This document shows positions 1 to 64,000 of a stretch of DNA of 64,000 nucleotides, one piece after another. Source of the stretch: Pelomonas cellulosilytica (GTDB lineage: Bacteria; Pseudomonadota; Gammaproteobacteria; Burkholderiales; Burkholderiaceae_C); assembly GCF_021353265.1 (NCBI RefSeq), contig NZ_JAJTWU010000006.1, positions 248,001 through 312,000 on the forward strand. The letters are read 5' to 3'. Every line of letters begins with the position of its first letter. Within the stretch, counting starts at the first letter, position 1. The translations under genes were made by a program, and so were the position numbers. A model generated the notes under the pieces. It was not told the DNA's origin. It was given only the letters and a program-made list of their open reading frames with translations, and made no database searches.

Positions 1-390
1 GTTGCCCTCCACCATCCACGCCGTCATCTGCCGGCTGTTCAGCCCAAACGGGATCGCGCAGCCCAGCGCGAAGGTCTCGTCCTTGCCGAAGAAGTAGTAC
101 GGCGCCGTGTGGGCGATCTCCACGGTGCCGGCCTGCACGGCGTCCACCACCTGCAGCGCCGGCAGGATCTCGCCGCCCGCGTGCACCGAGATCTGGAACT
201 TGCCGCCCGTCAGCTCGGCCACCTTCTTCGCGAACACCTCGGCAGCGCCGAAGATGGTGTCAAGCGACTTCGGGAAGCTTGAGGCCAGCCGCCAGCGCAG
301 TTGCGCCTGCGCCTGCACGACGGCAGGTGCGGCACTGGCCGCCAGCACACCGGCCAGGCCCGCGTGGCGAACGAAGGAACGACGCTCCAT
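1..390 (-). CDS. TRAP transporter solute-binding protein, DctP family (partial)
   Basis: The first 130 residues of a periplasmic solute-binding protein; the C-terminal part runs off the left edge. Residues 1-28 form an export signal that begins MERRSF and ends in an AQA-type cleavage site. The double arginine suggests Tat export, though no full twin-arginine motif is clear. The mature part begins with a DctP-like stretch (RLASSFPKSLDT, then FAKKVAELTGGKFQI and the GEILPALQVVDAVQAGTVE region). In the family it captures a carboxylate or 2-oxoacid for a DctQM membrane pump. The ligand cannot be told from this fragment. A GGGAG ribosome site lies 7 nt upstream of the ATG. It is 64 nt downstream of pmbA on the same strand. 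Confidence 0.85.
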   Translation of the reverse strand, partial: MERRSFVRHAGLAGVLAASAAPAVVQAQAQLRWRLASSFPKSLDTIFGAAEVFAKKVAELTGGKFQISVHAGGEILPALQVVDAVQAGTVEIAHTAPYYFFGKDETFALGCAIPFGLNSRQMTAWMVEGN

Positions 391-454
391 CAAAGTCTCC
401 CGTCTGGTCTGCGAATACCTTCGCAGCGATTCTGGCCGGGCGGGCCCGGCGCGC

Positions 455-1822
455 TCAGTTACCCGCCAGCTTCATGCCCGTCACGAGGAGCGAGCCGACG
501 GTCTTCGTGCCCATCGTGAACTCGTCGGCACCGATGCCGACGATGTTGTGCAGCATGTCCTTCAGGTTGCCGGCGATCGTCACCTCGTGGACCGGGTAGG
601 CGATCTCGCCGTTCTCGACCCAGTAGCCGCTGGCGCCGCGCGAATAGTCGCCGGTCACGTAGTTGACGCCCTGCCCCATCAGCTCCGTGACGAGCAGGCC
701 GCGGCCCAGGCGCCGGATCATCGTCGGCAGGTCGTCACCCGGCGCGGTGGCCCGGCTGGTCATGCGCAGGTTGTGCGAGCCACCAGCATGGCCGGTCGTC
801 TTCATGCCCAGCTTGCGGGCCGAATAGCTCGACAGGAAATAGCCCTGCAGCACGCCGCCCTGCACGACAGAGCGCGCCCGCGTGACGACGCCCTCGTCGT
901 CGAACGGCGAGCTGCCCTTGCCCTTCTTCACGTGCGGGTCCTCGGCGATGTCGATGTGCGGCGCCATGACCGGCTGGCCCAGGCTGTCCAGCAGGAAGGT
1001 CGTGCGCCGGTACAGCGCGCCGCCGCTGGTGGCCTGCACAAGCGCGCCCAGCAGTCCGATGGCCACCGTGCTCTCGAACAGCACCGGCACCTCGGCGGTG
1101 GCCACCTTGCGCGCCTTCAGGCGTGACAGCGCACGCTCGGCGGCGTAACGGCCCACGGCCTCGGGCGACGCCAGATCGGCCGCGTCGCGCATGGAGCTGT
1201 ACCAGGCATCGCGCTGCATGTCGTTGCCGCGGCCGGCGATCGGCGCGACCGACAGCGAATGCCGCGAGCTCGCATAGCCGCCGCGGAAGCCGCGCGTGTT
1301 GCCCATCCAGAAATGCGACTGCTGTGCCGATACGGCCGCGCCCTCGCTGTTCGCGATGCGCTTGTCCACGCCCAGCGCCGCCGCCTCGCAGCGCAGCGCG
1401 ATGTCCGCGGCCTGTGCGGCATCGATGGCCCACGGGTGGAACAGGTCCAGCACAGGACGGGCCGCCGGGTCCAGCGAGAGATCGGCCTCGTCGGCCAAGC
1501 CTGCGAACTCGTCCTCGGCCGTGAAGCGGGCGATGTCGTAGGCGGCGCGCACCGTGTCGCGGATGGCCTGCGCAGAAAAGTCCGACGTGCTCGCGTTGCC
1601 GCGGCGCTGGCCCAGGTAGACCGAGATGCCCAGCGACTTGTCGCGGTTGCGCTCGACGTTCTCCAGCTGGCCCAGCCGTGCCGAGACGGACAGCCCGCAG
1701 CCCTCCGACACCTCGGCCCCGGCATCGGTCGCGCCGAGCTTCTTCGCCTCGGCGAGGGCGTCTTCGATCCACTGCTGGAACTGTTCGGGGCTATAGGCGA
1801 AACCGTCTTGAGCTTGAGGCAT
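455..1822 (-). CDS. pmbA: Metalloprotease TldD/TldE family, PmbA (TldE) subunit
   Basis: 455 residues, close to the usual 450 of PmbA/TldE. The family forms a TldD-TldE heterodimer that degrades unfolded peptides; in E. coli it matures microcin B17 and cleaves the antitoxin CcdA. TldE is the partner without the HExxxH zinc motif, and I see none here, so a TldD would be expected elsewhere in the genome. Visible family features are the N-terminal helical region (FQQWIEDALAEAKKLGATDA), the SKSLGISVYLGQRRG-like strand region (here DKSLGISVYLGQ) and a C-terminal GIGAD...TVGSLLVTGM segment. The start at MPQAQDG matches the family length; longer in-frame extensions would run into divergent darP. Divergently arranged with darP, an order common in Burkholderiales. 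Confidence 0.93.
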   Translation of the reverse strand: MPQAQDGFAYSPEQFQQWIEDALAEAKKLGATDAGAEVSEGCGLSVSARLGQLENVERNRDKSLGISVYLGQRRGNASTSDFSAQAIRDTVRAAYDIARFTAEDEFAGLADEADLSLDPAARPVLDLFHPWAIDAAQAADIALRCEAAALGVDKRIANSEGAAVSAQQSHFWMGNTRGFRGGYASSRHSLSVAPIAGRGNDMQRDAWYSSMRDAADLASPEAVGRYAAERALSRLKARKVATAEVPVLFESTVAIGLLGALVQATSGGALYRRTTFLLDSLGQPVMAPHIDIAEDPHVKKGKGSSPFDDEGVVTRARSVVQGGVLQGYFLSSYSARKLGMKTTGHAGGSHNLRMTSRATAPGDDLPTMIRRLGRGLLVTELMGQGVNYVTGDYSRGASGYWVENGEIAYPVHEVTIAGNLKDMLHNIVGIGADEFTMGTKTVGSLLVTGMKLAGN

Positions 1823-1892
1823 GAACGCAAAGCGCCGGGGGTGCCGGCGCCGTGTTGAATGGGTCGGCGACAATGATAGACCCCGCCTTTCG

Positions 1893-2444
1893 ATGCCATC
1901 GATGCACGACCCCGAACCCGACTTTTCCGACGAGGACGACTTCGATCGCCCGAGCAAGTCCCAGATGAAGCGCGACATGACCGCGTTGCAGAAGCTGGGC
2001 GAAGAGCTGCTGACGCTGCCCGAATCCCGCTGGCCGCCGCTGGCGCTGCCCGAGATCCTGAGCGACGCCCTCAAGGCCGCCAAGAAGATCACCAACTTCG
2101 AGGGCCGGCGACGGCAGATGCAGTACATCGGCAAGCTGATGCGCAAGATCGACCCGGAGCCGGTGCGCGAGGCCGTGGCCGCGTTCAAGCTGGGCCATGC
2201 GCAGGACAGCCTGAAGCTGCACCAGTCCGAGCGCTGGCGGGAACAGCTGCTGGCAGACGACGCCGCGCTGCAGACCTTCATCGAGGCGCACGTCAACGTC
2301 GACATCCAGCAGCTGCGCAACCTCGTGCGCGCCGCGCGCAAAGACGCGGCCAACGCGCCCGAGAAGCGCAGCGGCCGCGCCTACCGCGAGCTGTTCCAGT
2401 TCATCAAGGCCAGCGAGGCCGCGCCAGAGGCCGGCGATGAGTGA
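1893..2444 (+). CDS. darP: Ribosome-associated protein YjgA/DarP (DUF615)
   Basis: 183-residue acidic-start, helix-rich protein of the YjgA/DUF615 family. In E. coli it binds late 50S precursors and helps the peptidyl transferase centre mature. Recognisable family elements are the SKSQMKRDMTALQKLGEEL start, EGRRRQMQYIGKLMR in the middle, and KRSGRAYRELFQFIK near the end. Two ATGs 9 nt apart (1893 and 1902) are possible starts; the first is used here. The stop codon lies inside the start of mogA (8-nt overlap), so the two are likely translationally coupled. Confidence 0.93.
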   Translation: MPSMHDPEPDFSDEDDFDRPSKSQMKRDMTALQKLGEELLTLPESRWPPLALPEILSDALKAAKKITNFEGRRRQMQYIGKLMRKIDPEPVREAVAAFKLGHAQDSLKLHQSERWREQLLADDAALQTFIEAHVNVDIQQLRNLVRAARKDAANAPEKRSGRAYRELFQFIKASEAAPEAGDE

Positions 2445-3027
2445 CGCCATGCCCGAGCCGGTGCGCATCGGCATCGTCTCCATCAGCGACCGCGCGTCCA
2501 GCGGCGTCTACGAGGACAAGGGCCTGCCCGCGCTGAAGGCCTGGCTGACGAGCGCACTGCTGAACCCCATCGAGTTCGTACCGCGCCTCATCCCTGACGA
2601 ACGGGCCGGCATTTCGCAGGCGCTCATCGACCTCGTCGACACCGAAAGCTGCAATCTCGTGCTGACCACAGGCGGCACCGGTCCCGCACCGCGCGACGTG
2701 ACGCCGGAGGCGACGCTCGCGGTGGCGGACCGCGAGATGCCCGGCTTCGGCGAGCAGATGCGGCAGATCTCGCTGCACTTCGTGCCCACGGCCATCCTGT
2801 CGCGCCAGGTGGCCGTCATCCGCGGCCAGGCCTTGATCATCAACTTGCCAGGGCAACCCAAGGCCATCGCCGAGACGCTGGCTGGCCACGAGAAAGCCAG
2901 CGGCATCTTCGCAGCCGTGCCCTACTGCGTCGACCTGATCGGCGGGCCCTACCTCGAAACACGCGACGAGGTCTGCAAGGCCTTCCGGCCCAAGAGCGCG
3001 CAACGGCCAGCCACCCCGCGCGCATGA
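2437..3027 (+). CDS. mogA: Molybdopterin adenylyltransferase MogA
   Basis: 196 residues, the usual size for MogA. It adenylates molybdopterin ahead of molybdate insertion in molybdenum cofactor biosynthesis. The MoCF-binding fold is marked by IGIVSISDRASSGVYEDKG at residues 11-29 and by the TTGGTGPAPRDVTPEA loop that holds the pterin substrate. A conserved NLPGQPKA segment follows near residue 145. The start overlaps the darP stop and the stop overlaps the next start (ATGA), so it sits in the middle of a three-gene coupled unit. No other Moco gene is visible in the window. Confidence 0.95.
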   Translation: MSDAMPEPVRIGIVSISDRASSGVYEDKGLPALKAWLTSALLNPIEFVPRLIPDERAGISQALIDLVDTESCNLVLTTGGTGPAPRDVTPEATLAVADREMPGFGEQMRQISLHFVPTAILSRQVAVIRGQALIINLPGQPKAIAETLAGHEKASGIFAAVPYCVDLIGGPYLETRDEVCKAFRPKSAQRPATPRA

Positions 3028-4988
3028 GGGCCGCACGGGTCACTGCGGCCGCGCTGCTCGGCGCGCTGCTGGCGGCCGGGCCGGCGCAGGCCCAGTCCGA
3101 CGCCAAGCCGTCTGTGCTGACCCGCGCCCGACAGGGCATGGCGGCGCCAAGCACCGCACCCAGGCCCGATGCCGCCGCGTCGCTCGCCGCCCTGCCCGAC
3201 CGTGCTGCCTTCGACCGCCTGGCCCGCGACTTCGAGCCCGGCGCACAGCAGTCGCAGCCGCATGTGCTGTTCGTCGTGGACCGCGCCGACGGCAACCGCG
3301 TGCACTTCATCAACACGCGCCGCTTCGCGCTGCATGCCGACTACCTCGCCGCCCGCCACCTGCTGCCAGCGGACGGCCTGCCGCCCAGCACCTACCGCAG
3401 CCCCGCGCGCCGCTTCGTGCTCGGCACGCTGAGCCTGCACCCGCAGGGCAGCCGGTGGATCTACGAGTTCTGGCAAGGCGACCGGCTGACGGCCGAGCTG
3501 CTGCACCTGGTGCAGGCCGCGCTGGATCGCACGGTGGGCTTCACGCCCGTGGCATTCAAGGCCAACGCGGCGCAGCACGAGGCCACGGCCGCGGACGCCG
3601 GACTGCCCGTCATCACGCAGGCCGAGCTGATCCGCGAGCGCCCCTACCTCGCCTACAACACCGGCACGGCCGTCGGCCGGCTGCGCGTGGTGGCGGCGCT
3701 GGACGGCACGACCGACATCGAGCCGACCGACATCGTCGTACTGACCGAGGTGCCGCTGGCACTGTCGCCAGTGGCCGGCGTCATCCTGGCCGAACCGTCA
3801 ACGGCGCTGTCCCACGTCAACCTGCTGGCCAAGGGCTGGGGCATTCCCAACGTCTACCTGCGCGATGCGCAGACAGAGCTGCGCGCCCTCGACGGGCAGT
3901 GGGTACGGCTGCAGGCCGACGGCCAGCGCTACCGTCTGACACCCGCCACTGCGGCCGAGGCACGGCCCGCGCACCGACCCACCGCCCGCGTGCTGAAGGC
4001 GCCGGACCTGCAGCGTGACGCGCTGATGCCGCTGGCCAGCCTGCGCGAACGCGATGCCGGCGCCTGCGGCGGCAAGGCCGCACGTCTTGGCAGCCTGGAC
4101 GCGCTGCGTCGCGCCGGGCAGCTGCCAGCAGGCACGGCGCCCGTGCCGGATGGCTTCTGCATCCCCTTCAGCCACTACGCCCGTTTCGCTGCCCAGCCTG
4201 CGGTGCGTGCCCGCGTCGACCAGGCGCTCGCCGCGCTGGATCAGGCAACGTCCCGCGGCGAGCGGCGCGACCTGCTGGCCGCCCTGCGAGCCGACCTGCA
4301 GCGCATGCCGCTGCCCGACGGCCTGGCGGCGCAGTGGCAGGCCCGCTGGCAGCAGCAACTGGGCAAGGACGGTGTGTTCGTGCGCAGTTCGTCCAACTCC
4401 GAAGACCTCGCCAACTTCAGCGGCGCGGGGCTCTACACGACGGTGCCCAACGTGCGCCAGCAACTGGCCGACGCGGTGCTCACGGTGTGGGCGTCAGTCT
4501 GGAATGCCGAGGCCTTCGAGGCGCGGCGCACCGCGGGCCTGCGCCACGCCGACGTGGTGATGGCCGCGTTCGTGCAGCGCGCGGTGGACTCGCGCACCTC
4601 CGGCGTCATGATCACGCGCGATCCGTTCGACCCCAGCCGGCGCGGCGTGGTCTACGTGTCGGCAAAGCGCGGCATCGGCATCAAGGTCGTGGAAGGCCGG
4701 CGCATCGCAGAGCAGGCGCTGTTCGAGCAGCGCAGCGGCTCGGTCGAGCGGCTGAGCCAGTCGGCAGAGTCGACCGAACTGCGGCTGGACGCCAACGGCG
4801 GCCTCGTCGAGCAGGCGGCGTCCAGCAGCACCGTGTTGAGCGATGAGCAGGTGCAAGCCCTCGCGCGGCTCGCGCTGGCAGTGCAGCGAGGCCTGGGCGG
4901 AGGCGACCAGGATATCGAGTGGGCCATTGGCGGCGATGGCCGCCTCGTGCTGCTGCAGGCGCGCCCCTACGTGGCGGCGGGGCGCTAA
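3024..4988 (+). CDS. Exported PEP-synthase/glucan-water-dikinase-like protein
   Basis: 654 residues. Residues 1-23 look like a Sec signal peptide ending AQA. About residues 235-285 carry a phosphohistidine-type domain, with His264 in the context TALSHVNLLAKGWGIPN. From about residue 345 to the end is an ATP-grasp-like PPDK_N domain: GGKAARLGSL (Lys351), VRSSSNSEDL (Arg454 region), a VWASVWNAEAFEARR segment, and the usual LLQARPY end. The order His domain then ATP domain, the LSH motif and the VWAS-WN segment resemble plant alpha-glucan, water dikinase more than PEP synthase, which is ATP-His-PEP. No PEP-binding barrel is present. Four-base overlap with mogA; convergent with cysE 7 nt away. 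The substrate is unknown, and an ATP-dependent role outside the cytoplasm would be odd. Confidence 0.75.
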   Translation: MRAARVTAAALLGALLAAGPAQAQSDAKPSVLTRARQGMAAPSTAPRPDAAASLAALPDRAAFDRLARDFEPGAQQSQPHVLFVVDRADGNRVHFINTRRFALHADYLAARHLLPADGLPPSTYRSPARRFVLGTLSLHPQGSRWIYEFWQGDRLTAELLHLVQAALDRTVGFTPVAFKANAAQHEATAADAGLPVITQAELIRERPYLAYNTGTAVGRLRVVAALDGTTDIEPTDIVVLTEVPLALSPVAGVILAEPSTALSHVNLLAKGWGIPNVYLRDAQTELRALDGQWVRLQADGQRYRLTPATAAEARPAHRPTARVLKAPDLQRDALMPLASLRERDAGACGGKAARLGSLDALRRAGQLPAGTAPVPDGFCIPFSHYARFAAQPAVRARVDQALAALDQATSRGERRDLLAALRADLQRMPLPDGLAAQWQARWQQQLGKDGVFVRSSSNSEDLANFSGAGLYTTVPNVRQQLADAVLTVWASVWNAEAFEARRTAGLRHADVVMAAFVQRAVDSRTSGVMITRDPFDPSRRGVVYVSAKRGIGIKVVEGRRIAEQALFEQRSGSVERLSQSAESTELRLDANGGLVEQAASSSTVLSDEQVQALARLALAVQRGLGGGDQDIEWAIGGDGRLVLLQARPYVAAGR

Positions 4989-4995
4989 AGTCGGG

Positions 4996-5772
4996 TCACT
5001 TCACAAGCCGGCTCATCTCCGCGGCGTCGAAGGCTTCGTCCCGCTGCGCGTCGCAAGGCACACAGTCGGCAACCGGCCTGCCCAGTTCCGCCGACAGCTT
5101 GCACACGGCGTTCCACAGCAGCGCGATCTGGTGGTCGTGGCCGGAGGCGCTGTCGATAAGGCCGCGCATCGCGCGGGCCACCGGGTCGTCGCCCTGCGTG
5201 ACGCCGTAGGCCGAGAAGCCCATACGGGCAGCAGCTTCCTCGCGGGCCTGGTCGCTCTCGGCCTCGATGATGCGAGCCGGGTTGCCAACCGCCGTCGCAC
5301 CGGCCGGCACCGGCTTGGTGACGACCGCGCCCGAGCCGATGCGGGCATTCGCGCCCACCGTGAAGCCTCCCAGCACGCAGGCGTTGGCGCCGACAATGAC
5401 GCCCGGACCCAGCGTCGGGTGGCGCTTGGCGCCTTTGACGAGCGACGTGCCGCCCAGCGTGACGCCCTGGTAGATGGTGCAGCCCTCGCCGATCTCGGCC
5501 ATTTCGCCGATGACGATGCCCATGCCGTGGTCGATGAAGACCTTGCGGCCGATCTTGGCGCCGGGGTGGATCTCAATGCCCGTAAGCCAGCGGCCCCAGT
5601 GCGACACCCAGCGCGCCAGCCAGCGGAAGCCGCGTTGCCACAACCAATGGGCACGGCGGTGCATCCACAGCGCATGCAGGCCAGGGTAGCAGGTCAGCAC
5701 CTCCCACGCCGAGCGAGCGGCGGGGTCGCGCTGGAGGATGAGGGCGATGTCTTCGCGCAGGCGCTGGAACAT
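4996..5772 (-). CDS. cysE: Serine O-acetyltransferase
   Basis: 258 residues. Transfers acetyl from acetyl-CoA to L-serine, the first step of cysteine synthesis. After a helical N-terminal domain ([19 protein letters not shown]...) the left-handed beta-helix of hexapeptide repeats runs from about residue 95 to 180. It includes the active-site stretch [16 protein letters not shown] and the GVTLGGTSL loop. The C-terminal extension after the repeats (to MSRLVK) is longer than the minimal form of the family. The ATG start fits the family start. Encoded opposite to its convergent neighbour and co-directional with trmJ, 43 nt downstream of it. Confidence 0.95.
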
Positions 5773-5815
5773 GGGGCGTCCCTGAAGAAGCTGGCAGGCC
5801 AGTGTAGGCAGCCGG

Positions 5816-6550
5816 TCAAGAGCCCGATCGGGCTGAGGTCTTCTGCATCTGGCGGGCGATGCCGCGCAGGATGTGGACTTCCTCGTTTGTCAGCGCCGCG
5901 CGGTTGAAGAGCTGGTTGAGCCGTGGCATCAGTTTCTTTGGCGCGGCCGGGTCGAGGTAACCGATGTCGGTGAGCGCGGCCTGCAGGTGCTCCAGCAGAC
6001 CTTGCACGGCGCGCCCATCGGCGCGCTCGGGGTCGGGCGTGCGCGCCTGCACGTCGAAGCCGCCGATCGCCTGCCGCAGGTCGTAGGCCAGCAGCTGCAC
6101 GGCCTGCGCCAGGTTCAGCGAGCCGTAGTCCGGGTGCGTCGGGATGCTCAGCACGGCGTGACAGCGGTAGACATCCTCGTTGCTCATGCCGTAGCGCTCG
6201 GAGCCGAAGACGAGCGCGAGCCGCGGCGCCGGCTCGCGGGCGGCCAGGTCGGCGAACAGCGCGCGCGGCTCATGCGTCGGCGGGCCGAAATCGCGCGGCG
6301 TCATCGCCGTCGCGCAGGCGAAGTCCACGCCGTCCAGCGCCTCGGCGAGCGTCCCGACGACGCGGGCACGCGCCAGGATGTCCGCCGCGCCGCTGGCCAT
6401 GGCCACCGCCTCCTCGTGGCACAGCACGTCCGCAAAGCGGGGCGCCACCAGCACGAGGTCATGGAACCCCATCACCTTCATCGCCCGTGCGGTCGCGCCG
6501 ACATTGCCCGCATGGCTGGTGTTGATGAGGACGAAGCGGGTGGAATGCAC
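5816..6550 (-). CDS. trmJ: tRNA (cytidine/uridine-2'-O-)-methyltransferase TrmJ
   Basis: 244 residues, the normal size for TrmJ of the SPOUT superfamily. It 2'-O-methylates position 32 of several tRNAs using S-adenosylmethionine. The N-terminal motif [24 protein letters not shown] (residues 5-28) and the knot region with [17 protein letters not shown] and [25 protein letters not shown] are diagnostic. The C-terminal helical part ends with an [14 protein letters not shown] segment typical of TrmJ. Divergent from suhB across a 108-nt promoter region that carries a TAGAAT box at about 6573. Confidence 0.94.
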
Positions 6551-6658
6551 GGGTTTACACGTAAGCGGCGGCTAGAATCGCGCGATTATCCGGGCCATCC
6601 CCTGGCCGGCCCGACGCTCTTTCCCCCTGTCAGCCCCTTCTTCCCAGCGAGTGCACGC

Positions 6659-7591
6659 ATGCAGCAAACGTCCCTCCATCCCATGCTCAATGTCGCCATC
6701 AAGGCGGCGCGTGCCGCCGGCGCCATCATGAGCCGCGCGTCGCTGGACCTCGAGGCTCTGCGCATCAACACCAAGAGCCCGAACGACTTCGTCACCGAGG
6801 TCGACCACGCCTGCGAAGGGGTGATCATCGAGACGCTGCTGGGCGCTTATCCCGACCACGGCATCCTGGCCGAAGAGTCCGGCCGCACCCACGGCGCCAA
6901 GCATTCCGAGTTCGTCTGGATCATCGATCCGCTGGACGGCACGACCAATTTCATCCACGGCTTCCCCGTGTACTGCACGTCCATCGCGCTGGCGCACCGG
7001 GGCGTCGTGCAACAGGCCGTCGTCTACGACCCGACGCGCAACGACCTGTTCTACGCCACCAAGGGCCGCGGCGCCTTCCTGAACGACCGCCGCCTGCGCG
7101 TTTCCAAGCGCACCCGCATGAGCGACGCGCTCATCGGCACCGGCTTCCCGTTCCGCCGTGGCGACAACTTCAAGCGCTACTTGAAGATGTTCGAGGAAGT
7201 CATGCAGCAATGCGCCGGCCTGCGCCGCCCGGGCGCCGCGGCGCTGGACCTCTGCTATGTGGCCGCCGGCAGCTACGACGGCTTCTTCGAGACCGGCCTA
7301 CAGCCCTGGGACATCGCCGCCGGCTCGCTGATCGTGTCGGAAGCAGGCGGTCTGATTGGCAACTTCACCGGCGAGGCCGACTACCTGCACCAGCGCGAGG
7401 TTGTGGCCGGCAACCCGAAGATCTACGCTCAGCTCGTGCAGACGCTGACGCCTTATTCCCGCGTCATCAAGGAAGACGAGCTGAATGCCCCGGCCCCCGC
7501 CGCACCCGCGGAACCGGTCGCCGTGCCGGCCGCCAAGAAGCGCGGCCCGGTACGCATCAAGAAGACCGAAGGCGACGACGCGCCGCTCTGA
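6659..7591 (+). CDS. suhB: Inositol-1-monophosphatase SuhB family
   Basis: 310 residues of the lithium-sensitive Mg2+-dependent phosphatase family. SuhB also acts with Nus factors in rRNA transcription antitermination in E. coli. Both signature motifs are present: [14 protein letters not shown] near residue 90 and [15 protein letters not shown] near residue 220. The N-terminal EES metal ligand pair is in ILAEESGR. The last 45 or so residues form a Pro/Ala/Lys-rich tail beyond the enzyme fold, probably disordered and basic. The ATG at 6659 is used; MLNVAIKAA 8 codons later is an equally plausible start. An imperfect hairpin follows the stop. Confidence 0.94.
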
Positions 7592-7611
7592 CGTCCGACC
7601 GTCTTCCCGCT

Positions 7612-7636
7612 CGAAGCCCTCCTCGCGAGGGCTTCG
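7612..7636 (+). terminator. Stem-loop downstream of suhB, possible weak terminator
   Basis: A 10-bp perfect stem (CGAAGCCCTC with GAGGGCTTCG) and 5-nt loop start 20 nt after the suhB stop. No T-run follows, so on its own it is a weak terminator or an RNA end-protecting hairpin. Confidence 0.45.
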
Positions 7637-7816
7637 TCGCCTCTGGCGGCGTGAAGGAATTGGCAGCGCTACCCGACGACGAACGTGGGAGCGCAAACGT
7701 CGTGACATCCGCACGGCCGCACCCCTTAACACTGGGGGAAACCCTTGCCAGAATTCGTTCCGTCACGCGGCCTCGGGTCGCACCCCACCGATACACCGAC
7801 CAAGAAAGACCCTCCG

Positions 7817-8131
7817 ATGTTCGCTCGCTCCGTTATCGCTCTCGCCCTCATCGCTGCTGCTTCCCTGGCCCAGGCCGACGTCAAGGTGCTGAAAAAGGTT
7901 GCTCCCGAGTACCCGAACGAAGCCGTCAAGAAGAACATCAGCTCGGGCAGCGTGCGCGCCAAGCTGAACATCGCCGGCGACGGCAAGGTGGCCAACGTGG
8001 AAGTCGTTGAAGCCGAACCCAAGCGCGTCTTCGACCGCGCCGCCATCGACGCGCTGAGCCAGTGGAAGTTCGAAGGCACCGGCGCCGCCCAGACGCACGA
8101 AGTCAAGCTGGTCTTCAAGTCGGAAGACTGA
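7817..8131 (+). CDS. Small periplasmic TonB C-terminal-domain protein
   Basis: 104 residues: a signal peptide (residues 1-20, ending SLAQA), then a single TonB/TolA C-terminal-like domain. The signature is VLKKVAPEYPNEAVKKNISSGSVRAKLNIAGDG, followed by VEVVEAEPKRVFDRAAIDALSQWKF. It lacks the membrane anchor and proline-rich spacer of a real TonB, so it cannot itself transduce proton-motive energy in the classical way. Such stand-alone domains occur in many Burkholderiales; their role is unknown. The start at 7817 puts the signal peptide at the N-terminus; an upstream in-frame ATG (7745) would bury it. A strong terminator lies about 90 nt downstream. Confidence 0.85.
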   Translation: MFARSVIALALIAAASLAQADVKVLKKVAPEYPNEAVKKNISSGSVRAKLNIAGDGKVANVEVVEAEPKRVFDRAAIDALSQWKFEGTGAAQTHEVKLVFKSED

Positions 8132-8140
8132 GATCCCCGG

Positions 8141-8198
8141 GGACAGTCCCGACGGACTGTCCGAAGCCTCCCGAAGGACAGCCGGCATGCACGCCGGC
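8141..8198. repeat. Two adjacent perfect inverted repeats between tonB-like gene and mutS
   Basis: GGACAGTCC-N4-GGACTGTCC (8141-8162) and GCCGGC-N6-GCCGGC (8181-8198) lie between the tonB-like stop and the terminator. Each can form a hairpin. The first resembles an extragenic palindromic element; whether it is dispersed in the genome cannot be seen here. Confidence 0.5.
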
Positions 8199-8217
8199 TG
8201 GCGTGAGGCACATCAAC

Positions 8218-8245
8218 AAGGCCCGCTTTGCGGGCCTTTGCTTTT
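8218..8245 (+). terminator. Intrinsic terminator upstream of mutS
   Basis: An AAGGCCCGC/GCGGGCCTT stem with a short loop, followed by a T-rich tail (TGCTTTT). It ends transcription from the TonB-like gene and shows that the true mutS start must lie after 8245. Confidence 0.85.
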
Positions 8246-8269
8246 GGGCGCCAGATAATGCGCGCCCCG

Positions 8270-10837
8270 ATGAAAGCCGACACCGCCCCCGATTTCTCCG
8301 CCCACACGCCCATGATGGCCCAGTACCTGGGCTTGAAGGCCGACTTCCCGGACACCCTGCTGCTGTACCGGATGGGCGATTTCTACGAGGTGTTCTACGA
8401 CGACGCGCGCAAGTGCCACGCGCTGCTGGACATCACGATCACCACGCGCGGCCAGAGCGCCGGGCAGCCGGTTGTCATGGCCGGCGTGCCGGTGCATGCG
8501 CTGGAGAGTTATCTCGCCAAGCTCATCAAGCTGGGCGAGGCGGTCGCGATTGCCGAGCAGGTCGGCGAGGTCGGCGCCGGCAAGGGGCCGGTGGAGCGCA
8601 AGGTCGTGCGCGTCGTCACGCCCGGCACGATCACCGACACCGAGCTGCTGGCCGACAAGCAGGACGCCGTGCTGCTCAGCGTCAGCGGCCACGGCCGCCG
8701 GCATGGCCTGGCCTGGCTGTCGCTGACGCAGGGCGAGATCGGCCTGGCCGAGTGCAGCGATGTGGAGCTGCCGGCGTGGCTGGCGCGGCTGATGCCGGCG
8801 GAGATCCTCGTCAACCGCGAGCAGCAGCCGGCGGGCGTCATGCGGGCGCGCTTTCCGGTAACGAATCGGCCGAGCTGGCAGTTCGACGGCGCGTTAGGCC
8901 AGCGCAAGCTGAGCGAGCAGTTGGGTGTGGCCAACCTGCAGGGTTTCAACGCGCATGAGCTGACGTTGGCCCACGCGGCCGGCAGCGCACTGCTGGCGTT
9001 TGCCGAGCACACGCAGGGCCGTGCGCTGACCCACGTTCGCTCGCTGCGCGTGCAGCGTGCCAGCGACCTGCTGGACCTGCCGCCCGCCACCCAGCGCAAC
9101 CTGGAACTGGTGCAGACGCTGCGCGGCGAGAGCAGCCCCACCCTCTTCTCGCTGATCGACACCTGCAAGACCGGCATGGGCAGCCGCCTGCTGCGCCAAT
9201 GGCTGCTGCATCCCCGGCGCGACCGCGCCGAAGCGACCGGCCGCCACGATGCCATCGCGGCGCTGCAGGCCGAGGGCTTCGAGCCGCTGCGCGAGGCACT
9301 GAAGTCGGTAAGCGACGTCGAGCGCATTGCCGCCCGCATCGCGCTGCGCCAAGTGCGCCCGCGCGAGCTGACCGGCCTGCGCGCGACGCTGCAGGCGCTG
9401 CCGCAGTTGCGCGCCGCCACGCCCGCCCGGTTGCGGGAGGCTGCGCTCACGCCCCCGGGCGACGTGCTTGAACTGCTGGAGCGCGCCATCGCGGCGGAAC
9501 CGGGGCTGCTGCCGCGCGACGGCGGCGTCATCGCCGACGGCTTCGACGCCGAGCTGGACGAGCTGCGCGGCATCCAGCAGAACTGCGACGGCTTCCTGCT
9601 GGACCTGGAGACGCGCGAACGCGCCCGCACCGGCATCGGCAACCTGCGCGTGCAGTTCAACCGCGTGCACGGTTTCTACATCGAGGTCTCGCAGGGTCAG
9701 GTCGACAAGGTGCCGATGGACTACCAGCGCCGCCAGACGCTGAAGAACGCCGAGCGCTACATCACGCCTGAGCTCAAGGCGTTCGAGGACAAGGCGCTGT
9801 CGGCGCAGGAACGCGCGCTGGCGCGCGAGAAGCTGCTGTACGAGCAGGTCATCGACGCCCTCATCACGCGGCTGGAGCCGCTGACCGCGCTGGGCCGTGC
9901 GCTGGCCGGCCTGGATGCGCTGGCCGCGCTGGCCGAGCGGGCGACCACGCTGGGCTGGTGCCGGCCGGAGTTCGTGCCGCATCCCTGCCTGGAGATCGAG
10001 GCGGGCCGCCATCCGGTCGTGCAGGCGCGGTTGGCGGAGACGGGCGGCGCAGAGTTCATGCCCAACGACTGCAAGCTCGACGCGCGCACCCGCATGCTGG
10101 TCATCACCGGCCCCAACATGGGCGGCAAGAGCACCTTCATGCGACAGGTCGCCCTGATCGCGCTGCTGGCTGCCATCGGCAGCTATGTGCCGGCCACCAG
10201 CTGCCGGCTGGGGCCCATGGACGCCATCCACACCCGCATCGGCGCAGCCGACGACCTGGCCAACGCGCAGTCCACCTTCATGCTGGAGATGACCGAGGGC
10301 GCGGCCATCCTGCATGCGGCGAGCGACCAGTCTCTCGTGCTGATGGACGAGATCGGCCGCGGAACGTCCACCTTCGACGGCCTGGCGCTGGCGTCGGCCA
10401 TCGCCAGCCATTTGCACGACAGGACACGCGCCTTCACGCTGTTCGCGACGCACTACTTCGAGCTGACCGAGTTCCCAACCAAGCACCCGATGGCGCAGAA
10501 CTGGCACGTCTCGGCAGTGGAAAGCGGCGAGGACATCGTCTTCCTGCACGAGCTTCAACCCGGCCCGGCCAGCCGAAGCTACGGCGTGCAGGTGGCCAGG
10601 CTGGCCGGCATGCCCGCCAGCCTCGTTCGCCAGGCCCGTGCGACGCTTGAGGCGCTGGAGGCACGGCAGAACGCAGCCGACGACCAGTTCGACCTCTTTG
10701 CCGCGCCGCCCGCCCCGCCGGCGCTGCCCGAGCCCAGCGCCCTCGTGCAGACGCTCGACGGCATCGACCCCGATGCGCTGTCGCCGCGCGAGGCGCTGGA
10801 GGCTCTCTACAAGCTCAAGGCGATTGCCAAGGCATGA
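8270..10837 (+). CDS. mutS: DNA mismatch repair protein MutS
   Basis: 855 residues, the normal MutS length. It recognises base mismatches as a clamp and recruits MutL on ATP binding. The mismatch-reading domain carries the [16 protein letters not shown] motif (Phe-x-Glu wedge) near residue 30. Also visible are the [13 protein letters not shown] Walker A loop (about residue 617) and Walker [17 protein letters not shown]. The C-terminal [16 protein letters not shown] resembles the usual MutS tail. The start at 8270 (MKADTAPDF) fits homologues; the ATG at 8258 is also possible, and earlier starts fall inside the terminator. Confidence 0.96.
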
Positions 10838-10877
10838 GCGGCGAGACACATGGCCCGACGGATGCTGGCCACCCCGC

Positions 10878-13383
<2,506 letters not shown>

Positions 13384-13385
13384 CC

Positions 13386-14243
13386 ATGAAGCTCTGCGGA
13401 TACGACGTTGGCCTCGACAAGCCCTTCTTCCTGATCGCCGGCACCTGCTCCATCGAGGGCCTGCAGATCACGCTGGACGTCGCCGGCCTGCTGAAGGAAG
13501 CCTGCGACTCACTCGGCATTCCGCTGATCTACAAGGGCTCGTTCGACAAGGCCAACCGCTCGTCCGGCACGTCCAAGCGCGGTGTCGGCATGGATGCCGG
13601 CCTGAAGATCCTCGACGAGGTGCGTCGCCAGACCGGCCTGCCGGTGCTGACCGACGTGCACGACGCCACGCAAGTGGCCGAAGTGGCCGCGGTCGTCGAC
13701 GTGCTACAGACGCCCGCCTTCCTGTGCCGCCAGACGGACTTCATCCGCGCCGTGGCGCAGAGCGGCAAGCCGGTCAACATCAAGAAGGGCCAGTTCCTCG
13801 CGCCCTGGGACATGAAAAATGTCATCGACAAGGCACGCGCCGCTGCAGCGGAAGTGGGCCTCAGCGAGGACCGCTTCCTGGCCTGCGAACGTGGCGTCAG
13901 TTTCGGCTACAACAACCTCGTGGCCGACATGACGAGCCTGGCCGAGATGCGCAACTCCGGCGCGCCGGTGGTGTTCGACGTGACGCACTCGGTGCAGAAG
14001 CCCGGCGGCCTGGGTGGCTCCAGCGGCGGCGTGCGGGAGATGGTGCCAGTGCTGGCCCGAGCGGGCGTCGGTGTCGGCGTGGCAGGCCTTTTCATGGAGA
14101 CCCACCCTAACCCGGCCGAGGCCTTCAGCGACGGCCCCAATGCCGTGCCGCTCAAGCACATGAAGACGCTGTTGACGCAGCTCGTCGCGCTGGACCGCAT
14201 CGTCAAGCAGCAGCCGCTGCTCGAGAACGACTTCTCCTGCTGA
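13386..14243 (+). CDS. kdsA: 3-deoxy-D-manno-octulosonate 8-phosphate synthase
   Basis: 285 residues. Condenses arabinose 5-phosphate and PEP to Kdo8P for lipid A-core synthesis. Family motifs seen are [29 protein letters not shown] and [11 protein letters not shown]. The C-terminal region carries [11 protein letters not shown] and the [19 protein letters not shown] segment. Starts 2 nt after the pyrG stop, so very likely co-transcribed and coupled. Confidence 0.97.
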
Positions 14244-14309
14244 CGCTCCAGCGATGAGGATGCGTCGGACCGAGGTGTTGTCGATGCTGTCCGCTGGCGC
14301 CTGACAGCC

Positions 14310-17003
14310 ATGCAGCTGCTCGCCCTGCTGCTGGGCGCCCTGTTCGGCGGTCTGGCGTCGGAGAACTTCGGCGGCGCGCTGCTCGGCGCGGTCATCGGCT
14401 GGCTGGGCTGGCAGCAGGTGCTGCAGGGCCGGCGCATCGCCGAGCTGGAACGACAACTGGCCGCCCGCCCGGCATCCGCCCGATCCAGCGCCATGCCGAC
14501 GGCCGATGTGCGGCCCGTCCCCGGGCAGCCTGTGGTCCCGCCGACGACCGAAGCTGTGGCACCGCGGCCGCAGCCCGTTGCGCCGCTGATCACGACACCA
14601 CCAGCCGCGATGCCGGTGCCCGGGGCGACGCCCCAGCCCATGTTTCCGCCGCCTCCGGCCCGCCCGCCACGCCATCCCGTACCGATGCCGGCCTGGGCGC
14701 AGCGCCTGGCGGCCGCCAACACCATCGTCAAGGTCGGGCTGGCGATGCTGTTCCTGGGCCTGGTCTTCCTGGCACGCTTCGCCGCCGAGAACGTCACGCT
14801 GCCGCTGGAAGTGCGCCTGGCCGGCATCGGCGCGACCGGCGTCGCGCTGCTGGCCATCGGCTGGCGGTTGCGGCTGCACTCGCGCGGCTATGGCCTGCTG
14901 CTGCAGGGTGGCGGTGTCGCCGTTGTCTACCTGACGCTGTTCGCGGCCGTGAAACTGGCCGGCCTGCAGCCGCTAGCGCTGGTTTTCGCGCTGATGCTGA
15001 CCGTCTCGCTGCTGGCGGCGCTGCTGGCCGTGCGCCAGGACGCGCAGGCGCTGGCCGTCGTCGCGGCCATGGGCGGCTATGCGACGCCACTGCTGCTGTC
15101 CACCGGCGGCGGCAGCATCGCGATGCTGCTTGGCTATGACTTCGTGCTGGGACTGGGCGTGGCGCTCGTCGCATGGTTCAAGCACTGGCCGCGGCTCAAC
15201 CTCGTCGCGTTCGGCTTTACGGCGCTAATCGCCAGCGCCTGGGGGCTAACCGGCTACACGCCCGCGGACTACGGGGTGGCTCAGGGCTTCCTCGTCGCGT
15301 TCTGGCTGCTGTTCACCGCCGTGCTGTTGATGCCCGGCCGGCACGCGCAGCCGGCGGGGCGCTGGCTGCAGTCCACGCTGCTGTTCGGCGTACCGGTCTT
15401 CGGCGGCGCGATGCAGTACGCGCTGCTGCGGCCCGATGCGATGGCCATCGCCGTGGCGGCGCTCGTCATCGGCAGCGGCTATGCGGGCCTGGCCGCCTGG
15501 GCGCGGCGGCGTGCCGCGCATGGCCTCGTCTTCGAGGCCTTCATCGCGCTGGCGGCTGTGTTCGGCACGCTTGTCATCCCGTTCGCGTTGAGCGCCGAGG
15601 CCACAGCCGGCGCCTGGGCGCTGGAAGGCCTGGGCGCCGTGTGGCTGGGCCTGCGCCAGCAGCGGCTGCGCGTGCTGGGCAGCGGCCTGGCGTTGGTCCT
15701 GCTAGGCGGCCTAACGCTGGCGGCATCGCTGCCGCTCGCCAGCACGGACGGCACGCGAGCCGCCTCGCAGCTGTTAAACGCACTGCTGATCGCCGCCGCC
15801 GGCCTGGGTGCCGCGCGCTGCCTGAGCCGCATGGACGGCCGCCGCTGGCATGCACCGGCCGCCTTCGCCATGGTGAGCTGGGGCACGCTGTGGCTGGGGG
15901 TGGCGGCGGCTGTCGTGCTGCGGCACTGGGTGCCGGAGCCGCAGCGCTGGGCCGCGGCCCTGGCCTTCGTCGCCGCCGGCAGTGCCGCGCTGCTGGGCCT
16001 GCAGGCGCTGTGGCGCTGGCCCGTGGTGGCCTGGCCCACGGCCGTGCTGCTGCCGGCCTGGACGCTGCTCGGCGCGTGGGGCGCGGTCGTGCACGGCGCG
16101 CCGCTGCAGGCCGGTGGCGTCTGGGCGCTTCCGCTGGCGCTGCTCGCACAGGCCCGGGTGCTACACGCCACCGCGCCGCACTGGCCAGCGCCGCTGCGCC
16201 ATGCCACGCACGCCGGCAGCCTGCTGGCCGTGGCCTTGTTGGGCGCGTTGGAGGCCCGGCACTGGACGGCCGACTTCGGCGACGCCGGCAGCGCATGGGG
16301 CTGGCTGGGCTGGCTGGTTGTGCCTACGCTGCTGCTGGCGGCCGTGCTGCGCCAGCAGCGTCATGCGCCTGCCCAGCAGGCCTGGCCGCTGCGCCTGGCG
16401 CCCGAGGCCTATGCGCAAACCGGCGCTGGCCTGTTGAGCCTCGCGCTCTCCGTCTGGGCGCTGGTGGCCAACTGGGCAAGCCCCGGCAGCGCCCAGCCGC
16501 TGCCCTACGTACCGTTGCTGAGCCCGCTGGACCTCGGCATCGCCGCGGCGCTGCTGGCCGTGGTCACCTGGCTGCGCGGCCCGGCCGCCGCTGCACTGCG
16601 CCTGCCGCCATCGACGCTGGCGGTGCCGGCGTCGCTGGCTTTTTTGTGGCTCAACGGCATGTTGATCCGCTGCTTCCACCACTGGGGCGGCGTGCCCTAT
16701 CACCTCGACGGCTGGCTGGCCTCGCGCGGCGTGCAGACGGGCCTCGCGCTGCTGTGGAGCGCGCTGGCGCTGGTGCTGATGCTGCTGGGCACGCGCCGCG
16801 GGCAGCGCGTGCCGTGGCTCGCCGGCGCGGTGCTGCTAGGCGCCGTCGTGCTGAAGCTGATGCTGATCGACCTACAAGGCAGCGGCACGGTACTGCGCAT
16901 CGTGTCCTTCATCGGCGTGGGCGTGTTGATGCTGGTGATCGGCTATGTTGCGCCGCTGCCCGGCGCCGCCACGACGGAACGTCATGAAACGCCTCGTCAT
17001 TGA
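14310..17003 (+). CDS. DUF2339 multi-pass membrane protein
   Basis: 897 residues. A short N-terminal hydrophobic part with Gly-rich helices is followed by a Pro/Ala-rich linker (about residues 60-130). After it come more than 20 hydrophobic segments that fill the rest of the chain. This is the layout of the DUF2339 family of predicted inner-membrane proteins of unknown function. It overlaps the following DUF3999 gene by 20 nt, a pairing seen in other proteobacteria that suggests one complex. The pair sits between kdsA and eno, which are normally closer together in the order. Confidence 0.85.
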   Translation: MQLLALLLGALFGGLASENFGGALLGAVIGWLGWQQVLQGRRIAELERQLAARPASARSSAMPTADVRPVPGQPVVPPTTEAVAPRPQPVAPLITTPPAAMPVPGATPQPMFPPPPARPPRHPVPMPAWAQRLAAANTIVKVGLAMLFLGLVFLARFAAENVTLPLEVRLAGIGATGVALLAIGWRLRLHSRGYGLLLQGGGVAVVYLTLFAAVKLAGLQPLALVFALMLTVSLLAALLAVRQDAQALAVVAAMGGYATPLLLSTGGGSIAMLLGYDFVLGLGVALVAWFKHWPRLNLVAFGFTALIASAWGLTGYTPADYGVAQGFLVAFWLLFTAVLLMPGRHAQPAGRWLQSTLLFGVPVFGGAMQYALLRPDAMAIAVAALVIGSGYAGLAAWARRRAAHGLVFEAFIALAAVFGTLVIPFALSAEATAGAWALEGLGAVWLGLRQQRLRVLGSGLALVLLGGLTLAASLPLASTDGTRAASQLLNALLIAAAGLGAARCLSRMDGRRWHAPAAFAMVSWGTLWLGVAAAVVLRHWVPEPQRWAAALAFVAAGSAALLGLQALWRWPVVAWPTAVLLPAWTLLGAWGAVVHGAPLQAGGVWALPLALLAQARVLHATAPHWPAPLRHATHAGSLLAVALLGALEARHWTADFGDAGSAWGWLGWLVVPTLLLAAVLRQQRHAPAQQAWPLRLAPEAYAQTGAGLLSLALSVWALVANWASPGSAQPLPYVPLLSPLDLGIAAALLAVVTWLRGPAAAALRLPPSTLAVPASLAFLWLNGMLIRCFHHWGGVPYHLDGWLASRGVQTGLALLWSALALVLMLLGTRRGQRVPWLAGAVLLGAVVLKLMLIDLQGSGTVLRIVSFIGVGVLMLVIGYVAPLPGAATTERHETPRH

Positions 17004-18252
17004 ACTGCTTGCGGCACTGGCCGCCACGTCGGCCGGCGCCGCGCCGTACCTGGCAGCCGTCGAAGTCACCCGACCCGCACCTTTCGTCATGCTGGACCCT
17101 GGCGCCGATGTCTGGCGGCACAGCCTGGCCTCCGACCTGCGCGACTGGCAGCTGCTGGATGCCCAGGGGCGCCGCGTGCCGTTTGCACTCGTGCCCGACG
17201 ACGCCCAGACTGCACCGCCCGAGCGCGAGCTGAAGCTGTTCGCGCTCCCGCCGGCCCCGGTATCCGCGTCGGCACCGCCGAACAAGGCACCCGCCGGGTG
17301 GTTGCTGGACTTGGGCGAGCCCGCGGACTGGCAAGGCGAACCTCAGCAGCTACGCCTGCGCTGGCCGGCCGACACTGTCTCTTTCCAGGCCGGCTACCGG
17401 CTGGAGACGAGTGCCGACCTGCAGCACTGGCAACCGCTGGCCACCGGCCAGTTGCTGGGCCTGCGCCATGCCGACGGCGCGCCGCTGAGCCAGCCGCTCG
17501 TGGCGCTGCCCGACCGGCCGCGGCGCTACCTGCGCCTACTGTGGGACGACGCGCCCAGTAGCGTCCAGCCCGACGGCGCCATGCTGCTGGCGGCACCGGC
17601 AGGACGGGTGCCGCAACAGCTCACCGGCTCGGCGCCGCTGCCGGCGCCGGATGCCGACGGCGGCTGGGTCGTGCCGCTGGGCGGGCCGCAGCCGCTGCTC
17701 AGCCTGCGTCTGTCGGGCACGCAAGGCACCTGGGTGCTGCCCGTGCAGGTGCAGACGCGTCCCGCGCCCAAGGCAACCTGGCAGACCGTCGCGCGGCCCG
17801 TGTTCTACCGCGTCGAACGGGCCGGCGCCCCGGCCGACCTGGCACCGGCACTCACGCTGCCGCTGGACGCCGGCGAACTGCGGCTGCTGCCTCCGCCCGG
17901 CACCGCACTGCCGCCTGCCGGCACGCTGAGGCTGGACTGGACGCTGCGCCGCGTCCGCCTCGTCTGGGCCGCACAGGGCGAGCCGCCGTTCTCGCTGCGC
18001 GTGGGCGCCACCGGTCAGGACGGCGGGCCGCGACCGCTGGCCGAGGTGGTGCCCGACTGGCCTCGCGAGCGGTCGCTCCTGGGCGCTGCATCACTCGGAG
18101 CGTTCGCAGCCGATGCCGCCGTCTCAGCCTCCACCGCGCTGCCACCGCGCCGTCTGCTGCTGTGGGCAGTGCTGTCGCTGGGCGCCGCCGTGCTGGGCGG
18201 CGTGACGTGGCGGCTGTGGCGGCAGGGGCCCGTCGAGGAACGCAGCACTTAA
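16984..18252 (+). CDS. DUF3999 family protein
   Basis: 422 residues: a signal peptide (about residues 1-19), then a long predicted beta-rich periplasmic region. A single C-terminal membrane helix (about residues 385-410, LLLWAVLSLGAAVLGGVTW) precedes a short basic tail. DUF3999 proteins have no known function and typically follow DUF2339, as here. The ATG at 16984 gives a proper signal peptide and overlaps the upstream gene by 20 nt. I infer an envelope complex with the DUF2339 product. Confidence 0.82.
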   Translation: MKRLVIELLAALAATSAGAAPYLAAVEVTRPAPFVMLDPGADVWRHSLASDLRDWQLLDAQGRRVPFALVPDDAQTAPPERELKLFALPPAPVSASAPPNKAPAGWLLDLGEPADWQGEPQQLRLRWPADTVSFQAGYRLETSADLQHWQPLATGQLLGLRHADGAPLSQPLVALPDRPRRYLRLLWDDAPSSVQPDGAMLLAAPAGRVPQQLTGSAPLPAPDADGGWVVPLGGPQPLLSLRLSGTQGTWVLPVQVQTRPAPKATWQTVARPVFYRVERAGAPADLAPALTLPLDAGELRLLPPPGTALPPAGTLRLDWTLRRVRLVWAAQGEPPFSLRVGATGQDGGPRPLAEVVPDWPRERSLLGAASLGAFAADAAVSASTALPPRRLLLWAVLSLGAAVLGGVTWRLWRQGPVEERST

Positions 18253-18346
18253 ACTCGCAAGGCTGCGCCGGTCGCTTGTTCTGACACGGTAACCGTCCTT
18301 CGGCACACTGCGCCCGCCCGAATTTTTTACCTCCTGGAGACCCTGA

Positions 18347-19633
<1,287 letters not shown>

Positions 19634-19636
19634 GCG

Positions 19637-19942
19637 TTGAAGGCGCTAGCCCTGGTCCTGGCCATCTTTTTGGTGGCCATCCAAGCCCAGCTCTGGACGG
19701 GCCGGGGCAGCATTCCCTATGTGGCGCACCTCCGGGAGGAGGTGGCAGCCGCACAGGCTGACAACGAGCAGGCCCGTGCACGCAATGCGCAGCTCCAGGC
19801 GGAACTGCGCGACCTGCGTGAGGGCCTGGAGATGGTCGAGGAGAAGGCCCGCTTCGAGCTGGGCATGATCAAGGCGGACGAGGTTTTCGTGCCCGCCGCC
19901 CCCACCGCGGCGCCGCTCGCGGCCTCCACCGTCAGGCGCTGA
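19637..19942 (+). CDS. ftsB: Cell division protein FtsB
   Basis: 101 residues: one membrane helix (residues 3-17), then a coiled coil rich in Ala, Glu and Arg (about residues 30-75). FtsB joins FtsL and FtsQ in the divisome core. The start is TTG at 19637, directly after the eno stop; no ATG is available that keeps the membrane helix. The start SIPYVAHLREEVAAAQADNE and the ARFELGMIKADEVF end match beta-proteobacterial FtsB. The stop overlaps the pnuC start by one base. Confidence 0.93.
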   Translation: MKALALVLAIFLVAIQAQLWTGRGSIPYVAHLREEVAAAQADNEQARARNAQLQAELRDLREGLEMVEEKARFELGMIKADEVFVPAAPTAAPLAASTVRR

Positions 19943-20553
19943 TGCTGGCCGACCTCTGGGCGGCGCTGCTGGCGCCTGCCTTCACTGCTTTTGGCAGCCC
20001 CGTGTCGTGGCTGGAACTGATGGCCTTCGCGCTGGCCGTGTGGATGGTGGTGTGCAACATGCGCGTCCACCCACTGGCGTGGCCGCTGGCCTTCATCAGC
20101 TCGCTGCTGTACTTCGCATTCTTTTGGGATGGCAAGCTCTACGGTGAGGCCGGCCTGCAGCTGCTGTTCGCCGCATTGGCCGTCTGGGGCGGGTGGCAGT
20201 GGCGCTTCGGTCGCACGCGCGAGGGCCGGGCGCTGACCGTGCGGCGCCTGGGCCTGCGCGGCTTGGCCGGGCCCGCGCTGCTGACGCTGGCGGCGTGGCC
20301 GCTGCTGGGCTGGTTCCTCGCCCGGTTCACAGACAGCCCCCTGCCCTACTGGGACGCCTTCCCCACCGTCGCCAGCCTGCTGGGCCAATGGCTGTTGGCG
20401 CGCAAGTACGAAGAGAACTGGCCGACGTGGATCGTCGTCAATACGGTCAGCGTCGTGCTGTTCGGCATCAAGGGCTACTGGCTGACGGTCGTGCTCTACG
20501 CCGGCTTCATCCCGATGAGCGTCATCGGCTGGCGTGCCTGGAGGCAGGCGTGA
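19942..20553 (+). CDS. pnuC: Nicotinamide riboside/mononucleotide transporter PnuC
   Basis: 203 residues with about 7 hydrophobic segments and the PnuC signature LYFAFFWDGKLYGEAGLQLLF followed by the WGGWQWRFG loop. PnuC imports nicotinamide riboside by facilitated diffusion, driven by cytoplasmic phosphorylation. Late WLLARKYEENWPTWIVVN is also typical. Overlaps ftsB (TGATG) and the next kinase gene (GTGA), so translation of the three is linked. The kinase supplies the trapping step. Confidence 0.92.
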   Translation: MLADLWAALLAPAFTAFGSPVSWLELMAFALAVWMVVCNMRVHPLAWPLAFISSLLYFAFFWDGKLYGEAGLQLLFAALAVWGGWQWRFGRTREGRALTVRRLGLRGLAGPALLTLAAWPLLGWFLARFTDSPLPYWDAFPTVASLLGQWLLARKYEENWPTWIVVNTVSVVLFGIKGYWLTVVLYAGFIPMSVIGWRAWRQA

Positions 20554-21074
20554 GTCGCCTAGTCGCGCTGCTGGGCGCCGAGTGCACCGGCAAGACGACG
20601 CTGGCCGAGGCGCTCGCCGCGCATTGCGGCGGCGGCTTCGTCAGCGAATACCTGCGCGAGTGGTGCGACACGCACAACCGCACGCCACTGCAGTACGAGC
20701 AGGCCCACATCGCCAACGAGCAGGCCGCGCGCATAGAGGCCGCCGCCTGCCGGCATGCCGTGGTGTTCTGCGACACGACGCCCATGATCACCGCGCTGTG
20801 CAGCCAGCACTATTTCGACGACGACTCGCTGATGGCACCGGCCGTGGCCTTCCAGCGCCGCTGCGACCTAACGCTGCTGTGCGCGCCCGACCTGCCCTGG
20901 CAGGCCGATGGCATCCAGCGCGACGGGCCCGAGGTGCGGGCGCGCTTCGACGCCCGGCTGCGCGCGGCGCTGGATGCCCACGGCCTTCCCTGGGTGGACA
21001 TCCGCGGCAGCGACGACGCGCGCGTCGCGGCAGCACTGCAAGCCCTGCGCGCCATGATGACTCCGGCGGGCTGA
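20550..21074 (+). CDS. Ribosylnicotinamide kinase, NadR C-terminal-domain type
   Basis: 174 residues, a single P-loop kinase domain. Walker A is GAECTGKTT (residues 8-16), EYLREW follows, and a CDTTPMITA region lies near residue 70. It matches the RNK half of NadR but lacks the nucleotidyltransferase and HTH halves. Expected reaction: nicotinamide riboside plus ATP to NMN. The start is GTG, overlapping the pnuC stop by 3 nt, so transport and phosphorylation are likely made together. Alternative annotation is simply AAA family ATPase. Confidence 0.85.
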   Translation: MSRLVALLGAECTGKTTLAEALAAHCGGGFVSEYLREWCDTHNRTPLQYEQAHIANEQAARIEAAACRHAVVFCDTTPMITALCSQHYFDDDSLMAPAVAFQRRCDLTLLCAPDLPWQADGIQRDGPEVRARFDARLRAALDAHGLPWVDIRGSDDARVAAALQALRAMMTPAG

Positions 21075-21093
21075 ACAGGCGGCTGGCGCGCCG

Positions 21094-21561
21094 TCAGCGC
21101 TTGACCACGTCCTGCAGCTGAGAGATCGCGTCAATCGAGCGGTTGATCGCGCGGTCCAGCGTGGCTGCGAGGCTGGGGTTGTCGGCGGAGATGGCCGACA
21201 GCTTGGCAGCAAAGCCGAGGTGCAACCCGGCAAGCCAGTTCGGTTGCGGATCGGGCTCGGGGATGGGCGGCCAGTGGATCGGGAACTTGATCTTGTGCGG
21301 CCGCGTGGGGCACCAGTCGTCCAGGTCCTGTGCCACGTTCTTCCAGGCCAGGCCCAGCCGGTCTGCCGTCCATGCCGTGTGGGCGAACTCTTGGGCAAGC
21401 GCCGCACCGAGCGCCTCGGGCGGCAGCGGCTGCGGATTGAGGGCTGCAGCGTTGACGCGCTCGTGCAGCCCGGCCAGGCCCTGCGGGCCGCGCGGGATCA
21501 CATCGTAGATGGCGGGCAGGCGGCGGCCGATGATGGCCAGCAGTCGTTGATCGAGATTCAT
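21094..21561 (-). CDS. Hypothetical protein with NPQPLPP motif
   Basis: 155 residues; I do not recognise a family with a known role. A proline motif ALNPQPLPPEALG lies near residue 40, then a helical AALAQEFAHTAWTADRLGL stretch and a Trp-rich patch (DDWCPTRPHKIKFPIHWPPIP) near residue 85. No signal peptide or membrane segment. The start at 21561 has a GGAG ribosome site 9 nt upstream; longer in-frame starts lack one. It lies 175 nt downstream of the 1200-residue membrane protein on the same strand and could be a partner of it. Confidence 0.65.
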   Translation of the reverse strand: MNLDQRLLAIIGRRLPAIYDVIPRGPQGLAGLHERVNAAALNPQPLPPEALGAALAQEFAHTAWTADRLGLAWKNVAQDLDDWCPTRPHKIKFPIHWPPIPEPDPQPNWLAGLHLGFAAKLSAISADNPSLAATLDRAINRSIDAISQLQDVVKR

Positions 21562-21736
21562 CGTGACAAGCTCCGAAGGGGTCGGCATTCCAGGCGATGC
21601 CGGATCGCTGAACCCGGCGCACGAGCTGTGCACCGGGCTCCCTTCAACACTAGTCGCGCCGCGCGGGAACACCATCGTATGGAAGCGGGACAAAGCCGCC
21701 GCGGGCGGGCCCCGGACTTGCCAGAGACTGCCGCAC

Positions 21737-24700
21737 TCATCGGCCGAGCAGCAGGTAGTCGAACAGCTGCGTGCCGCCCGCCCCGCCCAGCGGCACCAGC
21801 ATGGCCTTGAGCAGCGGCTGATCGAAGAACGACGCGAACGCGCCGCGCTGCTCGTTCTCGATCTGCGCGATGAGCCGCTTGTAGGGCTCGACCAGATCGC
21901 TCATCGGCTTGCCGCTGCCGGCCAGCCAGCGCAGGTCGGCCTGCATGGACTCCAGCGCCCGCCGCCGCGTGTTCTCGGCTGCCTGCTTGAGCAGGAAGGC
22001 CAGGCTGATCAGCGCCAGCACGTAGACGCTCACGGCCACGGCGATGGCAGGCGTCAGCGCCCAGTTGTCGAACAGCCGGCTTCGCGCAACGACCAGCAGC
22101 GCCAGCACGACGAAAGGTCCGATGACGAGCCGGGCGACCGGCGCGCTGCGGCGGGCCACCACCTGCACGTCGATCCAGTCGTCCAGCAATGTGTGCCTCG
22201 GAAAGCCGCCTTCGGCTTTAGTCCGCTCTTCGGGCCGGGCGTTGAAGCGATGGGACCACAGCGCCTGGTGCTCTTCGCCGAGCGAACGGGCGAACATCTC
22301 GATGGTCGCGTCAGGGTAGAAGCTGCGGCCGGCGTTGAGGTGGCGTACGAAGCGCGTCAGCAGCAAGATGGCATCGGCCACGGCCACGATGAGCAGCGGC
22401 AGCATCAGCAGGATGACGTAGAGCGTGGCCTTGACGATCTGGCGGTGCTCCTTGCCGCGCACCGGAACTTCCGGGATCTGCCCTTCGGACAAGCCGAGGA
22501 ACAGCAGCCCGACGAGGCAGATCGTCACGACGAACCACACCAGCACCCGGGCGGCCCGTGGCCGGGCTTCGCCGCGATCACCGTATTCCCGCCACAGCTG
22601 GCTGAAGTCGCAGCTGTAACCCACGCCCGGCCGCCAGAACAGCACGCTCACGTGCGTGAACCAGCCTTTGGCCAGATGGCGCAACGTGCTGCGCGAGACG
22701 GCCGTCGGCGCGGTGCGCTGCAGGCCCAGCCAGACCGAGTCTTCGCGCAGGCGCTGCAAAGTGCAGGCCCAGGCCCAGTCCAGCGTCCAGAAGATGGTGA
22801 ACAGCGCCAGCAGATGGATGAGATGCGACGGCCAGGCGCTGACGCCCTCTAGCCAGGCGACCGGCTCGCAGGTGCTGCAGAGTTCGTCGCTGTGCCAGCC
22901 TTCGGTCGGCCAGGCCAGTGCCAGCCACCCGCCCGCCATCATCAGCAGCACAACGAGGTGCAGCCGGTCCACGCCCGCCGGCTGTGGCGCTGGTGGCGGC
23001 TCTTCCCGGCGGGCGGACAGCAGCGCGGGCAACACGGCCAGCAGCGCGCTGAAGGCCGCCAGGCTCGCCAGCAGCAGCGCATGGATGAAATCGAGGCGGC
23101 TGGGCAGCACGAACTCAATGAGGCTGGCCAGCACGTACGAGAACAGTCCCGCATGCAAGGCCACCAGCACGATCGCCGTCATGTCCATCTGCGGCTGATT
23201 GGTCGGCGTCGGCACGCGAAGGAAGACACGCCTGGCCTGCTTGATGGCCGGCGTGGACGGCCACACCAGCAGCATCGTGCCTGTCAGCACGACGAGCAAC
23301 GCGGCCACCAGCATGCGGCTGGTGTTGCTGCCGGGCGGCCGCGCCTGCAGCGCATAGCCGTCCAGCGGCACGGCGTTGCTGCGCCCGATCTCGTACAGCG
23401 ACGGCTTCTCCAGCACCTTCTCCAACGCCTCACGCTCGCGCTGCTTGCAGCCCTCGTCGCGGCAGCCGGCACGTCGCGCTGCGACGTAGGTGCTGGTCTG
23501 GTAGATGTCGCGCAGCGGCGGCGTGCCGGCCTGCAGGTTGAGCGGCGGGGACTCGCCACGCTCCTGGGCCTGCCTGGACTGCGGCGGCGGCGCGTAGAAC
23601 GCCAACGGCAGGCTGCTGGCCACGACGAGGTTGCGCGTGAAGGCCTGCGTGCGCGGGTGCAGGTAGCGCGCATCCATGTCCGTCGTGAAGAACATGCGGT
23701 CCGAGAAGTCCTCGTGCAGTGCCTGCAGCACGAGCAGCTTGTCATGCACGTCATTGGCGAAGATGCCGATGGCGCCGATCGGCGGCAGCCGGGGGTCGGT
23801 TTCACTGCGCTTGAGTTCGGCGCCGAGGCGGCGCAGGTAGTCGAGCTGGTCCCGGCTCTCCGGCCACTCCAGCGTGGTGGACGGCTTGGCGGCGACCGGG
23901 GTGGCAGTGGTGGTCTCACGCGTGGTCACGCCGTCCAGCCCGCGGAAGAAATACACGACCTCGGGCTTGAGCTGGTCGTTGCCGCCCTGGGCCAGCCGGT
24001 ATTGCAGCTCGGCCACCAGCGACTGCGCGTAAAGCGAGTCCCGCTCAGCCACGATGACAACCCGGCGCTGGCTGCTGGGCGACAGCCGCTGGCGGATCTC
24101 GACGTCGAGCCGGCGGATCAGTTCGCCATCGTTGCCGACCGTGCGCTGCAGTACGACCGACCGGTTCTCCTGGGTGATCTGGCTGAACTGCTCGGTGACG
24201 AAGGCATCGAGGTCCTGCTTGTTCAGCTCGGCCAACATGCGGTTGGGGGCCGTGGAGGCGGAGTTGTAGAACTCCGCCCACGACAGCAGCCTGTAGCCAT
24301 TCTTCACATCCTCCGGCAGCGCCAGGCCCTCCGGCTGTCCCGGCGGGGCACAACGCTCGGCAGCCGGCGAGCTGGCGCCGGCCGGCACGAGCGCGCGGTC
24401 GGCCGCGCAACGCAAGTCGGCCAGCGCGGTGCGCAGTGCGTCGGTCGACGAAGGGCCGATGACGGCCAGGTGCGGCGGGCGGCCATCGTTGAACTTCGGG
24501 CTGGCGGTGTTGCGTGCCTTCGCCCCCATGACCTGCTCGGTCACGCGCGCCAGCGAGTCGAGCTTGCGCTGCGGCAGCGAGTTCTCGTCCACCCACAGCA
24601 CCGCAACCTGCGCGTAGCGGGATCGACCTCCCTTGCCCGGCTTGTCGCGAGGCCCGGTGCGTTGCGACAGCAGCTCGTACGGCACGACGAAGCGCTCCGT

Positions 24701-25339
24701 CGATTTGGCCGGCGCGCTGGCCGCTGAAGCCGGCGCGGCCGGCGGGGCGCTGGCCTTGTCGGCAGGGCTGTCAGCCAGGGCCAGCGTCTTCGCCTTGGCC
24801 GGCGCACTGGCGGCGACGGCCGGCGGCAGCAGGTCGAACTCCAGCAGGCTCAGCCGCTCGGCGTTGTCGGGCACGTAGTCCATCGACAGCAGGCCGGCCA
24901 GCGTGGCGTAACGCAGCCGGCGACGGGCCTCCTCGGCGCCGACGAAGTCGGCGCCCGGCAGCAGGCCCAGCACGATGAGCGTGTCATCCAGGCTCTGGTC
25001 GTGGTCGCGGTCCAGCTTGGCGAGCATGCGGTGCGGGTCCCGCACCTCGGCCACGCGGTCCAGGCAGTCCACGTCGGTGTCCTTAGACGCCTGCTTGCGA
25101 AAGCGCTCGCAGCGCTCGGCGCGCTCGCCTTCATAACGGCGCAACGCCGCGAAAGGGTCCTCCCACAGCCGGGCGTTGACCTCAAGCTCCGGGTCCAGCG
25201 GCGCCAGCGCGCGCGGCTTCTCGGCCGGCCGCAGCGGCTCGAACGCATGCGGCACCAGTTGCGTGCTGGCCACGAAGGCGACCAGCACGGCCGCGCTCGC
25301 CCACGGAAACCCGCCAATGCCGCCCTTGGCCTCTGCCAT
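21737..25339 (-). CDS. Large membrane protein with periplasmic binding-protein-like region
   Basis: 1200 residues. One N-terminal membrane helix (about 12-30) precedes a soluble region to about residue 650. That region contains Rossmann-like strands LAVIGPSSTDALRTAL, RRVVIVAERDSLYAQSLVAE and IGAIGIFANDVHDKLLVLQAL. It also carries MFFTTDMDARYLHP...TRNLVVASS and PPLRDIYQTSTYVAA. These recall type I periplasmic ligand-binding domains. About ten membrane helices fill the C-terminal half, with cytoplasmic loops and a Cys pair (CSTCEP). Function unknown; a receptor or signalling platform is inference. A GGGAG ribosome site is near the ATG. It follows hslO on the same strand, 121 nt away. Confidence 0.75.
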   Translation of the reverse strand: MAEAKGGIGGFPWASAAVLVAFVASTQLVPHAFEPLRPAEKPRALAPLDPELEVNARLWEDPFAALRRYEGERAERCERFRKQASKDTDVDCLDRVAEVRDPHRMLAKLDRDHDQSLDDTLIVLGLLPGADFVGAEEARRRLRYATLAGLLSMDYVPDNAERLSLLEFDLLPPAVAASAPAKAKTLALADSPADKASAPPAAPASAASAPAKSTERFVVPYELLSQRTGPRDKPGKGGRSRYAQVAVLWVDENSLPQRKLDSLARVTEQVMGAKARNTASPKFNDGRPPHLAVIGPSSTDALRTALADLRCAADRALVPAGASSPAAERCAPPGQPEGLALPEDVKNGYRLLSWAEFYNSASTAPNRMLAELNKQDLDAFVTEQFSQITQENRSVVLQRTVGNDGELIRRLDVEIRQRLSPSSQRRVVIVAERDSLYAQSLVAELQYRLAQGGNDQLKPEVVYFFRGLDGVTTRETTTATPVAAKPSTTLEWPESRDQLDYLRRLGAELKRSETDPRLPPIGAIGIFANDVHDKLLVLQALHEDFSDRMFFTTDMDARYLHPRTQAFTRNLVVASSLPLAFYAPPPQSRQAQERGESPPLNLQAGTPPLRDIYQTSTYVAARRAGCRDEGCKQREREALEKVLEKPSLYEIGRSNAVPLDGYALQARPPGSNTSRMLVAALLVVLTGTMLLVWPSTPAIKQARRVFLRVPTPTNQPQMDMTAIVLVALHAGLFSYVLASLIEFVLPSRLDFIHALLLASLAAFSALLAVLPALLSARREEPPPAPQPAGVDRLHLVVLLMMAGGWLALAWPTEGWHSDELCSTCEPVAWLEGVSAWPSHLIHLLALFTIFWTLDWAWACTLQRLREDSVWLGLQRTAPTAVSRSTLRHLAKGWFTHVSVLFWRPGVGYSCDFSQLWREYGDRGEARPRAARVLVWFVVTICLVGLLFLGLSEGQIPEVPVRGKEHRQIVKATLYVILLMLPLLIVAVADAILLLTRFVRHLNAGRSFYPDATIEMFARSLGEEHQALWSHRFNARPEERTKAEGGFPRHTLLDDWIDVQVVARRSAPVARLVIGPFVVLALLVVARSRLFDNWALTPAIAVAVSVYVLALISLAFLLKQAAENTRRRALESMQADLRWLAGSGKPMSDLVEPYKRLIAQIENEQRGAFASFFDQPLLKAMLVPLGGAGGTQLFDYLLLGR

Positions 25340-25460
25340 CGCCCGCTCCCGTCCCGCGTGTTCGCGGGTCAAGCCGGCAAGGTGTCAGCTCGACAAGATC
25401 GCGTCAATGACCGGACGGCGCCGCATCCTCACAGTGCATGAGGCGCACGTTGCGGGTCGG

Positions 25461-26411
25461 CTACTGCAGCGTGCCGCCCTCGGGCTGGCTGCCCGGCGCG
25501 AACAAGGCGCCCACGTCCACAGCATCGAAGCGATAGTGCCGACCGCAGAAGTCGCAGCCGATCTCGATGTCGCCCCGCTCGGCCAGCACGCTGTCGGCCT
25601 CCTCGCGGCCCAGGCCCAGCAGCATCTGCCCCACGCGCTCGCGCGAACAGGTGCAGGCGAAGCGCGGCGTCTGCGGCTCGAAGCGGGTGACCGTCTCCTC
25701 CCAGAACAATCGGCGCAGCACGGTGTCGGCGTCCAGCGTCAGCAGTTCCTCGGCCGTCAAAGTGGCGGCCAGCATCGAGATGCGGTTGAAAGCGTCCGAC
25801 AGGCCGATGTCGTCTTCGTTGCGGCGGCCCTCAAGGTTGCCCTCGCCCTCCACCGGAAGCCGCTGGATCAATAGACCCGCGGCGATGTCGCCGTTGGCCG
25901 CGAGCACAAGCTTGGTGTCCAGCTGCTCGGACTGCAGCATGTAGTGCTCCAGCACCTCGCTCATCTTCTGCAGCGGCTCGCGCTGGTCGCCGTGCAGCGG
26001 CACGACGCCCTGGTACGGCTGCTGGCCGGGCAGGCGGTCCTTGGGGTCCAGCGTGATCGCGCAGCGGCCCTGGCCGTGCAGGTTCATCATTGCCTCCAGC
26101 GTCGCGCCGGGCTGAACGCCGCCCACGCACTTGGCCGTCACGCGGAACGTCAGGTCGTGCTGCGCCTCCGCCACCGCCAGCTTGACGGGGCCGTCACCGA
26201 ACACCTGCAGCACCAGCGAGCCGTTGAACTTGATGTTGGCCTGCATCAGCACGGCCGCGGCGCTCATCTCACCGAGCAGGTCGCGCAGCTCGGGCGGGTA
26301 TTCGTGGCCGGGCTCGCGGCGCGACAGCACCTCGCGCCACGACTCGGTCAGCCGCACCAGCATGCCTCGCACCGGCAGGCCGTCAAACAGGAACTTGTGC
26401 AATTCACTCAT
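25461..26411 (-). CDS. hslO: 33 kDa redox-regulated chaperone Hsp33
   Basis: 316 residues. A holdase activated by oxidation and unfolding stress. The C-terminal zinc switch is intact: a CTCS pair (CxC) and CDFC (CxxC) 34 residues on, the standard four cysteines. The N-terminal domain shows [18 protein letters not shown] and [22 protein letters not shown]. The start overlaps the stop of the upstream gamma-carbonic-anhydrase-like gene by 4 nt (ATGA), so the two are co-expressed. Confidence 0.96.
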
Positions 26412-26932
26412 CGGATTCTTTTCAGGCCGGCGGCATACCGGCGGCCGTTGTTGACGTAATGGGCGGCGCTGGCCTTCAGCCCCGCGATCTGCGCCTCGGT
26501 CAGCTCGCGCACGACCTTGGCCGGCGCGCCGACGATCAGCGAGCCGTCGGGGAACTCTTTGCCCTCGGTGACGAGCGCACCCGCACCGACGATGCAATTG
26601 CGGCCGATGCGGGCGCCATTCAAGACGATGGCCCCGATGCCGATGAGGCTTTCGTCGCCGACCGCGCAGCCGTGCAGCATGACCTGATGACCCACGGTGA
26701 CGTTCTCGCCCAGCACCAGCGGGAACCCATGGTCGGCATGCAGCACCGAGCCGTCCTGGATGTTGGAGCCGGCGCCGATGGTCAGCGTGTCGCTGTCGCC
26801 GCGAAGCACCGCGTTGAACCAGATGCTGACGCCCTCGCCGAGCGTCACGCGGCCAATGACCTCGGCGCTGTCGGCGACGAACGCGGATGCCGGCACCTCG
26901 GGGAGGTGGTCGTCGAGCTGGTAGATCGCCAT
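26408..26932 (-). CDS. Gamma carbonic anhydrase family protein
   Basis: 174 residues of left-handed beta-helix hexapeptide repeats, with a C-terminal helix. The YrdA/CaiE-like signature is present: [27 protein letters not shown], then [12 protein letters not shown]. The His in HADHG and the H-x4-H in GHQVMLH are the likely metal ligands. Activity of the YrdA branch is uncertain. The ATG at 26932 fits the family ([14 protein letters not shown]). It is divergent from the DUF455 gene across 41 nt and overlaps hslO. Confidence 0.93.
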
Positions 26933-26961
26933 CGCAGGCCTCCCGTCAAAACCGGCGATTC

Positions 26962-26967
26962 TAAAAT
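26962..26967 (+). promoter_or_regulatory. -10 box suggesting leaderless transcript of the DUF455 gene
   Basis: TAAAAT ends 7 nt before the ATG at 26974. A start site at the usual distance falls on or next to the start codon, and there is no Shine-Dalgarno sequence. The -35 region is weak. Confidence 0.4.
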
Positions 26968-26973
26968 TCACCG

Positions 26974-27750
26974 ATGTCCGACCTCCGCCTGGCCACGCTC
27001 GGCCCGCTGCTGATTGCCGATGCGCCCGCCAAGGCGCAAGCCACGCTGACACTGGACGCTGCCGCGCCTATCGATGCCGACGCGCTGCTCGCCGAGCCCG
27101 CCGGCATCCCCGGCCGGCCCGAGCTCCCTCGCCTCGTGGCCCACACCACGCTAAAGCCCCCGCCACTGAACACGCCGGCCGGCGTCGCGGCGCTGGTGCA
27201 TGCCATCGCCCACATCGAACTCAACGCCATCGACCTGGCGCTGGACATCTGCTGGCGCTTCCCAGGCATGCCGGAGGCGTTCTACCGCGACTGGCTCCGC
27301 ATCGCGCAGGAGGAGGCCACGCACTTCACGCTGCTGCGCGATCACCTGCTGGCACTGGGCTTCGACTACGGCCGCTTCGACGCCCACAACGCGTTGTGGG
27401 ACATGGCCGAGCGCACGAAACACGATCTGCTGGCCCGCATCGCCCTCGTACCGCGCACGCTGGAAGCCCGCGGCCTGGACGCCTCGCCGGGCGTGCGCGC
27501 CAAGCTGGTGGGCGCCGGCGACAAGCGCGCCGGCGCCATCCTCGACGTCATCCTGCGCGACGAGATCGGCCATGTGGCCGCTGGCAACCGCTGGTACCGC
27601 TTCCTGTGCGAGCAGCGCGGGCTGGATCCGGTCACGACCTACGCCGAGCTGGCTGCGCGCCACCAGGCGCCGCGGCTGCGCGCACCGTTCAACCTGGCGG
27701 CCAGACGCGCCGCCGGCTTCACGGACGAGGAACTCGCCGCGCTGGGTTGA
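26974..27750 (+). CDS. DUF455 ferritin-like domain protein
   Basis: 258 residues, DUF455. The ferritin-like diiron pattern is present: [12 protein letters not shown] near residue 80, EEATHF near 113 and DEIGHV near 190. These could give two Glu and two His metal ligands. The family is related to MiaE-like hydroxylases, but function is unproven. The gene begins right after a -10 box, probably leaderless. Confidence 0.88.
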
Positions 27751-27783
27751 CCCGCATCGCCCCGGCCCGCCTGGACGCCACAA

Positions 27784-27801
27784 TCTGACCAACCTGTCAG
27801 A
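27784..27801. promoter_or_regulatory. Inverted repeat upstream of aminotransferase gene
   Basis: TCTGAC-N6-GTCAGA, a perfect 6-bp dyad, centred about 42 nt before the aminotransferase ATG. A possible transcription-factor operator. No regulator gene is adjacent. Confidence 0.4.
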
Positions 27802-27833
27802 ATTACCGCTTCACCACCCGCCCGGAGACCCGC

Positions 27834-29150
27834 ATGAGTGCCGACGCGTCCCGCCTTGACGCCTACTGGATGCCGTTCACCGCCAACCGGCAGTTCAAGC
27901 AGGCGCCGCGCCTGCTGACGCGGGCGGATGGCATGTTCTTCCGCGACGACAAGGGCCGCGAGGTGCTGGACGGCATCGCTGGCCTGTGGTGCGTCAACGC
28001 GGGCCACAACCGGCCGCGCATCGTGCAGGCCATCCAGAACCAGGCGGCGGAGCTGGACTTCGCGCCGCCGTTCCAGATGGGCCATCCCAAGGCCTTCGAG
28101 CTGGCCGACCGGCTGGCACGGCTGACGCCCGCGGGCCTCAACCGCATCTTCTTCACGAACTCCGGCTCCGAGTCCGTCGAGACGGCGCTGAAGATGGCCA
28201 TCGCATACCACCGCGTGCGCGGTGAAGGTGCCCGCACCCGCCTCATCGGCCGCGAGCGCGGCTACCACGGCGTCAATTTCGGCGGCATCTCGGTGGGCGG
28301 CATGGTGGCCAACCGCAAGATGTTTGGCAGCCTGCTGGCCGGCGTGGACCACATCCGCCACACGCACGACGCCGCGCGCAACGCCTTCACCGTCGGCCAA
28401 CCCGCGCACGGCGCCGAGTTCGCCGACGACCTGGAGCGCCTCGTCGCGCTGCACGACGCCAGCACCATCGCGGCCGTCATCGTCGAACCCGTAGCAGGCT
28501 CCACCGGCGTGCTGATCCCGCCCCAGGGCTATCTGCAGCGGCTGCGAGACATCTGCGACAAGCACGGCATTCTGCTGATCTTCGACGAGGTCATCACCGG
28601 TTTCGGCCGGACGGGCCAGCCCTTCGCGGCCCAGACCTTCGGCGTGACGCCCGACCTGATGACGGTGGCCAAGGGCCTGACCAACGGCTGCGTGCCGATG
28701 GGCGCGGTCATCGCGCAGCAGAAGATCCACGACACCTTCATGACAGGGCCGGAACACCTCATCGAGTTCTTTCACGGCTACACCTACTCCGCCCACCCGC
28801 TGGCCTGCGCCGCCGGCCTGGCGACGCTGGATACCTACGCCGAGGACGGCTTGCTGACGCGCGCCGCCTCGATGGAGGCCGAGTTCGCGCAGGCGCTGCT
28901 CTCGCTGCGCGACGAGCCCAACGTGATCGACATCCGCAACATCGGCCTGGTCGGCGGCATCGAGCTGAAGCCGCTGGACGGCCAGCCCGCCAAGCGCGCG
29001 TTCGACATCTTCCTGGACTGCTGGGACCAGGGCCTGCTCATCCGCACGACGGGCGACACCATCGCGCTGTCGCCGCCGCTCATCATCGAGAGCGGCCACA
29101 TCGCACGCATCATCGACACCTTGCGGGCCGCGCTGCGGCGCGCCGCCTGA
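27834..29150 (+). CDS. aptA: Omega-amino acid--pyruvate aminotransferase (class III)
   Basis: 438 residues. PLP enzyme of the class III fold, of the type that takes beta-alanine or other omega-amines to pyruvate. Residues near the start (DAYWMPFTANRQFKQAPR) and FFTNSGSESVETALKMA are typical of the beta-alanine:pyruvate branch. LIFDEVITGFGRTG and the PLP lysine in MTVAKGLTNG are intact. The gene symbol is by similarity to the family; substrate preference cannot be confirmed. The gene is followed after 15 nt by a phytase-like esterase gene. Confidence 0.88.
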   Translation: MSADASRLDAYWMPFTANRQFKQAPRLLTRADGMFFRDDKGREVLDGIAGLWCVNAGHNRPRIVQAIQNQAAELDFAPPFQMGHPKAFELADRLARLTPAGLNRIFFTNSGSESVETALKMAIAYHRVRGEGARTRLIGRERGYHGVNFGGISVGGMVANRKMFGSLLAGVDHIRHTHDAARNAFTVGQPAHGAEFADDLERLVALHDASTIAAVIVEPVAGSTGVLIPPQGYLQRLRDICDKHGILLIFDEVITGFGRTGQPFAAQTFGVTPDLMTVAKGLTNGCVPMGAVIAQQKIHDTFMTGPEHLIEFFHGYTYSAHPLACAAGLATLDTYAEDGLLTRAASMEAEFAQALLSLRDEPNVIDIRNIGLVGGIELKPLDGQPAKRAFDIFLDCWDQGLLIRTTGDTIALSPPLIIESGHIARIIDTLRAALRRAA

Positions 29151-29165
29151 GACAACTGCTCCCCC

Positions 29166-30314
29166 ATGAAATGGCTACTCGCCCTGCTGATTGCAGGGTC
29201 CGCCCACGCGCAAACCCTGGGCTATCTCGGCCAGCAGATCGTGCCCACCAGCGCCAGCTTCCACGGCGTACCGGTAGGCGGGCTGTCCAGCATCGACTAC
29301 GTGCCGACGACGGGCCACTACCTCGCCATCAGCGATGACCGCAGCGAATACGGTCCGGCGCGCTTCTACGAGCTGACGCTGGATCTGTCCAAGTTCAGCC
29401 GCAGCGCCACGCCTGGCGACGCCGGGGTCGCCTGGGTCAACATGACCACGATGCTAGACGCAGACGGCCGGCCCTTCGGCCGCAACATGGTCGACCCCGA
29501 AAGCCTGCGCCTGGACCCCAGGCGTCACCTGATTTACTGGGCCAACGAGGGTCAGCGCAAGGCCGGTGCCACGCAGAACCCGACGATGCGCCGAATGCAG
29601 CCGGACGGCGGCTATGCCGGCGACTTCCCCGTGCCGGCCTACTACCTGCCCATCGGCAGCCCCTCCGGCCGGGAGCCGGGCGACATGGGCGTCTACAACA
29701 ACCTCGCTTTCGAGAGCGTGGCCATCACGCCCGACGGCAAGACGCTGTGGACCATGACCGAGAACGGTCTGGCGCAGGACAGCCCGCCCACCGCCGTCGG
29801 CAAGGGCAGCCGCGCGCGTCTGCTGTCGTTCGACCTGGACACCGGCCGCGCCGGCGCCGAGTACGTCTACGACGTGGGGCCTGTGCCCTTCCCGCCCGCC
29901 AGGGCCGGCAGCTTCGCCACCAACGGCGTGCCGGACATGCTGGCGCTGTCGGCCACCGAGTTCATCGTCATCGAACGCGCATATGCGGTGGGCGCCGAGA
30001 CACCGGGTCGCTCACCCGTCACCGGCAAGCCCACGAGCAACACGATCAAGCTCTACCGCATCGACACGCGCGGCGCGACGGACGTGTCGGGCTGGCCCAG
30101 CATCCAGGGCCGTGACGTCGTGCCCGTCAAACGCGAGCTGCTGCTGGACCTGTCCTCGCTGACCAACGATGACGGCAGCGTGCTGGCGGTGGACAACATC
30201 GAAGGCCTGACGCTAGGCCCCGTCGTGGACGGCAAGCGCACGCTGATCCTTGTGTCGGACAACAATTTCAACCCCGAGCAGTTCACGCAGTTCATCGCGT
30301 TGACCTTGGACTAG
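29166..30314 (+). CDS. Exported phytase-like esterase family protein
   Basis: 382 residues: signal peptide 1-15 (ending AHAQ), then a beta-propeller-like domain of the esterase-like activity of phytase family. Typical stretches are GGLSSIDYVPTTGHYLAISDDRS at residues 38-60, DPESLRLDPRRHLIYWANEG and NEGLTL-like DNIEGLTLGPVVDGKRTLILVSDNN near the end. A periplasmic phosphoesterase or esterase is likely; substrate unknown. It is 15 nt downstream of the aminotransferase gene. Confidence 0.82.
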   Translation: MKWLLALLIAGSAHAQTLGYLGQQIVPTSASFHGVPVGGLSSIDYVPTTGHYLAISDDRSEYGPARFYELTLDLSKFSRSATPGDAGVAWVNMTTMLDADGRPFGRNMVDPESLRLDPRRHLIYWANEGQRKAGATQNPTMRRMQPDGGYAGDFPVPAYYLPIGSPSGREPGDMGVYNNLAFESVAITPDGKTLWTMTENGLAQDSPPTAVGKGSRARLLSFDLDTGRAGAEYVYDVGPVPFPPARAGSFATNGVPDMLALSATEFIVIERAYAVGAETPGRSPVTGKPTSNTIKLYRIDTRGATDVSGWPSIQGRDVVPVKRELLLDLSSLTNDDGSVLAVDNIEGLTLGPVVDGKRTLILVSDNNFNPEQFTQFIALTLD

Positions 30315-30423
30315 CCTCTCGCGGAGATGGCGATGGTCGTGGCATCGAGCCGCCAGCACATCGCCTGACGGGCCGGCTTTGTGGGCGGCCCGGGCCCGGT
30401 CCGACACACACCCGCCGCATCAC

Positions 30424-31311
30424 ATGCATCCCATTCCCTGGCGCGCCTATGCGCTGCTGGCCGCCAGCACCAGCCTGATCGGCAGCTATGTCGGGCTGTC
30501 CAAGCTGCTGGTGGCGGCCTTCCCCGTCTTCCTACTGGCCGGGCTCCGGTTCGCCACCGCCGCCGTGCTGATGCTGCCCTGGCTCAGGAAGCCAGCCGAC
30601 GAAGCCCCGCTGGACGCGCGCTCACGCGGCTTGCTGTTCCTGGAGTCCTTCCTCGGCAACTTCCTGTTCTCCATCTGCATGCTGTTCGGCCTGCGGCAGA
30701 GCTCGGCCGTCGTGGCCGGCGTCATCATGGCCGGCATCCCCGCGGCCGTCGCGCTACTGAGCTGGGCGGTGCTGCGAGAGAAGCCCACCGGCCGCGTCTG
30801 GGGCGGCATCGGCTGCGCCGTCGCGGGCATCGCGCTCGTCGCGGCCGGCCGCGAAGGCGGTGCCGACACCTCGCCGCTAGGGGCTGCGCTGCTCGTGGCC
30901 GCCGTGTTCTGCGAGGCCAGCTATGTCGTCATCGGCAAGAAGCTCACGGCCGGCCTCAGCCCCCGGCGCATCAGCGCACTGATCAATCTGTGGGGCCTGG
31001 TGCTGGTGTCGCCGCTGGCGCTGTGGCAGGCGGCCAGCTTCGACTTCACGGCGCCCGAGCCGCACCACTGGGGCCTGCTGCTGTACTACGCAGCCACCGC
31101 CAGCGTCTTCACCGTCTGGCTGTGGATGGCCGGCCTGAAGGGCCTGCCCGCAGCCCAGGCCGGCGTGTTCATGGTGTTCCTGCCCCTCAGCACGGCGCTC
31201 GTCGGGCTGCTGATGGGCGAGTCGCTGTCCGGCCCGCAGGCGCTGGCCTACGGGCTGGCACTGGCCGGCGTGCTGCTGGCGACATGGCCGGGGCGCGGCG
31301 CGCGTCGGTAG
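30424..31311 (+). CDS. EamA/DMT-family transporter
   Basis: 295 residues with about ten hydrophobic helices arranged as two five-helix EamA repeats (YALLAASTSLIGSYVGLSK... and a second copy after residue 150). Drug/metabolite transporters of this type usually export amino acids or small metabolites. The repeat boundary REGGADTSPLGAALLVAAVF is typical. Followed after 9 nt by a PIG-L deacetylase gene. Confidence 0.88.
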   Translation: MHPIPWRAYALLAASTSLIGSYVGLSKLLVAAFPVFLLAGLRFATAAVLMLPWLRKPADEAPLDARSRGLLFLESFLGNFLFSICMLFGLRQSSAVVAGVIMAGIPAAVALLSWAVLREKPTGRVWGGIGCAVAGIALVAAGREGGADTSPLGAALLVAAVFCEASYVVIGKKLTAGLSPRRISALINLWGLVLVSPLALWQAASFDFTAPEPHHWGLLLYYAATASVFTVWLWMAGLKGLPAAQAGVFMVFLPLSTALVGLLMGESLSGPQALAYGLALAGVLLATWPGRGARR

Positions 31312-31320
31312 GATGCCGGC

Positions 31321-32154
31321 ATGTCCCTCGAAGCCGATCTCGCGCGCTGGCGCGAGCACCTGACCCGTTTCGCCGCGCTACTCGGCAACCCACCCGACCG
31401 CCAAGCCCTGCCCGCGCCGGACGCCCGGCCCGGCCACTGCCTGATCTTCGCGCCGCATCCGGACGACGAATGCATCGTTGGCGCGCTGCCGTTGCGCCTG
31501 CAGCAGGAAGCCGGCTGGCGCGTCACCAATGTTGCAGTGACGCTCGGCAGCAATCCGCAACGGCGCGCCGCGCGCTGGGCCGAGCTGCAGGACGCCTGCG
31601 GCGTGCTGGGCTTCGGCTGCATCGGCGTCGGTGCCGAAGGCCTGTCGGATGTGCGGGCCGATGCCATCCAGCCGGCGCAGATCGACGCGCTGGCCGCCGT
31701 GCTCGCCGAGCACCGCCCCGACCTCGTCCTCACGCCGCATGCGCTGGACAACAACCCCAGCCACCGAGGCGTGAACCGTCTCGTCGTCGAGGCGCTGGCC
31801 GCCGCCAAGCTGGACACGGTGCTGGCGCTCACCGAGTTCTGGTCCACGCAGGCCGCACCGAATGCGCTTGTGCAGACGAACGTGGCCGACACCGCCCGGC
31901 TGCTCGCCGCGCTGGAGCGCCATGCCGGCGAGATCGAGCGTAACCCCTACCACCTGCGCCTGCCGGCCTTCCTGGCCGATGCAGTGCGCCGCGGCGGCGA
32001 GACGGTGCTGGGCGCCGGTGAAGCGCCGCCCGACTTCGCCTACGCCACGCTGTACCGCCTCGTCGCCTGCCGGGCCGGCCAGGCCGTGGCCGACTTGCCC
32101 CGCCGCGTGTTCCCGGCCGACCAGGCCCTGTCCTCCCGGATGCTCCAGCCATGA
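31321..32154 (+). CDS. PIG-L family deacetylase
   Basis: 277 residues. The zinc-binding motif APHPDDECIVG is near residue 45, and LTPHALDNNPSHRGVNRLV supplies the third metal His near residue 145. The family removes acetyl groups from GlcNAc-type sugars and related amides. Overlaps the next gene by 4 nt (ATGA), and both follow the exporter. A shared small-molecule deacylation and export role is inference. Confidence 0.9.
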   Translation: MSLEADLARWREHLTRFAALLGNPPDRQALPAPDARPGHCLIFAPHPDDECIVGALPLRLQQEAGWRVTNVAVTLGSNPQRRAARWAELQDACGVLGFGCIGVGAEGLSDVRADAIQPAQIDALAAVLAEHRPDLVLTPHALDNNPSHRGVNRLVVEALAAAKLDTVLALTEFWSTQAAPNALVQTNVADTARLLAALERHAGEIERNPYHLRLPAFLADAVRRGGETVLGAGEAPPDFAYATLYRLVACRAGQAVADLPRRVFPADQALSSRMLQP

Positions 32155-33131
32155 CCCGACCGACCCACCTCCGCATTCACCAGTTCGCCGGCCTGCAGCC
32201 CGGCCCGCGCCTGCTCGTAACGAGCGCCGTGCACGGAAACGAGGTGCACGGCACGAAGGCGATGGCCGAGATCGCCCGCCAGCTGGACGCCGGTCAGCTG
32301 ACGCTACGGCGCGGCACGCTGACCTTCGTGCCCATCGTCAACCCGCTGGCCCACCAGCTCGACCGTCGTGAGGGCGACCGCAACCTCAACCGCAACCTGC
32401 GCCCGCCCGTCATCGCACAGGACTTCGAGGACCGCATCGCGCGCGTGCTGTGCCCGCTGATCGCGCAGCACGACGGCATCCTGGACCTGCACAGCTTCCA
32501 GAGCGCCGGCCAGGCCTTCGCGATGATCGGCCCGCGCAACAACACCGGCGAGCTGGAACCCTTCGCGCAGGAAGCCACCGAATCGGCGCTGGCCGGGCGG
32601 CTGGGCGTCAGCCGCATCGTCGAAGGCTGGCTGTCGACCTATGCGCTGGGACTGCAGCGCCGCCAGCAGCGCCAGAGCGACGGCTCGCGCCGCGCCCAGT
32701 TGATCTCCGACCCGCACTACGGCGTCGGCACGACCGAATACATGCGCTCCACCGGGGGCTGGGCCATCACGCTGGAATGCGGGCAGCACCTGGACCCGAA
32801 CGGCCCCGAGGTCGCGCGGCTGGCCATCCTTCGCACACTGGTGTTCCTGGGCATGTTGGATGACGCCGCGGTCGAACCGCACCGGCCGGCCCAGCCGCCG
32901 GAGGTTCTGCAGCTCTACGACGTCATCGACCGCGAGGACATGGGCGACAGCTTCGAGCACGCCTGGGCCAGCTTCGATGCCATCAAGCGCGGCCAGCAGA
33001 TCGGCACGCGCGCCAGCGGCGAGGCAGTGCTCGCGCCCAGCGAGGGACGCATCGTGTTCCCGAACGTCAAGTCGCAGCCGGGCACGGAGTGGTTCTACCT
33101 GGCGCGGCCGAGCGACCGGGTGCTAGGCTGA
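32151..33131 (+). CDS. Succinylglutamate desuccinylase/aspartoacylase family protein
   Basis: 326 residues, M14-like zinc amidohydrolase. The metal site is visible in SAVHGNEVHG (His and Glu) and DLHSFQS (His); the NLNRNL region also matches. Annotated in the family as AstE/AspA-like N-acyl hydrolases. The actual amide substrate is unknown. The start overlaps the PIG-L stop, so it is translationally coupled, and the gene converges on the YghU-like gene 24 nt away. Confidence 0.88.
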   Translation: MTRPTHLRIHQFAGLQPGPRLLVTSAVHGNEVHGTKAMAEIARQLDAGQLTLRRGTLTFVPIVNPLAHQLDRREGDRNLNRNLRPPVIAQDFEDRIARVLCPLIAQHDGILDLHSFQSAGQAFAMIGPRNNTGELEPFAQEATESALAGRLGVSRIVEGWLSTYALGLQRRQQRQSDGSRRAQLISDPHYGVGTTEYMRSTGGWAITLECGQHLDPNGPEVARLAILRTLVFLGMLDDAAVEPHRPAQPPEVLQLYDVIDREDMGDSFEHAWASFDAIKRGQQIGTRASGEAVLAPSEGRIVFPNVKSQPGTEWFYLARPSDRVLG

Positions 33132-33155
33132 CCCTCGTCGCCCGGCGGAGCGCCG

Positions 33156-34043
33156 TCACGGCGCGAGCTTGTCCTGCGTCTTCGTCTCGAAGTCGCTGGC
33201 ATCGTGCCGCTCGTGCAGTTGCTCGGCCGGCTCGCCCCAGGTGCGGTTGACCATCCGGCCACGCCGCACCGCCGGCCGCTGGCCGATCTCGTCGGCCCAG
33301 CGGAGGACGTGGCGGTACTCGTGCACGGACAAGAACTCGCCCGCGCCGTAGAGCTGCCCCTTCACCAGCGCGCCGTACCACGGCCACGTGGCGATGTCGG
33401 CCACCGTGTACTGGTCGCCCGTCAGGTAGCGGCGCCCGGCCAGCAGCCGGTCCAGCACGTCCAGCTGGCGCTTGACCTCCATCGCGTAGCGGTCGATGGG
33501 GTACTCCTGCTTCGTCGGCGCATACGCATAGAAGTGGCCGAAACCACCGCCCAGGAAGGGCGCGCTGCCCATCTGCCAGAACAGCCAGCTCAGCGTCTCG
33601 GCGCGCGCGGCCGGATCGGTCGGCAGGAAGGCATGGCCGAACTTCTCGGCCAGATAGACGAGGATGGCGCCGGACTCGAACACACGCACGGCTTCCGGCC
33701 CGCTGCGGTCCAGCAACGCCGGGATCTTGGAGTTGGGATTCACGGCGACGAAGCCGCTGCCGAACTGGTCGCCCTGCTGAATGCGGATCAGCCAGGCGTC
33801 GTATTCGGCGCCCACATGGCCGGCGGCCAGCAGCTCCTCCAGCAGGATGGTGACCTTGGCGCCGTTGGGCGTGCCCAGCGAATACAGCTGCAGCGGATGC
33901 CGGCCTACGGGCAGCTCGGACTCGTGCGTCGCGCCGGCCATGGGGCGGTTGATGTTGGCGAACTGGCCGCCGTTGGCCTTGTTCCAGATCCAGACCTGGG
34001 GCGGGGTGTAGGGTGTGGGTGTGAGTGAGGTGGTGTCAGTCAT
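33156..34043 (-). CDS. yghU: YghU-like glutathione-dependent disulfide-bond oxidoreductase
   Basis: 295 residues, glutathione S-transferase fold of the Nu/YghU class. It reduces disulfides using two glutathiones. N-terminal YTPPQVWIWNKANGGQFANINRPMAGATH and LQLYSLGTPNGAKVTILLEELLAAG match YghU. The helical half ends with NRTWGEPAEQLHERHDASDF. The gene overlaps the diguanylate cyclase gene by 4 nt (its start codon sits on the cyclase stop), so it appears to be the last gene of that unit. Confidence 0.93.
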   Translation of the reverse strand: MTDTTSLTPTPYTPPQVWIWNKANGGQFANINRPMAGATHESELPVGRHPLQLYSLGTPNGAKVTILLEELLAAGHVGAEYDAWLIRIQQGDQFGSGFVAVNPNSKIPALLDRSGPEAVRVFESGAILVYLAEKFGHAFLPTDPAARAETLSWLFWQMGSAPFLGGGFGHFYAYAPTKQEYPIDRYAMEVKRQLDVLDRLLAGRRYLTGDQYTVADIATWPWYGALVKGQLYGAGEFLSVHEYRHVLRWADEIGQRPAVRRGRMVNRTWGEPAEQLHERHDASDFETKTQDKLAP

Positions 34044-35647
34044 GGCGGCAACGCTAGCGCAAAAGCCTGCTTGCCGTTCCGCTTGACGTGATAAAGCGCC
34101 TCGTCGGCCGCGCGCACCAGCGTCTGTGAGCCGATGCCATGGACGGGCACGCAGGCCACGCCGATGCTGACGCCCACGCTGACTTCCTCGCCCGTGGACA
34201 ACATAACCGGCCGAGACAGGCCGTCGATGAGATCGCCCATCACCTGCGCCAGCACCCCATCCATCGGGCCCACGTCACGCAGCGCAATGAGGAACTCGTC
34301 GCCGCCCAGCCGCGCGACGAGGTCGGACGAACGGCGCACAGCCGCGCGCATGCGCTCGGCGCATGCCACCAGCACCTCGTCGCCGGCCGCATGGCCGTGC
34401 ATGTCGTTGATCTGCTTGAAGCCGTCCAGGTCCACGCAGGCCACGCACAACGCACCGCCGCGCGAGCACGTGTCACCCAGAAAGCGCTCCAGCGTTGCCA
34501 TGCCAGCCGCCCGGTTCTTCAGCTGCGTCAGCGCATCGTGCTCGGCGCGGCGGCGCATCGCGTGCTCATCGCTCTTGCGCTCGGTGATGTCGTAGATGAC
34601 GCCCTCAACCGTGCGCTCGCCCGCGGGCTGCACGGAGATGAGGCAATGGACCCAGCGGCGCACGTCGCCTGTCTGCAGTTCCAGGTCGGCCGACACCGTC
34701 TCGCCACGCGCTGCCGCCTCGTCGATCATCTGCCGCACCTGCTCGGGTCGATGAAATACCCGGGCGAAGAAATCCACGTCGCCGTCAGCCCGCAGCTCAT
34801 CCATCGTCAGGCCCACGACGCGCGACACGGTGGGGTTGCCGTTGATGAGCCGGCTCTCCGCGTCGAGCACGAAGATGCCCGCGCTGCTGGAATCGAAGAT
34901 CTGCCGGTATTGCGCCTCCATGGCTTCAACCTCGGCACGCAGCCGGCGTTCGGTCAGCAGCGCACGCTCGTTGGAGTCCAGCAACTCGTTGGCGCCGTCG
35001 ATCAGCAGGCCGATCTCGTCACCGGCATGGTCCGGTGGCGTTTCCAGCCGTTCGCCATGACCCGGCTTCATGCGGCGCAGCGCCAGCGACAACCGCACGA
35101 TGGGACGCGACACCAGGCGGGCCGCCAACAGGTACAGCACCAGCGCCAGCAATGCGGCCTGCCCGACCATGGCTGCCGCCAGCGTGTAGGCCTCCCGGTC
35201 GGCGTCAGCCTGCACCTTGGCGTCGTTGAGGTGCACGCGCAGCTGGCCCAGCACCTCCCCGGCATCGAACGGCGATGCCAACGGGCGCGTCAGCAACGTG
35301 GTGGCGCGGCGCTCGGGCGCCCCGCCACGTCGCGCACCGGCCAGCACCCGGCCATCGAGCGCCACGACCTCCACTGCGTCCACCAATTCGTTGCGCGCCA
35401 GGCCGCCCGCCACTTCCTGCAGCAGCACTTCGTCCTTGGCATAGGCGCCGATGGCCAGCGTCTTCTCGACGGCGGTGGCCAGCACCTCGACGTTGTTGCG
35501 GCTGCTCGCCAGCGCGCGCGCCTGCCCCAACTGGTACGCCAACGTGGCAGCCACGACCGCCAGCAACACCGCGCTGAGGACGACCAGGCTCATGAAGCGC
35601 AGTTGCAGGCTGCTACCGCCCCGCAGGCGACGAGGGGGTGGCGTCAT
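34040..35647 (-). CDS. Membrane diguanylate cyclase with HAMP, PAS and GGDEF domains
   Basis: 535 residues. Order: TM1 (about 17-38), periplasmic sensor region (about 40-158), TM2 (about 160-180), HAMP (to about 235), PAS (about 245-355), GGDEF (about 370-530). The active-site motif GGDEF is intact and preceded by RSSD five residues before it, an inhibitory I-site, so product inhibition is expected. The sensor region, with AVEKTLAIGAYAKDEVLLQEVAGGLARN, resembles the small periplasmic domain of YfiN. It makes c-di-GMP. Overlaps by 4 nt both the upstream periplasmic binding-protein gene and downstream yghU. Confidence 0.9.
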   Translation of the reverse strand: MTPPPRRLRGGSSLQLRFMSLVVLSAVLLAVVAATLAYQLGQARALASSRNNVEVLATAVEKTLAIGAYAKDEVLLQEVAGGLARNELVDAVEVVALDGRVLAGARRGGAPERRATTLLTRPLASPFDAGEVLGQLRVHLNDAKVQADADREAYTLAAAMVGQAALLALVLYLLAARLVSRPIVRLSLALRRMKPGHGERLETPPDHAGDEIGLLIDGANELLDSNERALLTERRLRAEVEAMEAQYRQIFDSSSAGIFVLDAESRLINGNPTVSRVVGLTMDELRADGDVDFFARVFHRPEQVRQMIDEAAARGETVSADLELQTGDVRRWVHCLISVQPAGERTVEGVIYDITERKSDEHAMRRRAEHDALTQLKNRAAGMATLERFLGDTCSRGGALCVACVDLDGFKQINDMHGHAAGDEVLVACAERMRAAVRRSSDLVARLGGDEFLIALRDVGPMDGVLAQVMGDLIDGLSRPVMLSTGEEVSVGVSIGVACVPVHGIGSQTLVRAADEALYHVKRNGKQAFALALPP

Positions 35648-36078
35648 TTGGCAGCCGCCTCACGGATGACGAGCACCGTGCGCAGCCCCGGGTCCCCGGG
35701 CTCCTTGCTGAGCCAGCCCAGCGCGCTGGGGTTGCGACGCAGCACGCCGGCCATGGCGGCCTCGTCGGGCAGCGCCTGCGGCGGCACGCTCTGGCCGGAG
35801 AACATCAGCCGCGACCAGTAGCTGTTCACCTGCGCGACGCTGAGCCCAGTGAGGGCCTCGTAGAAGGCGGTCCGCCGCGGGTTGTCGCGCGGCAGGTCGA
35901 AGATCAACGCGAACTCGCCGTTCGCGAAGGCCCGGCTCCGGCCCATGAAGAGATCCACGGCCTGCTTCTGCGTCAGGCTGCGCTGCGGGTTGCTCGCGTG
36001 CACGACGACGAAGAAATCCGCCCACGCCGGCGAGGCCAGCGCCAGCAACGCAGCAGCGAGGAGCGTGCGAAGCATCAT
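35644..36078 (-). CDS. Small periplasmic phosphate-binding-protein-like (PstS-like)
   Basis: 144 residues: signal peptide 1-20, mature domain beginning DFFVVVHASNP. It carries the PstS-like LTQKQAVDLFMGRSRAFANGEFALIFDLPRDNPRR motif. The domain is a truncated form of the PBP-like family and lacks the second lobe of a true PstS. Placed between an outer-membrane barrel gene and a diguanylate cyclase gene, with a 4-nt overlap into the cyclase gene. By analogy with YfiR it may be the periplasmic input to the cyclase; that is inference. Confidence 0.8.
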   Translation of the reverse strand: MMLRTLLAAALLALASPAWADFFVVVHASNPQRSLTQKQAVDLFMGRSRAFANGEFALIFDLPRDNPRRTAFYEALTGLSVAQVNSYWSRLMFSGQSVPPQALPDEAAMAGVLRRNPSALGWLSKEPGDPGLRTVLVIREAAAK

Positions 36079-36082
36079 GGCG

Positions 36083-37381
36083 TCAGAACATGAAGTCCAC
36101 GACTGCCGTCGCGACGCGCGCGGCCGACGGCTGGCCGCTGGCCCGCGTCCATAGGCCCGAGCCGGCCTGGCCGATATGCATGCGGTCCCACTGCAGCTTC
36201 AACGCAGCCTGCGGATGGAAGTCCCAGCGCAGGCCGACAGACCAGCCGGCCTGCTGCACGCGTGTGCCGTTCACATTGGCCACGACGGCCGCGGCCACCG
36301 ACTGTGCCTGCGCGGCTGCTGACGGGCCGAGTAGCGGCGACAGCAGCGGAAGCCAGGCCGGCTCCGGCTGCACTGGCATGCCGTCGCGGGTGCGGCCGTA
36401 GCCGATGAACGGCGTCCAGTCGCCCAGGTGCCGGCCCACCGTGGCATAGACGGACGACTGCTTGATGAGCGGCGCGGCATCGATATGCACGGCCTCGACG
36501 CTCCACTGCCAGTCGGCCAGCTCCTGGCGTACGCCCAGCTCCAGGAACGTCGTCCAGATCCCGGCCGTTCCCAGCCGGGCGCTGAGCTGGCGGGCTTGGT
36601 TGGCGACCGCCGGGATCGGCAGCACAGCCAGTTGGTTCAGCCCCTCGACGATAGGCTGGGCGCCGGACAGATCGATGTCGATGCGAGTGCGCGCGGCGCT
36701 GCCCCGCAGCAGCAGCCCGCCCTCATCGCGCGAGAGCATCGCGCCGAACAGGCGGCGCACGCGGCTGGGTACGGTGGTCTGCGGGTCACCGATGGATGCG
36801 GTGCCGGCCATGAGCTTGACGCGCCACTGCGTGTCGCCGTCCAGCCAGCTGCGCCCCACGTCCGCGCCGTCCAGCGCAGTGGGCAGCATGCCGTACAACT
36901 CCACCGGTGGGCGCGCGGCGGTGAAGCCATAGCCCACGTTGCGGTAGTCGGCCATCAGGAAAGTGTCGAGATTGACGCGCCCCAGGCGCAGCGTCCAGTG
37001 GGCATCGGGACGCCAGGCGGCATAGGCCCACTCCAGTGCATCGCCGTCCCTGGCATACAGCGCCCGCCGCTTGCCGATGACTTGGGCGACCAGCTCGAAA
37101 CGGCTGCCGAGGCTGTAGTTCAGCTGCAGGCCCAGGCGGCTGTCGACATCGGCGCTCCACGTCTCATCGCGGCCCGGCTGGGTCAGCTCGCGGCGAAAGC
37201 CCCACCCCGCCGGCGCGCTAGTGTGCGTGACACCCAGGCTGCCGAAGCCGCTGAATCGCAGCCCGCCCTCGGGGCCGGCGGCCTCTTCAGCAGGCGCAAG
37301 CCCGGCCAATGCCGCGGCGGCCAGGCCGACGAGCGAGTGGCGGGACCACGAACGGAAGCATCGGGAATCGGTGAAAGCCAT
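36083..37381 (-). CDS. Outer-membrane beta-barrel protein (porin-like)
   Basis: 432 residues. A signal peptide (about 1-31) precedes a chain of alternating amphipathic strands ending VVDFMF, with terminal Phe as in beta-barrel assembly signals. Visible strand-like pieces are LQLNYSLGSRFELVAQVIG, WAYAAWRPDAHWTLRLGRV and GLRWDFHPQAALKLQWD. No porin family is certain; it looks like a carbohydrate- or polar-solute-type porin. The start at 37381 gives the best signal peptide; MMQ starts 21-24 nt upstream are also possible. First gene of the unit, 4 nt before the PstS-like gene. Confidence 0.8.
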   Translation of the reverse strand: MAFTDSRCFRSWSRHSLVGLAAAALAGLAPAEEAAGPEGGLRFSGFGSLGVTHTSAPAGWGFRRELTQPGRDETWSADVDSRLGLQLNYSLGSRFELVAQVIGKRRALYARDGDALEWAYAAWRPDAHWTLRLGRVNLDTFLMADYRNVGYGFTAARPPVELYGMLPTALDGADVGRSWLDGDTQWRVKLMAGTASIGDPQTTVPSRVRRLFGAMLSRDEGGLLLRGSAARTRIDIDLSGAQPIVEGLNQLAVLPIPAVANQARQLSARLGTAGIWTTFLELGVRQELADWQWSVEAVHIDAAPLIKQSSVYATVGRHLGDWTPFIGYGRTRDGMPVQPEPAWLPLLSPLLGPSAAAQAQSVAAAVVANVNGTRVQQAGWSVGLRWDFHPQAALKLQWDRMHIGQAGSGLWTRASGQPSAARVATAVVDFMF

Positions 37382-37511
37382 GACGGAGGGGGACTGCTGC
37401 ATCATTATTGGGCGCCGGCCCGGGCTTGGGCCGCGGCAGACCGCCCTCCCCGGCAACAGCGTCACGCTTGCCCACCCGACCCCGCGCCGACCTCGCCTTG
37501 AGGCCGTGAAA

Positions 37512-38165
37512 ATGCCGCACATGCGAATTGATTTCATCTCCGACGTCGTCTGCCCGTGGTGCGCCATCGGGCTGCATTCCCTGGAAGCCGCCGCCGCCCG
37601 CATCCCCGGGCTGGTGCTGGACCTGCACTTCCACCCCTTCGAGCTGAACCCGGACATGGGACCGGAAGGCCAGGACATCGAGGAACACCTGGCGCAGAAG
37701 TACGGCGCCAACGTGGCCCAGTTGGCCGGCACGCGCCAGGCCATCCGCGAACGCGGTGCGGCGCTGGGGTTCGAATTCCGCATGGAGGCCCGCAGCCGCA
37801 TCTACAACACCCTCGACGCACATCGCCTGCTGCACTGGGCCGGCGAGTCCTTCGGCGCGCCGCTGCAGCGGGCGCTGAAAGGAGCGTTGCTGAAGGCCTA
37901 CTTCACGGACGGCCGCAACGTGTCCGACCCCGCCGTTCTGCTGGACATCGCCACGGCTTCCGGGCTGCCTGAGGCCCAGGCTCGCCAACTGCTGGCCACC
38001 GACCGCTACCAGGCGGAAGTGCGGGACGCCGAGGCCCAGGTGCAGGCCCAGGGCATCCACAGCGTACCGGCCATCGTCGTGAACCAGCGCCACCTGATCC
38101 AGGGCGGCCAGTCGGTCGAGGTGTTCGAGCAGTTGCTGCGGCAGGTGCTGGCCGAGCCATCCTGA
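37512..38165 (+). CDS. DsbA family oxidoreductase, FrnE-like
   Basis: 217 residues, a thioredoxin-fold DsbA/FrnE-like protein without a signal peptide. The redox motif CPWC is in DVVCPWCAIG. The helical insert and C-terminal HSVPAIVVNQRHLIQGGQ (cis-Pro region) are typical. Cytoplasmic role unknown; FrnE homologues act in redox stress. The ATG at 37512 has GAGG 9-13 nt upstream. Divergent from the porin gene across 130 nt and followed by an intrinsic terminator. Confidence 0.88.
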   Translation: MPHMRIDFISDVVCPWCAIGLHSLEAAAARIPGLVLDLHFHPFELNPDMGPEGQDIEEHLAQKYGANVAQLAGTRQAIRERGAALGFEFRMEARSRIYNTLDAHRLLHWAGESFGAPLQRALKGALLKAYFTDGRNVSDPAVLLDIATASGLPEAQARQLLATDRYQAEVRDAEAQVQAQGIHSVPAIVVNQRHLIQGGQSVEVFEQLLRQVLAEPS

Positions 38166-38186
38166 GACAATCCCGCCCAACCTCCC

Positions 38187-38216
38187 GAAGCCCGCCGCTG
38201 GCGGGCTTCCTGTTTT
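38187..38216 (+). terminator. Intrinsic terminator after the FrnE-like gene
   Basis: A 10-bp stem GAAGCCCGCC/GGCGGGCTTC around a 3-nt loop is followed by CCTGTTTT. It ends 11 nt before the rdgC start, so rdgC must have its own promoter, or read through this. Confidence 0.85.
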
Positions 38217-38226
38217 GCCTGACAAC

Positions 38227-39216
38227 ATGTTCAAGAACCTGATCATTTACCGCATCGGCGAGGGCTGGACGGCCGACGCCCACCAGCTGGCCGAGCAGTT
38301 GGCCAAGGAAACCTTCCTGCGCTGCGAGCCCACGCAGCCGCTAGCCGTGGGCTGGGCGCCGCCGCGCGGCATCGAGCACGCGCCGCTCGTCGAGGTCGTC
38401 GATGGCCACTGGCTCATCAAGCTCAAGCGCGAGGCGCGGCTGCTGCCCTCCTCCGTCGTGCAGGAGCGTGTCGACGAGCTGGCCGAGCACATCGAGGAAA
38501 CGACCGGCCGCAAGCCCGGCAAGAAGGCCCGCAAGGACCTGAAGGAGCAGGCCCAGCACGAGCTGCTGCCGCGCGCCTTCACGAAGACCTCGGCCACGCA
38601 AGTGTGGATCGCACCGAAGGACCGACTGCTGTTCGTCGACGCCGGCTCCAGCGCCCGGGCCGACGAGGTCGTCACGCTGCTGATCCAGGCCAGCCCCGGG
38701 CTGTCACTGCAGCTGGTGCAGACGGCCGAGAGCCCCGCCGCCGTCATGGCCGCCTGGCTTATGGACGGCGTGACGCCGGAGGGCTTCCAGATCGAGCGTG
38801 AATGCGAGCTCAAAGGCAGCGACGACCAGAAGCCCGTCGTGCGCTACGCCCGCCATGCGCTGGACATCGACGAGGTCCGCGCCCACCTGACCAGCGGCAA
38901 GATGCCCACGCGGCTGGCGCTGAGCTGGCGAGAACGCGTGGCCTTCACACTGACCGAGGGCTTCACGATCAAGAAGATCAGCTTCCTGGACCTGGCCTTC
39001 GAGGGCCGACCGGAAGCCAGCGGCGACGAGGCCTTCGACGCCGACCTCGCGCTGGCCACCGGCGAACTGGGCCGGCTGGTGCCGGCGCTGATCGAGGGGC
39101 TGGGCGGCGAGCATGACTTCGCCGCCGCGGGCACGACGCCGGCAGCCCTGCCGGCCGCCGGGGAACAGGCCGCACCCGCAGCCGAAGAAGCCTTCAGCGA
39201 GTCGCCGCCCTGGTGA
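38227..39216 (+). CDS. rdgC: Recombination-associated protein RdgC
   Basis: 329 residues. RdgC forms a ring-shaped dimer around double-stranded DNA and opposes RecA-promoted recombination. N-terminal MFKNLIIYRI, VQERVDELAEHIEETTGRKPGKKARKDLKEQA and DAGSSARADEVVTLL are typical. It is slightly longer than E. coli RdgC (303) through an Ala/Pro-rich tail. Overlaps by 23 nt at the 3' end with the opposite-strand HNH-like gene. Confidence 0.94.
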   Translation: MFKNLIIYRIGEGWTADAHQLAEQLAKETFLRCEPTQPLAVGWAPPRGIEHAPLVEVVDGHWLIKLKREARLLPSSVVQERVDELAEHIEETTGRKPGKKARKDLKEQAQHELLPRAFTKTSATQVWIAPKDRLLFVDAGSSARADEVVTLLIQASPGLSLQLVQTAESPAAVMAAWLMDGVTPEGFQIERECELKGSDDQKPVVRYARHALDIDEVRAHLTSGKMPTRLALSWRERVAFTLTEGFTIKKISFLDLAFEGRPEASGDEAFDADLALATGELGRLVPALIEGLGGEHDFAAAGTTPAALPAAGEQAAPAAEEAFSESPPW

Positions 39217-40171
39217 GGGGGGCGGCGGCGGGCCAATAGCCCCGCGTCGCCAGCTGCCAGGGCGCGAGCTCGCGCCGGCTGACCGGCTGCCCGCCGGCCA
39301 GTTGGCCCGCCGTCCACGAGGTGTGCGCCCAGGCGCGCTCGGTGAGCGCGTCCCGCCACGCCAGTAGCGCCGTCATGAGCCCAGGCTGCAGCCAGACGTC
39401 CCAGCAGGGTTGCCCGGGCGCCAGGCGCTTCAGGCCCAGGTGGACGGCATCGGCCAGCAGCTTCAGCCGTGCCTCGGCCGCCACGCTGCCGCAGGCGGGC
39501 AGCAAGCCACGCAACAGCCGATTTCGCGAGGCCGCGGGACCGGCGGTGACGGTCAGCAGCCGCTGCACCTGCTGCAGTGCCGTGCGCACTGACGTAGCAG
39601 GCAGCGGCGCACACAACGGCAGCGCTGGCGCAGCCTGCGGCTGCGTGGCATGGGCCGGGCCAAGCATCAGCACGGCCAGCCGCAGCCATTCGACCGGCGC
39701 CAGGCTGGACGTGGGCTCGGCACGCCGCGACAGCGCGAGCACCTCGTCGAAGCTGCGACCGCCCTTGATGCGGTTGACGCGGGCCGACAGCATCGCCAAG
39801 TTGGACGCGGCATAGGCACCGTCGTTGTTGAGGCGATCGACCGATGCATCACGGCCCAGGCGTGTGCCGTACGTCAGCGGCTCGCGGGTGACCGGGCAAT
39901 GGCTGACATCCAGCCGGTGCAGCAGGTCGACGGTCACGTCGGCGGCAACGGCCCGGCCGCGCACCAGCGCCCCCAGCCGCAGCTGCAGCCACTTGCGCAC
40001 GAACCGGTCGTCCTGCCGCGGGCGCGCGGCCCGGCTCGCGGCAGCGGCTTCGAAGCCCTCTCGCACGGCCGGCGGCCAGCACGGCTGCGGCGGGATGCGG
40101 CACAGGCGGTGCAGGTCGTGGCCGAGGCGACGCCCGGCCTCGACCGCGTCCATGGTATCGACGAGATTCAC
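39194..40171 (-). CDS. Hypothetical protein with HNH-nuclease-like motif
   Basis: 325 residues, no signal peptide. Residues about 90-140 show CPVTREPLTYGTRLGRD then ASVDRLNNDGAYAASNLAML and SARVNRIKGG. This follows the pattern of phage-type HNH nucleases (CPxT-xPLxY ... DRLxxxxGYxxxNxxxLSxxxNxxKGG), although the first His is not obvious. The rest is Ala/Leu/Arg-rich and unfamiliar. It shares its 3' end with rdgC and is convergent to it. A DNA-binding or nuclease role is inference. Confidence 0.6.
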   Translation of the reverse strand: MNLVDTMDAVEAGRRLGHDLHRLCRIPPQPCWPPAVREGFEAAAASRAARPRQDDRFVRKWLQLRLGALVRGRAVAADVTVDLLHRLDVSHCPVTREPLTYGTRLGRDASVDRLNNDGAYAASNLAMLSARVNRIKGGRSFDEVLALSRRAEPTSSLAPVEWLRLAVLMLGPAHATQPQAAPALPLCAPLPATSVRTALQQVQRLLTVTAGPAASRNRLLRGLLPACGSVAAEARLKLLADAVHLGLKRLAPGQPCWDVWLQPGLMTALLAWRDALTERAWAHTSWTAGQLAGGQPVSRRELAPWQLATRGYWPAAAPLTRAATR

Positions 40172-40224
40172 GATGAATCCTCCAGCAACTGGCCACGCCC
40201 CGCTGCACGGGGCGCGGCGGCCCG

Positions 40225-42318
40225 TCAGAAGCCCAGCTTCAGCGTCACCCGCACGGTGCGCGGCTCGGCGGGGTGAACATGCCTGTCGGCCACCGGCGCG
40301 ACCTCACCGGGCAGCTGCGATTCGTAGAAGTACTCGATGTCGTTGACCTTGCGGTCGGCCAGGTTGAAGACGTCCATCGTCAGCTCCGCCTGGCGCCACA
40401 GCTTGCGGGCCACGCGCAGGTTGGTCGTCAGCGACGGGCGCGACCGCACGCTGTTGTCCTCGATGAGCGCGCCCGAGCCGAGATAGCGCCACTGCAAGCT
40501 GGCCGACCAGGACCCGAGGTCGCGCAGCGTGACGGCGACGGAGGCGACCTTGTCGACCGCGTTTGGGATTCGACTGCCGGCCGGATCGGCGCCCTTGAAG
40601 CGCGCGTGCGTCCAGGCCAGGTCGGCGTCGACCAGCAGCCACGGCACCGGCACGTAGCGGTTGTTCCACTCGATGCCGCGCCGCCGGCTCGGTCGGTTGG
40701 CCTCGGTTGCGCCGGCATCCCCGACGTAGACCAGCTCGGAGTCAAAGTCGAGCGTCCACAGCGCCAGCGACGACTGCAGGCCGGGCACCCACTCCGTGCG
40801 CGCGCCCAGCTCCAGGCCCCGCGCGGCGACGAGGCCGGGCACATGGTCGACGGCCTCGCCGGTCCTCGGGTCGATGCGGGCCGTGGCGCCCCGCGCATCG
40901 TTGCTGTGGAAGCCGCGGCCGGCGTTGAGGAACAACTCGGTCTTCGCCCACGGGCCGACGATGAGCGCGAACTTGGGCGAGTAGAGGTGAGCCGACACCC
41001 GGCCCGAGTTGGCCGCGTTCGTCAGGCTGTCGACGCGGAACTGCGCCTGGTCGGCGCGCAGGCCGACGATGCTGCGCAGCCAGGGCGTCAGCTCCACCGT
41101 CGTCTGACCGTACACGCCGGCCAGCGACTCGCGCACGTCGTCGTCGCGCGTCGTCGCGGTGATGTGCCGCTCGACGGTGTCGAACAGCCCCACGCGGATG
41201 CGGTCCTGGCGCAGCTGCACGCCGAACTCGCTGCGCGCGGGCAGGTCGCCCAGCCGGTGGTCGACGGCATGGCTGGCGTTCAGGCCGTAGACGTTGCGAC
41301 GGTCCTGCTGCGAGAACTGGTCGCCATCCTCCGGCCGCTCCATCGCATACGTGAAGTTGCTGAAGAGCTGGAGCCGGTAACTCATCGCGTAGGCCGCCAC
41401 GCGCGTCGCGCCAGCATCGCTGTCACGGTGCCATTCGCCGGACAGGCTGGTGCGGCGCGTCTGGCCGCCGTCGCTCGGATCGATGGCATCGAAGCGGCCG
41501 AACGGCCGGCCGTCGACGGTGCCGGCGTGGATCAATCGCTCGGGCACCTGGTCCGTCGAATTCCACCGGGCGTCATAGGCCATCAGGCTGGCGCTCCAGC
41601 CTTCGGCCCGTGTGCCGGCCGACAGCGTCAGCACGCCGTTGCTCTTGCGTAGGTGCTCGGGCTGCCTCCACGGACCGTCGTTGTGCTGGGCCTCGATGGC
41701 GCCGAGCAGGGTCAGCCCGCCGCCCACTGCGGTGGACGCGCCGCCGACGAAGCGCTGGAACTGCCGCTGCCCCAGCGTCAACGCGACGAAGTTTTCGTCC
41801 AGCGTGCGGCGATAAGCGATGTCGGCCGAGCCGGCCGCCGAGAAGTCGCCGTTGCGGGCGAAGTACGGGCCCTTGCGGTACTCGATGCGGTCGACCAGCT
41901 CGGGGATCAGGAAGTTCAGGTCCGAGTAGCCTTGGCCGTGACCGTGCGTAGGCATGTTGACCGGTATGCCGTCGACGGAGGTGGCGAAGTCGGTGCCGTG
42001 ATCCAGGTTGAAGCCGCGCAGGAAGTACTGGTTGGCCTTGCCGTCGCCCGAGTGCTGCGTGACGATGACGCCGGGCACGAACTCCAGCACCTCGCCGGGC
42101 CGTAGCGCTGGGCGGCTCTTCAGCAGCTCGGCGCGGATGACGCCCTGGGACGCCGCATCGGCGCTGCCGACGGCGTTGTCGTAGTGGCGGCCGCTCACCT
42201 CCACGCGTTCTAGCGGCGTGGCGACGGCCTCGGTGTCAGGCTCGGCAGGCGCGGCCGAAGTGGCCAGCGATAGGCACGCGGCGGCAAACAGCGTCGGCCG
42301 CGAAGGGATCTTGGACAT
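40225..42318 (-). CDS. TonB-dependent outer-membrane receptor
   Basis: 697 residues: signal peptide (about 1-25), plug domain with the LERVEVSGRHYDNAVGSA TonB-box-like start and GVIVTQHSGDGKANQYFLRGFNLDHGTDFATSVDG. A 22-strand-type barrel ends RTVRVTLKLGF with terminal Phe. The plug motif with RGFNLDHGTD is that of a cation/siderophore-type receptor. Ligand unknown. The partner upstream is a small His-rich protein, hinting at metal uptake; that is inference. The 112-nt upstream space carries a 14-bp palindrome at 42337-42350. Confidence 0.87.
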   Translation of the reverse strand: MSKIPSRPTLFAAACLSLATSAAPAEPDTEAVATPLERVEVSGRHYDNAVGSADAASQGVIRAELLKSRPALRPGEVLEFVPGVIVTQHSGDGKANQYFLRGFNLDHGTDFATSVDGIPVNMPTHGHGQGYSDLNFLIPELVDRIEYRKGPYFARNGDFSAAGSADIAYRRTLDENFVALTLGQRQFQRFVGGASTAVGGGLTLLGAIEAQHNDGPWRQPEHLRKSNGVLTLSAGTRAEGWSASLMAYDARWNSTDQVPERLIHAGTVDGRPFGRFDAIDPSDGGQTRRTSLSGEWHRDSDAGATRVAAYAMSYRLQLFSNFTYAMERPEDGDQFSQQDRRNVYGLNASHAVDHRLGDLPARSEFGVQLRQDRIRVGLFDTVERHITATTRDDDVRESLAGVYGQTTVELTPWLRSIVGLRADQAQFRVDSLTNAANSGRVSAHLYSPKFALIVGPWAKTELFLNAGRGFHSNDARGATARIDPRTGEAVDHVPGLVAARGLELGARTEWVPGLQSSLALWTLDFDSELVYVGDAGATEANRPSRRRGIEWNNRYVPVPWLLVDADLAWTHARFKGADPAGSRIPNAVDKVASVAVTLRDLGSWSASLQWRYLGSGALIEDNSVRSRPSLTTNLRVARKLWRQAELTMDVFNLADRKVNDIEYFYESQLPGEVAPVADRHVHPAEPRTVRVTLKLGF

Positions 42319-42336
42319 GGAAGGTCTCGTGGTTCG

Positions 42337-42350
42337 GCCTGCGCGCAGGC
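42337..42350. promoter_or_regulatory. Perfect palindrome upstream of TonB receptor gene
   Basis: GCCTGCG-CGCAGGC, 14 bp perfect, about 20-33 nt before the receptor start. A possible operator or hairpin in the leader. No iron, zinc or cobalamin element is recognisable here. Confidence 0.35.
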
Positions 42351-42430
42351 GCAGGCACTGGCCGTCACGGGCGGACAGGCCAAGGCAAGTGATGGCGCGA
42401 AGGATCGGCGGCGGGCCGCCGGGCGGTCGC

Positions 42431-42937
42431 TCAGCCGCGGGGTGGTGCGAGCAGCGGCGCGACGACGCGATCGCGCCAGTGCTGCAGCGGCGCGGCGGGC
42501 CGGCCCCCCCGTGGCGCGACATCCACGGCCAGCGCGCCGGGCAGCCAAGCCAGGAAGGCGGTCACGCCGGGCTCATGCGCCGCGTCGTCACCGCCGTCGC
42601 TCAGATCAACGGCGTCCGTCGTGTCCGCCGTGTGCCGGTGGTAGACGCCGCCATGCTGATGCAGCCCGGCGGCCGGCCCGCGGCTCGCCACCCAGGCGGG
42701 CGCAGGCGCCTGCAGCCGCGCGTCCTGCGCGGCGTGCAGCCGGTCCAGCACGGCGCGTAGCGGCTGGGCCAGGCGGGTGAACACGTCAGCCCGCGAGGCC
42801 GCCGCAGTGTGCACGTGGCGATGCCCGTGGATGCCCGCCACGAGCTGCACGATGCTTTGCAGCGGCAGCACGACCAGCAGCAGCACAAGCAGGCTGGTGC
42901 GCGTTCGGCGCAGGAGGATCAACAGGACGGGTGGCAC
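42431..42937 (-). CDS. Small His-rich exported protein, possible metal binder
   Basis: 168 residues. A hydrophobic N-terminal segment (residues 4-33, LLILLRRTRTSLLVLLLVVLP) acts as a signal or anchor. His-rich patches follow: HGHRHVH at about residues 37-43 and HQHGGVYHRH near residue 92. The start is GTG at 42937; no better alternative is seen. I do not recognise the family. It lies 112 nt upstream of the TonB receptor gene on the same strand. A periplasmic metal-buffering role is inference from the His clusters. Confidence 0.65.
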   Translation of the reverse strand: MPPVLLILLRRTRTSLLVLLLVVLPLQSIVQLVAGIHGHRHVHTAAASRADVFTRLAQPLRAVLDRLHAAQDARLQAPAPAWVASRGPAAGLHQHGGVYHRHTADTTDAVDLSDGGDDAAHEPGVTAFLAWLPGALAVDVAPRGGRPAAPLQHWRDRVVAPLLAPPRG

Positions 42938-43059
42938 GGGTTTGGCGACGTGAGGGCAGCAGGCCGGGGCGCATCGTCGGGCGCTGCGGTTGCCTGCGTG
43001 TGACAGCAGCTGCAGCTTCTACGCAGCCCGGCCGCGTCTGGACGCACGCTGACGTGCGA

Positions 43060-43524
43060 TCACCAGCTCGTGAACGGCCGCACGGCGAGGTTGGCGTTGA
43101 CGTACCGCCCGTCGCCGGTGACGTCCTCGCCCAGCCATTGCGGATGGGTGAACGCCTGCTGCTCGGACGCCAGCTCGATCTCGGCCAGCACCAGCCCGGC
43201 GTTCGCGCCGACGAACTCGTCCACCTCCCAGGTCATGCCATCCACGACGCACAGGTGGCGCACCTTCTCCACGACCGGCCCGTCGCACAGACCCAGCAGC
43301 TCGGCGGCATCGGCCAGCGGGATCGGATACTCGAACTCGGCGCGCGTGGCGCCCCGCGTGCGGCCCTTGATGGTCAGCCAGCCCGCCTCGCCGGCGATGC
43401 GCACGCGCACGGTCCGCGCGGGGTCTCGGCTGAGGTAGCCCTGGCTGAAACGCGTGGCACTGGCAGCCGCCTGCCGCCACTCGTCGTTGCGGACGAGGAA
43501 TTTGCGTTCGATCTCGATGCCCAT
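43060..43524 (-). CDS. CYTH domain protein (triphosphate tunnel metalloenzyme)
   Basis: 154 residues, a single CYTH domain. The ExExK signature is EIERK at residues 4-8. The alternating charged strands RTVRVRIAGEAGWLTIKG, AEFEYPIPLADA and VDEFVGANAGLVLAEIEL line the tunnel. Members hydrolyse inorganic triphosphate or make related cyclic products; the bacterial short form is usually a triphosphatase. Cytosolic. Neighbours do not suggest a specific pathway. Confidence 0.92.
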   Translation of the reverse strand: MGIEIERKFLVRNDEWRQAAASATRFSQGYLSRDPARTVRVRIAGEAGWLTIKGRTRGATRAEFEYPIPLADAAELLGLCDGPVVEKVRHLCVVDGMTWEVDEFVGANAGLVLAEIELASEQQAFTHPQWLGEDVTGDGRYVNANLAVRPFTSW

Positions 43525-43572
43525 CTGCTGTCGCTCACTGCACGGTGCGGGGCGCGCAGTGTGCCTCAGAGG

Positions 43573-44610
43573 TCAAGGCGCGGTGGTGAACGACCAGGCC
43601 AGGTGCAGCGGCTGGTCAGCCAACGTCGCGTCGAGCTCCACGCGGTAGGTCGTGCCCGCCGCCAGCGGCGCATTCGGCACCAGCGCGGCTTCGCCGCTGT
43701 CGAGCACGCCGTTGCGGTCGTTGGCCGCGGTGATCAGCGTCGCGTCGACGGCCCCGCCATCGGTGGCGCGCGTCATGACGAAGCGGCTCACCTGCACGGG
43801 CGCCGCCGCGTGGATCGAGGCCGGGTAGCCCTCCACGACGCCAGCTTCCAGCGGCTTCATGTCCGAGCGCTGCATCTGCGCCGGCAGGCTCGTGGCGCCG
43901 TCGCGCGGCCAGAAGGCGTAAGTCGCAGCCGGGGTCGGCGGCGTGTCGGCCAGCAGCGCGGCGTCCAGCACCAGCGTCCGCTTGGCCGAGCCGGGCAGTC
44001 CCGAGCCGCCCACGCCGAGATCCCGCATGCGCGCGTCCAACAGGAAGACGCGGCCGTACAGGCTGTGCAGCATGTAGTTGACGGCATCCCAGGGCGGCAG
44101 CTCTGCATTGGCCGGCACGTCATAACCCAGCATGACCTCGCTGCGCACACGGACGTTCGCCTGGTCGGGCACCGTCACGCCTGCACCGGCCAGGCGCTCG
44201 GCGAGCGTCGCGCCGGTGAAGCACGGGCGATCGGGCTGTTCATCCTGCCCAGCGTGGTTGTTGGTCGCGCTGTAGCGGGCATGGGCCTGGGCGGCCGTGT
44301 CCAGCGCGGTGTCCCGCACGAACGGCGACAGGCCCACGGTCGTTCGCACTAGATTCAGCAGCAGGAAGACGTTGGTTCGTACCGACGATGCATCGTCGCC
44401 GGTGCAGCCCGTCGTCGGATCGGGCGTGGGCTCGGGCACGCCGGACGACGGCGTGCTGGGCGGCGCAACGACGCCGGAGGCCGCCGGCTCCGTAGGAGGC
44501 GGCGCGGTCCCGACGGCGGCACCACCGCTGCCACCACCGCACGCGGTCAGCAAGAGGGTCATCAACAGCGCACAGAACGAAACGCCCGGCTGGCGTCGGA
44601 TGAGGAACAT
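43573..44610 (-). CDS. CAP-domain lipoprotein
   Basis: 345 residues. Lipobox LLTACGGG gives Cys at about residue 24. A Pro/Thr/Ser-rich linker (about 30-70) leads to a CAP/SCP-like domain. Visible parts are NVFLLLNLVRTTVGLSPFVRDTALDTAAQAHARYSATNN and ERLAGAG. A beta-rich extension with a Pro-rich segment completes the chain. Anchored in the envelope by lipid; function unknown. CAP domains elsewhere bind ligands or act as proteases, but catalytic residues are not clear here. Confidence 0.78.
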   Translation of the reverse strand: MFLIRRQPGVSFCALLMTLLLTACGGGSGGAAVGTAPPPTEPAASGVVAPPSTPSSGVPEPTPDPTTGCTGDDASSVRTNVFLLLNLVRTTVGLSPFVRDTALDTAAQAHARYSATNNHAGQDEQPDRPCFTGATLAERLAGAGVTVPDQANVRVRSEVMLGYDVPANAELPPWDAVNYMLHSLYGRVFLLDARMRDLGVGGSGLPGSAKRTLVLDAALLADTPPTPAATYAFWPRDGATSLPAQMQRSDMKPLEAGVVEGYPASIHAAAPVQVSRFVMTRATDGGAVDATLITAANDRNGVLDSGEAALVPNAPLAAGTTYRVELDATLADQPLHLAWSFTTAP

Positions 44611-44755
44611 GCAAACTCCGCGGCCGGGTATCGACCAGACATGCACCGGCACAGCGCCCGGCAGTTCCATTGGAGAAGGGCGCGTCCGGCAGCAGGGTCG
44701 GCAACCGCTCGCTCGTCTTGTAGGACAGCGCCGGTTTTGCGCGGAGCGGCGTCCC

Positions 44756-45316
44756 TCAGAAGAGCGCTTGCTGGTCACCCGCCAGTTGGCCGGCCGAACG
44801 GGCCTCGATGAGCAGCAGGCGGCGCTTCGTCTCCAGCCCTCCCGGCGCCGAGAAGCCCGTCGGTGCACCGCCCGCGCCCATGACGCGGTGGCAGGGCACG
44901 ATGGGCGGGAAGGGGTTGTGGCCCGCCGCGCGCCCCACCGCCCGGGCCCCGCCGGGCTGGCCCAAGGCCGCGGCGATCTCGCCGTAGGTGCGCGTCCGGC
45001 CGACCGGGATCGTGCGCGTCAGCCACAGCACCCGCCGGTCGAAGTCGGGCAGGCGCCGGTCGTCGAGCGGGATGTCGAGCAGCTCGCGGTGGTCAGGCGT
45101 TTCACCGGCCAGCAGCCGCTGCACGGCGGCGATGGCACGCTGCACCGGCTCGGGCGGTGGCGCCTCATGCGCATCGCCGAAGCGCTGCTGCATCAGCGCC
45201 CGCAGTGCCGCCACGTCGCCGGCCGGCAGCTGGGAGCCGGCGATCCCCTGCGCCGCATCACCACGCCACGCGATGCCACAGGCGCCGAGGGCCGTGTCGA
45301 ACACGGCGAACCACAC
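44756..45316 (-). CDS. ogt: Methylated-DNA--protein-cysteine methyltransferase
   Basis: 186 residues. Removes O6-alkyl groups from guanine by transfer to an active-site Cys, here in PFPPIVPCHRVMG. The helix-turn-helix region RTRTYGEIAAALGQPGGARAVGRAAGHNP precedes it. Start is GTG at 45316, 15 nt after the dusA stop; ATG options upstream would lie inside dusA. Co-oriented with dusA and probably on its transcript. It lacks the AraC-like Ada regulatory half, so it is the Ogt type. Confidence 0.9.
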   Translation of the reverse strand: MWFAVFDTALGACGIAWRGDAAQGIAGSQLPAGDVAALRALMQQRFGDAHEAPPPEPVQRAIAAVQRLLAGETPDHRELLDIPLDDRRLPDFDRRVLWLTRTIPVGRTRTYGEIAAALGQPGGARAVGRAAGHNPFPPIVPCHRVMGAGGAPTGFSAPGGLETKRRLLLIEARSAGQLAGDQQALF

Positions 45317-45330
45317 CGGCGCGCGAGGGC

Positions 45331-46341
45331 TCAACCGCCCTGCCCTCGCCGCGCCGCCGTCGCCTGTGCAGCCACTTCGCGCGGCGGCAGGGTCTTGAGC
45401 CGGTGGTCGCTCCACACCTGGCGCCAGCGCCGCGCACCGGGCGTGCCGTTCCACAGCCCCAGCGCATGGCGCATCGCGTACGCCCACGACCGGCCACTGG
45501 CGTGCACGCGGTCCAGGTAGTCCAACCAGCGGGCCTCCACGTCGTCGCGGCTCGTGGCGGGGTCACCGGCACCGAAGAAGCGCGAGTCCCACTGCGCCAT
45601 GCTCCAGGGCTCGTGGTAGGCCTCACGGCCGATCATGACGCCGTCCACCTTCAGCAGCTGTGCAGCGATCTCATCGAGCGTCTTGAGGCCGCCGTTGATG
45701 GCGATCGTGAGGCGCGGGAAGTCGCGCTTGAGCTGCGCCACGACGTCGTAGCGCAGCGGGGGGATTTCACGGTTCTCCTTCGGAGACAGGCCTTGCAACC
45801 AAGCATTGCGGGCGTGGACGATGAAGACCTCGCAACCGGCAGACGCCACCGTGCCGACGAAATCGCGCACGAATTCGTAGCTCTCGATCCTGTCGATGCC
45901 GATGCGGTGCTTGACGGTGACGGGCAACGCCGTCGCGTCGCGCATGGCCTTTACGCAGTCGGCCACCAACTGCGGCTCGGACATCAGGCAGGCGCCGAAC
46001 GCGCCGCGCTGCACGCGCTCGCTGGGGCAGCCGCAGTTCAGGTTGACCTCGTCATAGCCCCAGCGCTCGGCGAGCCGGGCACAGGCGGCCAGGTCCTCCG
46101 GCTCGCTGCCGCCCAGCTGCAGCGCGACGGGATGCTCCTCGGCGTTGAAGTCCAGGTGCCGGGGCTGGTCGCCGTGCAGCAGCGCGCCGGTCGTCACCAT
46201 CTCGGTATAGAGCAGCGCGTGGCGGGTGATAAGGCGGTGAAAGTACCGGCAATGGCGATCGGTCCAGTCCATCATGGGCGCCACGCTCAGGCGCCAGGGG
46301 GAAAAGCCGGTGCCCGGCTGCTGTTCTTGCTTGGAATCCAT
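45331..46341 (-). CDS. dusA: tRNA-dihydrouridine(20/20a) synthase DusA
   Basis: 336 residues. Flavin enzyme that reduces uridine at D-loop positions 20/20a. The TIM-barrel start SVAPMMDWTDRHCRYFHRL marks DusA rather than DusB or DusC. NLNCGCPSERVQRGAFGACLM holds the catalytic Cys. VKHRIGID and the INGGLKTLDE region also match. The gene is divergent from the isochorismatase-family gene across 144 nt, which holds both promoters. Confidence 0.96.
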   Translation of the reverse strand: MDSKQEQQPGTGFSPWRLSVAPMMDWTDRHCRYFHRLITRHALLYTEMVTTGALLHGDQPRHLDFNAEEHPVALQLGGSEPEDLAACARLAERWGYDEVNLNCGCPSERVQRGAFGACLMSEPQLVADCVKAMRDATALPVTVKHRIGIDRIESYEFVRDFVGTVASAGCEVFIVHARNAWLQGLSPKENREIPPLRYDVVAQLKRDFPRLTIAINGGLKTLDEIAAQLLKVDGVMIGREAYHEPWSMAQWDSRFFGAGDPATSRDDVEARWLDYLDRVHASGRSWAYAMRHALGLWNGTPGARRWRQVWSDHRLKTLPPREVAAQATAARRGQGG

Positions 46342-46485
46342 CCGGACGGTCAACCCACTGCCAAGTAGCGGATTGTGCCTGCCGGGGCTGCGGGAACCGC
46401 GTTTGCTCCGCGAAGGCCCCATGCCGAGACGCCTCCGAGCCACTGCAATGCCTACCTCCCCTTCGCCACTCCTGCCCCATTTGCC

Positions 46486-47082
46486 ATGCGCCGATACGTG
46501 ACGACCGGCGGTCAGCAGGAGCCGCTGCCACACTCGCGCCGCGTGTTGCTGCTGGTGGACTTCATCAACCCGATGAGCTTCATCGGCGCCGACGATCTGG
46601 CGCCGCACGCGCTGGCGGCGGCGCGTGCGGCAGCCGCGCTGAAGCAGCGCTTCGATGTCGCGGGCGAGCGCACGATCTACGTCAACGACAACTTTGGCCA
46701 ATGGCGATCCGACTTCCGAACCCTTGTCCAGCACTGCCGACGCCAGCGCGGCCCCGCCGCACAGCTGGTGCGTCAGCTCTCCCCTGGGGCCGACGACCTC
46801 ACCGTGCTGAAGCCCCGCCATTCCGGCTTCCACGCGACACCGCTGGAGCTGCTGCTGGAGCAGCTTGGCACACGGCAACTGGTCATCGCCGGGCTCGCCA
46901 CGGACTACTGCGTGATGTGCACCGCGATGGACGCCTTCGTGCGCGGCTACAGGCTGTGGATCCCGGCGGACTGCACGGCGGCAGAGTCGCCCGAGAAGCA
47001 CGAACTTGCGCTCGCATGGATGCATGACGCGTTGAAAGCCGACATTCTCCCTGCCGCCCGGCAGCCACTCCGCGCCCGATGA
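46486..47082 (+). CDS. Cysteine hydrolase, isochorismatase family
   Basis: 198 residues. The Asp-Lys-Cys triad is visible: Asp in LLLVDFINPM, Lys in LKPRHSGF, and Cys in AGLATDYCVMCTAMDA. Family members hydrolyse amides or isochorismate-like substrates; this branch resembles peroxyureidoacrylate-/nicotinamidase-like hydrolases but the substrate is not given. The start at 46486 gives MRRYVTTGG. Overlaps the next gene by 4 nt (ATGA). Confidence 0.85.
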   Translation: MRRYVTTGGQQEPLPHSRRVLLLVDFINPMSFIGADDLAPHALAAARAAAALKQRFDVAGERTIYVNDNFGQWRSDFRTLVQHCRRQRGPAAQLVRQLSPGADDLTVLKPRHSGFHATPLELLLEQLGTRQLVIAGLATDYCVMCTAMDAFVRGYRLWIPADCTAAESPEKHELALAWMHDALKADILPAARQPLRAR

Positions 47083-47594
47083 CGACGAAGATCATCCTGC
47101 TGCGCCACGCCGAGAAGCCATCAGCCGACGGGACCGTTGGCGGGGTGGATGCAAGCGGCAGGCCCAATGACGACGACCTGAGCGTGCGCGGCTGGCAGCG
47201 CGCCGGGGCACTGGCGCGCTTTTTCGCACCGGGGGGCGGCAGCCTGGGCGTTCCGAGGGCGCTCTATGCGAGCCGTCCGACCGCCGAGCACCCCAGCCGG
47301 CGCGCCGTCAGCACGCTGCAACCGTTGGCCCGGTGGCTGGGCCTGCCGCTGAACCAGAGCTTCACCTGCGGCCAGGAGCCTGCGCTGACACAGGCGCTCG
47401 CAACGGACGAAGGGGTGACGCTTGTCGCGTGGGATCACCGCGGCCTGTGCCGCATTGCGCAGGCGCTGGTTGGCGCCGCCGCGCCGGACCATTGGCCCGC
47501 TGGCTGCTTCGACCGCTACTGGATCTTCAGCCGCGACGCCGATGGATGGCGGCTGGCGCCGCAGCCCCAACAGCTGCTCGACGGCGACGACTAA
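47079..47594 (+). CDS. Histidine phosphatase-like protein
   Basis: 171 residues, with the phosphoglycerate mutase/histidine phosphatase start IILLRHAEKPSADG (RHxE motif). A second catalytic His is likely in WDHRGLCRIA near residue 112. The family dephosphorylates small metabolites or proteins. It is translationally coupled to the isochorismatase-family gene, but no joint pathway is evident. Convergent with the enoyl-CoA hydratase gene 12 nt away. Confidence 0.8.
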   Translation: MTTKIILLRHAEKPSADGTVGGVDASGRPNDDDLSVRGWQRAGALARFFAPGGGSLGVPRALYASRPTAEHPSRRAVSTLQPLARWLGLPLNQSFTCGQEPALTQALATDEGVTLVAWDHRGLCRIAQALVGAAAPDHWPAGCFDRYWIFSRDADGWRLAPQPQQLLDGDD

Positions 47595-47606
47595 ACGACC
47601 AAGAAT

Positions 47607-48722
47607 TCAGGCGAGATCGCTTAGCGGATGCTCGCCGGCCGGCCACGGGCTCGCGAAGAAGGCGGCCACCTCGGCCGGGTCCACGTCGGCCAGCGTGGGC
47701 GGATGCCAGCGCGGCGCATGGTCCTTGTCAACGGCCAACGCCCGGATGCCTTCCACCGTCTCGCTGCGGGCGGCGCCCCGCAGATGAAAGGCGTGATGCA
47801 CCAGGTCGCGCTCTAGGCGAAGGTCGTCCGCCAGGCTGAGCCCGCGCGCGCGGCGCACCAACTCCAGCGTGACGCACAGCATCAGCGGCGAGCGCTTGAG
47901 CAGCGTCTCGTGGGCCTCGCGCGCCCAGTCGTCCTCCGCCGCGGCCAGCGACGCCAGGATGGCCGACAGGCTGGCCTGGCCGAAGTGGCGATCGATGCGG
48001 TCCAGCGTGGCCTTCGGCGCAGACGCCGGCGCGAGGTCGGCACGCTCCATGACAGTCGCCACGACGTGCTCGGCGCTCGGCTGGCTGCCGTGGCGCAGGT
48101 CGTCCACGAGGGCGGGCCACTGCTCGGCGCGCACGTACACGTCGCCGAGTCCCCACTCCAGCGCGTCGCCGACGGCGATGGCCTGGCCGGTCAGAGCCAG
48201 CCACTCTCCCACATGGCCCGGGCACTGCCCGAGGAACCAGCCACCGCCGACGTCGGGGAACAGGCCAATGCCCGTCTCCGGCATCGCGAGCCTGGAGTTC
48301 TCGTTGAGCACGCGCAGCTTGGCGCCCTGGCTGATACCCATGCCGCCCCCCATGACGATGCCGTCCATCAGAGCGACATAGGGCTTGGGGTAGTGGTGGA
48401 TGAGGTGGTTGAGGCGATATTCCTCGGTGAAGAACTCGCCCAGCGCCGAGTCGCCAGCGAGGGCCGCCTGGTGGAAGAAGCGGATGTCGCCGCCCGCGCA
48501 GAAGGCCGCCGGTTTGCCGTCGCGACTTGCGCCCAACACGGCGACGGCCTGGATTTCCGGCTGGCCGGCCCAGTGGCGCAGCAACGCCGTCATGTCGCGG
48601 ATCATCGGCAGCGACAAGGCGTTCAGCGCCTGCGGCCGGTTTAGCGTGATGAGGCCCAGGCAGCCGTTGACGTGGGCCAGGATCTGGCCGTCGGACTGGA
48701 GCGTCGGGATCAGGTCGGTCAT
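47607..48722 (-). CDS. Enoyl-CoA hydratase/isomerase family, 3-hydroxyisobutyryl-CoA hydrolase type
   Basis: 371 residues, the length of 3-hydroxyisobutyryl-CoA hydrolases (valine degradation) rather than of ordinary crotonases. Crotonase-fold motifs LGLITLNRPQALNALSL, FCAGGDIRFFHQ and MDGIVMGGGMGISQGAKLRV are present, and GIGLFPDVGGGWFLGQCPG is characteristic of this branch. The gene overlaps the EamA gene by 4 nt. Confidence 0.88.
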   Translation of the reverse strand: MTDLIPTLQSDGQILAHVNGCLGLITLNRPQALNALSLPMIRDMTALLRHWAGQPEIQAVAVLGASRDGKPAAFCAGGDIRFFHQAALAGDSALGEFFTEEYRLNHLIHHYPKPYVALMDGIVMGGGMGISQGAKLRVLNENSRLAMPETGIGLFPDVGGGWFLGQCPGHVGEWLALTGQAIAVGDALEWGLGDVYVRAEQWPALVDDLRHGSQPSAEHVVATVMERADLAPASAPKATLDRIDRHFGQASLSAILASLAAAEDDWAREAHETLLKRSPLMLCVTLELVRRARGLSLADDLRLERDLVHHAFHLRGAARSETVEGIRALAVDKDHAPRWHPPTLADVDPAEVAAFFASPWPAGEHPLSDLA

Positions 48723-49597
48723 GCGTTTTTCAGGGCGGTGTCACGGGAGGAAGGAGCCAGGGCCTCGTTGGCGACCAGCGCGGCGAGCACAAGGCTACCG
48801 CCAATCAGCGCCGCGTCTCCTGGGTGTTCGCCCGCAAAGGCCCACGCCCACAAGACGCCCAGCAGCGTCTCGGACTGGCCCAGCAGCGCGATTTCATGGC
48901 TGGGCAGCTCGCGGGCGAGCCGCACGGCCAGCAGGCACGGGATGGCGAGCTGGAAGACGCCCAGCAGCGCCAGCAGGACCAGGTCGTGCGCGCCGGCCTG
49001 CAGCGGCCAGGCCGGCGGCAGCGTGGCGCCGGCCGACATCAACGCGCCGAGCAGCACGGCCGGCAGCATGTCCTGACCGGCGCCCTGCCCCACCTTCTGC
49101 AGCAGACACCAGTTGGTGGCGGCAGCCAGCGGTACGCCCAGCGCCACGATCACACCCGCCAGGCGACCGCCAGCACCGGCCTGCTGGCCGAACATCCACG
49201 CAATGCCGATGCCGGCCACGACGATGGCGGCCCAGGTGCGCCGGGGAATGTGCTGGCGCAGGAAGGCGCGCGCGAACAGCGCCGTCAGGAGCGGCCCGAG
49301 GGACATCGTGACCAACACGTTGGCGACCGTCGTCAGCGATAGCGCCACCATGAAGGCGGTGAACATGACAGCCCAGCAGACGCCCGATGCCCACACGGCC
49401 ACGCCGCGCAAGGCCGGCCACAGCGCCCGACCCCGTATGGCGCCGAGCAGGACGACCAACGCCGCCGCGTTGAAGGCGCTGCGCCAGAACGTGATCTCGA
49501 ACCCGCGCGCCGCCTCCAGCTGCCGCGTGACAACGCCCGCCGAACTCCACATCAGCGTGACCAGCAGCATCAGCAAGACGGCAGACCGGTGACTCAT
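48719..49597 (-). CDS. EamA/DMT-family transporter
   Basis: 292 residues, ten predicted helices in two EamA halves (SAVLLMLLVTLMWSSAGVVTRQL at the start; LAGVIVALGVPLAAATNWCLLQK opening the second half). Exports or imports a small metabolite; substrate unknown. It overlaps the downstream hydrolase gene. Its start codon follows a hairpin that holds the only Shine-Dalgarno-like sequence. Confidence 0.88.
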   Translation of the reverse strand: MSHRSAVLLMLLVTLMWSSAGVVTRQLEAARGFEITFWRSAFNAAALVVLLGAIRGRALWPALRGVAVWASGVCWAVMFTAFMVALSLTTVANVLVTMSLGPLLTALFARAFLRQHIPRRTWAAIVVAGIGIAWMFGQQAGAGGRLAGVIVALGVPLAAATNWCLLQKVGQGAGQDMLPAVLLGALMSAGATLPPAWPLQAGAHDLVLLALLGVFQLAIPCLLAVRLARELPSHEIALLGQSETLLGVLWAWAFAGEHPGDAALIGGSLVLAALVANEALAPSSRDTALKNA

Positions 49598-49603
49598 GAA
49601 CGA

Positions 49604-49623
49604 GCGCCCCTGAAAAGGGGCGC
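49604..49623 (-). promoter_or_regulatory. Hairpin sequestering the EamA ribosome site
   Basis: GCGCCCCT-N4-AGGGGCGC, 8-bp perfect stem, 6 nt before the EamA start. The purine-rich AGGGG that could serve as the Shine-Dalgarno is part of the stem. A second, similar GCGCCCCT run lies about 45 nt upstream. Confidence 0.45.
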
Positions 49624-49771
49624 GGGCAATCAACTGGCGAGGGCGCCCCTCTTGGAGGGGGCTGAGCCCGGACATGAGCAGTCCTGACGACGGTTCATGC
49701 CCAGCGAAGGACGGGACCTCCAGCGCCCGGCAAGGGGAGCACAGGGTGCCGCGCCGGCATGCGTTGCGAGC

Positions 49772-51595
49772 TCAAGCTCGCGACGCACGCTTTCTTTCGT
49801 TTTCGGTCAGGAAGCGCTTGCGCAGGCGCACGCTCTTGGGCGTGATCTCGACCAGCTCGTCGTCATCGATGAAGTCCACGCCGTACTCCAGCGTCAGGTC
49901 GATCGGCGGCGTGACCTTGATCGCGTCTTCCTTGCCGCTGACGCGGAAGTTGGTCAGCTGCTTGGTGCGCGTGGCGTTGACGACGAGGTCGTTGTCGCGG
50001 TTGTGGATGCCGACGATCATGCCTTCGTAGACCGGGTCGTTGGGCTTGACGAACATGCGGCCGCGGTCGTCCAGCTTGCCCAGCGCGTAGGTGAAGATCT
50101 CGCCGTCGTCCATGGAGATCAGCACGCCGTTCTTGCGGCCACCGATCTCACCCTTGTGCGGCTCGTAGCCGTCGAAGATGGACGAGATCAGGCCCGAACC
50201 GCGCGTCAGGTTCATGAACTCGTTGGCGAAGCCGATCAGGCCACGCGCGGGGATGCGGTACTCCAGGCGCACGCGACCGTTGCCGTCCGGCTCCATGTTC
50301 AGCATCTCGCCCTTGCGCAGGCCCAACGCCTGCATGACGCCGCCCTGGTGGGTTTCTTCAACGTCGGCGGTCACCAGCTCCATAGGCTCGCTCTTCACGC
50401 CGTCGATGTCCTTGAACATCACGCGCGGCTTGGAGACGGCCAGCTCGTAGCCTTCACGACGCATGTTTTCCAGCAGGATGGTCAGGTGCAGTTCACCGCG
50501 GCCGCAGACCTCGAAGACGCCGTCCTCGTCGGTCTCGGAGACGCGCAGCGCCACGTTGTGCTGCAGTTCCTTCTGCAGACGGTCCCAGATCTGGCGGCTG
50601 GTGACGTACTTGCCTTCACGACCGGCCAGCGGACTGGTGTTGACGCAGAAGTTCATCGTCAGCGTCGGCTCGTCCACCTTCAGCATGGGCAGCGGCGTCG
50701 GGTTGGCCGGGTCGGTCACGGTCACGCCGATGCCGATCTCCTCAATGCCGTTGATCAGCACGATGTTGCCAGGGCCGGCTTCCGTGACCTGCACGCGATC
50801 CAGGCCGTGGAAGGTCAGCACCTGGTTGATGCGGCCATTGACGGACTTGCCGTCCGGGCCTTCCATGACGGCGACCTGCATGCCGGGCTTGATCGTGCCC
50901 TGGCTGATGCGACCCACGCCGATGCGGCCGACAAAGGTGGAGAAGTCCAGCGCCGAGATCTGCAGCTGCAGCGGTGCCTTGGCATCGCCGGACTGGGCCG
51001 GCACATGCTTCAGCACCGTGTCGAACAGGGCCGACATGTCGGGGCCCCACTGTTCGCCGGGGGCACCTTCGGTCAGCGAGGTCCAGCCGTTGATGCCGGA
51101 GGCGTAAACGACCGGGAAGTCCAGCTGCTCGTCAGTGGCACCGAGGTTGGCAAACAGGTCGAAGGCGGCATTGATGACCGCGTCGGGCTTGGCTCCCGGC
51201 TTGTCCACTTTGTTGACGACGACGATGGGCTTGAGGCCCAGCGCCAGCGCCTTTTTCGTGACGAAGCGCGTCTGCGGCATCGGGCCTTCCTGCGCATCGA
51301 TCAGCAGCACCACGCCGTCGACCATCGACAGCGCTCGCTCCACTTCACCGCCGAAGTCCGCGTGTCCGGGCGTGTCGACGATGTTGATGTGCGTGCCGCC
51401 CCAGCTGACCGCACAGTTCTTGGCCAGGATGGTGATGCCCCGCTCGCGCTCGATGGCGTTGCTGTCCATGACGGTATCGACGACCTTCTCGTGGTCGGCG
51501 AACGTGCCGCTCTGGCGCAGCAGCTGGTCGACCATGGTGGTCTTGCCGTGGTCGACGTGGGCAATGATGGCGATGTTGCGGATCGGGGTGGTCAT
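49772..51595 (-). CDS. typA: Ribosome-associated GTPase TypA/BipA
   Basis: 607 residues, normal length. Translational GTPase of the EF-G type that acts in 50S assembly and stress adaptation. G1 [19 protein letters not shown], switch and G3 [15 protein letters not shown]4 NKVDKPGA are present. The C-terminal domain with [18 protein letters not shown] is family-specific. A long imperfect hairpin (49761-49786) overlaps its stop codon. Downstream of truB by 45 nt on the same strand; this is a conserved order. Confidence 0.97.
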
Positions 51596-51640
51596 GGGAC
51601 TTCTCGGGGTGGAACGTGTACGGTCAGCCTTGGCGGTGCG

Positions 51641-52597
51641 TCAGGCGGCGAGGATCGCCTGCACTTCAGGCGGTGTCAGCAGGCGATCGGGAATGAGTTC
51701 GCCGGCGGTGATGTGGGCGCTGCCGAGGAAGGCGCGCGGCTCGGGGCCGTAGACGCGCACGCGCTCGGCGTCCGGCGCCTCCACGCGGCGTCGAAGGCCG
51801 GACAGGAAGCGCACGGCATCTGCCATGTTCAGGCGCAGCTCCGGCGTATCCAGCAGCAGGCGGTCGGGCGAGGTCAGCAGGCCGGCACGCTGCTCGTCCG
51901 GCAACGCCTCGATCTGCGCGAGCGTGACGCTGCCCTCCAGCGTCAGCGCGCCGGACCCGGTGCGCCGCAGCGCCGCGAGCGAGGCACCACAGCCCAGCGC
52001 CGCGCCGATGTCCTCGGCCAGCGTGCGGATGTAGGTGCCCTTGGTGCAGCGAACGTCCAGCGTCACGGTGCCAGCGTGCATCGCGACGATGTCGATGGCG
52101 TGAATCGTCACGCGGCGGCTCTTGCGCTCGATCTCGATGCCCTCGCGGGCGTATTCGTACAGCGCCTTGCCTTCGTGCTTGAGCGCCGAGTACATCGGCG
52201 GCATCTGGTCGATCTCGCCGGTGAAGGCGCCGCAGGCCGCGGCGATCTGCTCGGCCGTGATGCCGTCGGGATCGCGGCGCTCCAGCACCTGCCCTTCTGC
52301 ATCGCCCGTCGTCGTGCGGATGCCCAGCGCGAGCGTCGCGAGATAACGCTTGTCGGCATCCAGGCTCAGCTGGCTGAACTTGGTCGCCGCGCCGAAGCAC
52401 AGCGGCAACAGGCCCGTGGCCAGGGGATCAAGCGTGCCGGTATGGCCGGCCTTCTCCGCACGCAGCAGCCACTTGGCCTTCTGCAGCGCGTCGTTGCTCG
52501 ACAGGCCCAGCGGCTTGTCGAGCAACAGCACGCCGTGCAGCGGGCGGCGCTGGATGCGTTGGCGGGGCGGGCGGGCCGCGGCGACGACCTCAGTCAT
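51641..52597 (-). CDS. truB: tRNA pseudouridine(55) synthase TruB
   Basis: 318 residues. Makes pseudouridine 55 in t[24 protein letters not shown] and [16 protein letters not shown] hold the active-site Asp. [17 protein letters not shown] matches, and the C-terminal PUA-like domain contains ARVYGP-type residues near [13 protein letters not shown]. The start overlaps rbfA's stop (8 nt), so it is coupled in the infB-rbfA-truB unit. Confidence 0.97.
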
Positions 52598-52973
52598 TCG
52601 GTTCCTCGCCCTCGTCCGCCGCCCGCGTGGCGTTGGCCCTGCTGATCAGCGCGCTCATCTCAGCCGCACGCTCGGTCGTGCGATCGAACTGAAAGTGCAG
52701 CGTCGGCACGGTGTGGATCTGCAGTCGCTTGAACAGGCCGTTGCGCAGGAAGCCGGCAGCCTCATTCAGCGCCTCCTGCGTCTCGGCAGGGTCGCCGATC
52801 AACACCGAGAAGAACACCTTGGCGTGGGCGTAGTCGGGCGTGACCTCGACCGCGCTGATCGTGGCCATGCCGATGCGCGGGTCCTTCAGCTCGCGGATGA
52901 GCTCGGCCAGATCACGCTGGATCTGGTCGGCGACGCGGAAGCTGCGATTGGGGATGGCGCGTTTGTGTTTCAT
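52590..52973 (-). CDS. rbfA: 30S ribosome-binding factor RbfA
   Basis: 127 residues, a single KH-like domain. Helps 16S rRNA 5' end maturation and cold adaptation. [26 protein letters not shown] at the start and KVFFSVL in the middle are typical, as is the [20 protein letters not shown] region. It is downstream of infB by 64 nt, with an intrinsic-terminator-like hairpin between them. Confidence 0.95.
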
Positions 52974-52983
52974 GGTGCGATCT

Positions 52984-53019
52984 CCTGAAAGAACAAACCC
53001 CGCCCCGAGGGGCGGGGTT
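52984..53019 (-). terminator. Terminator-like hairpin between infB and rbfA
   Basis: AACCCCGCCCC/GGGGCGGGGTT, an 11-bp GC-rich stem, followed on the minus strand by TGTTCTTT. It sits about 20 nt after the infB stop and just before the rbfA ribosome site (CAGGAGA). It could lower rbfA-truB-typA expression relative to infB. Confidence 0.65.
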
Positions 53020-53037
53020 CACCTTCAGAGTGAAGCG

Positions 53038-56000
53038 TTACAGCGTGCGGGCCACTTCCTTGATTTCGAAGAACTCGAGCTGATCACCTTCCTTGATGTC
53101 GCTGTAGTTCTTGAGCTTGATACCGCACTCGAAGCCTTCCTTGACCTCGCGCACGTCATCCTTCTCGCGCCGCACCGATTCCACCTCACCCGTGTAGATG
53201 ACGGTGTTGTCGCGCAGCAGGCGGAAGCGCGCGCCACGGCGGACCAGGCCGCTGGTGACCATGGAGCCGGCCACCGTGCCGATCTTGGAGGCGACGAACA
53301 CGACGCGGATCTCGGCCGTGCCCAGTGCTTCTTCGCGCTGCTCGGGCGCCAGCATGCCGGACATCGCCTTCGTCACGTCGTCCACAGCGTCGTAGATGAT
53401 GCTGTAGTAACGCAGATCGACAGCATTGCCCTCGGCCAGCTTGCGCGCGCCGGCATCGGCCCGCACGTTGAAGCCGATGATGACGGCCTTGGACGCGATG
53501 GCCAGGTTGACGTCGCTCTCGCTGATGCCGCCGACCGCTGCGTGGACGATCTGCACCTTGACCTCGGCGTTGCTGAGCTTGAGCAGCGAAGCGGCGAGCG
53601 CTTCCTGCGAGCCCTGCACGTCGGCCTTGACGATGAGCGGCAGCACCTGTGCCTGGCCTTCGCCCATGTTGTCGAACATGTTCTCGAGCTTGGCGGCCTG
53701 CTGCTTGGCCAGCTTGACGTCACGGTACTTGCCCTGGCGGAAGGTCGCAACCTCGCGGGCGCGGCGCTCGTCGGACAGCACCATGAACTCGTCACCGGCC
53801 TGCGGCACTTCAGTCAGGCCCTGGATCTCCACCGGGATGGACGGGCCAGCCTCGGTGCTTGCCTTGCCGTCCTCGTCGAGCATGGCGCGCACGCGGCCGT
53901 AGGTCGAGCCGGCCAGCACGACGTCGCCGCGCTTGAGCGTGCCGCTCTGCACCAGGACGGTGGCGACCGGGCCGCGGCCCTTGTCCAGCTTGGCTTCGAT
54001 GACCAAGCCCTTGGCCATGGATTCCACCGGCGACTTCAGCTCCAGCACCTCGGCCTGCAGCAGCACCTGCTCCAGCAGCTCGTCGACGCCCTGGCCGGTC
54101 TTGGACGACACGCCGATGAAGGGCGAATCACCGCCGAAATCTTCCGGTACGACCTCTTCGCCAACCAGCTCGCTCTTCACCCGCTCGATGTTGGCGTCGG
54201 GCTTGTCGATCTTGGTCATCGCGACCACGATGGGCACGCCAGCGGCCTTCGCGTGGTGGATGGCTTCCTTGGTCTGCGGCATGACGCCGTCATCGGCTGC
54301 ACAGACCAGGATCACGATGTCGGTTGCCTTGGCACCGCGAGCCCGCATCGCCGTGAAGGCCGCGTGACCCGGGGTGTCCAGGAAGGTGATCATGCCGCGC
54401 GGGGTTTCCACGTGGTAGGCGCCGATATGCTGCGTGATACCGCCAGCTTCGCCAGCCGCAACACGCGAGCGGCGGATGTAGTCCAGCAGCGAGGTCTTGC
54501 CGTGGTCGACGTGGCCCATCACGGTGACGACCGGCGCACGCGGCAGCGCTTCGTGCTGCTGCTCGGCGCTGGCGCCCTCTTCTTCCAGGAAGGCGTCCGG
54601 GTCATCCAACTTGGCGGCCATCGCCTTGTGGCCCATTTCCTCGACCACGATCATGGCCGTTTCCTGGTCCAGCTGCTGATTGATGGTGACCATCTGGCCC
54701 AGCTTCATCAGCTGCTTGATGACCTCGGCAGCCTTGACCGACATCTTGTGGGCCAGGTCAGCCACCGAGATCGTCTCGGGGACATGGACCTCGATAACCT
54801 GCTGCTCGGCCGGCGGCGTGAAGGTGGAGCCGCCTTCATCGCGGCCACCACGACCACCGCGGCCGCCGCGGGCCGGCGCACGCCAGTTGCCGCCGCCCGG
54901 ACGACCAGCGCCGGCAGGGCCAGCGCCGACGGTCTTGATGCCACGCTTCTTGGCGGCATCGTCGGCCCAGCTGGACGACAGCTTCTCGGACTTGACCGAC
55001 TTCTTGTCGCCCGGCTTGGCGCCCGCACCGGCCGGTGCGGCAGCGGCCGGCGTCGGAGCCCCGGCCTTCTTGTGGATGGTGCCCTTGATGCCCGCGCCTT
55101 CGGCCGGCTTGGGTTCTTCCTTCTTGGCCGCGACGAGCACCTTCTTCGGCGCGTTCATCATCGCGCGGATCTTGGCAGCCTCATCCTCGGCGGCCTTGCG
55201 GCGGCGGGCCAGGTCGTCTTGCTTCTGCTTCTCTTCGGCAGCGGCATCGACGGCCTTGACGACGCGCAGCGCCGGCTTGGGCGGCTCGACAACGGGCGCC
55301 GGCGCGGCGGCTTCTGGCACAGGGGTCGGCGCGGGCGCCGGCGCAGCCACAGGCTCAGGCGCCGGGGCGGACTTCGCGGTCCGCTTGGCAGCGGCAGCCT
55401 TGTTGATCGCGGCGGCTTCGGCGGCGGCAGCGGCGGCGCTGCGGGCACGCGTCTCGGCCTGCTCGTCCGCCTTGCTTTCGGCCTTGGCCTGCGCGGCCTG
55501 CTGAGCCTGGGCGGCGGCTTCAGCGGCGGCGGCCTCGGCGGCGGCGCGGGCTGCTGCTTCGGCAGCAGCTGCTTCGGCAGCGGCCTTCGCGGCCGCGGCT
55601 TCGCGGGCTGCGCGCTCGGCCTCCTCGCGGGCCTTCACCTTGGCTGCAAGTTCTTGTTCCTGCACACGCAGGGCCTCCGCCTGGGCCTGGGCCTCTTCTT
55701 CGCGACGGCGCAGCTCGGCGTCATCGGGGCCGGCAGACGCCTCGTCAGAGGCATCGTCACGCTTGACGAAGGTGCGCTTCTTGCGCACTTCGACCTGGAT
55801 GGTGCGGGCCTTGCCAGAGGCATCGGCCTGCTTGATCTCGGTGGTCGACTTCTTGACGAGGGTGATCTTCTTCCGCTCGGTGCCTGCGGTGCCGTGGGTG
55901 GAGCGCAGGTGGTCGAGCAGGCGTTCCTTGTCGGTCTCGCTCAGCGAGTCGTCAATGGAAGACTTCTTGACGCCCGCGGCTTGCAGCTGCTCCAGCAGCG

Positions 56001-56055
56001 TGCCGGCCGGCTTGTTCAGCTCGGCAGCGAATTGGGCGACGGTAGTCACGGCCAT
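53038..56055 (-). CDS. infB: Translation initiation factor IF-2
   Basis: 1005 residues, a long beta-proteobacterial IF-2. N-terminal IF2-N motif [25 protein letters not shown]; an Ala/Lys/Glu-rich linker from about 100 to 400; a second IF2-N-like segment; then the GTPase domain with G1 GHVDHGKT (about residue 512), DTPGHAAF and TKIDKPDA. C-terminal domains follow. The start at 56055 has an AAGGA ribosome site; a longer in-frame ATG at 56100 is unlikely. Sits 52 nt after nusA on the same strand. Confidence 0.98.
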
Positions 56056-56106
56056 GGGTGGGGGTCCTTCAAATTGCTTTCGGTGCGGCGCGGCGTTCAA
56101 TGCGGA

Positions 56107-57585
56107 TCAGTCGTTGAACCAGTGTTCGCGGGCCTTCATGATCAGCGCGCGCGCAGCCGCTTCGTCCAGGCCGGACAGGTCGACCAGCTCGTCCACGGCC
56201 AGGTCGGCCAGGTCGTCGCGGGTGTTAATACCGCCTGCTGCGAGCTTGGCGAGCAGTTCGGGCGAGATGCCTTCCAGGTCGCGCAGGTCTTGCGAGACCT
56301 CCTCGACCTTCTCTTCCTTGGCGATTTCCATCGTCAGCAGCGCATCCTTCGCACGGGTGCGCAGCTCGGTGACGGTGTCCTCGTCGAAGGCCTCGATCTC
56401 GAGCATTTCCTGCATCGGCACGTAGGCGACTTCTTCCAGGCTGGTGAAGCCTTCGGCGATCAGGATGTCGGCCACCTCAGCGTCCACGTCGAGTTTCTCG
56501 ACGAAGAGTTTGCGGATGCCTTCGGTTTCCTGCTCCTGCTTGGCCGCCGATTCCTCAGCCGACATGATGTTGATGCGCCAGCCGGTCAGCTCGGAGGCCA
56601 AGCGCACGTTCTGTCCGCCACGGCCGATGGCGATCGCGAGGTTCTCCTCGTCGACCACCACGTCCATCGCGTGCCGCTCTTCATCGACCACGATGGACTG
56701 CACGTTCGCCGGGGCCAGCGCGCCGATGACAAACTGCGCCGGGTCCTCGCTCCACAGCACGATGTCCACACGCTCGCCGGCGAGCTCGTTCGTCACCCCG
56801 TTGACACGCGAACCGCGCACACCTACGCAAGTGCCGATCGGGTCGACGCGGCGGTCATGGCTGACGACGGCGATCTTGGCGCGCGAGCCGCTGTCGCGGG
56901 CGCAGCTCTTGATCTCCAGCAGGCCCTGCTCGATCTCAGGCACTTCCTGCGCGAAGAGTTCCTTCATGAACTCGGGCGAGGAACGCGACAGCATGATCTG
57001 CGGGCCGCGCTGCGTCGGGTCCACGCCGAGGATGACGGCACGCACGCGGTCGCCGGTGCGCAGGTTCTCTTTCGAGATCATCTCGCTGCGCTTCAGGCGG
57101 CCTTCCACGCGACCGCTCTCGACAATGATGTCGCCCTTGTCCAGGCGCTTGACGGTACCGACGAAGATCTTCTCGCCGCGCGACATGAAGTCGTTCAGCA
57201 ACTGCTCACGCTCCGCGTCACGGATCTTCTGCAGGATGACCTGCTTGGCAGCCTGTGCACCGATACGGCCGATGGGCACAGACTCGACCGGTTCCTCGAT
57301 GTGGTCGTCCACCTCGATGTCGGGAATCTGCTCCTGGGCTTCGAACAGCAGGATCTCGGCGTCGGCGTTCTGCAGGCCGGCCTCGTTGGGGACGACGTGC
57401 CAGCGGCGGAAAGTCTCGTAATCGCCGGAGTCACGGTCCACGCTGACGCGAATGTCGGCCTCACCGCCGTAAATCTTCTTGGTGGCCGAGGCCAGTGCGG
57501 CTTCGACCGCACCGAACACGACATCGCGCTCCACGCTCTTCTCGCGCGAGATCGCGTCCACCAGCATCAACATTTCGCGGTTCAT
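56107..57585 (-). CDS. nusA: Transcription termination/antitermination protein NusA
   Basis: 492 residues, with the N-terminal RNA-polymerase-binding domain, S1, KH1/KH2 and two acidic C-terminal repeats. Seen: [18 protein letters not shown] at the start, [22 protein letters not shown] (KH), [17 protein letters not shown] (KH2), and C-terminal [31 protein letters not shown]. Overlaps rimP by 4 nt and leads into infB; the classic operon order. Confidence 0.98.
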
Positions 57586-58217
57586 TGCTTGAGACCTCCG
57601 TCAACCTTGTCTTGGCCGGGCGCCACCTCGAGAGGTTCGCCCGCTTGTTTCTTGGGAGCCGCCGCCTTCGGCATCTTCTTGGGCTTGATCACGCCCCGCT
57701 GGCCGGGCTTGCGGTCCGGCGCACGTTCGCCGCCTCGGCCCTTGAAGCTGATCACCGGCACGAGACGCGCGTCGCGCACCTCTTCCAGCGTGAAGTCCAG
57801 CGCCTGCTCGGCTGCACCGTCATCGAACACGATGCGCCAGGCCTGATCGCTGGCCACGTCCGGCTGCGTGCCCAGCACGCCGCGGTACTTCTTGCGTCCT
57901 TGGAACGACAGCTTCAGCGTGATGTCGATTTCCTGGCCGACGAAGCGCGCATAGTGCGCTGCGTTCCTCAGCGGCCGGTCGAGCCCCGGCGAGGACACCT
58001 CGAGCCGGGCGTAATCGAAGCCTTCGACCTCCAGTACGTACTGCAGCTGGCGGGTCACCTTCTCGCAGTCGTCCACCGTGATCAACTCGCCAGCATCGGC
58101 CTGGGCCGGCAGCTTGTCGATCGTCACGCGCAGCAGTCCGCCGGCACTGCGTTCGCAGTCCACGAGGTCGTAACCGAGGCCGGTCACGGTCGTTTCCACA
58201 GCGGTTTGCCAACTCAT
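57582..58217 (-). CDS. rimP: Ribosome maturation factor RimP
   Basis: 211 residues. Two-domain 30S assembly factor. Typical pieces are [57 protein letters not shown] and the [12 protein letters not shown]-type second domain. The C-terminal 40 residues are a Lys/Pro/Gly-rich extension beyond the E. coli size (150). First gene of the block; a sigma-70-like promoter lies about 140 nt upstream. Confidence 0.94.
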
Positions 58218-58355
58218 GCGGGATGCGCGTTCCTGATTCAGGGAAGAAAAACGAAAAGCAAAAAAAATGGGCTGGATGAATCCGCCCACCTCGTTCACCA
58301 AATCCTGCCTCCGGGGGATATCGTCCGGCGCGGGTTTTATTCTGGTGAAGCTCGT

Positions 58356-58384
58356 ATTGTACTGTGCAAGCCCCATGCCGGCAA
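58356..58384 (-). promoter_or_regulatory. Sigma-70-like promoter of the rimP-nusA-infB unit
   Basis: TTGCCG, a 17-nt spacer, then TACAAT on the minus strand: 4 of 6 and 5 of 6 matches to the consensus. A 15-bp palindrome, CCGGCAA-G-TTGCCGG (58378-58392), overlaps the -35 box and faces the fabI side as well. Confidence 0.6.
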
Positions 58385-58443
58385 GTTGCCGGGCCGCCGC
58401 ATGCCAGAATCGCGGGCTGTTTGGGACCTCACAGGAGACATGA

Positions 58444-59226
58444 ATGGGCTTTCTCGCCGGCAAGCGGCTGCTGATCACGGGCGTGCTGTCGAACCGCTCC
58501 ATCGCCTACGGCATCGCCCGCGCCTGCCACCGCGAAGGTGCCGAGCTGGCTTTCAGCTATCAGGGCGAGCGTTTCAAAGACCGCATCAGCGAATTCGCAG
58601 CGGAGTTTGGCTCCAGCCTGATCTACGACTGCGACGTGACCAGCGACGAGCAGATGGAAGCGCTGTTCAACCAACTGGGCGAGGTCTGGCCGGAGTTCGA
58701 CGGTTTCGTCCACTCCATCGGTTTCGCCCCGCGCGACGCGATTGCCGGCAACTTCCTCGACGGCATGACGCGCGAGAACTTCCGGATCGCCCACGACATC
58801 TCGGCTTACAGCTTCCCGGCGATGGCCAAGCTGGCCGTGCCCCGCCTGCGCCCCGGCGCCGCGCTGCTGACGCTGAGCTACCTCGGCGCCGAGCGTTACG
58901 TGCCTAACTACAACACGATGGGCCTGGCCAAGGCTGCGCTGGAAGCCAGCGTGCGCTACCTGGCCTACGACCTGGGCGCCAAGGGCGTGCGCGTCAACGG
59001 CATCTCGGCCGGCCCGATCAAGACGCTGGCCGCCTCGGGCATCAAGGATTTCGGCAAGCTGCTGACCCAGTTCGCCGCCTCCGCGCCGATCCGCCGCAAC
59101 GTGACGATCGATGACGTCGGCAATGCCGCTGCCTTCCTGATGTCCGACCTGGCCGCAGGCGTCAGCGCGGAGATCATGTATGTCGATGGCGGCTTCAGCC
59201 ACGTCGCCCTGGCCAGCGGCGAATAA
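58444..59226 (+). CDS. fabI: Enoyl-[acyl-carrier-protein] reductase (NADH) FabI
   Basis: 260 residues. The last reductase step of fatty acid elongation. Short-chain dehydrogenase fold with nucleotide-binding [15 protein letters not shown]. The catalytic Tyr/Lys pair falls in [38 protein letters not shown] and [24 protein letters not shown] complete the match. AGGAG ribosome site upstream; an overlapping ATG 4 nt earlier is out of frame. Followed by an intrinsic terminator. Confidence 0.97.
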
Positions 59227-59244
59227 CTCACACGCACCAACGAC

Positions 59245-59272
59245 AAGGGGGCCATCGGCCCCCTTTTGTTTT
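59245..59272 (+). terminator. Intrinsic terminator after fabI
   Basis: AAGGGGGCC-ATC-GGCCCCCTT stem, followed by TTGTTTT on the plus strand. It also lies just past the stop of the convergent decarboxylase gene, though the minus-strand T-tract is poor. Confidence 0.88.
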
Positions 59273-59275
59273 GCC

Positions 59276-61543
59276 TTACTGCTTGACGCAGTCGACGTAA
59301 TAGAAGCCGCGGCCCGTCTCTTCGTCGATCTCGTGCACGAGGCCGTGCACATCCGTCGCGAAGCCAGGGAACTTGGCATTGAAACTGCGCGTGAACTTCA
59401 GGTAATCGACGATCTTCTTGTTGAAGCGCTCCCCCGGGATCAGCAGCGGGATGCCCGGTGGGTAAGGCGTGAGCAGCGACGTCGTGATGCGGCCTTCCAG
59501 CTCATCGATGCCCACACGCTCCGTCTTGCGCTGGGCGATGTGGGCGTAGGCATCGGTGGGCGTCATGGCCGGCTGCAGATTGGACAGGTACATGTCGGTG
59601 GTTAGCCGCGCGATGTCACCCTCGGCATAGGCCAGGTGGATGGCCTGGCAGAGGTCGCGCAGGCCCATGCGCTCGTACTTCGGGAACTGCGCGCAGAACT
59701 CCGGCAGGATGCGCCACATCGGCGCATTCTTGTCGTAGTCATCCTTGAACTGCTGCAGTGCGGTCAGCAGCGTGTTCCAGCGGCCCTTGGTGATGCCGAT
59801 GGTGAACATGATGAAGAACGAGTAGAGGCCCGTCTTCTCGACGACGACGCCATGCTCGACGAGGAACTTCGTGACGACGGACGCCGGAATGCCGCTGGCG
59901 GCGAAGCGCCCTTCCATGTCCAGCCCGGGCGTGATGATGGTGGACTTGATCGGGTCCAGCATGTTGAAGCCTTCGGCCAGCGCGCCGAAGCCATGCCAGT
60001 CCTCGTCGGCGTGCAGCATCCAGTCGGCAGACACCGGCTCGCTGCCCTCTTCCGCGCGCAGGTAATCCGGCCCCCAGACCTTGAACCACCAGTCGTCGCC
60101 GTAGTCGGCCTCCACCTTGCGCATCGCGCGGCGGAAGTCGAGCGACTCCTTGATGCTCTCCTCAACGAGCGCCGTGCCGCCGGGCGGCTCCATCATGGCG
60201 GCCGCCACATCGCAGCTCGCAATAATCGAGTACTGCGGCGACGTCGACGTGTGCATCAAATAGGCCTCGTTGAAGAGGTGCTTGTCCAGCTTGACCGTCT
60301 GCGAGTCCTGCACCAGCACTTGTGACGCCTGCGAGATGCCGGCCAGCAGCTTGTGCGTGGACTGCGTCGCGTAGACGACCGCCTCCTTCGGGCGCGGGCG
60401 GTTCTTACCCATCGCATGGAACTGGCCGTAGAAGTCGTGGAAGGCCGCGTGCGGCAGCCAGGCCTCGTCGAAGTGCAGCGTCGGGATGTAGCCGTCGAGC
60501 TTCTTCTTGATCGTCTCGGTGTTGTAGAGCACACCGTCGTAGGTGCTCTGTGTCAGCGTCACGATGGACGGCTTGACGTTCGCCGCATCGACATGCGCCA
60601 ACAGCGGGTTGGCGGCGATCTTGGCGCGGATGGCCTCCGGGCTGAACTCGCTCTCCGGGATGGGGCCGATGATGCCGTAGTGGTTGCGCGTGGGCGTCAG
60701 GAAGACTGGAATCGCACCGCACATGATGATGGCGTGCAGGTTGCTCTTGTGGCAATTGCGGTCGATGACGACGACGTCGCCCGGCGCGACCGTGTGATGC
60801 CACACCATCTTGTTGGACGTGGACGTGCCGTTGGTGACAAAGAAGCAGTGGTCGGCATTGAAGATGCGCGCTGCGTTCTTCTCGCTGGCCGCAACGGGGC
60901 CCGTGTGGTCCAGCAACTGGCCAAGTTCCTCGACGGCATTGCAGACGTCGGCGCGCAGCATGTTCTCGCCGAAGAACTGGTGGAACATCTGGCCCACGGG
61001 GCTCTTCAGAAAGGCAACGCCGCCGGAGTGCCCCGGGCAATGCCACGAGTAGGAGCCGTCGGCTGCGTAGTCCATCAGCGCCTTGAAGAACGGCGGCGCC
61101 AGGCCATCGAGGTAGCTCTTGGCCTCGCGGATGATGTGGCGCGCCACGAACTCCGGCGTGTCCTCGAACATGTGGATGAATCCGTGCAGCTCGCGCAGCA
61201 CGTCGTTCGGCAGATGCTGACTCGTGCGCGTCTCGCCGTAGACGTAGATCGGGATGTCAGGGTTTCGGAAGCGGATCTCCTCGATGAACTTGCGAAGGTT
61301 CAGCACCGCCGGATCGAGGTCGGGGCCGGGCGTGAACTCCTCGTCGTCGATCGACAGGATGAAGGCGGACGCGCGGCTCTGCTGCTGGGCGAACTGCGAC
61401 AGGTCGCCATAGCTTGTCACACCCAGCACCTCCATACCCTCCTTTTGGATGGCTTCGGCCAACGCGCGGATGCCCAGGCCCGAGGTGTTCTCGGAGCGGT
61501 AGTCCTCATCGATGATGACGATGGGAAAGTGAAAACGGATCAT
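59276..61543 (-). CDS. Biodegradative-type arginine/lysine/ornithine decarboxylase
   Basis: 755 residues, with the N-terminal wing domain (MIRFHFPIVIIDEDYRSENTSG...) of the large inducible decarboxylases. The PLP core has the Schiff-base Lys in ATQSTHKLLAGISQASQ and the WHCPGHSGGVAF motif; the C-terminal domain includes TPYPPGIPLLIPGERF. Which of arginine, lysine or ornithine is used cannot be decided from motifs alone. No antiporter or regulator gene lies adjacent, so an acid-resistance role is not shown. Convergent with fabI. Confidence 0.9.
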   Translation of the reverse strand: MIRFHFPIVIIDEDYRSENTSGLGIRALAEAIQKEGMEVLGVTSYGDLSQFAQQQSRASAFILSIDDEEFTPGPDLDPAVLNLRKFIEEIRFRNPDIPIYVYGETRTSQHLPNDVLRELHGFIHMFEDTPEFVARHIIREAKSYLDGLAPPFFKALMDYAADGSYSWHCPGHSGGVAFLKSPVGQMFHQFFGENMLRADVCNAVEELGQLLDHTGPVAASEKNAARIFNADHCFFVTNGTSTSNKMVWHHTVAPGDVVVIDRNCHKSNLHAIIMCGAIPVFLTPTRNHYGIIGPIPESEFSPEAIRAKIAANPLLAHVDAANVKPSIVTLTQSTYDGVLYNTETIKKKLDGYIPTLHFDEAWLPHAAFHDFYGQFHAMGKNRPRPKEAVVYATQSTHKLLAGISQASQVLVQDSQTVKLDKHLFNEAYLMHTSTSPQYSIIASCDVAAAMMEPPGGTALVEESIKESLDFRRAMRKVEADYGDDWWFKVWGPDYLRAEEGSEPVSADWMLHADEDWHGFGALAEGFNMLDPIKSTIITPGLDMEGRFAASGIPASVVTKFLVEHGVVVEKTGLYSFFIMFTIGITKGRWNTLLTALQQFKDDYDKNAPMWRILPEFCAQFPKYERMGLRDLCQAIHLAYAEGDIARLTTDMYLSNLQPAMTPTDAYAHIAQRKTERVGIDELEGRITTSLLTPYPPGIPLLIPGERFNKKIVDYLKFTRSFNAKFPGFATDVHGLVHEIDEETGRGFYYVDCVKQ

Positions 61544-61666
61544 CGGCGGCCTCCAGCGGGCGGGCATCAAAAAACGAAGCGGCGAAGTGTAGGGCCGCGA
61601 TGTGTTCGGCCTGTGTCGTTGCCGTCTATACACTGGACTGAAACGAAGGGGATGAGAGGAGACACG

Positions 61667-62095
61667 ATGGACTGGAATCCGGCCACCGTCTGGTGGGTCG
61701 CAGCGGGCGCGCTCGTGGCAGCCGAGCTGACCACCGGCACGTTCTATCTGCTGATGCTCGCGCTGGGCGCTGCTGCCGGCGCCATGGCCGCCCACGGAGG
61801 GCTGGCCTCCTCTTCTCAGATGCTGGCTGCCGCGCTGGTCGGCGGCATCGCCGTCGTGGGCTGGCACCTGCGCCGTGACCGCCTGCCGGCACCGGCTGGC
61901 AGCAACCCCGACGTCAATCTCGACATTGGCCAGCGCGTGCAGGTGGACACCTGGACACCCGACGGCCGCGCGCAGGTCCACTACCGCGGCGCAGCCTGGC
62001 AGGCGCGCTTCGTCGGCACCCCACCCGCTCCGAGTGGCGCCTATGTCATCCGGGCGCTGGAAGGCAACTGCCTGCTACTGGACCGCGAGGCCTGA
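61667..62095 (+). CDS. NfeD family protein
   Basis: 142 residues. Two to three membrane helices (about 5-70) are followed by a small C-terminal OB-fold (VNLDIGQRVQVDTW ... VHYRGAAWQARFV). It is the short NfeD form without the ClpP-like protease domain. NfeD proteins pair with SPFH proteins, and the SPFH gene follows after 4 nt. The start at 61667 has AGGAG 6 nt upstream, preferred over an ATG at 61652. Confidence 0.88.
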   Translation: MDWNPATVWWVAAGALVAAELTTGTFYLLMLALGAAAGAMAAHGGLASSSQMLAAALVGGIAVVGWHLRRDRLPAPAGSNPDVNLDIGQRVQVDTWTPDGRAQVHYRGAAWQARFVGTPPAPSGAYVIRALEGNCLLLDREA

Positions 62096-62099
62096 ACCA

Positions 62100-63032
62100 A
62101 TGTTTCCCGAAAGCACTTCCATGACCGTTGCCCTCGTCCTGCTCGTCATCGCCGCCATCTTCATCGTCCGCTCGATCAAGGTCGTGCCACAGCAGCACGC
62201 ATGGGTCGTCGAGCGGCTGGGCAAGTACCACGCCACGCTGACCCCCGGCCTGAACTTCCTCGTGCCATTTGTGGACCGCCTGGCCTACAAGCACTTGCTG
62301 AAGGAGATCCCGCTCGACGTGCCCAGCCAGATCTGCATCACCAAGGACAACACGCAACTGACGGTGGATGGCATCCTGTATTTCCAGGTCACCGACCCCA
62401 TGCGCGCCAGCTACGGCGCGAGCAACTACGTCGTGGCCATCACCCAGCTGGCCCAGACCACGCTGCGCTCCGTCATCGGCCGCATGGAACTGGATCGCAC
62501 GTTCGAGGAGCGCGACGTGATCAACAGCTCTGTCGTGCAGGCGCTGGACGAGGCGGCGCTGAACTGGGGCGTCAAGGTGCTCCGCTACGAAATCAAGGAT
62601 CTGACGCCGCCGCCGGCCATCCTGCATTCGATGCAGGCGCAGATCACCGCCGAGCGCGAAAAGCGCGCACTGATCGCAGCGTCCGAGGGCCGCCGCCAGG
62701 AACAGATCAACATCGCCACCGGCGAACGCGAGGCGGCGATCGCCAAGTCGGAAGGCCAAAAACAGGCGGAGATCAACAAGGCCCAGGGCGAGGCGGCCGC
62801 CATCACGGCGGTGGCCGACGCCACGTCGGACGCCATCCGCAAGATCGCCGCGGCGATCCAGCAGCCCGGCGGCGATCAGGCGGTGCAGCTGAAAGTGGCG
62901 GAAAAGGCGGTGGAGGCCTTTGCGCAGCTCGCCCAGAAGAACAACACGATGATCGTGCCGGGGAACGTCAGCGAAGTCGCAGGCCTGATCGGCACGGCGA
63001 TGGGATTGCTCAAGGCCGGCAACAAGGCCTGA
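62100..63032 (+). CDS. SPFH domain/band 7 family membrane protein
   Basis: 310 residues. One N-terminal helix (about 8-24), the band 7 domain (SIKVVPQQHAWVVERLGKYHATLTPGLNFLVPFVD...), then a coiled-coil with repeated Ala/Glu/Lys (SEGRRQEQINIATGEREAAIAKSEGQKQAEINKAQ). It resembles the paraslipin/QmcA group. It assembles into membrane microdomain rings, and with the adjacent NfeD forms a known pair. Start is 62100, 4 nt after nfeD, with GAGG upstream; 62121 is an alternative. Confidence 0.93.
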   Translation: MFPESTSMTVALVLLVIAAIFIVRSIKVVPQQHAWVVERLGKYHATLTPGLNFLVPFVDRLAYKHLLKEIPLDVPSQICITKDNTQLTVDGILYFQVTDPMRASYGASNYVVAITQLAQTTLRSVIGRMELDRTFEERDVINSSVVQALDEAALNWGVKVLRYEIKDLTPPPAILHSMQAQITAEREKRALIAASEGRRQEQINIATGEREAAIAKSEGQKQAEINKAQGEAAAITAVADATSDAIRKIAAAIQQPGGDQAVQLKVAEKAVEAFAQLAQKNNTMIVPGNVSEVAGLIGTAMGLLKAGNKA

Positions 63033-63047
63033 ACATCAGCCCAATGC

Positions 63048-63088
63048 AAAAAAGCCCGCGAGGGCCCTGGTGAAGGGCGGTCGCGGGC
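63048..63088 (-). terminator. Intrinsic terminator, minus strand
   Basis: GCCCGCGA/TCGCGGGC outer stem (8 bp) with an inner GCCCT/AGGGC stem, and TTTTTT on the minus strand (AAAAAA at 63048-63053). It terminates transcription coming from the LuxR-side region. It is not oriented for the SPFH gene on the plus strand. Confidence 0.88.
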
Positions 63089-63095
63089 ACAAAGA

Positions 63096-63137
63096 CGTTC
63101 GGGGGGCGCCGAACGAAAGCGGTGAGGAGACGCTTTC
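63096..63137 (-). ncRNA. Two stem-loops in a putative small transcript
   Basis: On the minus strand, GAAAGCG-N9-CGCTTTC (63115-63137) and CGTTCGG-N6-CCGAACG (63096-63115) form two 7-bp hairpins, directly upstream of the terminator. With the terminator stem they give a three-hairpin 3' end, typical of small RNAs. The 5' end is not known. Confidence 0.5.
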
Positions 63138-63141
63138 CTGA

Positions 63142-63192
63142 TCAGCCGCCGAAATAGGGCAGACCGAGAACTTCGTAAATCAGTTTCCACAT
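63142..63192 (-). CDS. Putative 16-residue peptide downstream of luxR
   Basis: MWKLIYEVLGLPYFGG, 16 codons then TGA. The ATG has GGAG with a 6-nt spacer, one of the better ribosome sites near here. The sequence is hydrophobic and aromatic-rich, with a Pro-Tyr-Phe-Gly-Gly end. It starts 106 nt after the LuxR stop on the same strand and is followed by three hairpins and a terminator. I do not recognise it. It could be a micropeptide, a leader peptide, or a chance frame inside a small RNA. Confidence 0.5.
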   Translation of the reverse strand: MWKLIYEVLGLPYFGG

Positions 63193-63262
63193 GCTGAGCT
63201 CCATCGGCCTAGTGGCCAAAAATCGATGAAGTCAGTGTCCCGGACGACTCGCAGTTAGGGAA

Positions 63263-63278
63263 CTACAAACCCTTGTAG
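63263..63278. promoter_or_regulatory. Lux-box-like dyad downstream of luxR
   Basis: CTACAAACCCTTGTAG, a 16-bp sequence with 6-bp inverted arms. Its CT-N12-AG spacing is that of lux boxes. It begins 20 nt after the LuxR stop and lies about 71 nt upstream of the 16-codon frame. A 10-bp palindrome AGTGGCCACT adjoins it. No convincing -10 element is visible at the classic distance. Confidence 0.4.
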
Positions 63279-63297
63279 TGGCCACTGCGCCTTGTGG

Positions 63298-63999
63298 CTA
63301 CAGCAGCCCTAGTTCCATCGCCTTCAGAACCGCGTGGTTCTTGGTCGAGACGTCCAACGCCCGGAACAGCTGCTTCATGTGGTAATTGACGGTGTTCTCG
63401 CTGATGCCGAGAAGGCTTCCCACCACCCACGCGCTCTTGCCATCCATCGTCAGGCGGAGGATTTCCAGCTGCCGGGCACTCAGCTTGGGCGCCGCCACAG
63501 GCATGAGCAGACGGGACGCAGCATCCTGTGCATGCACGGCCAGCAGCTGAAGGTCGGCCAACATCCGACTCAGCTTCACCGGATCAGTCGGAAGCGGGCG
63601 CTCCCGGTCAACGCCGAGCAGGAAGCGTCGGTAGCCTGGCATATGCACACTGACAGCCAGGCCGGTGCGGTACCCGAACGGCGCTTGCATCTCCCAGAGG
63701 TCACCCGCCCCTGCGTCAACGTAGAGACGCTGGTCGTAGATGAGCGGTGCAGCATTGCGCATCACGTGGCGGTGCACCGGATCGCGTTGCGCATTCTCGG
63801 CATTGCTGGCCGCAGCAAGGAACTCCGGCGGCGTGTTGCCGATGGGGATGTACTCCGATTTGCCGCCGACACCTCGCTCGATGGCCAGCACTCCGGCGAT
63901 GAGCCCGAAGTCCATGTCGTGCGCGAAGTCGATCAGCCCCTGCCGGAAATCCGCGAAGTTTTTCGCTTGGCTGACTTGTTCGTACCGCTGCAAGTTCAT
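63298..63999 (-). CDS. LuxR-type regulator with autoinducer-binding domain
   Basis: 233 residues: N-terminal autoinducer-binding domain (about 15-165) and C-terminal LuxR HTH (about 170-230, LSARQLEILRLTMDGKSAWVVGSLLGISENTVNYHMKQL). Aligned without gaps to LuxR, the ligand-pocket residues corresponding to Trp57, Tyr61 and Trp85 of TraR are Phe60, Ala64 and Tyr88. Asp73 and Pro74 are kept. This suggests a non-AHL or altered ligand. The start ATG is at the right edge with one base beyond it, so the promoter and any luxI are unseen. Confidence 0.85.
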   Translation of the reverse strand: MNLQRYEQVSQAKNFADFRQGLIDFAHDMDFGLIAGVLAIERGVGGKSEYIPIGNTPPEFLAAASNAENAQRDPVHRHVMRNAAPLIYDQRLYVDAGAGDLWEMQAPFGYRTGLAVSVHMPGYRRFLLGVDRERPLPTDPVKLSRMLADLQLLAVHAQDAASRLLMPVAAPKLSARQLEILRLTMDGKSAWVVGSLLGISENTVNYHMKQLFRALDVSTKNHAVLKAMELGLL

Positions 64000-64000
64000 C

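Follow-up and report, generated by a model that had tools for sequence, protein, structure and literature searches.

The window analysed in this study is a stretch of 64,000 nucleotides from Pelomonas cellulosilytica, whose genome measures 6.35 Mb, and the locus of interest lies near its right-hand end, on the contig labelled C26. There, a LuxR-type receptor gene is followed on the minus strand by a short unit with these features:

63298..63999, minus strand: LuxR-type receptor gene with Autoind_bind and GerE domains and an altered AHL site (T56, F60, A64, Y88; D73 kept)
63263..63278, minus strand: lux-box-like CT-N12-AG dyad CTACAAGGGTTTGTAG, perfect, in the peptide promoter, 70 nt 5' of the ATG (read from the sequence)
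63199..63262, minus strand: 5' leader, with a predicted hairpin that pairs the Shine-Dalgarno region GGAG at 63202-63199 (single folds)
63142..63192, minus strand: peptide gene, MWKLIYEVLGLPYFGG plus stop, ATG at 63192; proposed pheromone precursor with the C-terminal core LPYFGG (frame and conservation)
63115..63137, minus strand: 3' hairpin 1, GAAAGCG/CGCTTTC, loop TCTCCTCAC (sequence and congener alignment)
63096..63115, minus strand: 3' hairpin 2, CGTTCGG/CCGAACG, loop CGCCCC (sequence and congener alignment)
63048..63088, minus strand: intrinsic terminator, a G+C-rich hairpin and six Ts at 63053-63048 (fold; two pairs with compensatory changes)

The dyad, the GGAG, the 16-codon frame, the hairpins and the terminator had all been placed here by a first-pass annotation, and each was found on the minus strand where it had been reported. 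Its description of two 7-bp hairpins holds for hairpin 2 but not quite for hairpin 1, which has 6 bp plus a seventh pair that would compete with the first pair of hairpin 2. Its view that no known family matches the element agrees with the Rfam search, which gave 0 matches up to an E-value of 1 in positions 58000-64000. The folding energy of the window's RNA is 3 s.d. below that of shuffles, and the peptide, the box, the hairpins and the terminator are all kept in congeners; the layout is more than chance.

Within the leader of the peptide mRNA (63199-63240), the ribosome site is predicted to lie in or beside the arm of a hairpin, and likewise in many congeners. In single folds of the 15 genus loci, many show a hairpin close to the start, which is suggestive only, and the consensus fold of the leader and coding part across congeners gave no useful structure, two subgroups of congeners seeming to use different registers of the leader hairpin. 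The predicted leader hairpin and the anti-Shine-Dalgarno-like 3' loop together suggest translational control of the peptide mRNA.

The peptide adjoins a close LuxR orthologue in 14 of 19 congeners (the LuxR of the remaining five is more distant), with the box and the peptide downstream of LuxR in all 14 and in the window genome. In 11 of the 14, the DNA match continues, unbroken or in two parts, into the convergent SPFH gene. The C-terminal ends of the peptides are constant, e.g. MWKLIAEVFGLPYTGG, MWSLIAELLGLPYGGGN, and MEKVSFWDVVAELLGFPFTGG. Over the last 15 codons of the 15 sequences, pS is 0.66 as against a pN of 0.23, and each of the two shifted frames contains a stop in 8 of the 15. The frame has been kept with synonymous changes in relatives, and the lux-type box has been kept with it, so that the proposal of a separate unit, linked to LuxR and containing a true micropeptide gene, stands. 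Purifying selection on the peptide frame is indicated by this pattern of substitution, by which the 16-codon frame is judged to be a conserved gene. That the peptide is a chance frame was considered and ruled out by pS and pN, and by the test of its core against shuffles described below.

The stretch after the stop codon has a mean column identity of 90% in 14 of the 15 genus loci, the fifteenth (G017) with its degraded array being left out of this figure, whereas the leader and coding part reach 63% in all 15. The loop of hairpin 1 reads CACCTCC in 11 of the 14 aligned loci and could pair with ribosome sites. The hairpin array is thus kept in the genus, but the stems of the two 3' hairpins are nearly invariant, so that no covariation is seen in them; in the terminator, two compensatory pairs were found. 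When an RNA model was run against 60 genomes, its strong matches were only the 14 sequences from which it had been built, with four weak ones in addition (G017's own locus, G019 again, G026, and G076), and at 59 peptide loci of other clades the matches were weak only. A search for hairpin 2 by itself in 100 genomes gave 14 places, spread over 13 genomes; 13 of these places are at this locus and one is in G019. Since the model is only weak in other clades and hairpin 2 is nearly confined to this locus, a small RNA function of the 3' element is a fair hypothesis for this genus group only.

In the G019 copy (L076, contig C20, 2011-2107 and 2299-2314), a C-rich hairpin and terminator lie near a perfect palindrome, CTGTCAAGCTTGACAG, beside another LuxR. 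No recognised peptide core is nearby, and the assembly is 6% contaminated. This copy is perhaps a LuxR-controlled RNA on its own.

The LuxR of the window has both the Autoind_bind domain (PF03472, E 1e-15) and the GerE domain (PF00196, E 1.2e-12), and the tetratricopeptide-repeat features of RRNPP receptors are absent from it. Its predicted fold (pLDDT 91) is like those of QscR, RhlR, SdiA, and LasR. In LasR, we take Y56, W60, and D73 to be AHL contacts, W60 touching the lactone and D73 the AHL amide. When 79 LuxRs were aligned to LasR, this tryptophan was absent in 77; position 60 holds F or Y in 76 and W in 2. T is found at position 56 in 58 of the receptors, and V at position 75 in 77. Among six control LuxRs, four of them beside luxI, Y56, W60, and T75 are kept in five. 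An acyl ligand may still be accepted by these receptors, since D73 is kept in 78 of the 79. No match to luxI (PF00765) was found in the window's genome; eight of the 19 congeners have luxI-family matches that are weak, at 25-35 bits, and above the family cut-off.

A dyad between LuxR and the peptide gene, 62-83 nt before the start (median 76), is present in 75 of 77 loci at a criterion of at least five of six palindromic positions, at which mononucleotide shuffles contain one in 109 of 3850 cases. The box pattern CTACNANNNTTNGTAG has 2 matches in the 6.35-Mb genome, a number that is uninformative by itself as the reversed control pattern also has 2. Both matches to the box are at this locus, about 750 bases apart and flanking LuxR; the second box, CTACTAGGGTTGGTAG, lies between LuxR and the divergent neighbour gene. 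Across the 15 genus genomes there are 17 box sites, 15 at the peptide promoter (one per genome) and two elsewhere, with 2 control sites. Of 12 genomes with the other box, 11 contain sites, 12 in all; 10 of these sites are at peptide promoters, and control sites number 0; G118 has no exact box site, and in G032 the site is on a different contig from its examined LuxR. The sites are mostly those of the circuit itself, and no target genes beyond it were found by the box search of these genomes.

The edge of the window falls just upstream of LuxR, and the neighbouring gene, divergent from LuxR (L002, 7089-7472), lies outside it. This gene is a homologue of RsaM. Such a homologue stands opposite LuxR in 72 of 80 loci by simple extraction, and 31 of 38 members of the divergent-gene family match PF16245 (DUF4902) at E<=0.1. 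A profile of the divergent gene matches the solved RsaM homologue 4O2H with an E-value of 1e-4, and the best fold match of its model is again 4o2h, with a TM of 0.67. The member from the window's genome and the first Roseateles member are below the Pfam curated cut-off for PF16245, and therefore the identification rests on family and fold; an NCBIfam search with the RsaM-like gene gave no match.

To place the locus in a wider context, an alignment of 24 LuxRs was used as the query in a survey of 84,980 species, one genome per species. Of the 243 relatives found, the best 80 were retained; the closest named relatives are Roseateles and Pelomonas, by which the host would be Roseateles-like. Among these best 80 of the 243, a peptide gene was found beside LuxR in all 78 loci that could be judged, the contig ending too soon after LuxR in L139 and L157. 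In 69 of the 78, automatic picking of the first ATG frame preceded by a 4-base ribosome site gave the peptide; in seven the site is weaker, L104 was read from the frames, and in L124 the gene is on the opposite strand. The peptide core was recognised by eye in the 78 loci, and a stricter automatic test was passed by 65 of the 78 as against 57 of 1560 dinucleotide shuffles. In the frames after 22 other LuxR-like ORFs at 20 control loci, some of these ORFs being partial or overlapping and frames having been picked only if they were on the plus strand, began with ATG, and had a 4-base ribosome site, no such core was seen by eye. The shared core has about six residues, like L-P-[KRY]-x-G-[GW], the commonest form being [LFSA]-P-[KRY]-[GTV]-[GT]-[WG]. 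The short types of the peptide have 16-24 residues, most with a hydrophobic stretch ahead of the core. By these comparisons, the locus is judged to be genuine and conserved and to belong to a large family of receptor-peptide pairs.

The peptide gene of Rubrivivax benzoatilyticus (L124, 4943-4996; MWDIIAEILGFPRTGGL) points the opposite way to LuxR, an orientation that suggests that this gene is transcribed as a unit of its own. In G124 (L066, contig C143, 8639-12418), there are five tandem places that match the LuxR family; only the last of these is followed by a recognised peptide, and a C39 exporter is near it. None of the seven tandem LuxR paralogues of G019 and G124 has a recognised peptide of its own.

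The window peptide lacks a double-glycine leader, but a leader of this type was found in 48 of the 78 precursors by a rough rule that admits GA and GS as well. When three further precursors were added to these 48, more than one core was present in 30 of the 51 leader-type precursors. There are up to three copies in the named set, four in G047 (L065, SPKGTW), and five in G104 (L079, GPNGGW). Roseateles asaccharophilus, an environmental species of the leader type, has the core APKNTW. All copies are identical in 26 of the 30 multi-core precursors and differ in four (L108, L110, L135, and L159). Between copies, over all multi-core precursors of the set, pS is 0.35 and pN 0.02, the latter being lowered somewhat by the motif with which the copies were found, as it fixes P and, save in two patterns, W. 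In the 24 precursors whose copies were chosen as identical, 55 of 165 codons differ, a count that is circular as a test of selection. From pS and pN between copies, it appears that the residues of the core are held by selection while the DNA drifts.

Of 47 leader-type loci, 45 have a C39-peptidase ABC transporter no more than 3.6 kb downstream, as against 0 of 30 short-type loci (Fisher p 2e-19), the two types having been split by a rough rule of sequence and length and L111, L139, and L157 having been left out because their contigs end. No C39-type match is present on the window's contig C26, and two matches are on other contigs of the same genome; in G030, which has a leaderless peptide, no C39 match was found anywhere in the genome. 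The short types fall into two groups of the LuxR tree, with 29 rows, the window among them, in the first and three in the second, and both groups lie among the leader types. The bootstrap of this tree is not fully settled, its control branches are long, and its midpoint root is arbitrary, so that the direction of change is itself inferred. The simplest history would be that the leader and the exporter were lost, twice.

It is fairly probable that the locus is a self-contained LuxR quorum-sensing cassette in which a ribosomal peptide pheromone takes the place of an AHL synthase. This reading starts from what is observed, namely the gene and its conservation, the box, the partner genes, the repeated cores, the exporter linkage, and the altered receptor site. 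A possible scheme can be described as follows. Basal transcription would make some precursor, and LuxR would bind the CT-N12-AG box and drive the adjacent peptide gene, the activating ligand being a short peptide with the core L-P-x-x-G-[GW], in the window probably LPYFGG. In most relatives, the core would be cut from its double-glycine leader and exported by the linked C39-peptidase ABC transporter; it would then accumulate, re-enter the cell, and bind LuxR, which at the box would raise transcription of the peptide gene. The feedback would thus be positive, as that given by luxI in AHL systems, and the divergent RsaM homologue, with the second box, would tune or restrain the circuit. Binding of the peptide to LuxR, activation, secretion, uptake, and the exact mature ends are the steps that we infer. 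The window's branch would have lost both the leader and the linked exporter, and its 16-residue precursor would either be exported and trimmed by unlinked or other machinery or act inside the cell. As the window has neither a leader nor a linked transporter, export is the weakest link for its case.

A more general form of the proposal is that LuxRs of Burkholderiales sense ribosomal hexapeptide pheromones encoded next to them, in a luxR-rsaM cassette from which luxI was lost or in which it was always absent; many species would have precursors with multiple identical cores and a dedicated exporter, and the window's branch 16 codons with a 3' RNA element, so that one LuxR-controlled transcript would hold both a pheromone and a candidate small RNA. 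For this fuller statement, the chances appear evenly balanced.

The main rival is an intracellular role: the peptide would not leave the cell and would act on LuxR as a partner or antagonist (an anti- or co-activator) in a cell-autonomous loop, the leader forms being a secreted branch. The window type, without a leader or a linked exporter, would fit this role, as would the 16-24 residues of the short types with a hydrophobic stretch ahead of the core in most of them. Inhibitors of LuxR such as TraM and Aqs1 exist, and anti-activation and LasR-Aqs1 complexes were among the titles of the structures matched. However, the conserved part of the short peptides is the C-terminal core that is common to the exported types, and the short types stand among the leader types in the tree; these two facts suggest that short and exported types share a ligand role. 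Since secretion leaders, repeated cores, and linked exporters occur in the longer relatives, the analysis favours a secreted signal over a regulatory micropeptide, and the intracellular role is held to be rather unlikely.

Two other accounts move the weight away from the peptide as ligand. The peptide may be an effector or natural product, such as a bacteriocin or a modified peptide, made under a LuxR that senses something else; double-glycine leaders and C39 exporters serve bacteriocins too. LuxR solos are also described as often controlling neighbour genes (PMC4338825). Nevertheless, cores of about six residues in up to five mostly identical copies, box sites mostly at the peptide gene, and an altered AHL site make an effector improbable. 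Alternatively, the main product may be a regulatory RNA whose C-rich, anti-Shine-Dalgarno-like loops act on other mRNAs, with the peptide secondary or the coding part of a dual-function RNA. The greater likeness of the 3' part than of the leader and coding part within the genus agrees with this account, and so does the distribution of hairpin 2, whose single place away from this locus is near another LuxR without a recognised peptide. It is nonetheless improbable, as the RNA model is only weak at the 59 loci outside the genus group whereas the peptide is general in the clade, and the stems lack covariation and an Rfam match.

The peptide-pheromone reading can be set against known systems. Signals of the ComC/ComA type have double-glycine leaders and C39-peptidase ABC exporters, and the relatives share with them a leader ending in GG and a linked bifunctional exporter. 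However, their receptor is a histidine kinase, whereas here it is a LuxR, often with several copies of a core of about six residues, and the window type has neither the leader nor the linked exporter. For the 3' element, the cuckoo-type sRNAs of alphaproteobacteria, with C-rich loops, and the sibling sRNAs of Neisseria share tandem stem-loops, anti-Shine-Dalgarno-like loops, and a small adjacent coding gene; the element here differs in sequence, has no Rfam match, and has a betaproteobacterial host. Gram-positive systems such as Rgg/SHP, ComS, and RRNPP have a tiny precursor, a mature oligopeptide at its C-terminus, and autoinduction by a cytoplasmic receptor, as proposed here. Their receptor is a tetratricopeptide-repeat protein of the Rgg/PlcR kind, whereas here it is of LuxR type and the hosts are Gram-negative. 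The RRNPP peptide systems are treated in PMC13220807.

The nearest precedent is PipR. In PipR/OryR, a LuxR homologue is reported to respond to Ser-His-Ser and to peptide-like plant signals via an ABC importer (PMC4981722), and the shared feature is a LuxR homologue with a peptide as its signal, here a proposed one. There the signal is foreign and the neighbours are peptidases and an importer, but here a peptide precursor lies beside the receptor, with an exporter in the leader types. The W57M and Y61W changes described for PipR/OryR solos (PMC4338825) are absent from the window's LuxR, which has F and A at the aligned places. With LuxR/LuxI and RsaM systems, the locus shares the receptor domains, the CT-N12-AG box, the position of an autoregulated signal gene, and an RsaM homologue divergent from a LuxR solo; it differs in that no luxI was found, a ribosomal peptide gene is in its place, and the lactone-contact tryptophan is lost. 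The divergent rsaM-luxR arrangement is type 6 of a review of RsaM, which names Pelomonas and Kinneretia among such solos (PMC10710839), and a peptide gene is not mentioned for them in the sections of that review concerned with these solos.

No description of a ribosomal peptide signal paired with LuxR was found in the open-licence full-text literature, and a subscription paper or preprint could exist. The pairing is new as far as searches reach, and a peptide quorum-sensing system of LuxR type is probable from the comparisons above. LuxR solos are common, and many of them have no known ligand. Here, a whole clade of them comes with a likely ligand in the adjacent gene, often in several copies, and because it is encoded next to its receptor it can be synthesised and tested at once. 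If true, the proposal would join lactone-LuxR quorum sensing of Gram-negative bacteria and peptide quorum sensing of Gram-positive bacteria in one receptor family, would offer natural receptor-peptide pairs with differing cores for studies of specificity, and would show that very short frames, often skipped by gene callers, can hide signals.

The window's genome has a second LuxR-peptide pair (L063, 9604-10344; LuxR at C26:37106-37819) with the peptide MSLIDLVYSVLGIPRVGC, a different box, CTGGCAGACCTTCTAG, and its own DUF4902 match at C26:37991-38257. Two parallel LuxR-peptide circuits may therefore coexist in this genome. At L167 (G047, C179:83500-88500), a double-glycine frame beginning MNETLKQLSELEIEAVSGG, without the core, lies 19 nt after a more distant LuxR-like ORF, which hints that the pairing of LuxR and peptide may extend beyond this LuxR clade.
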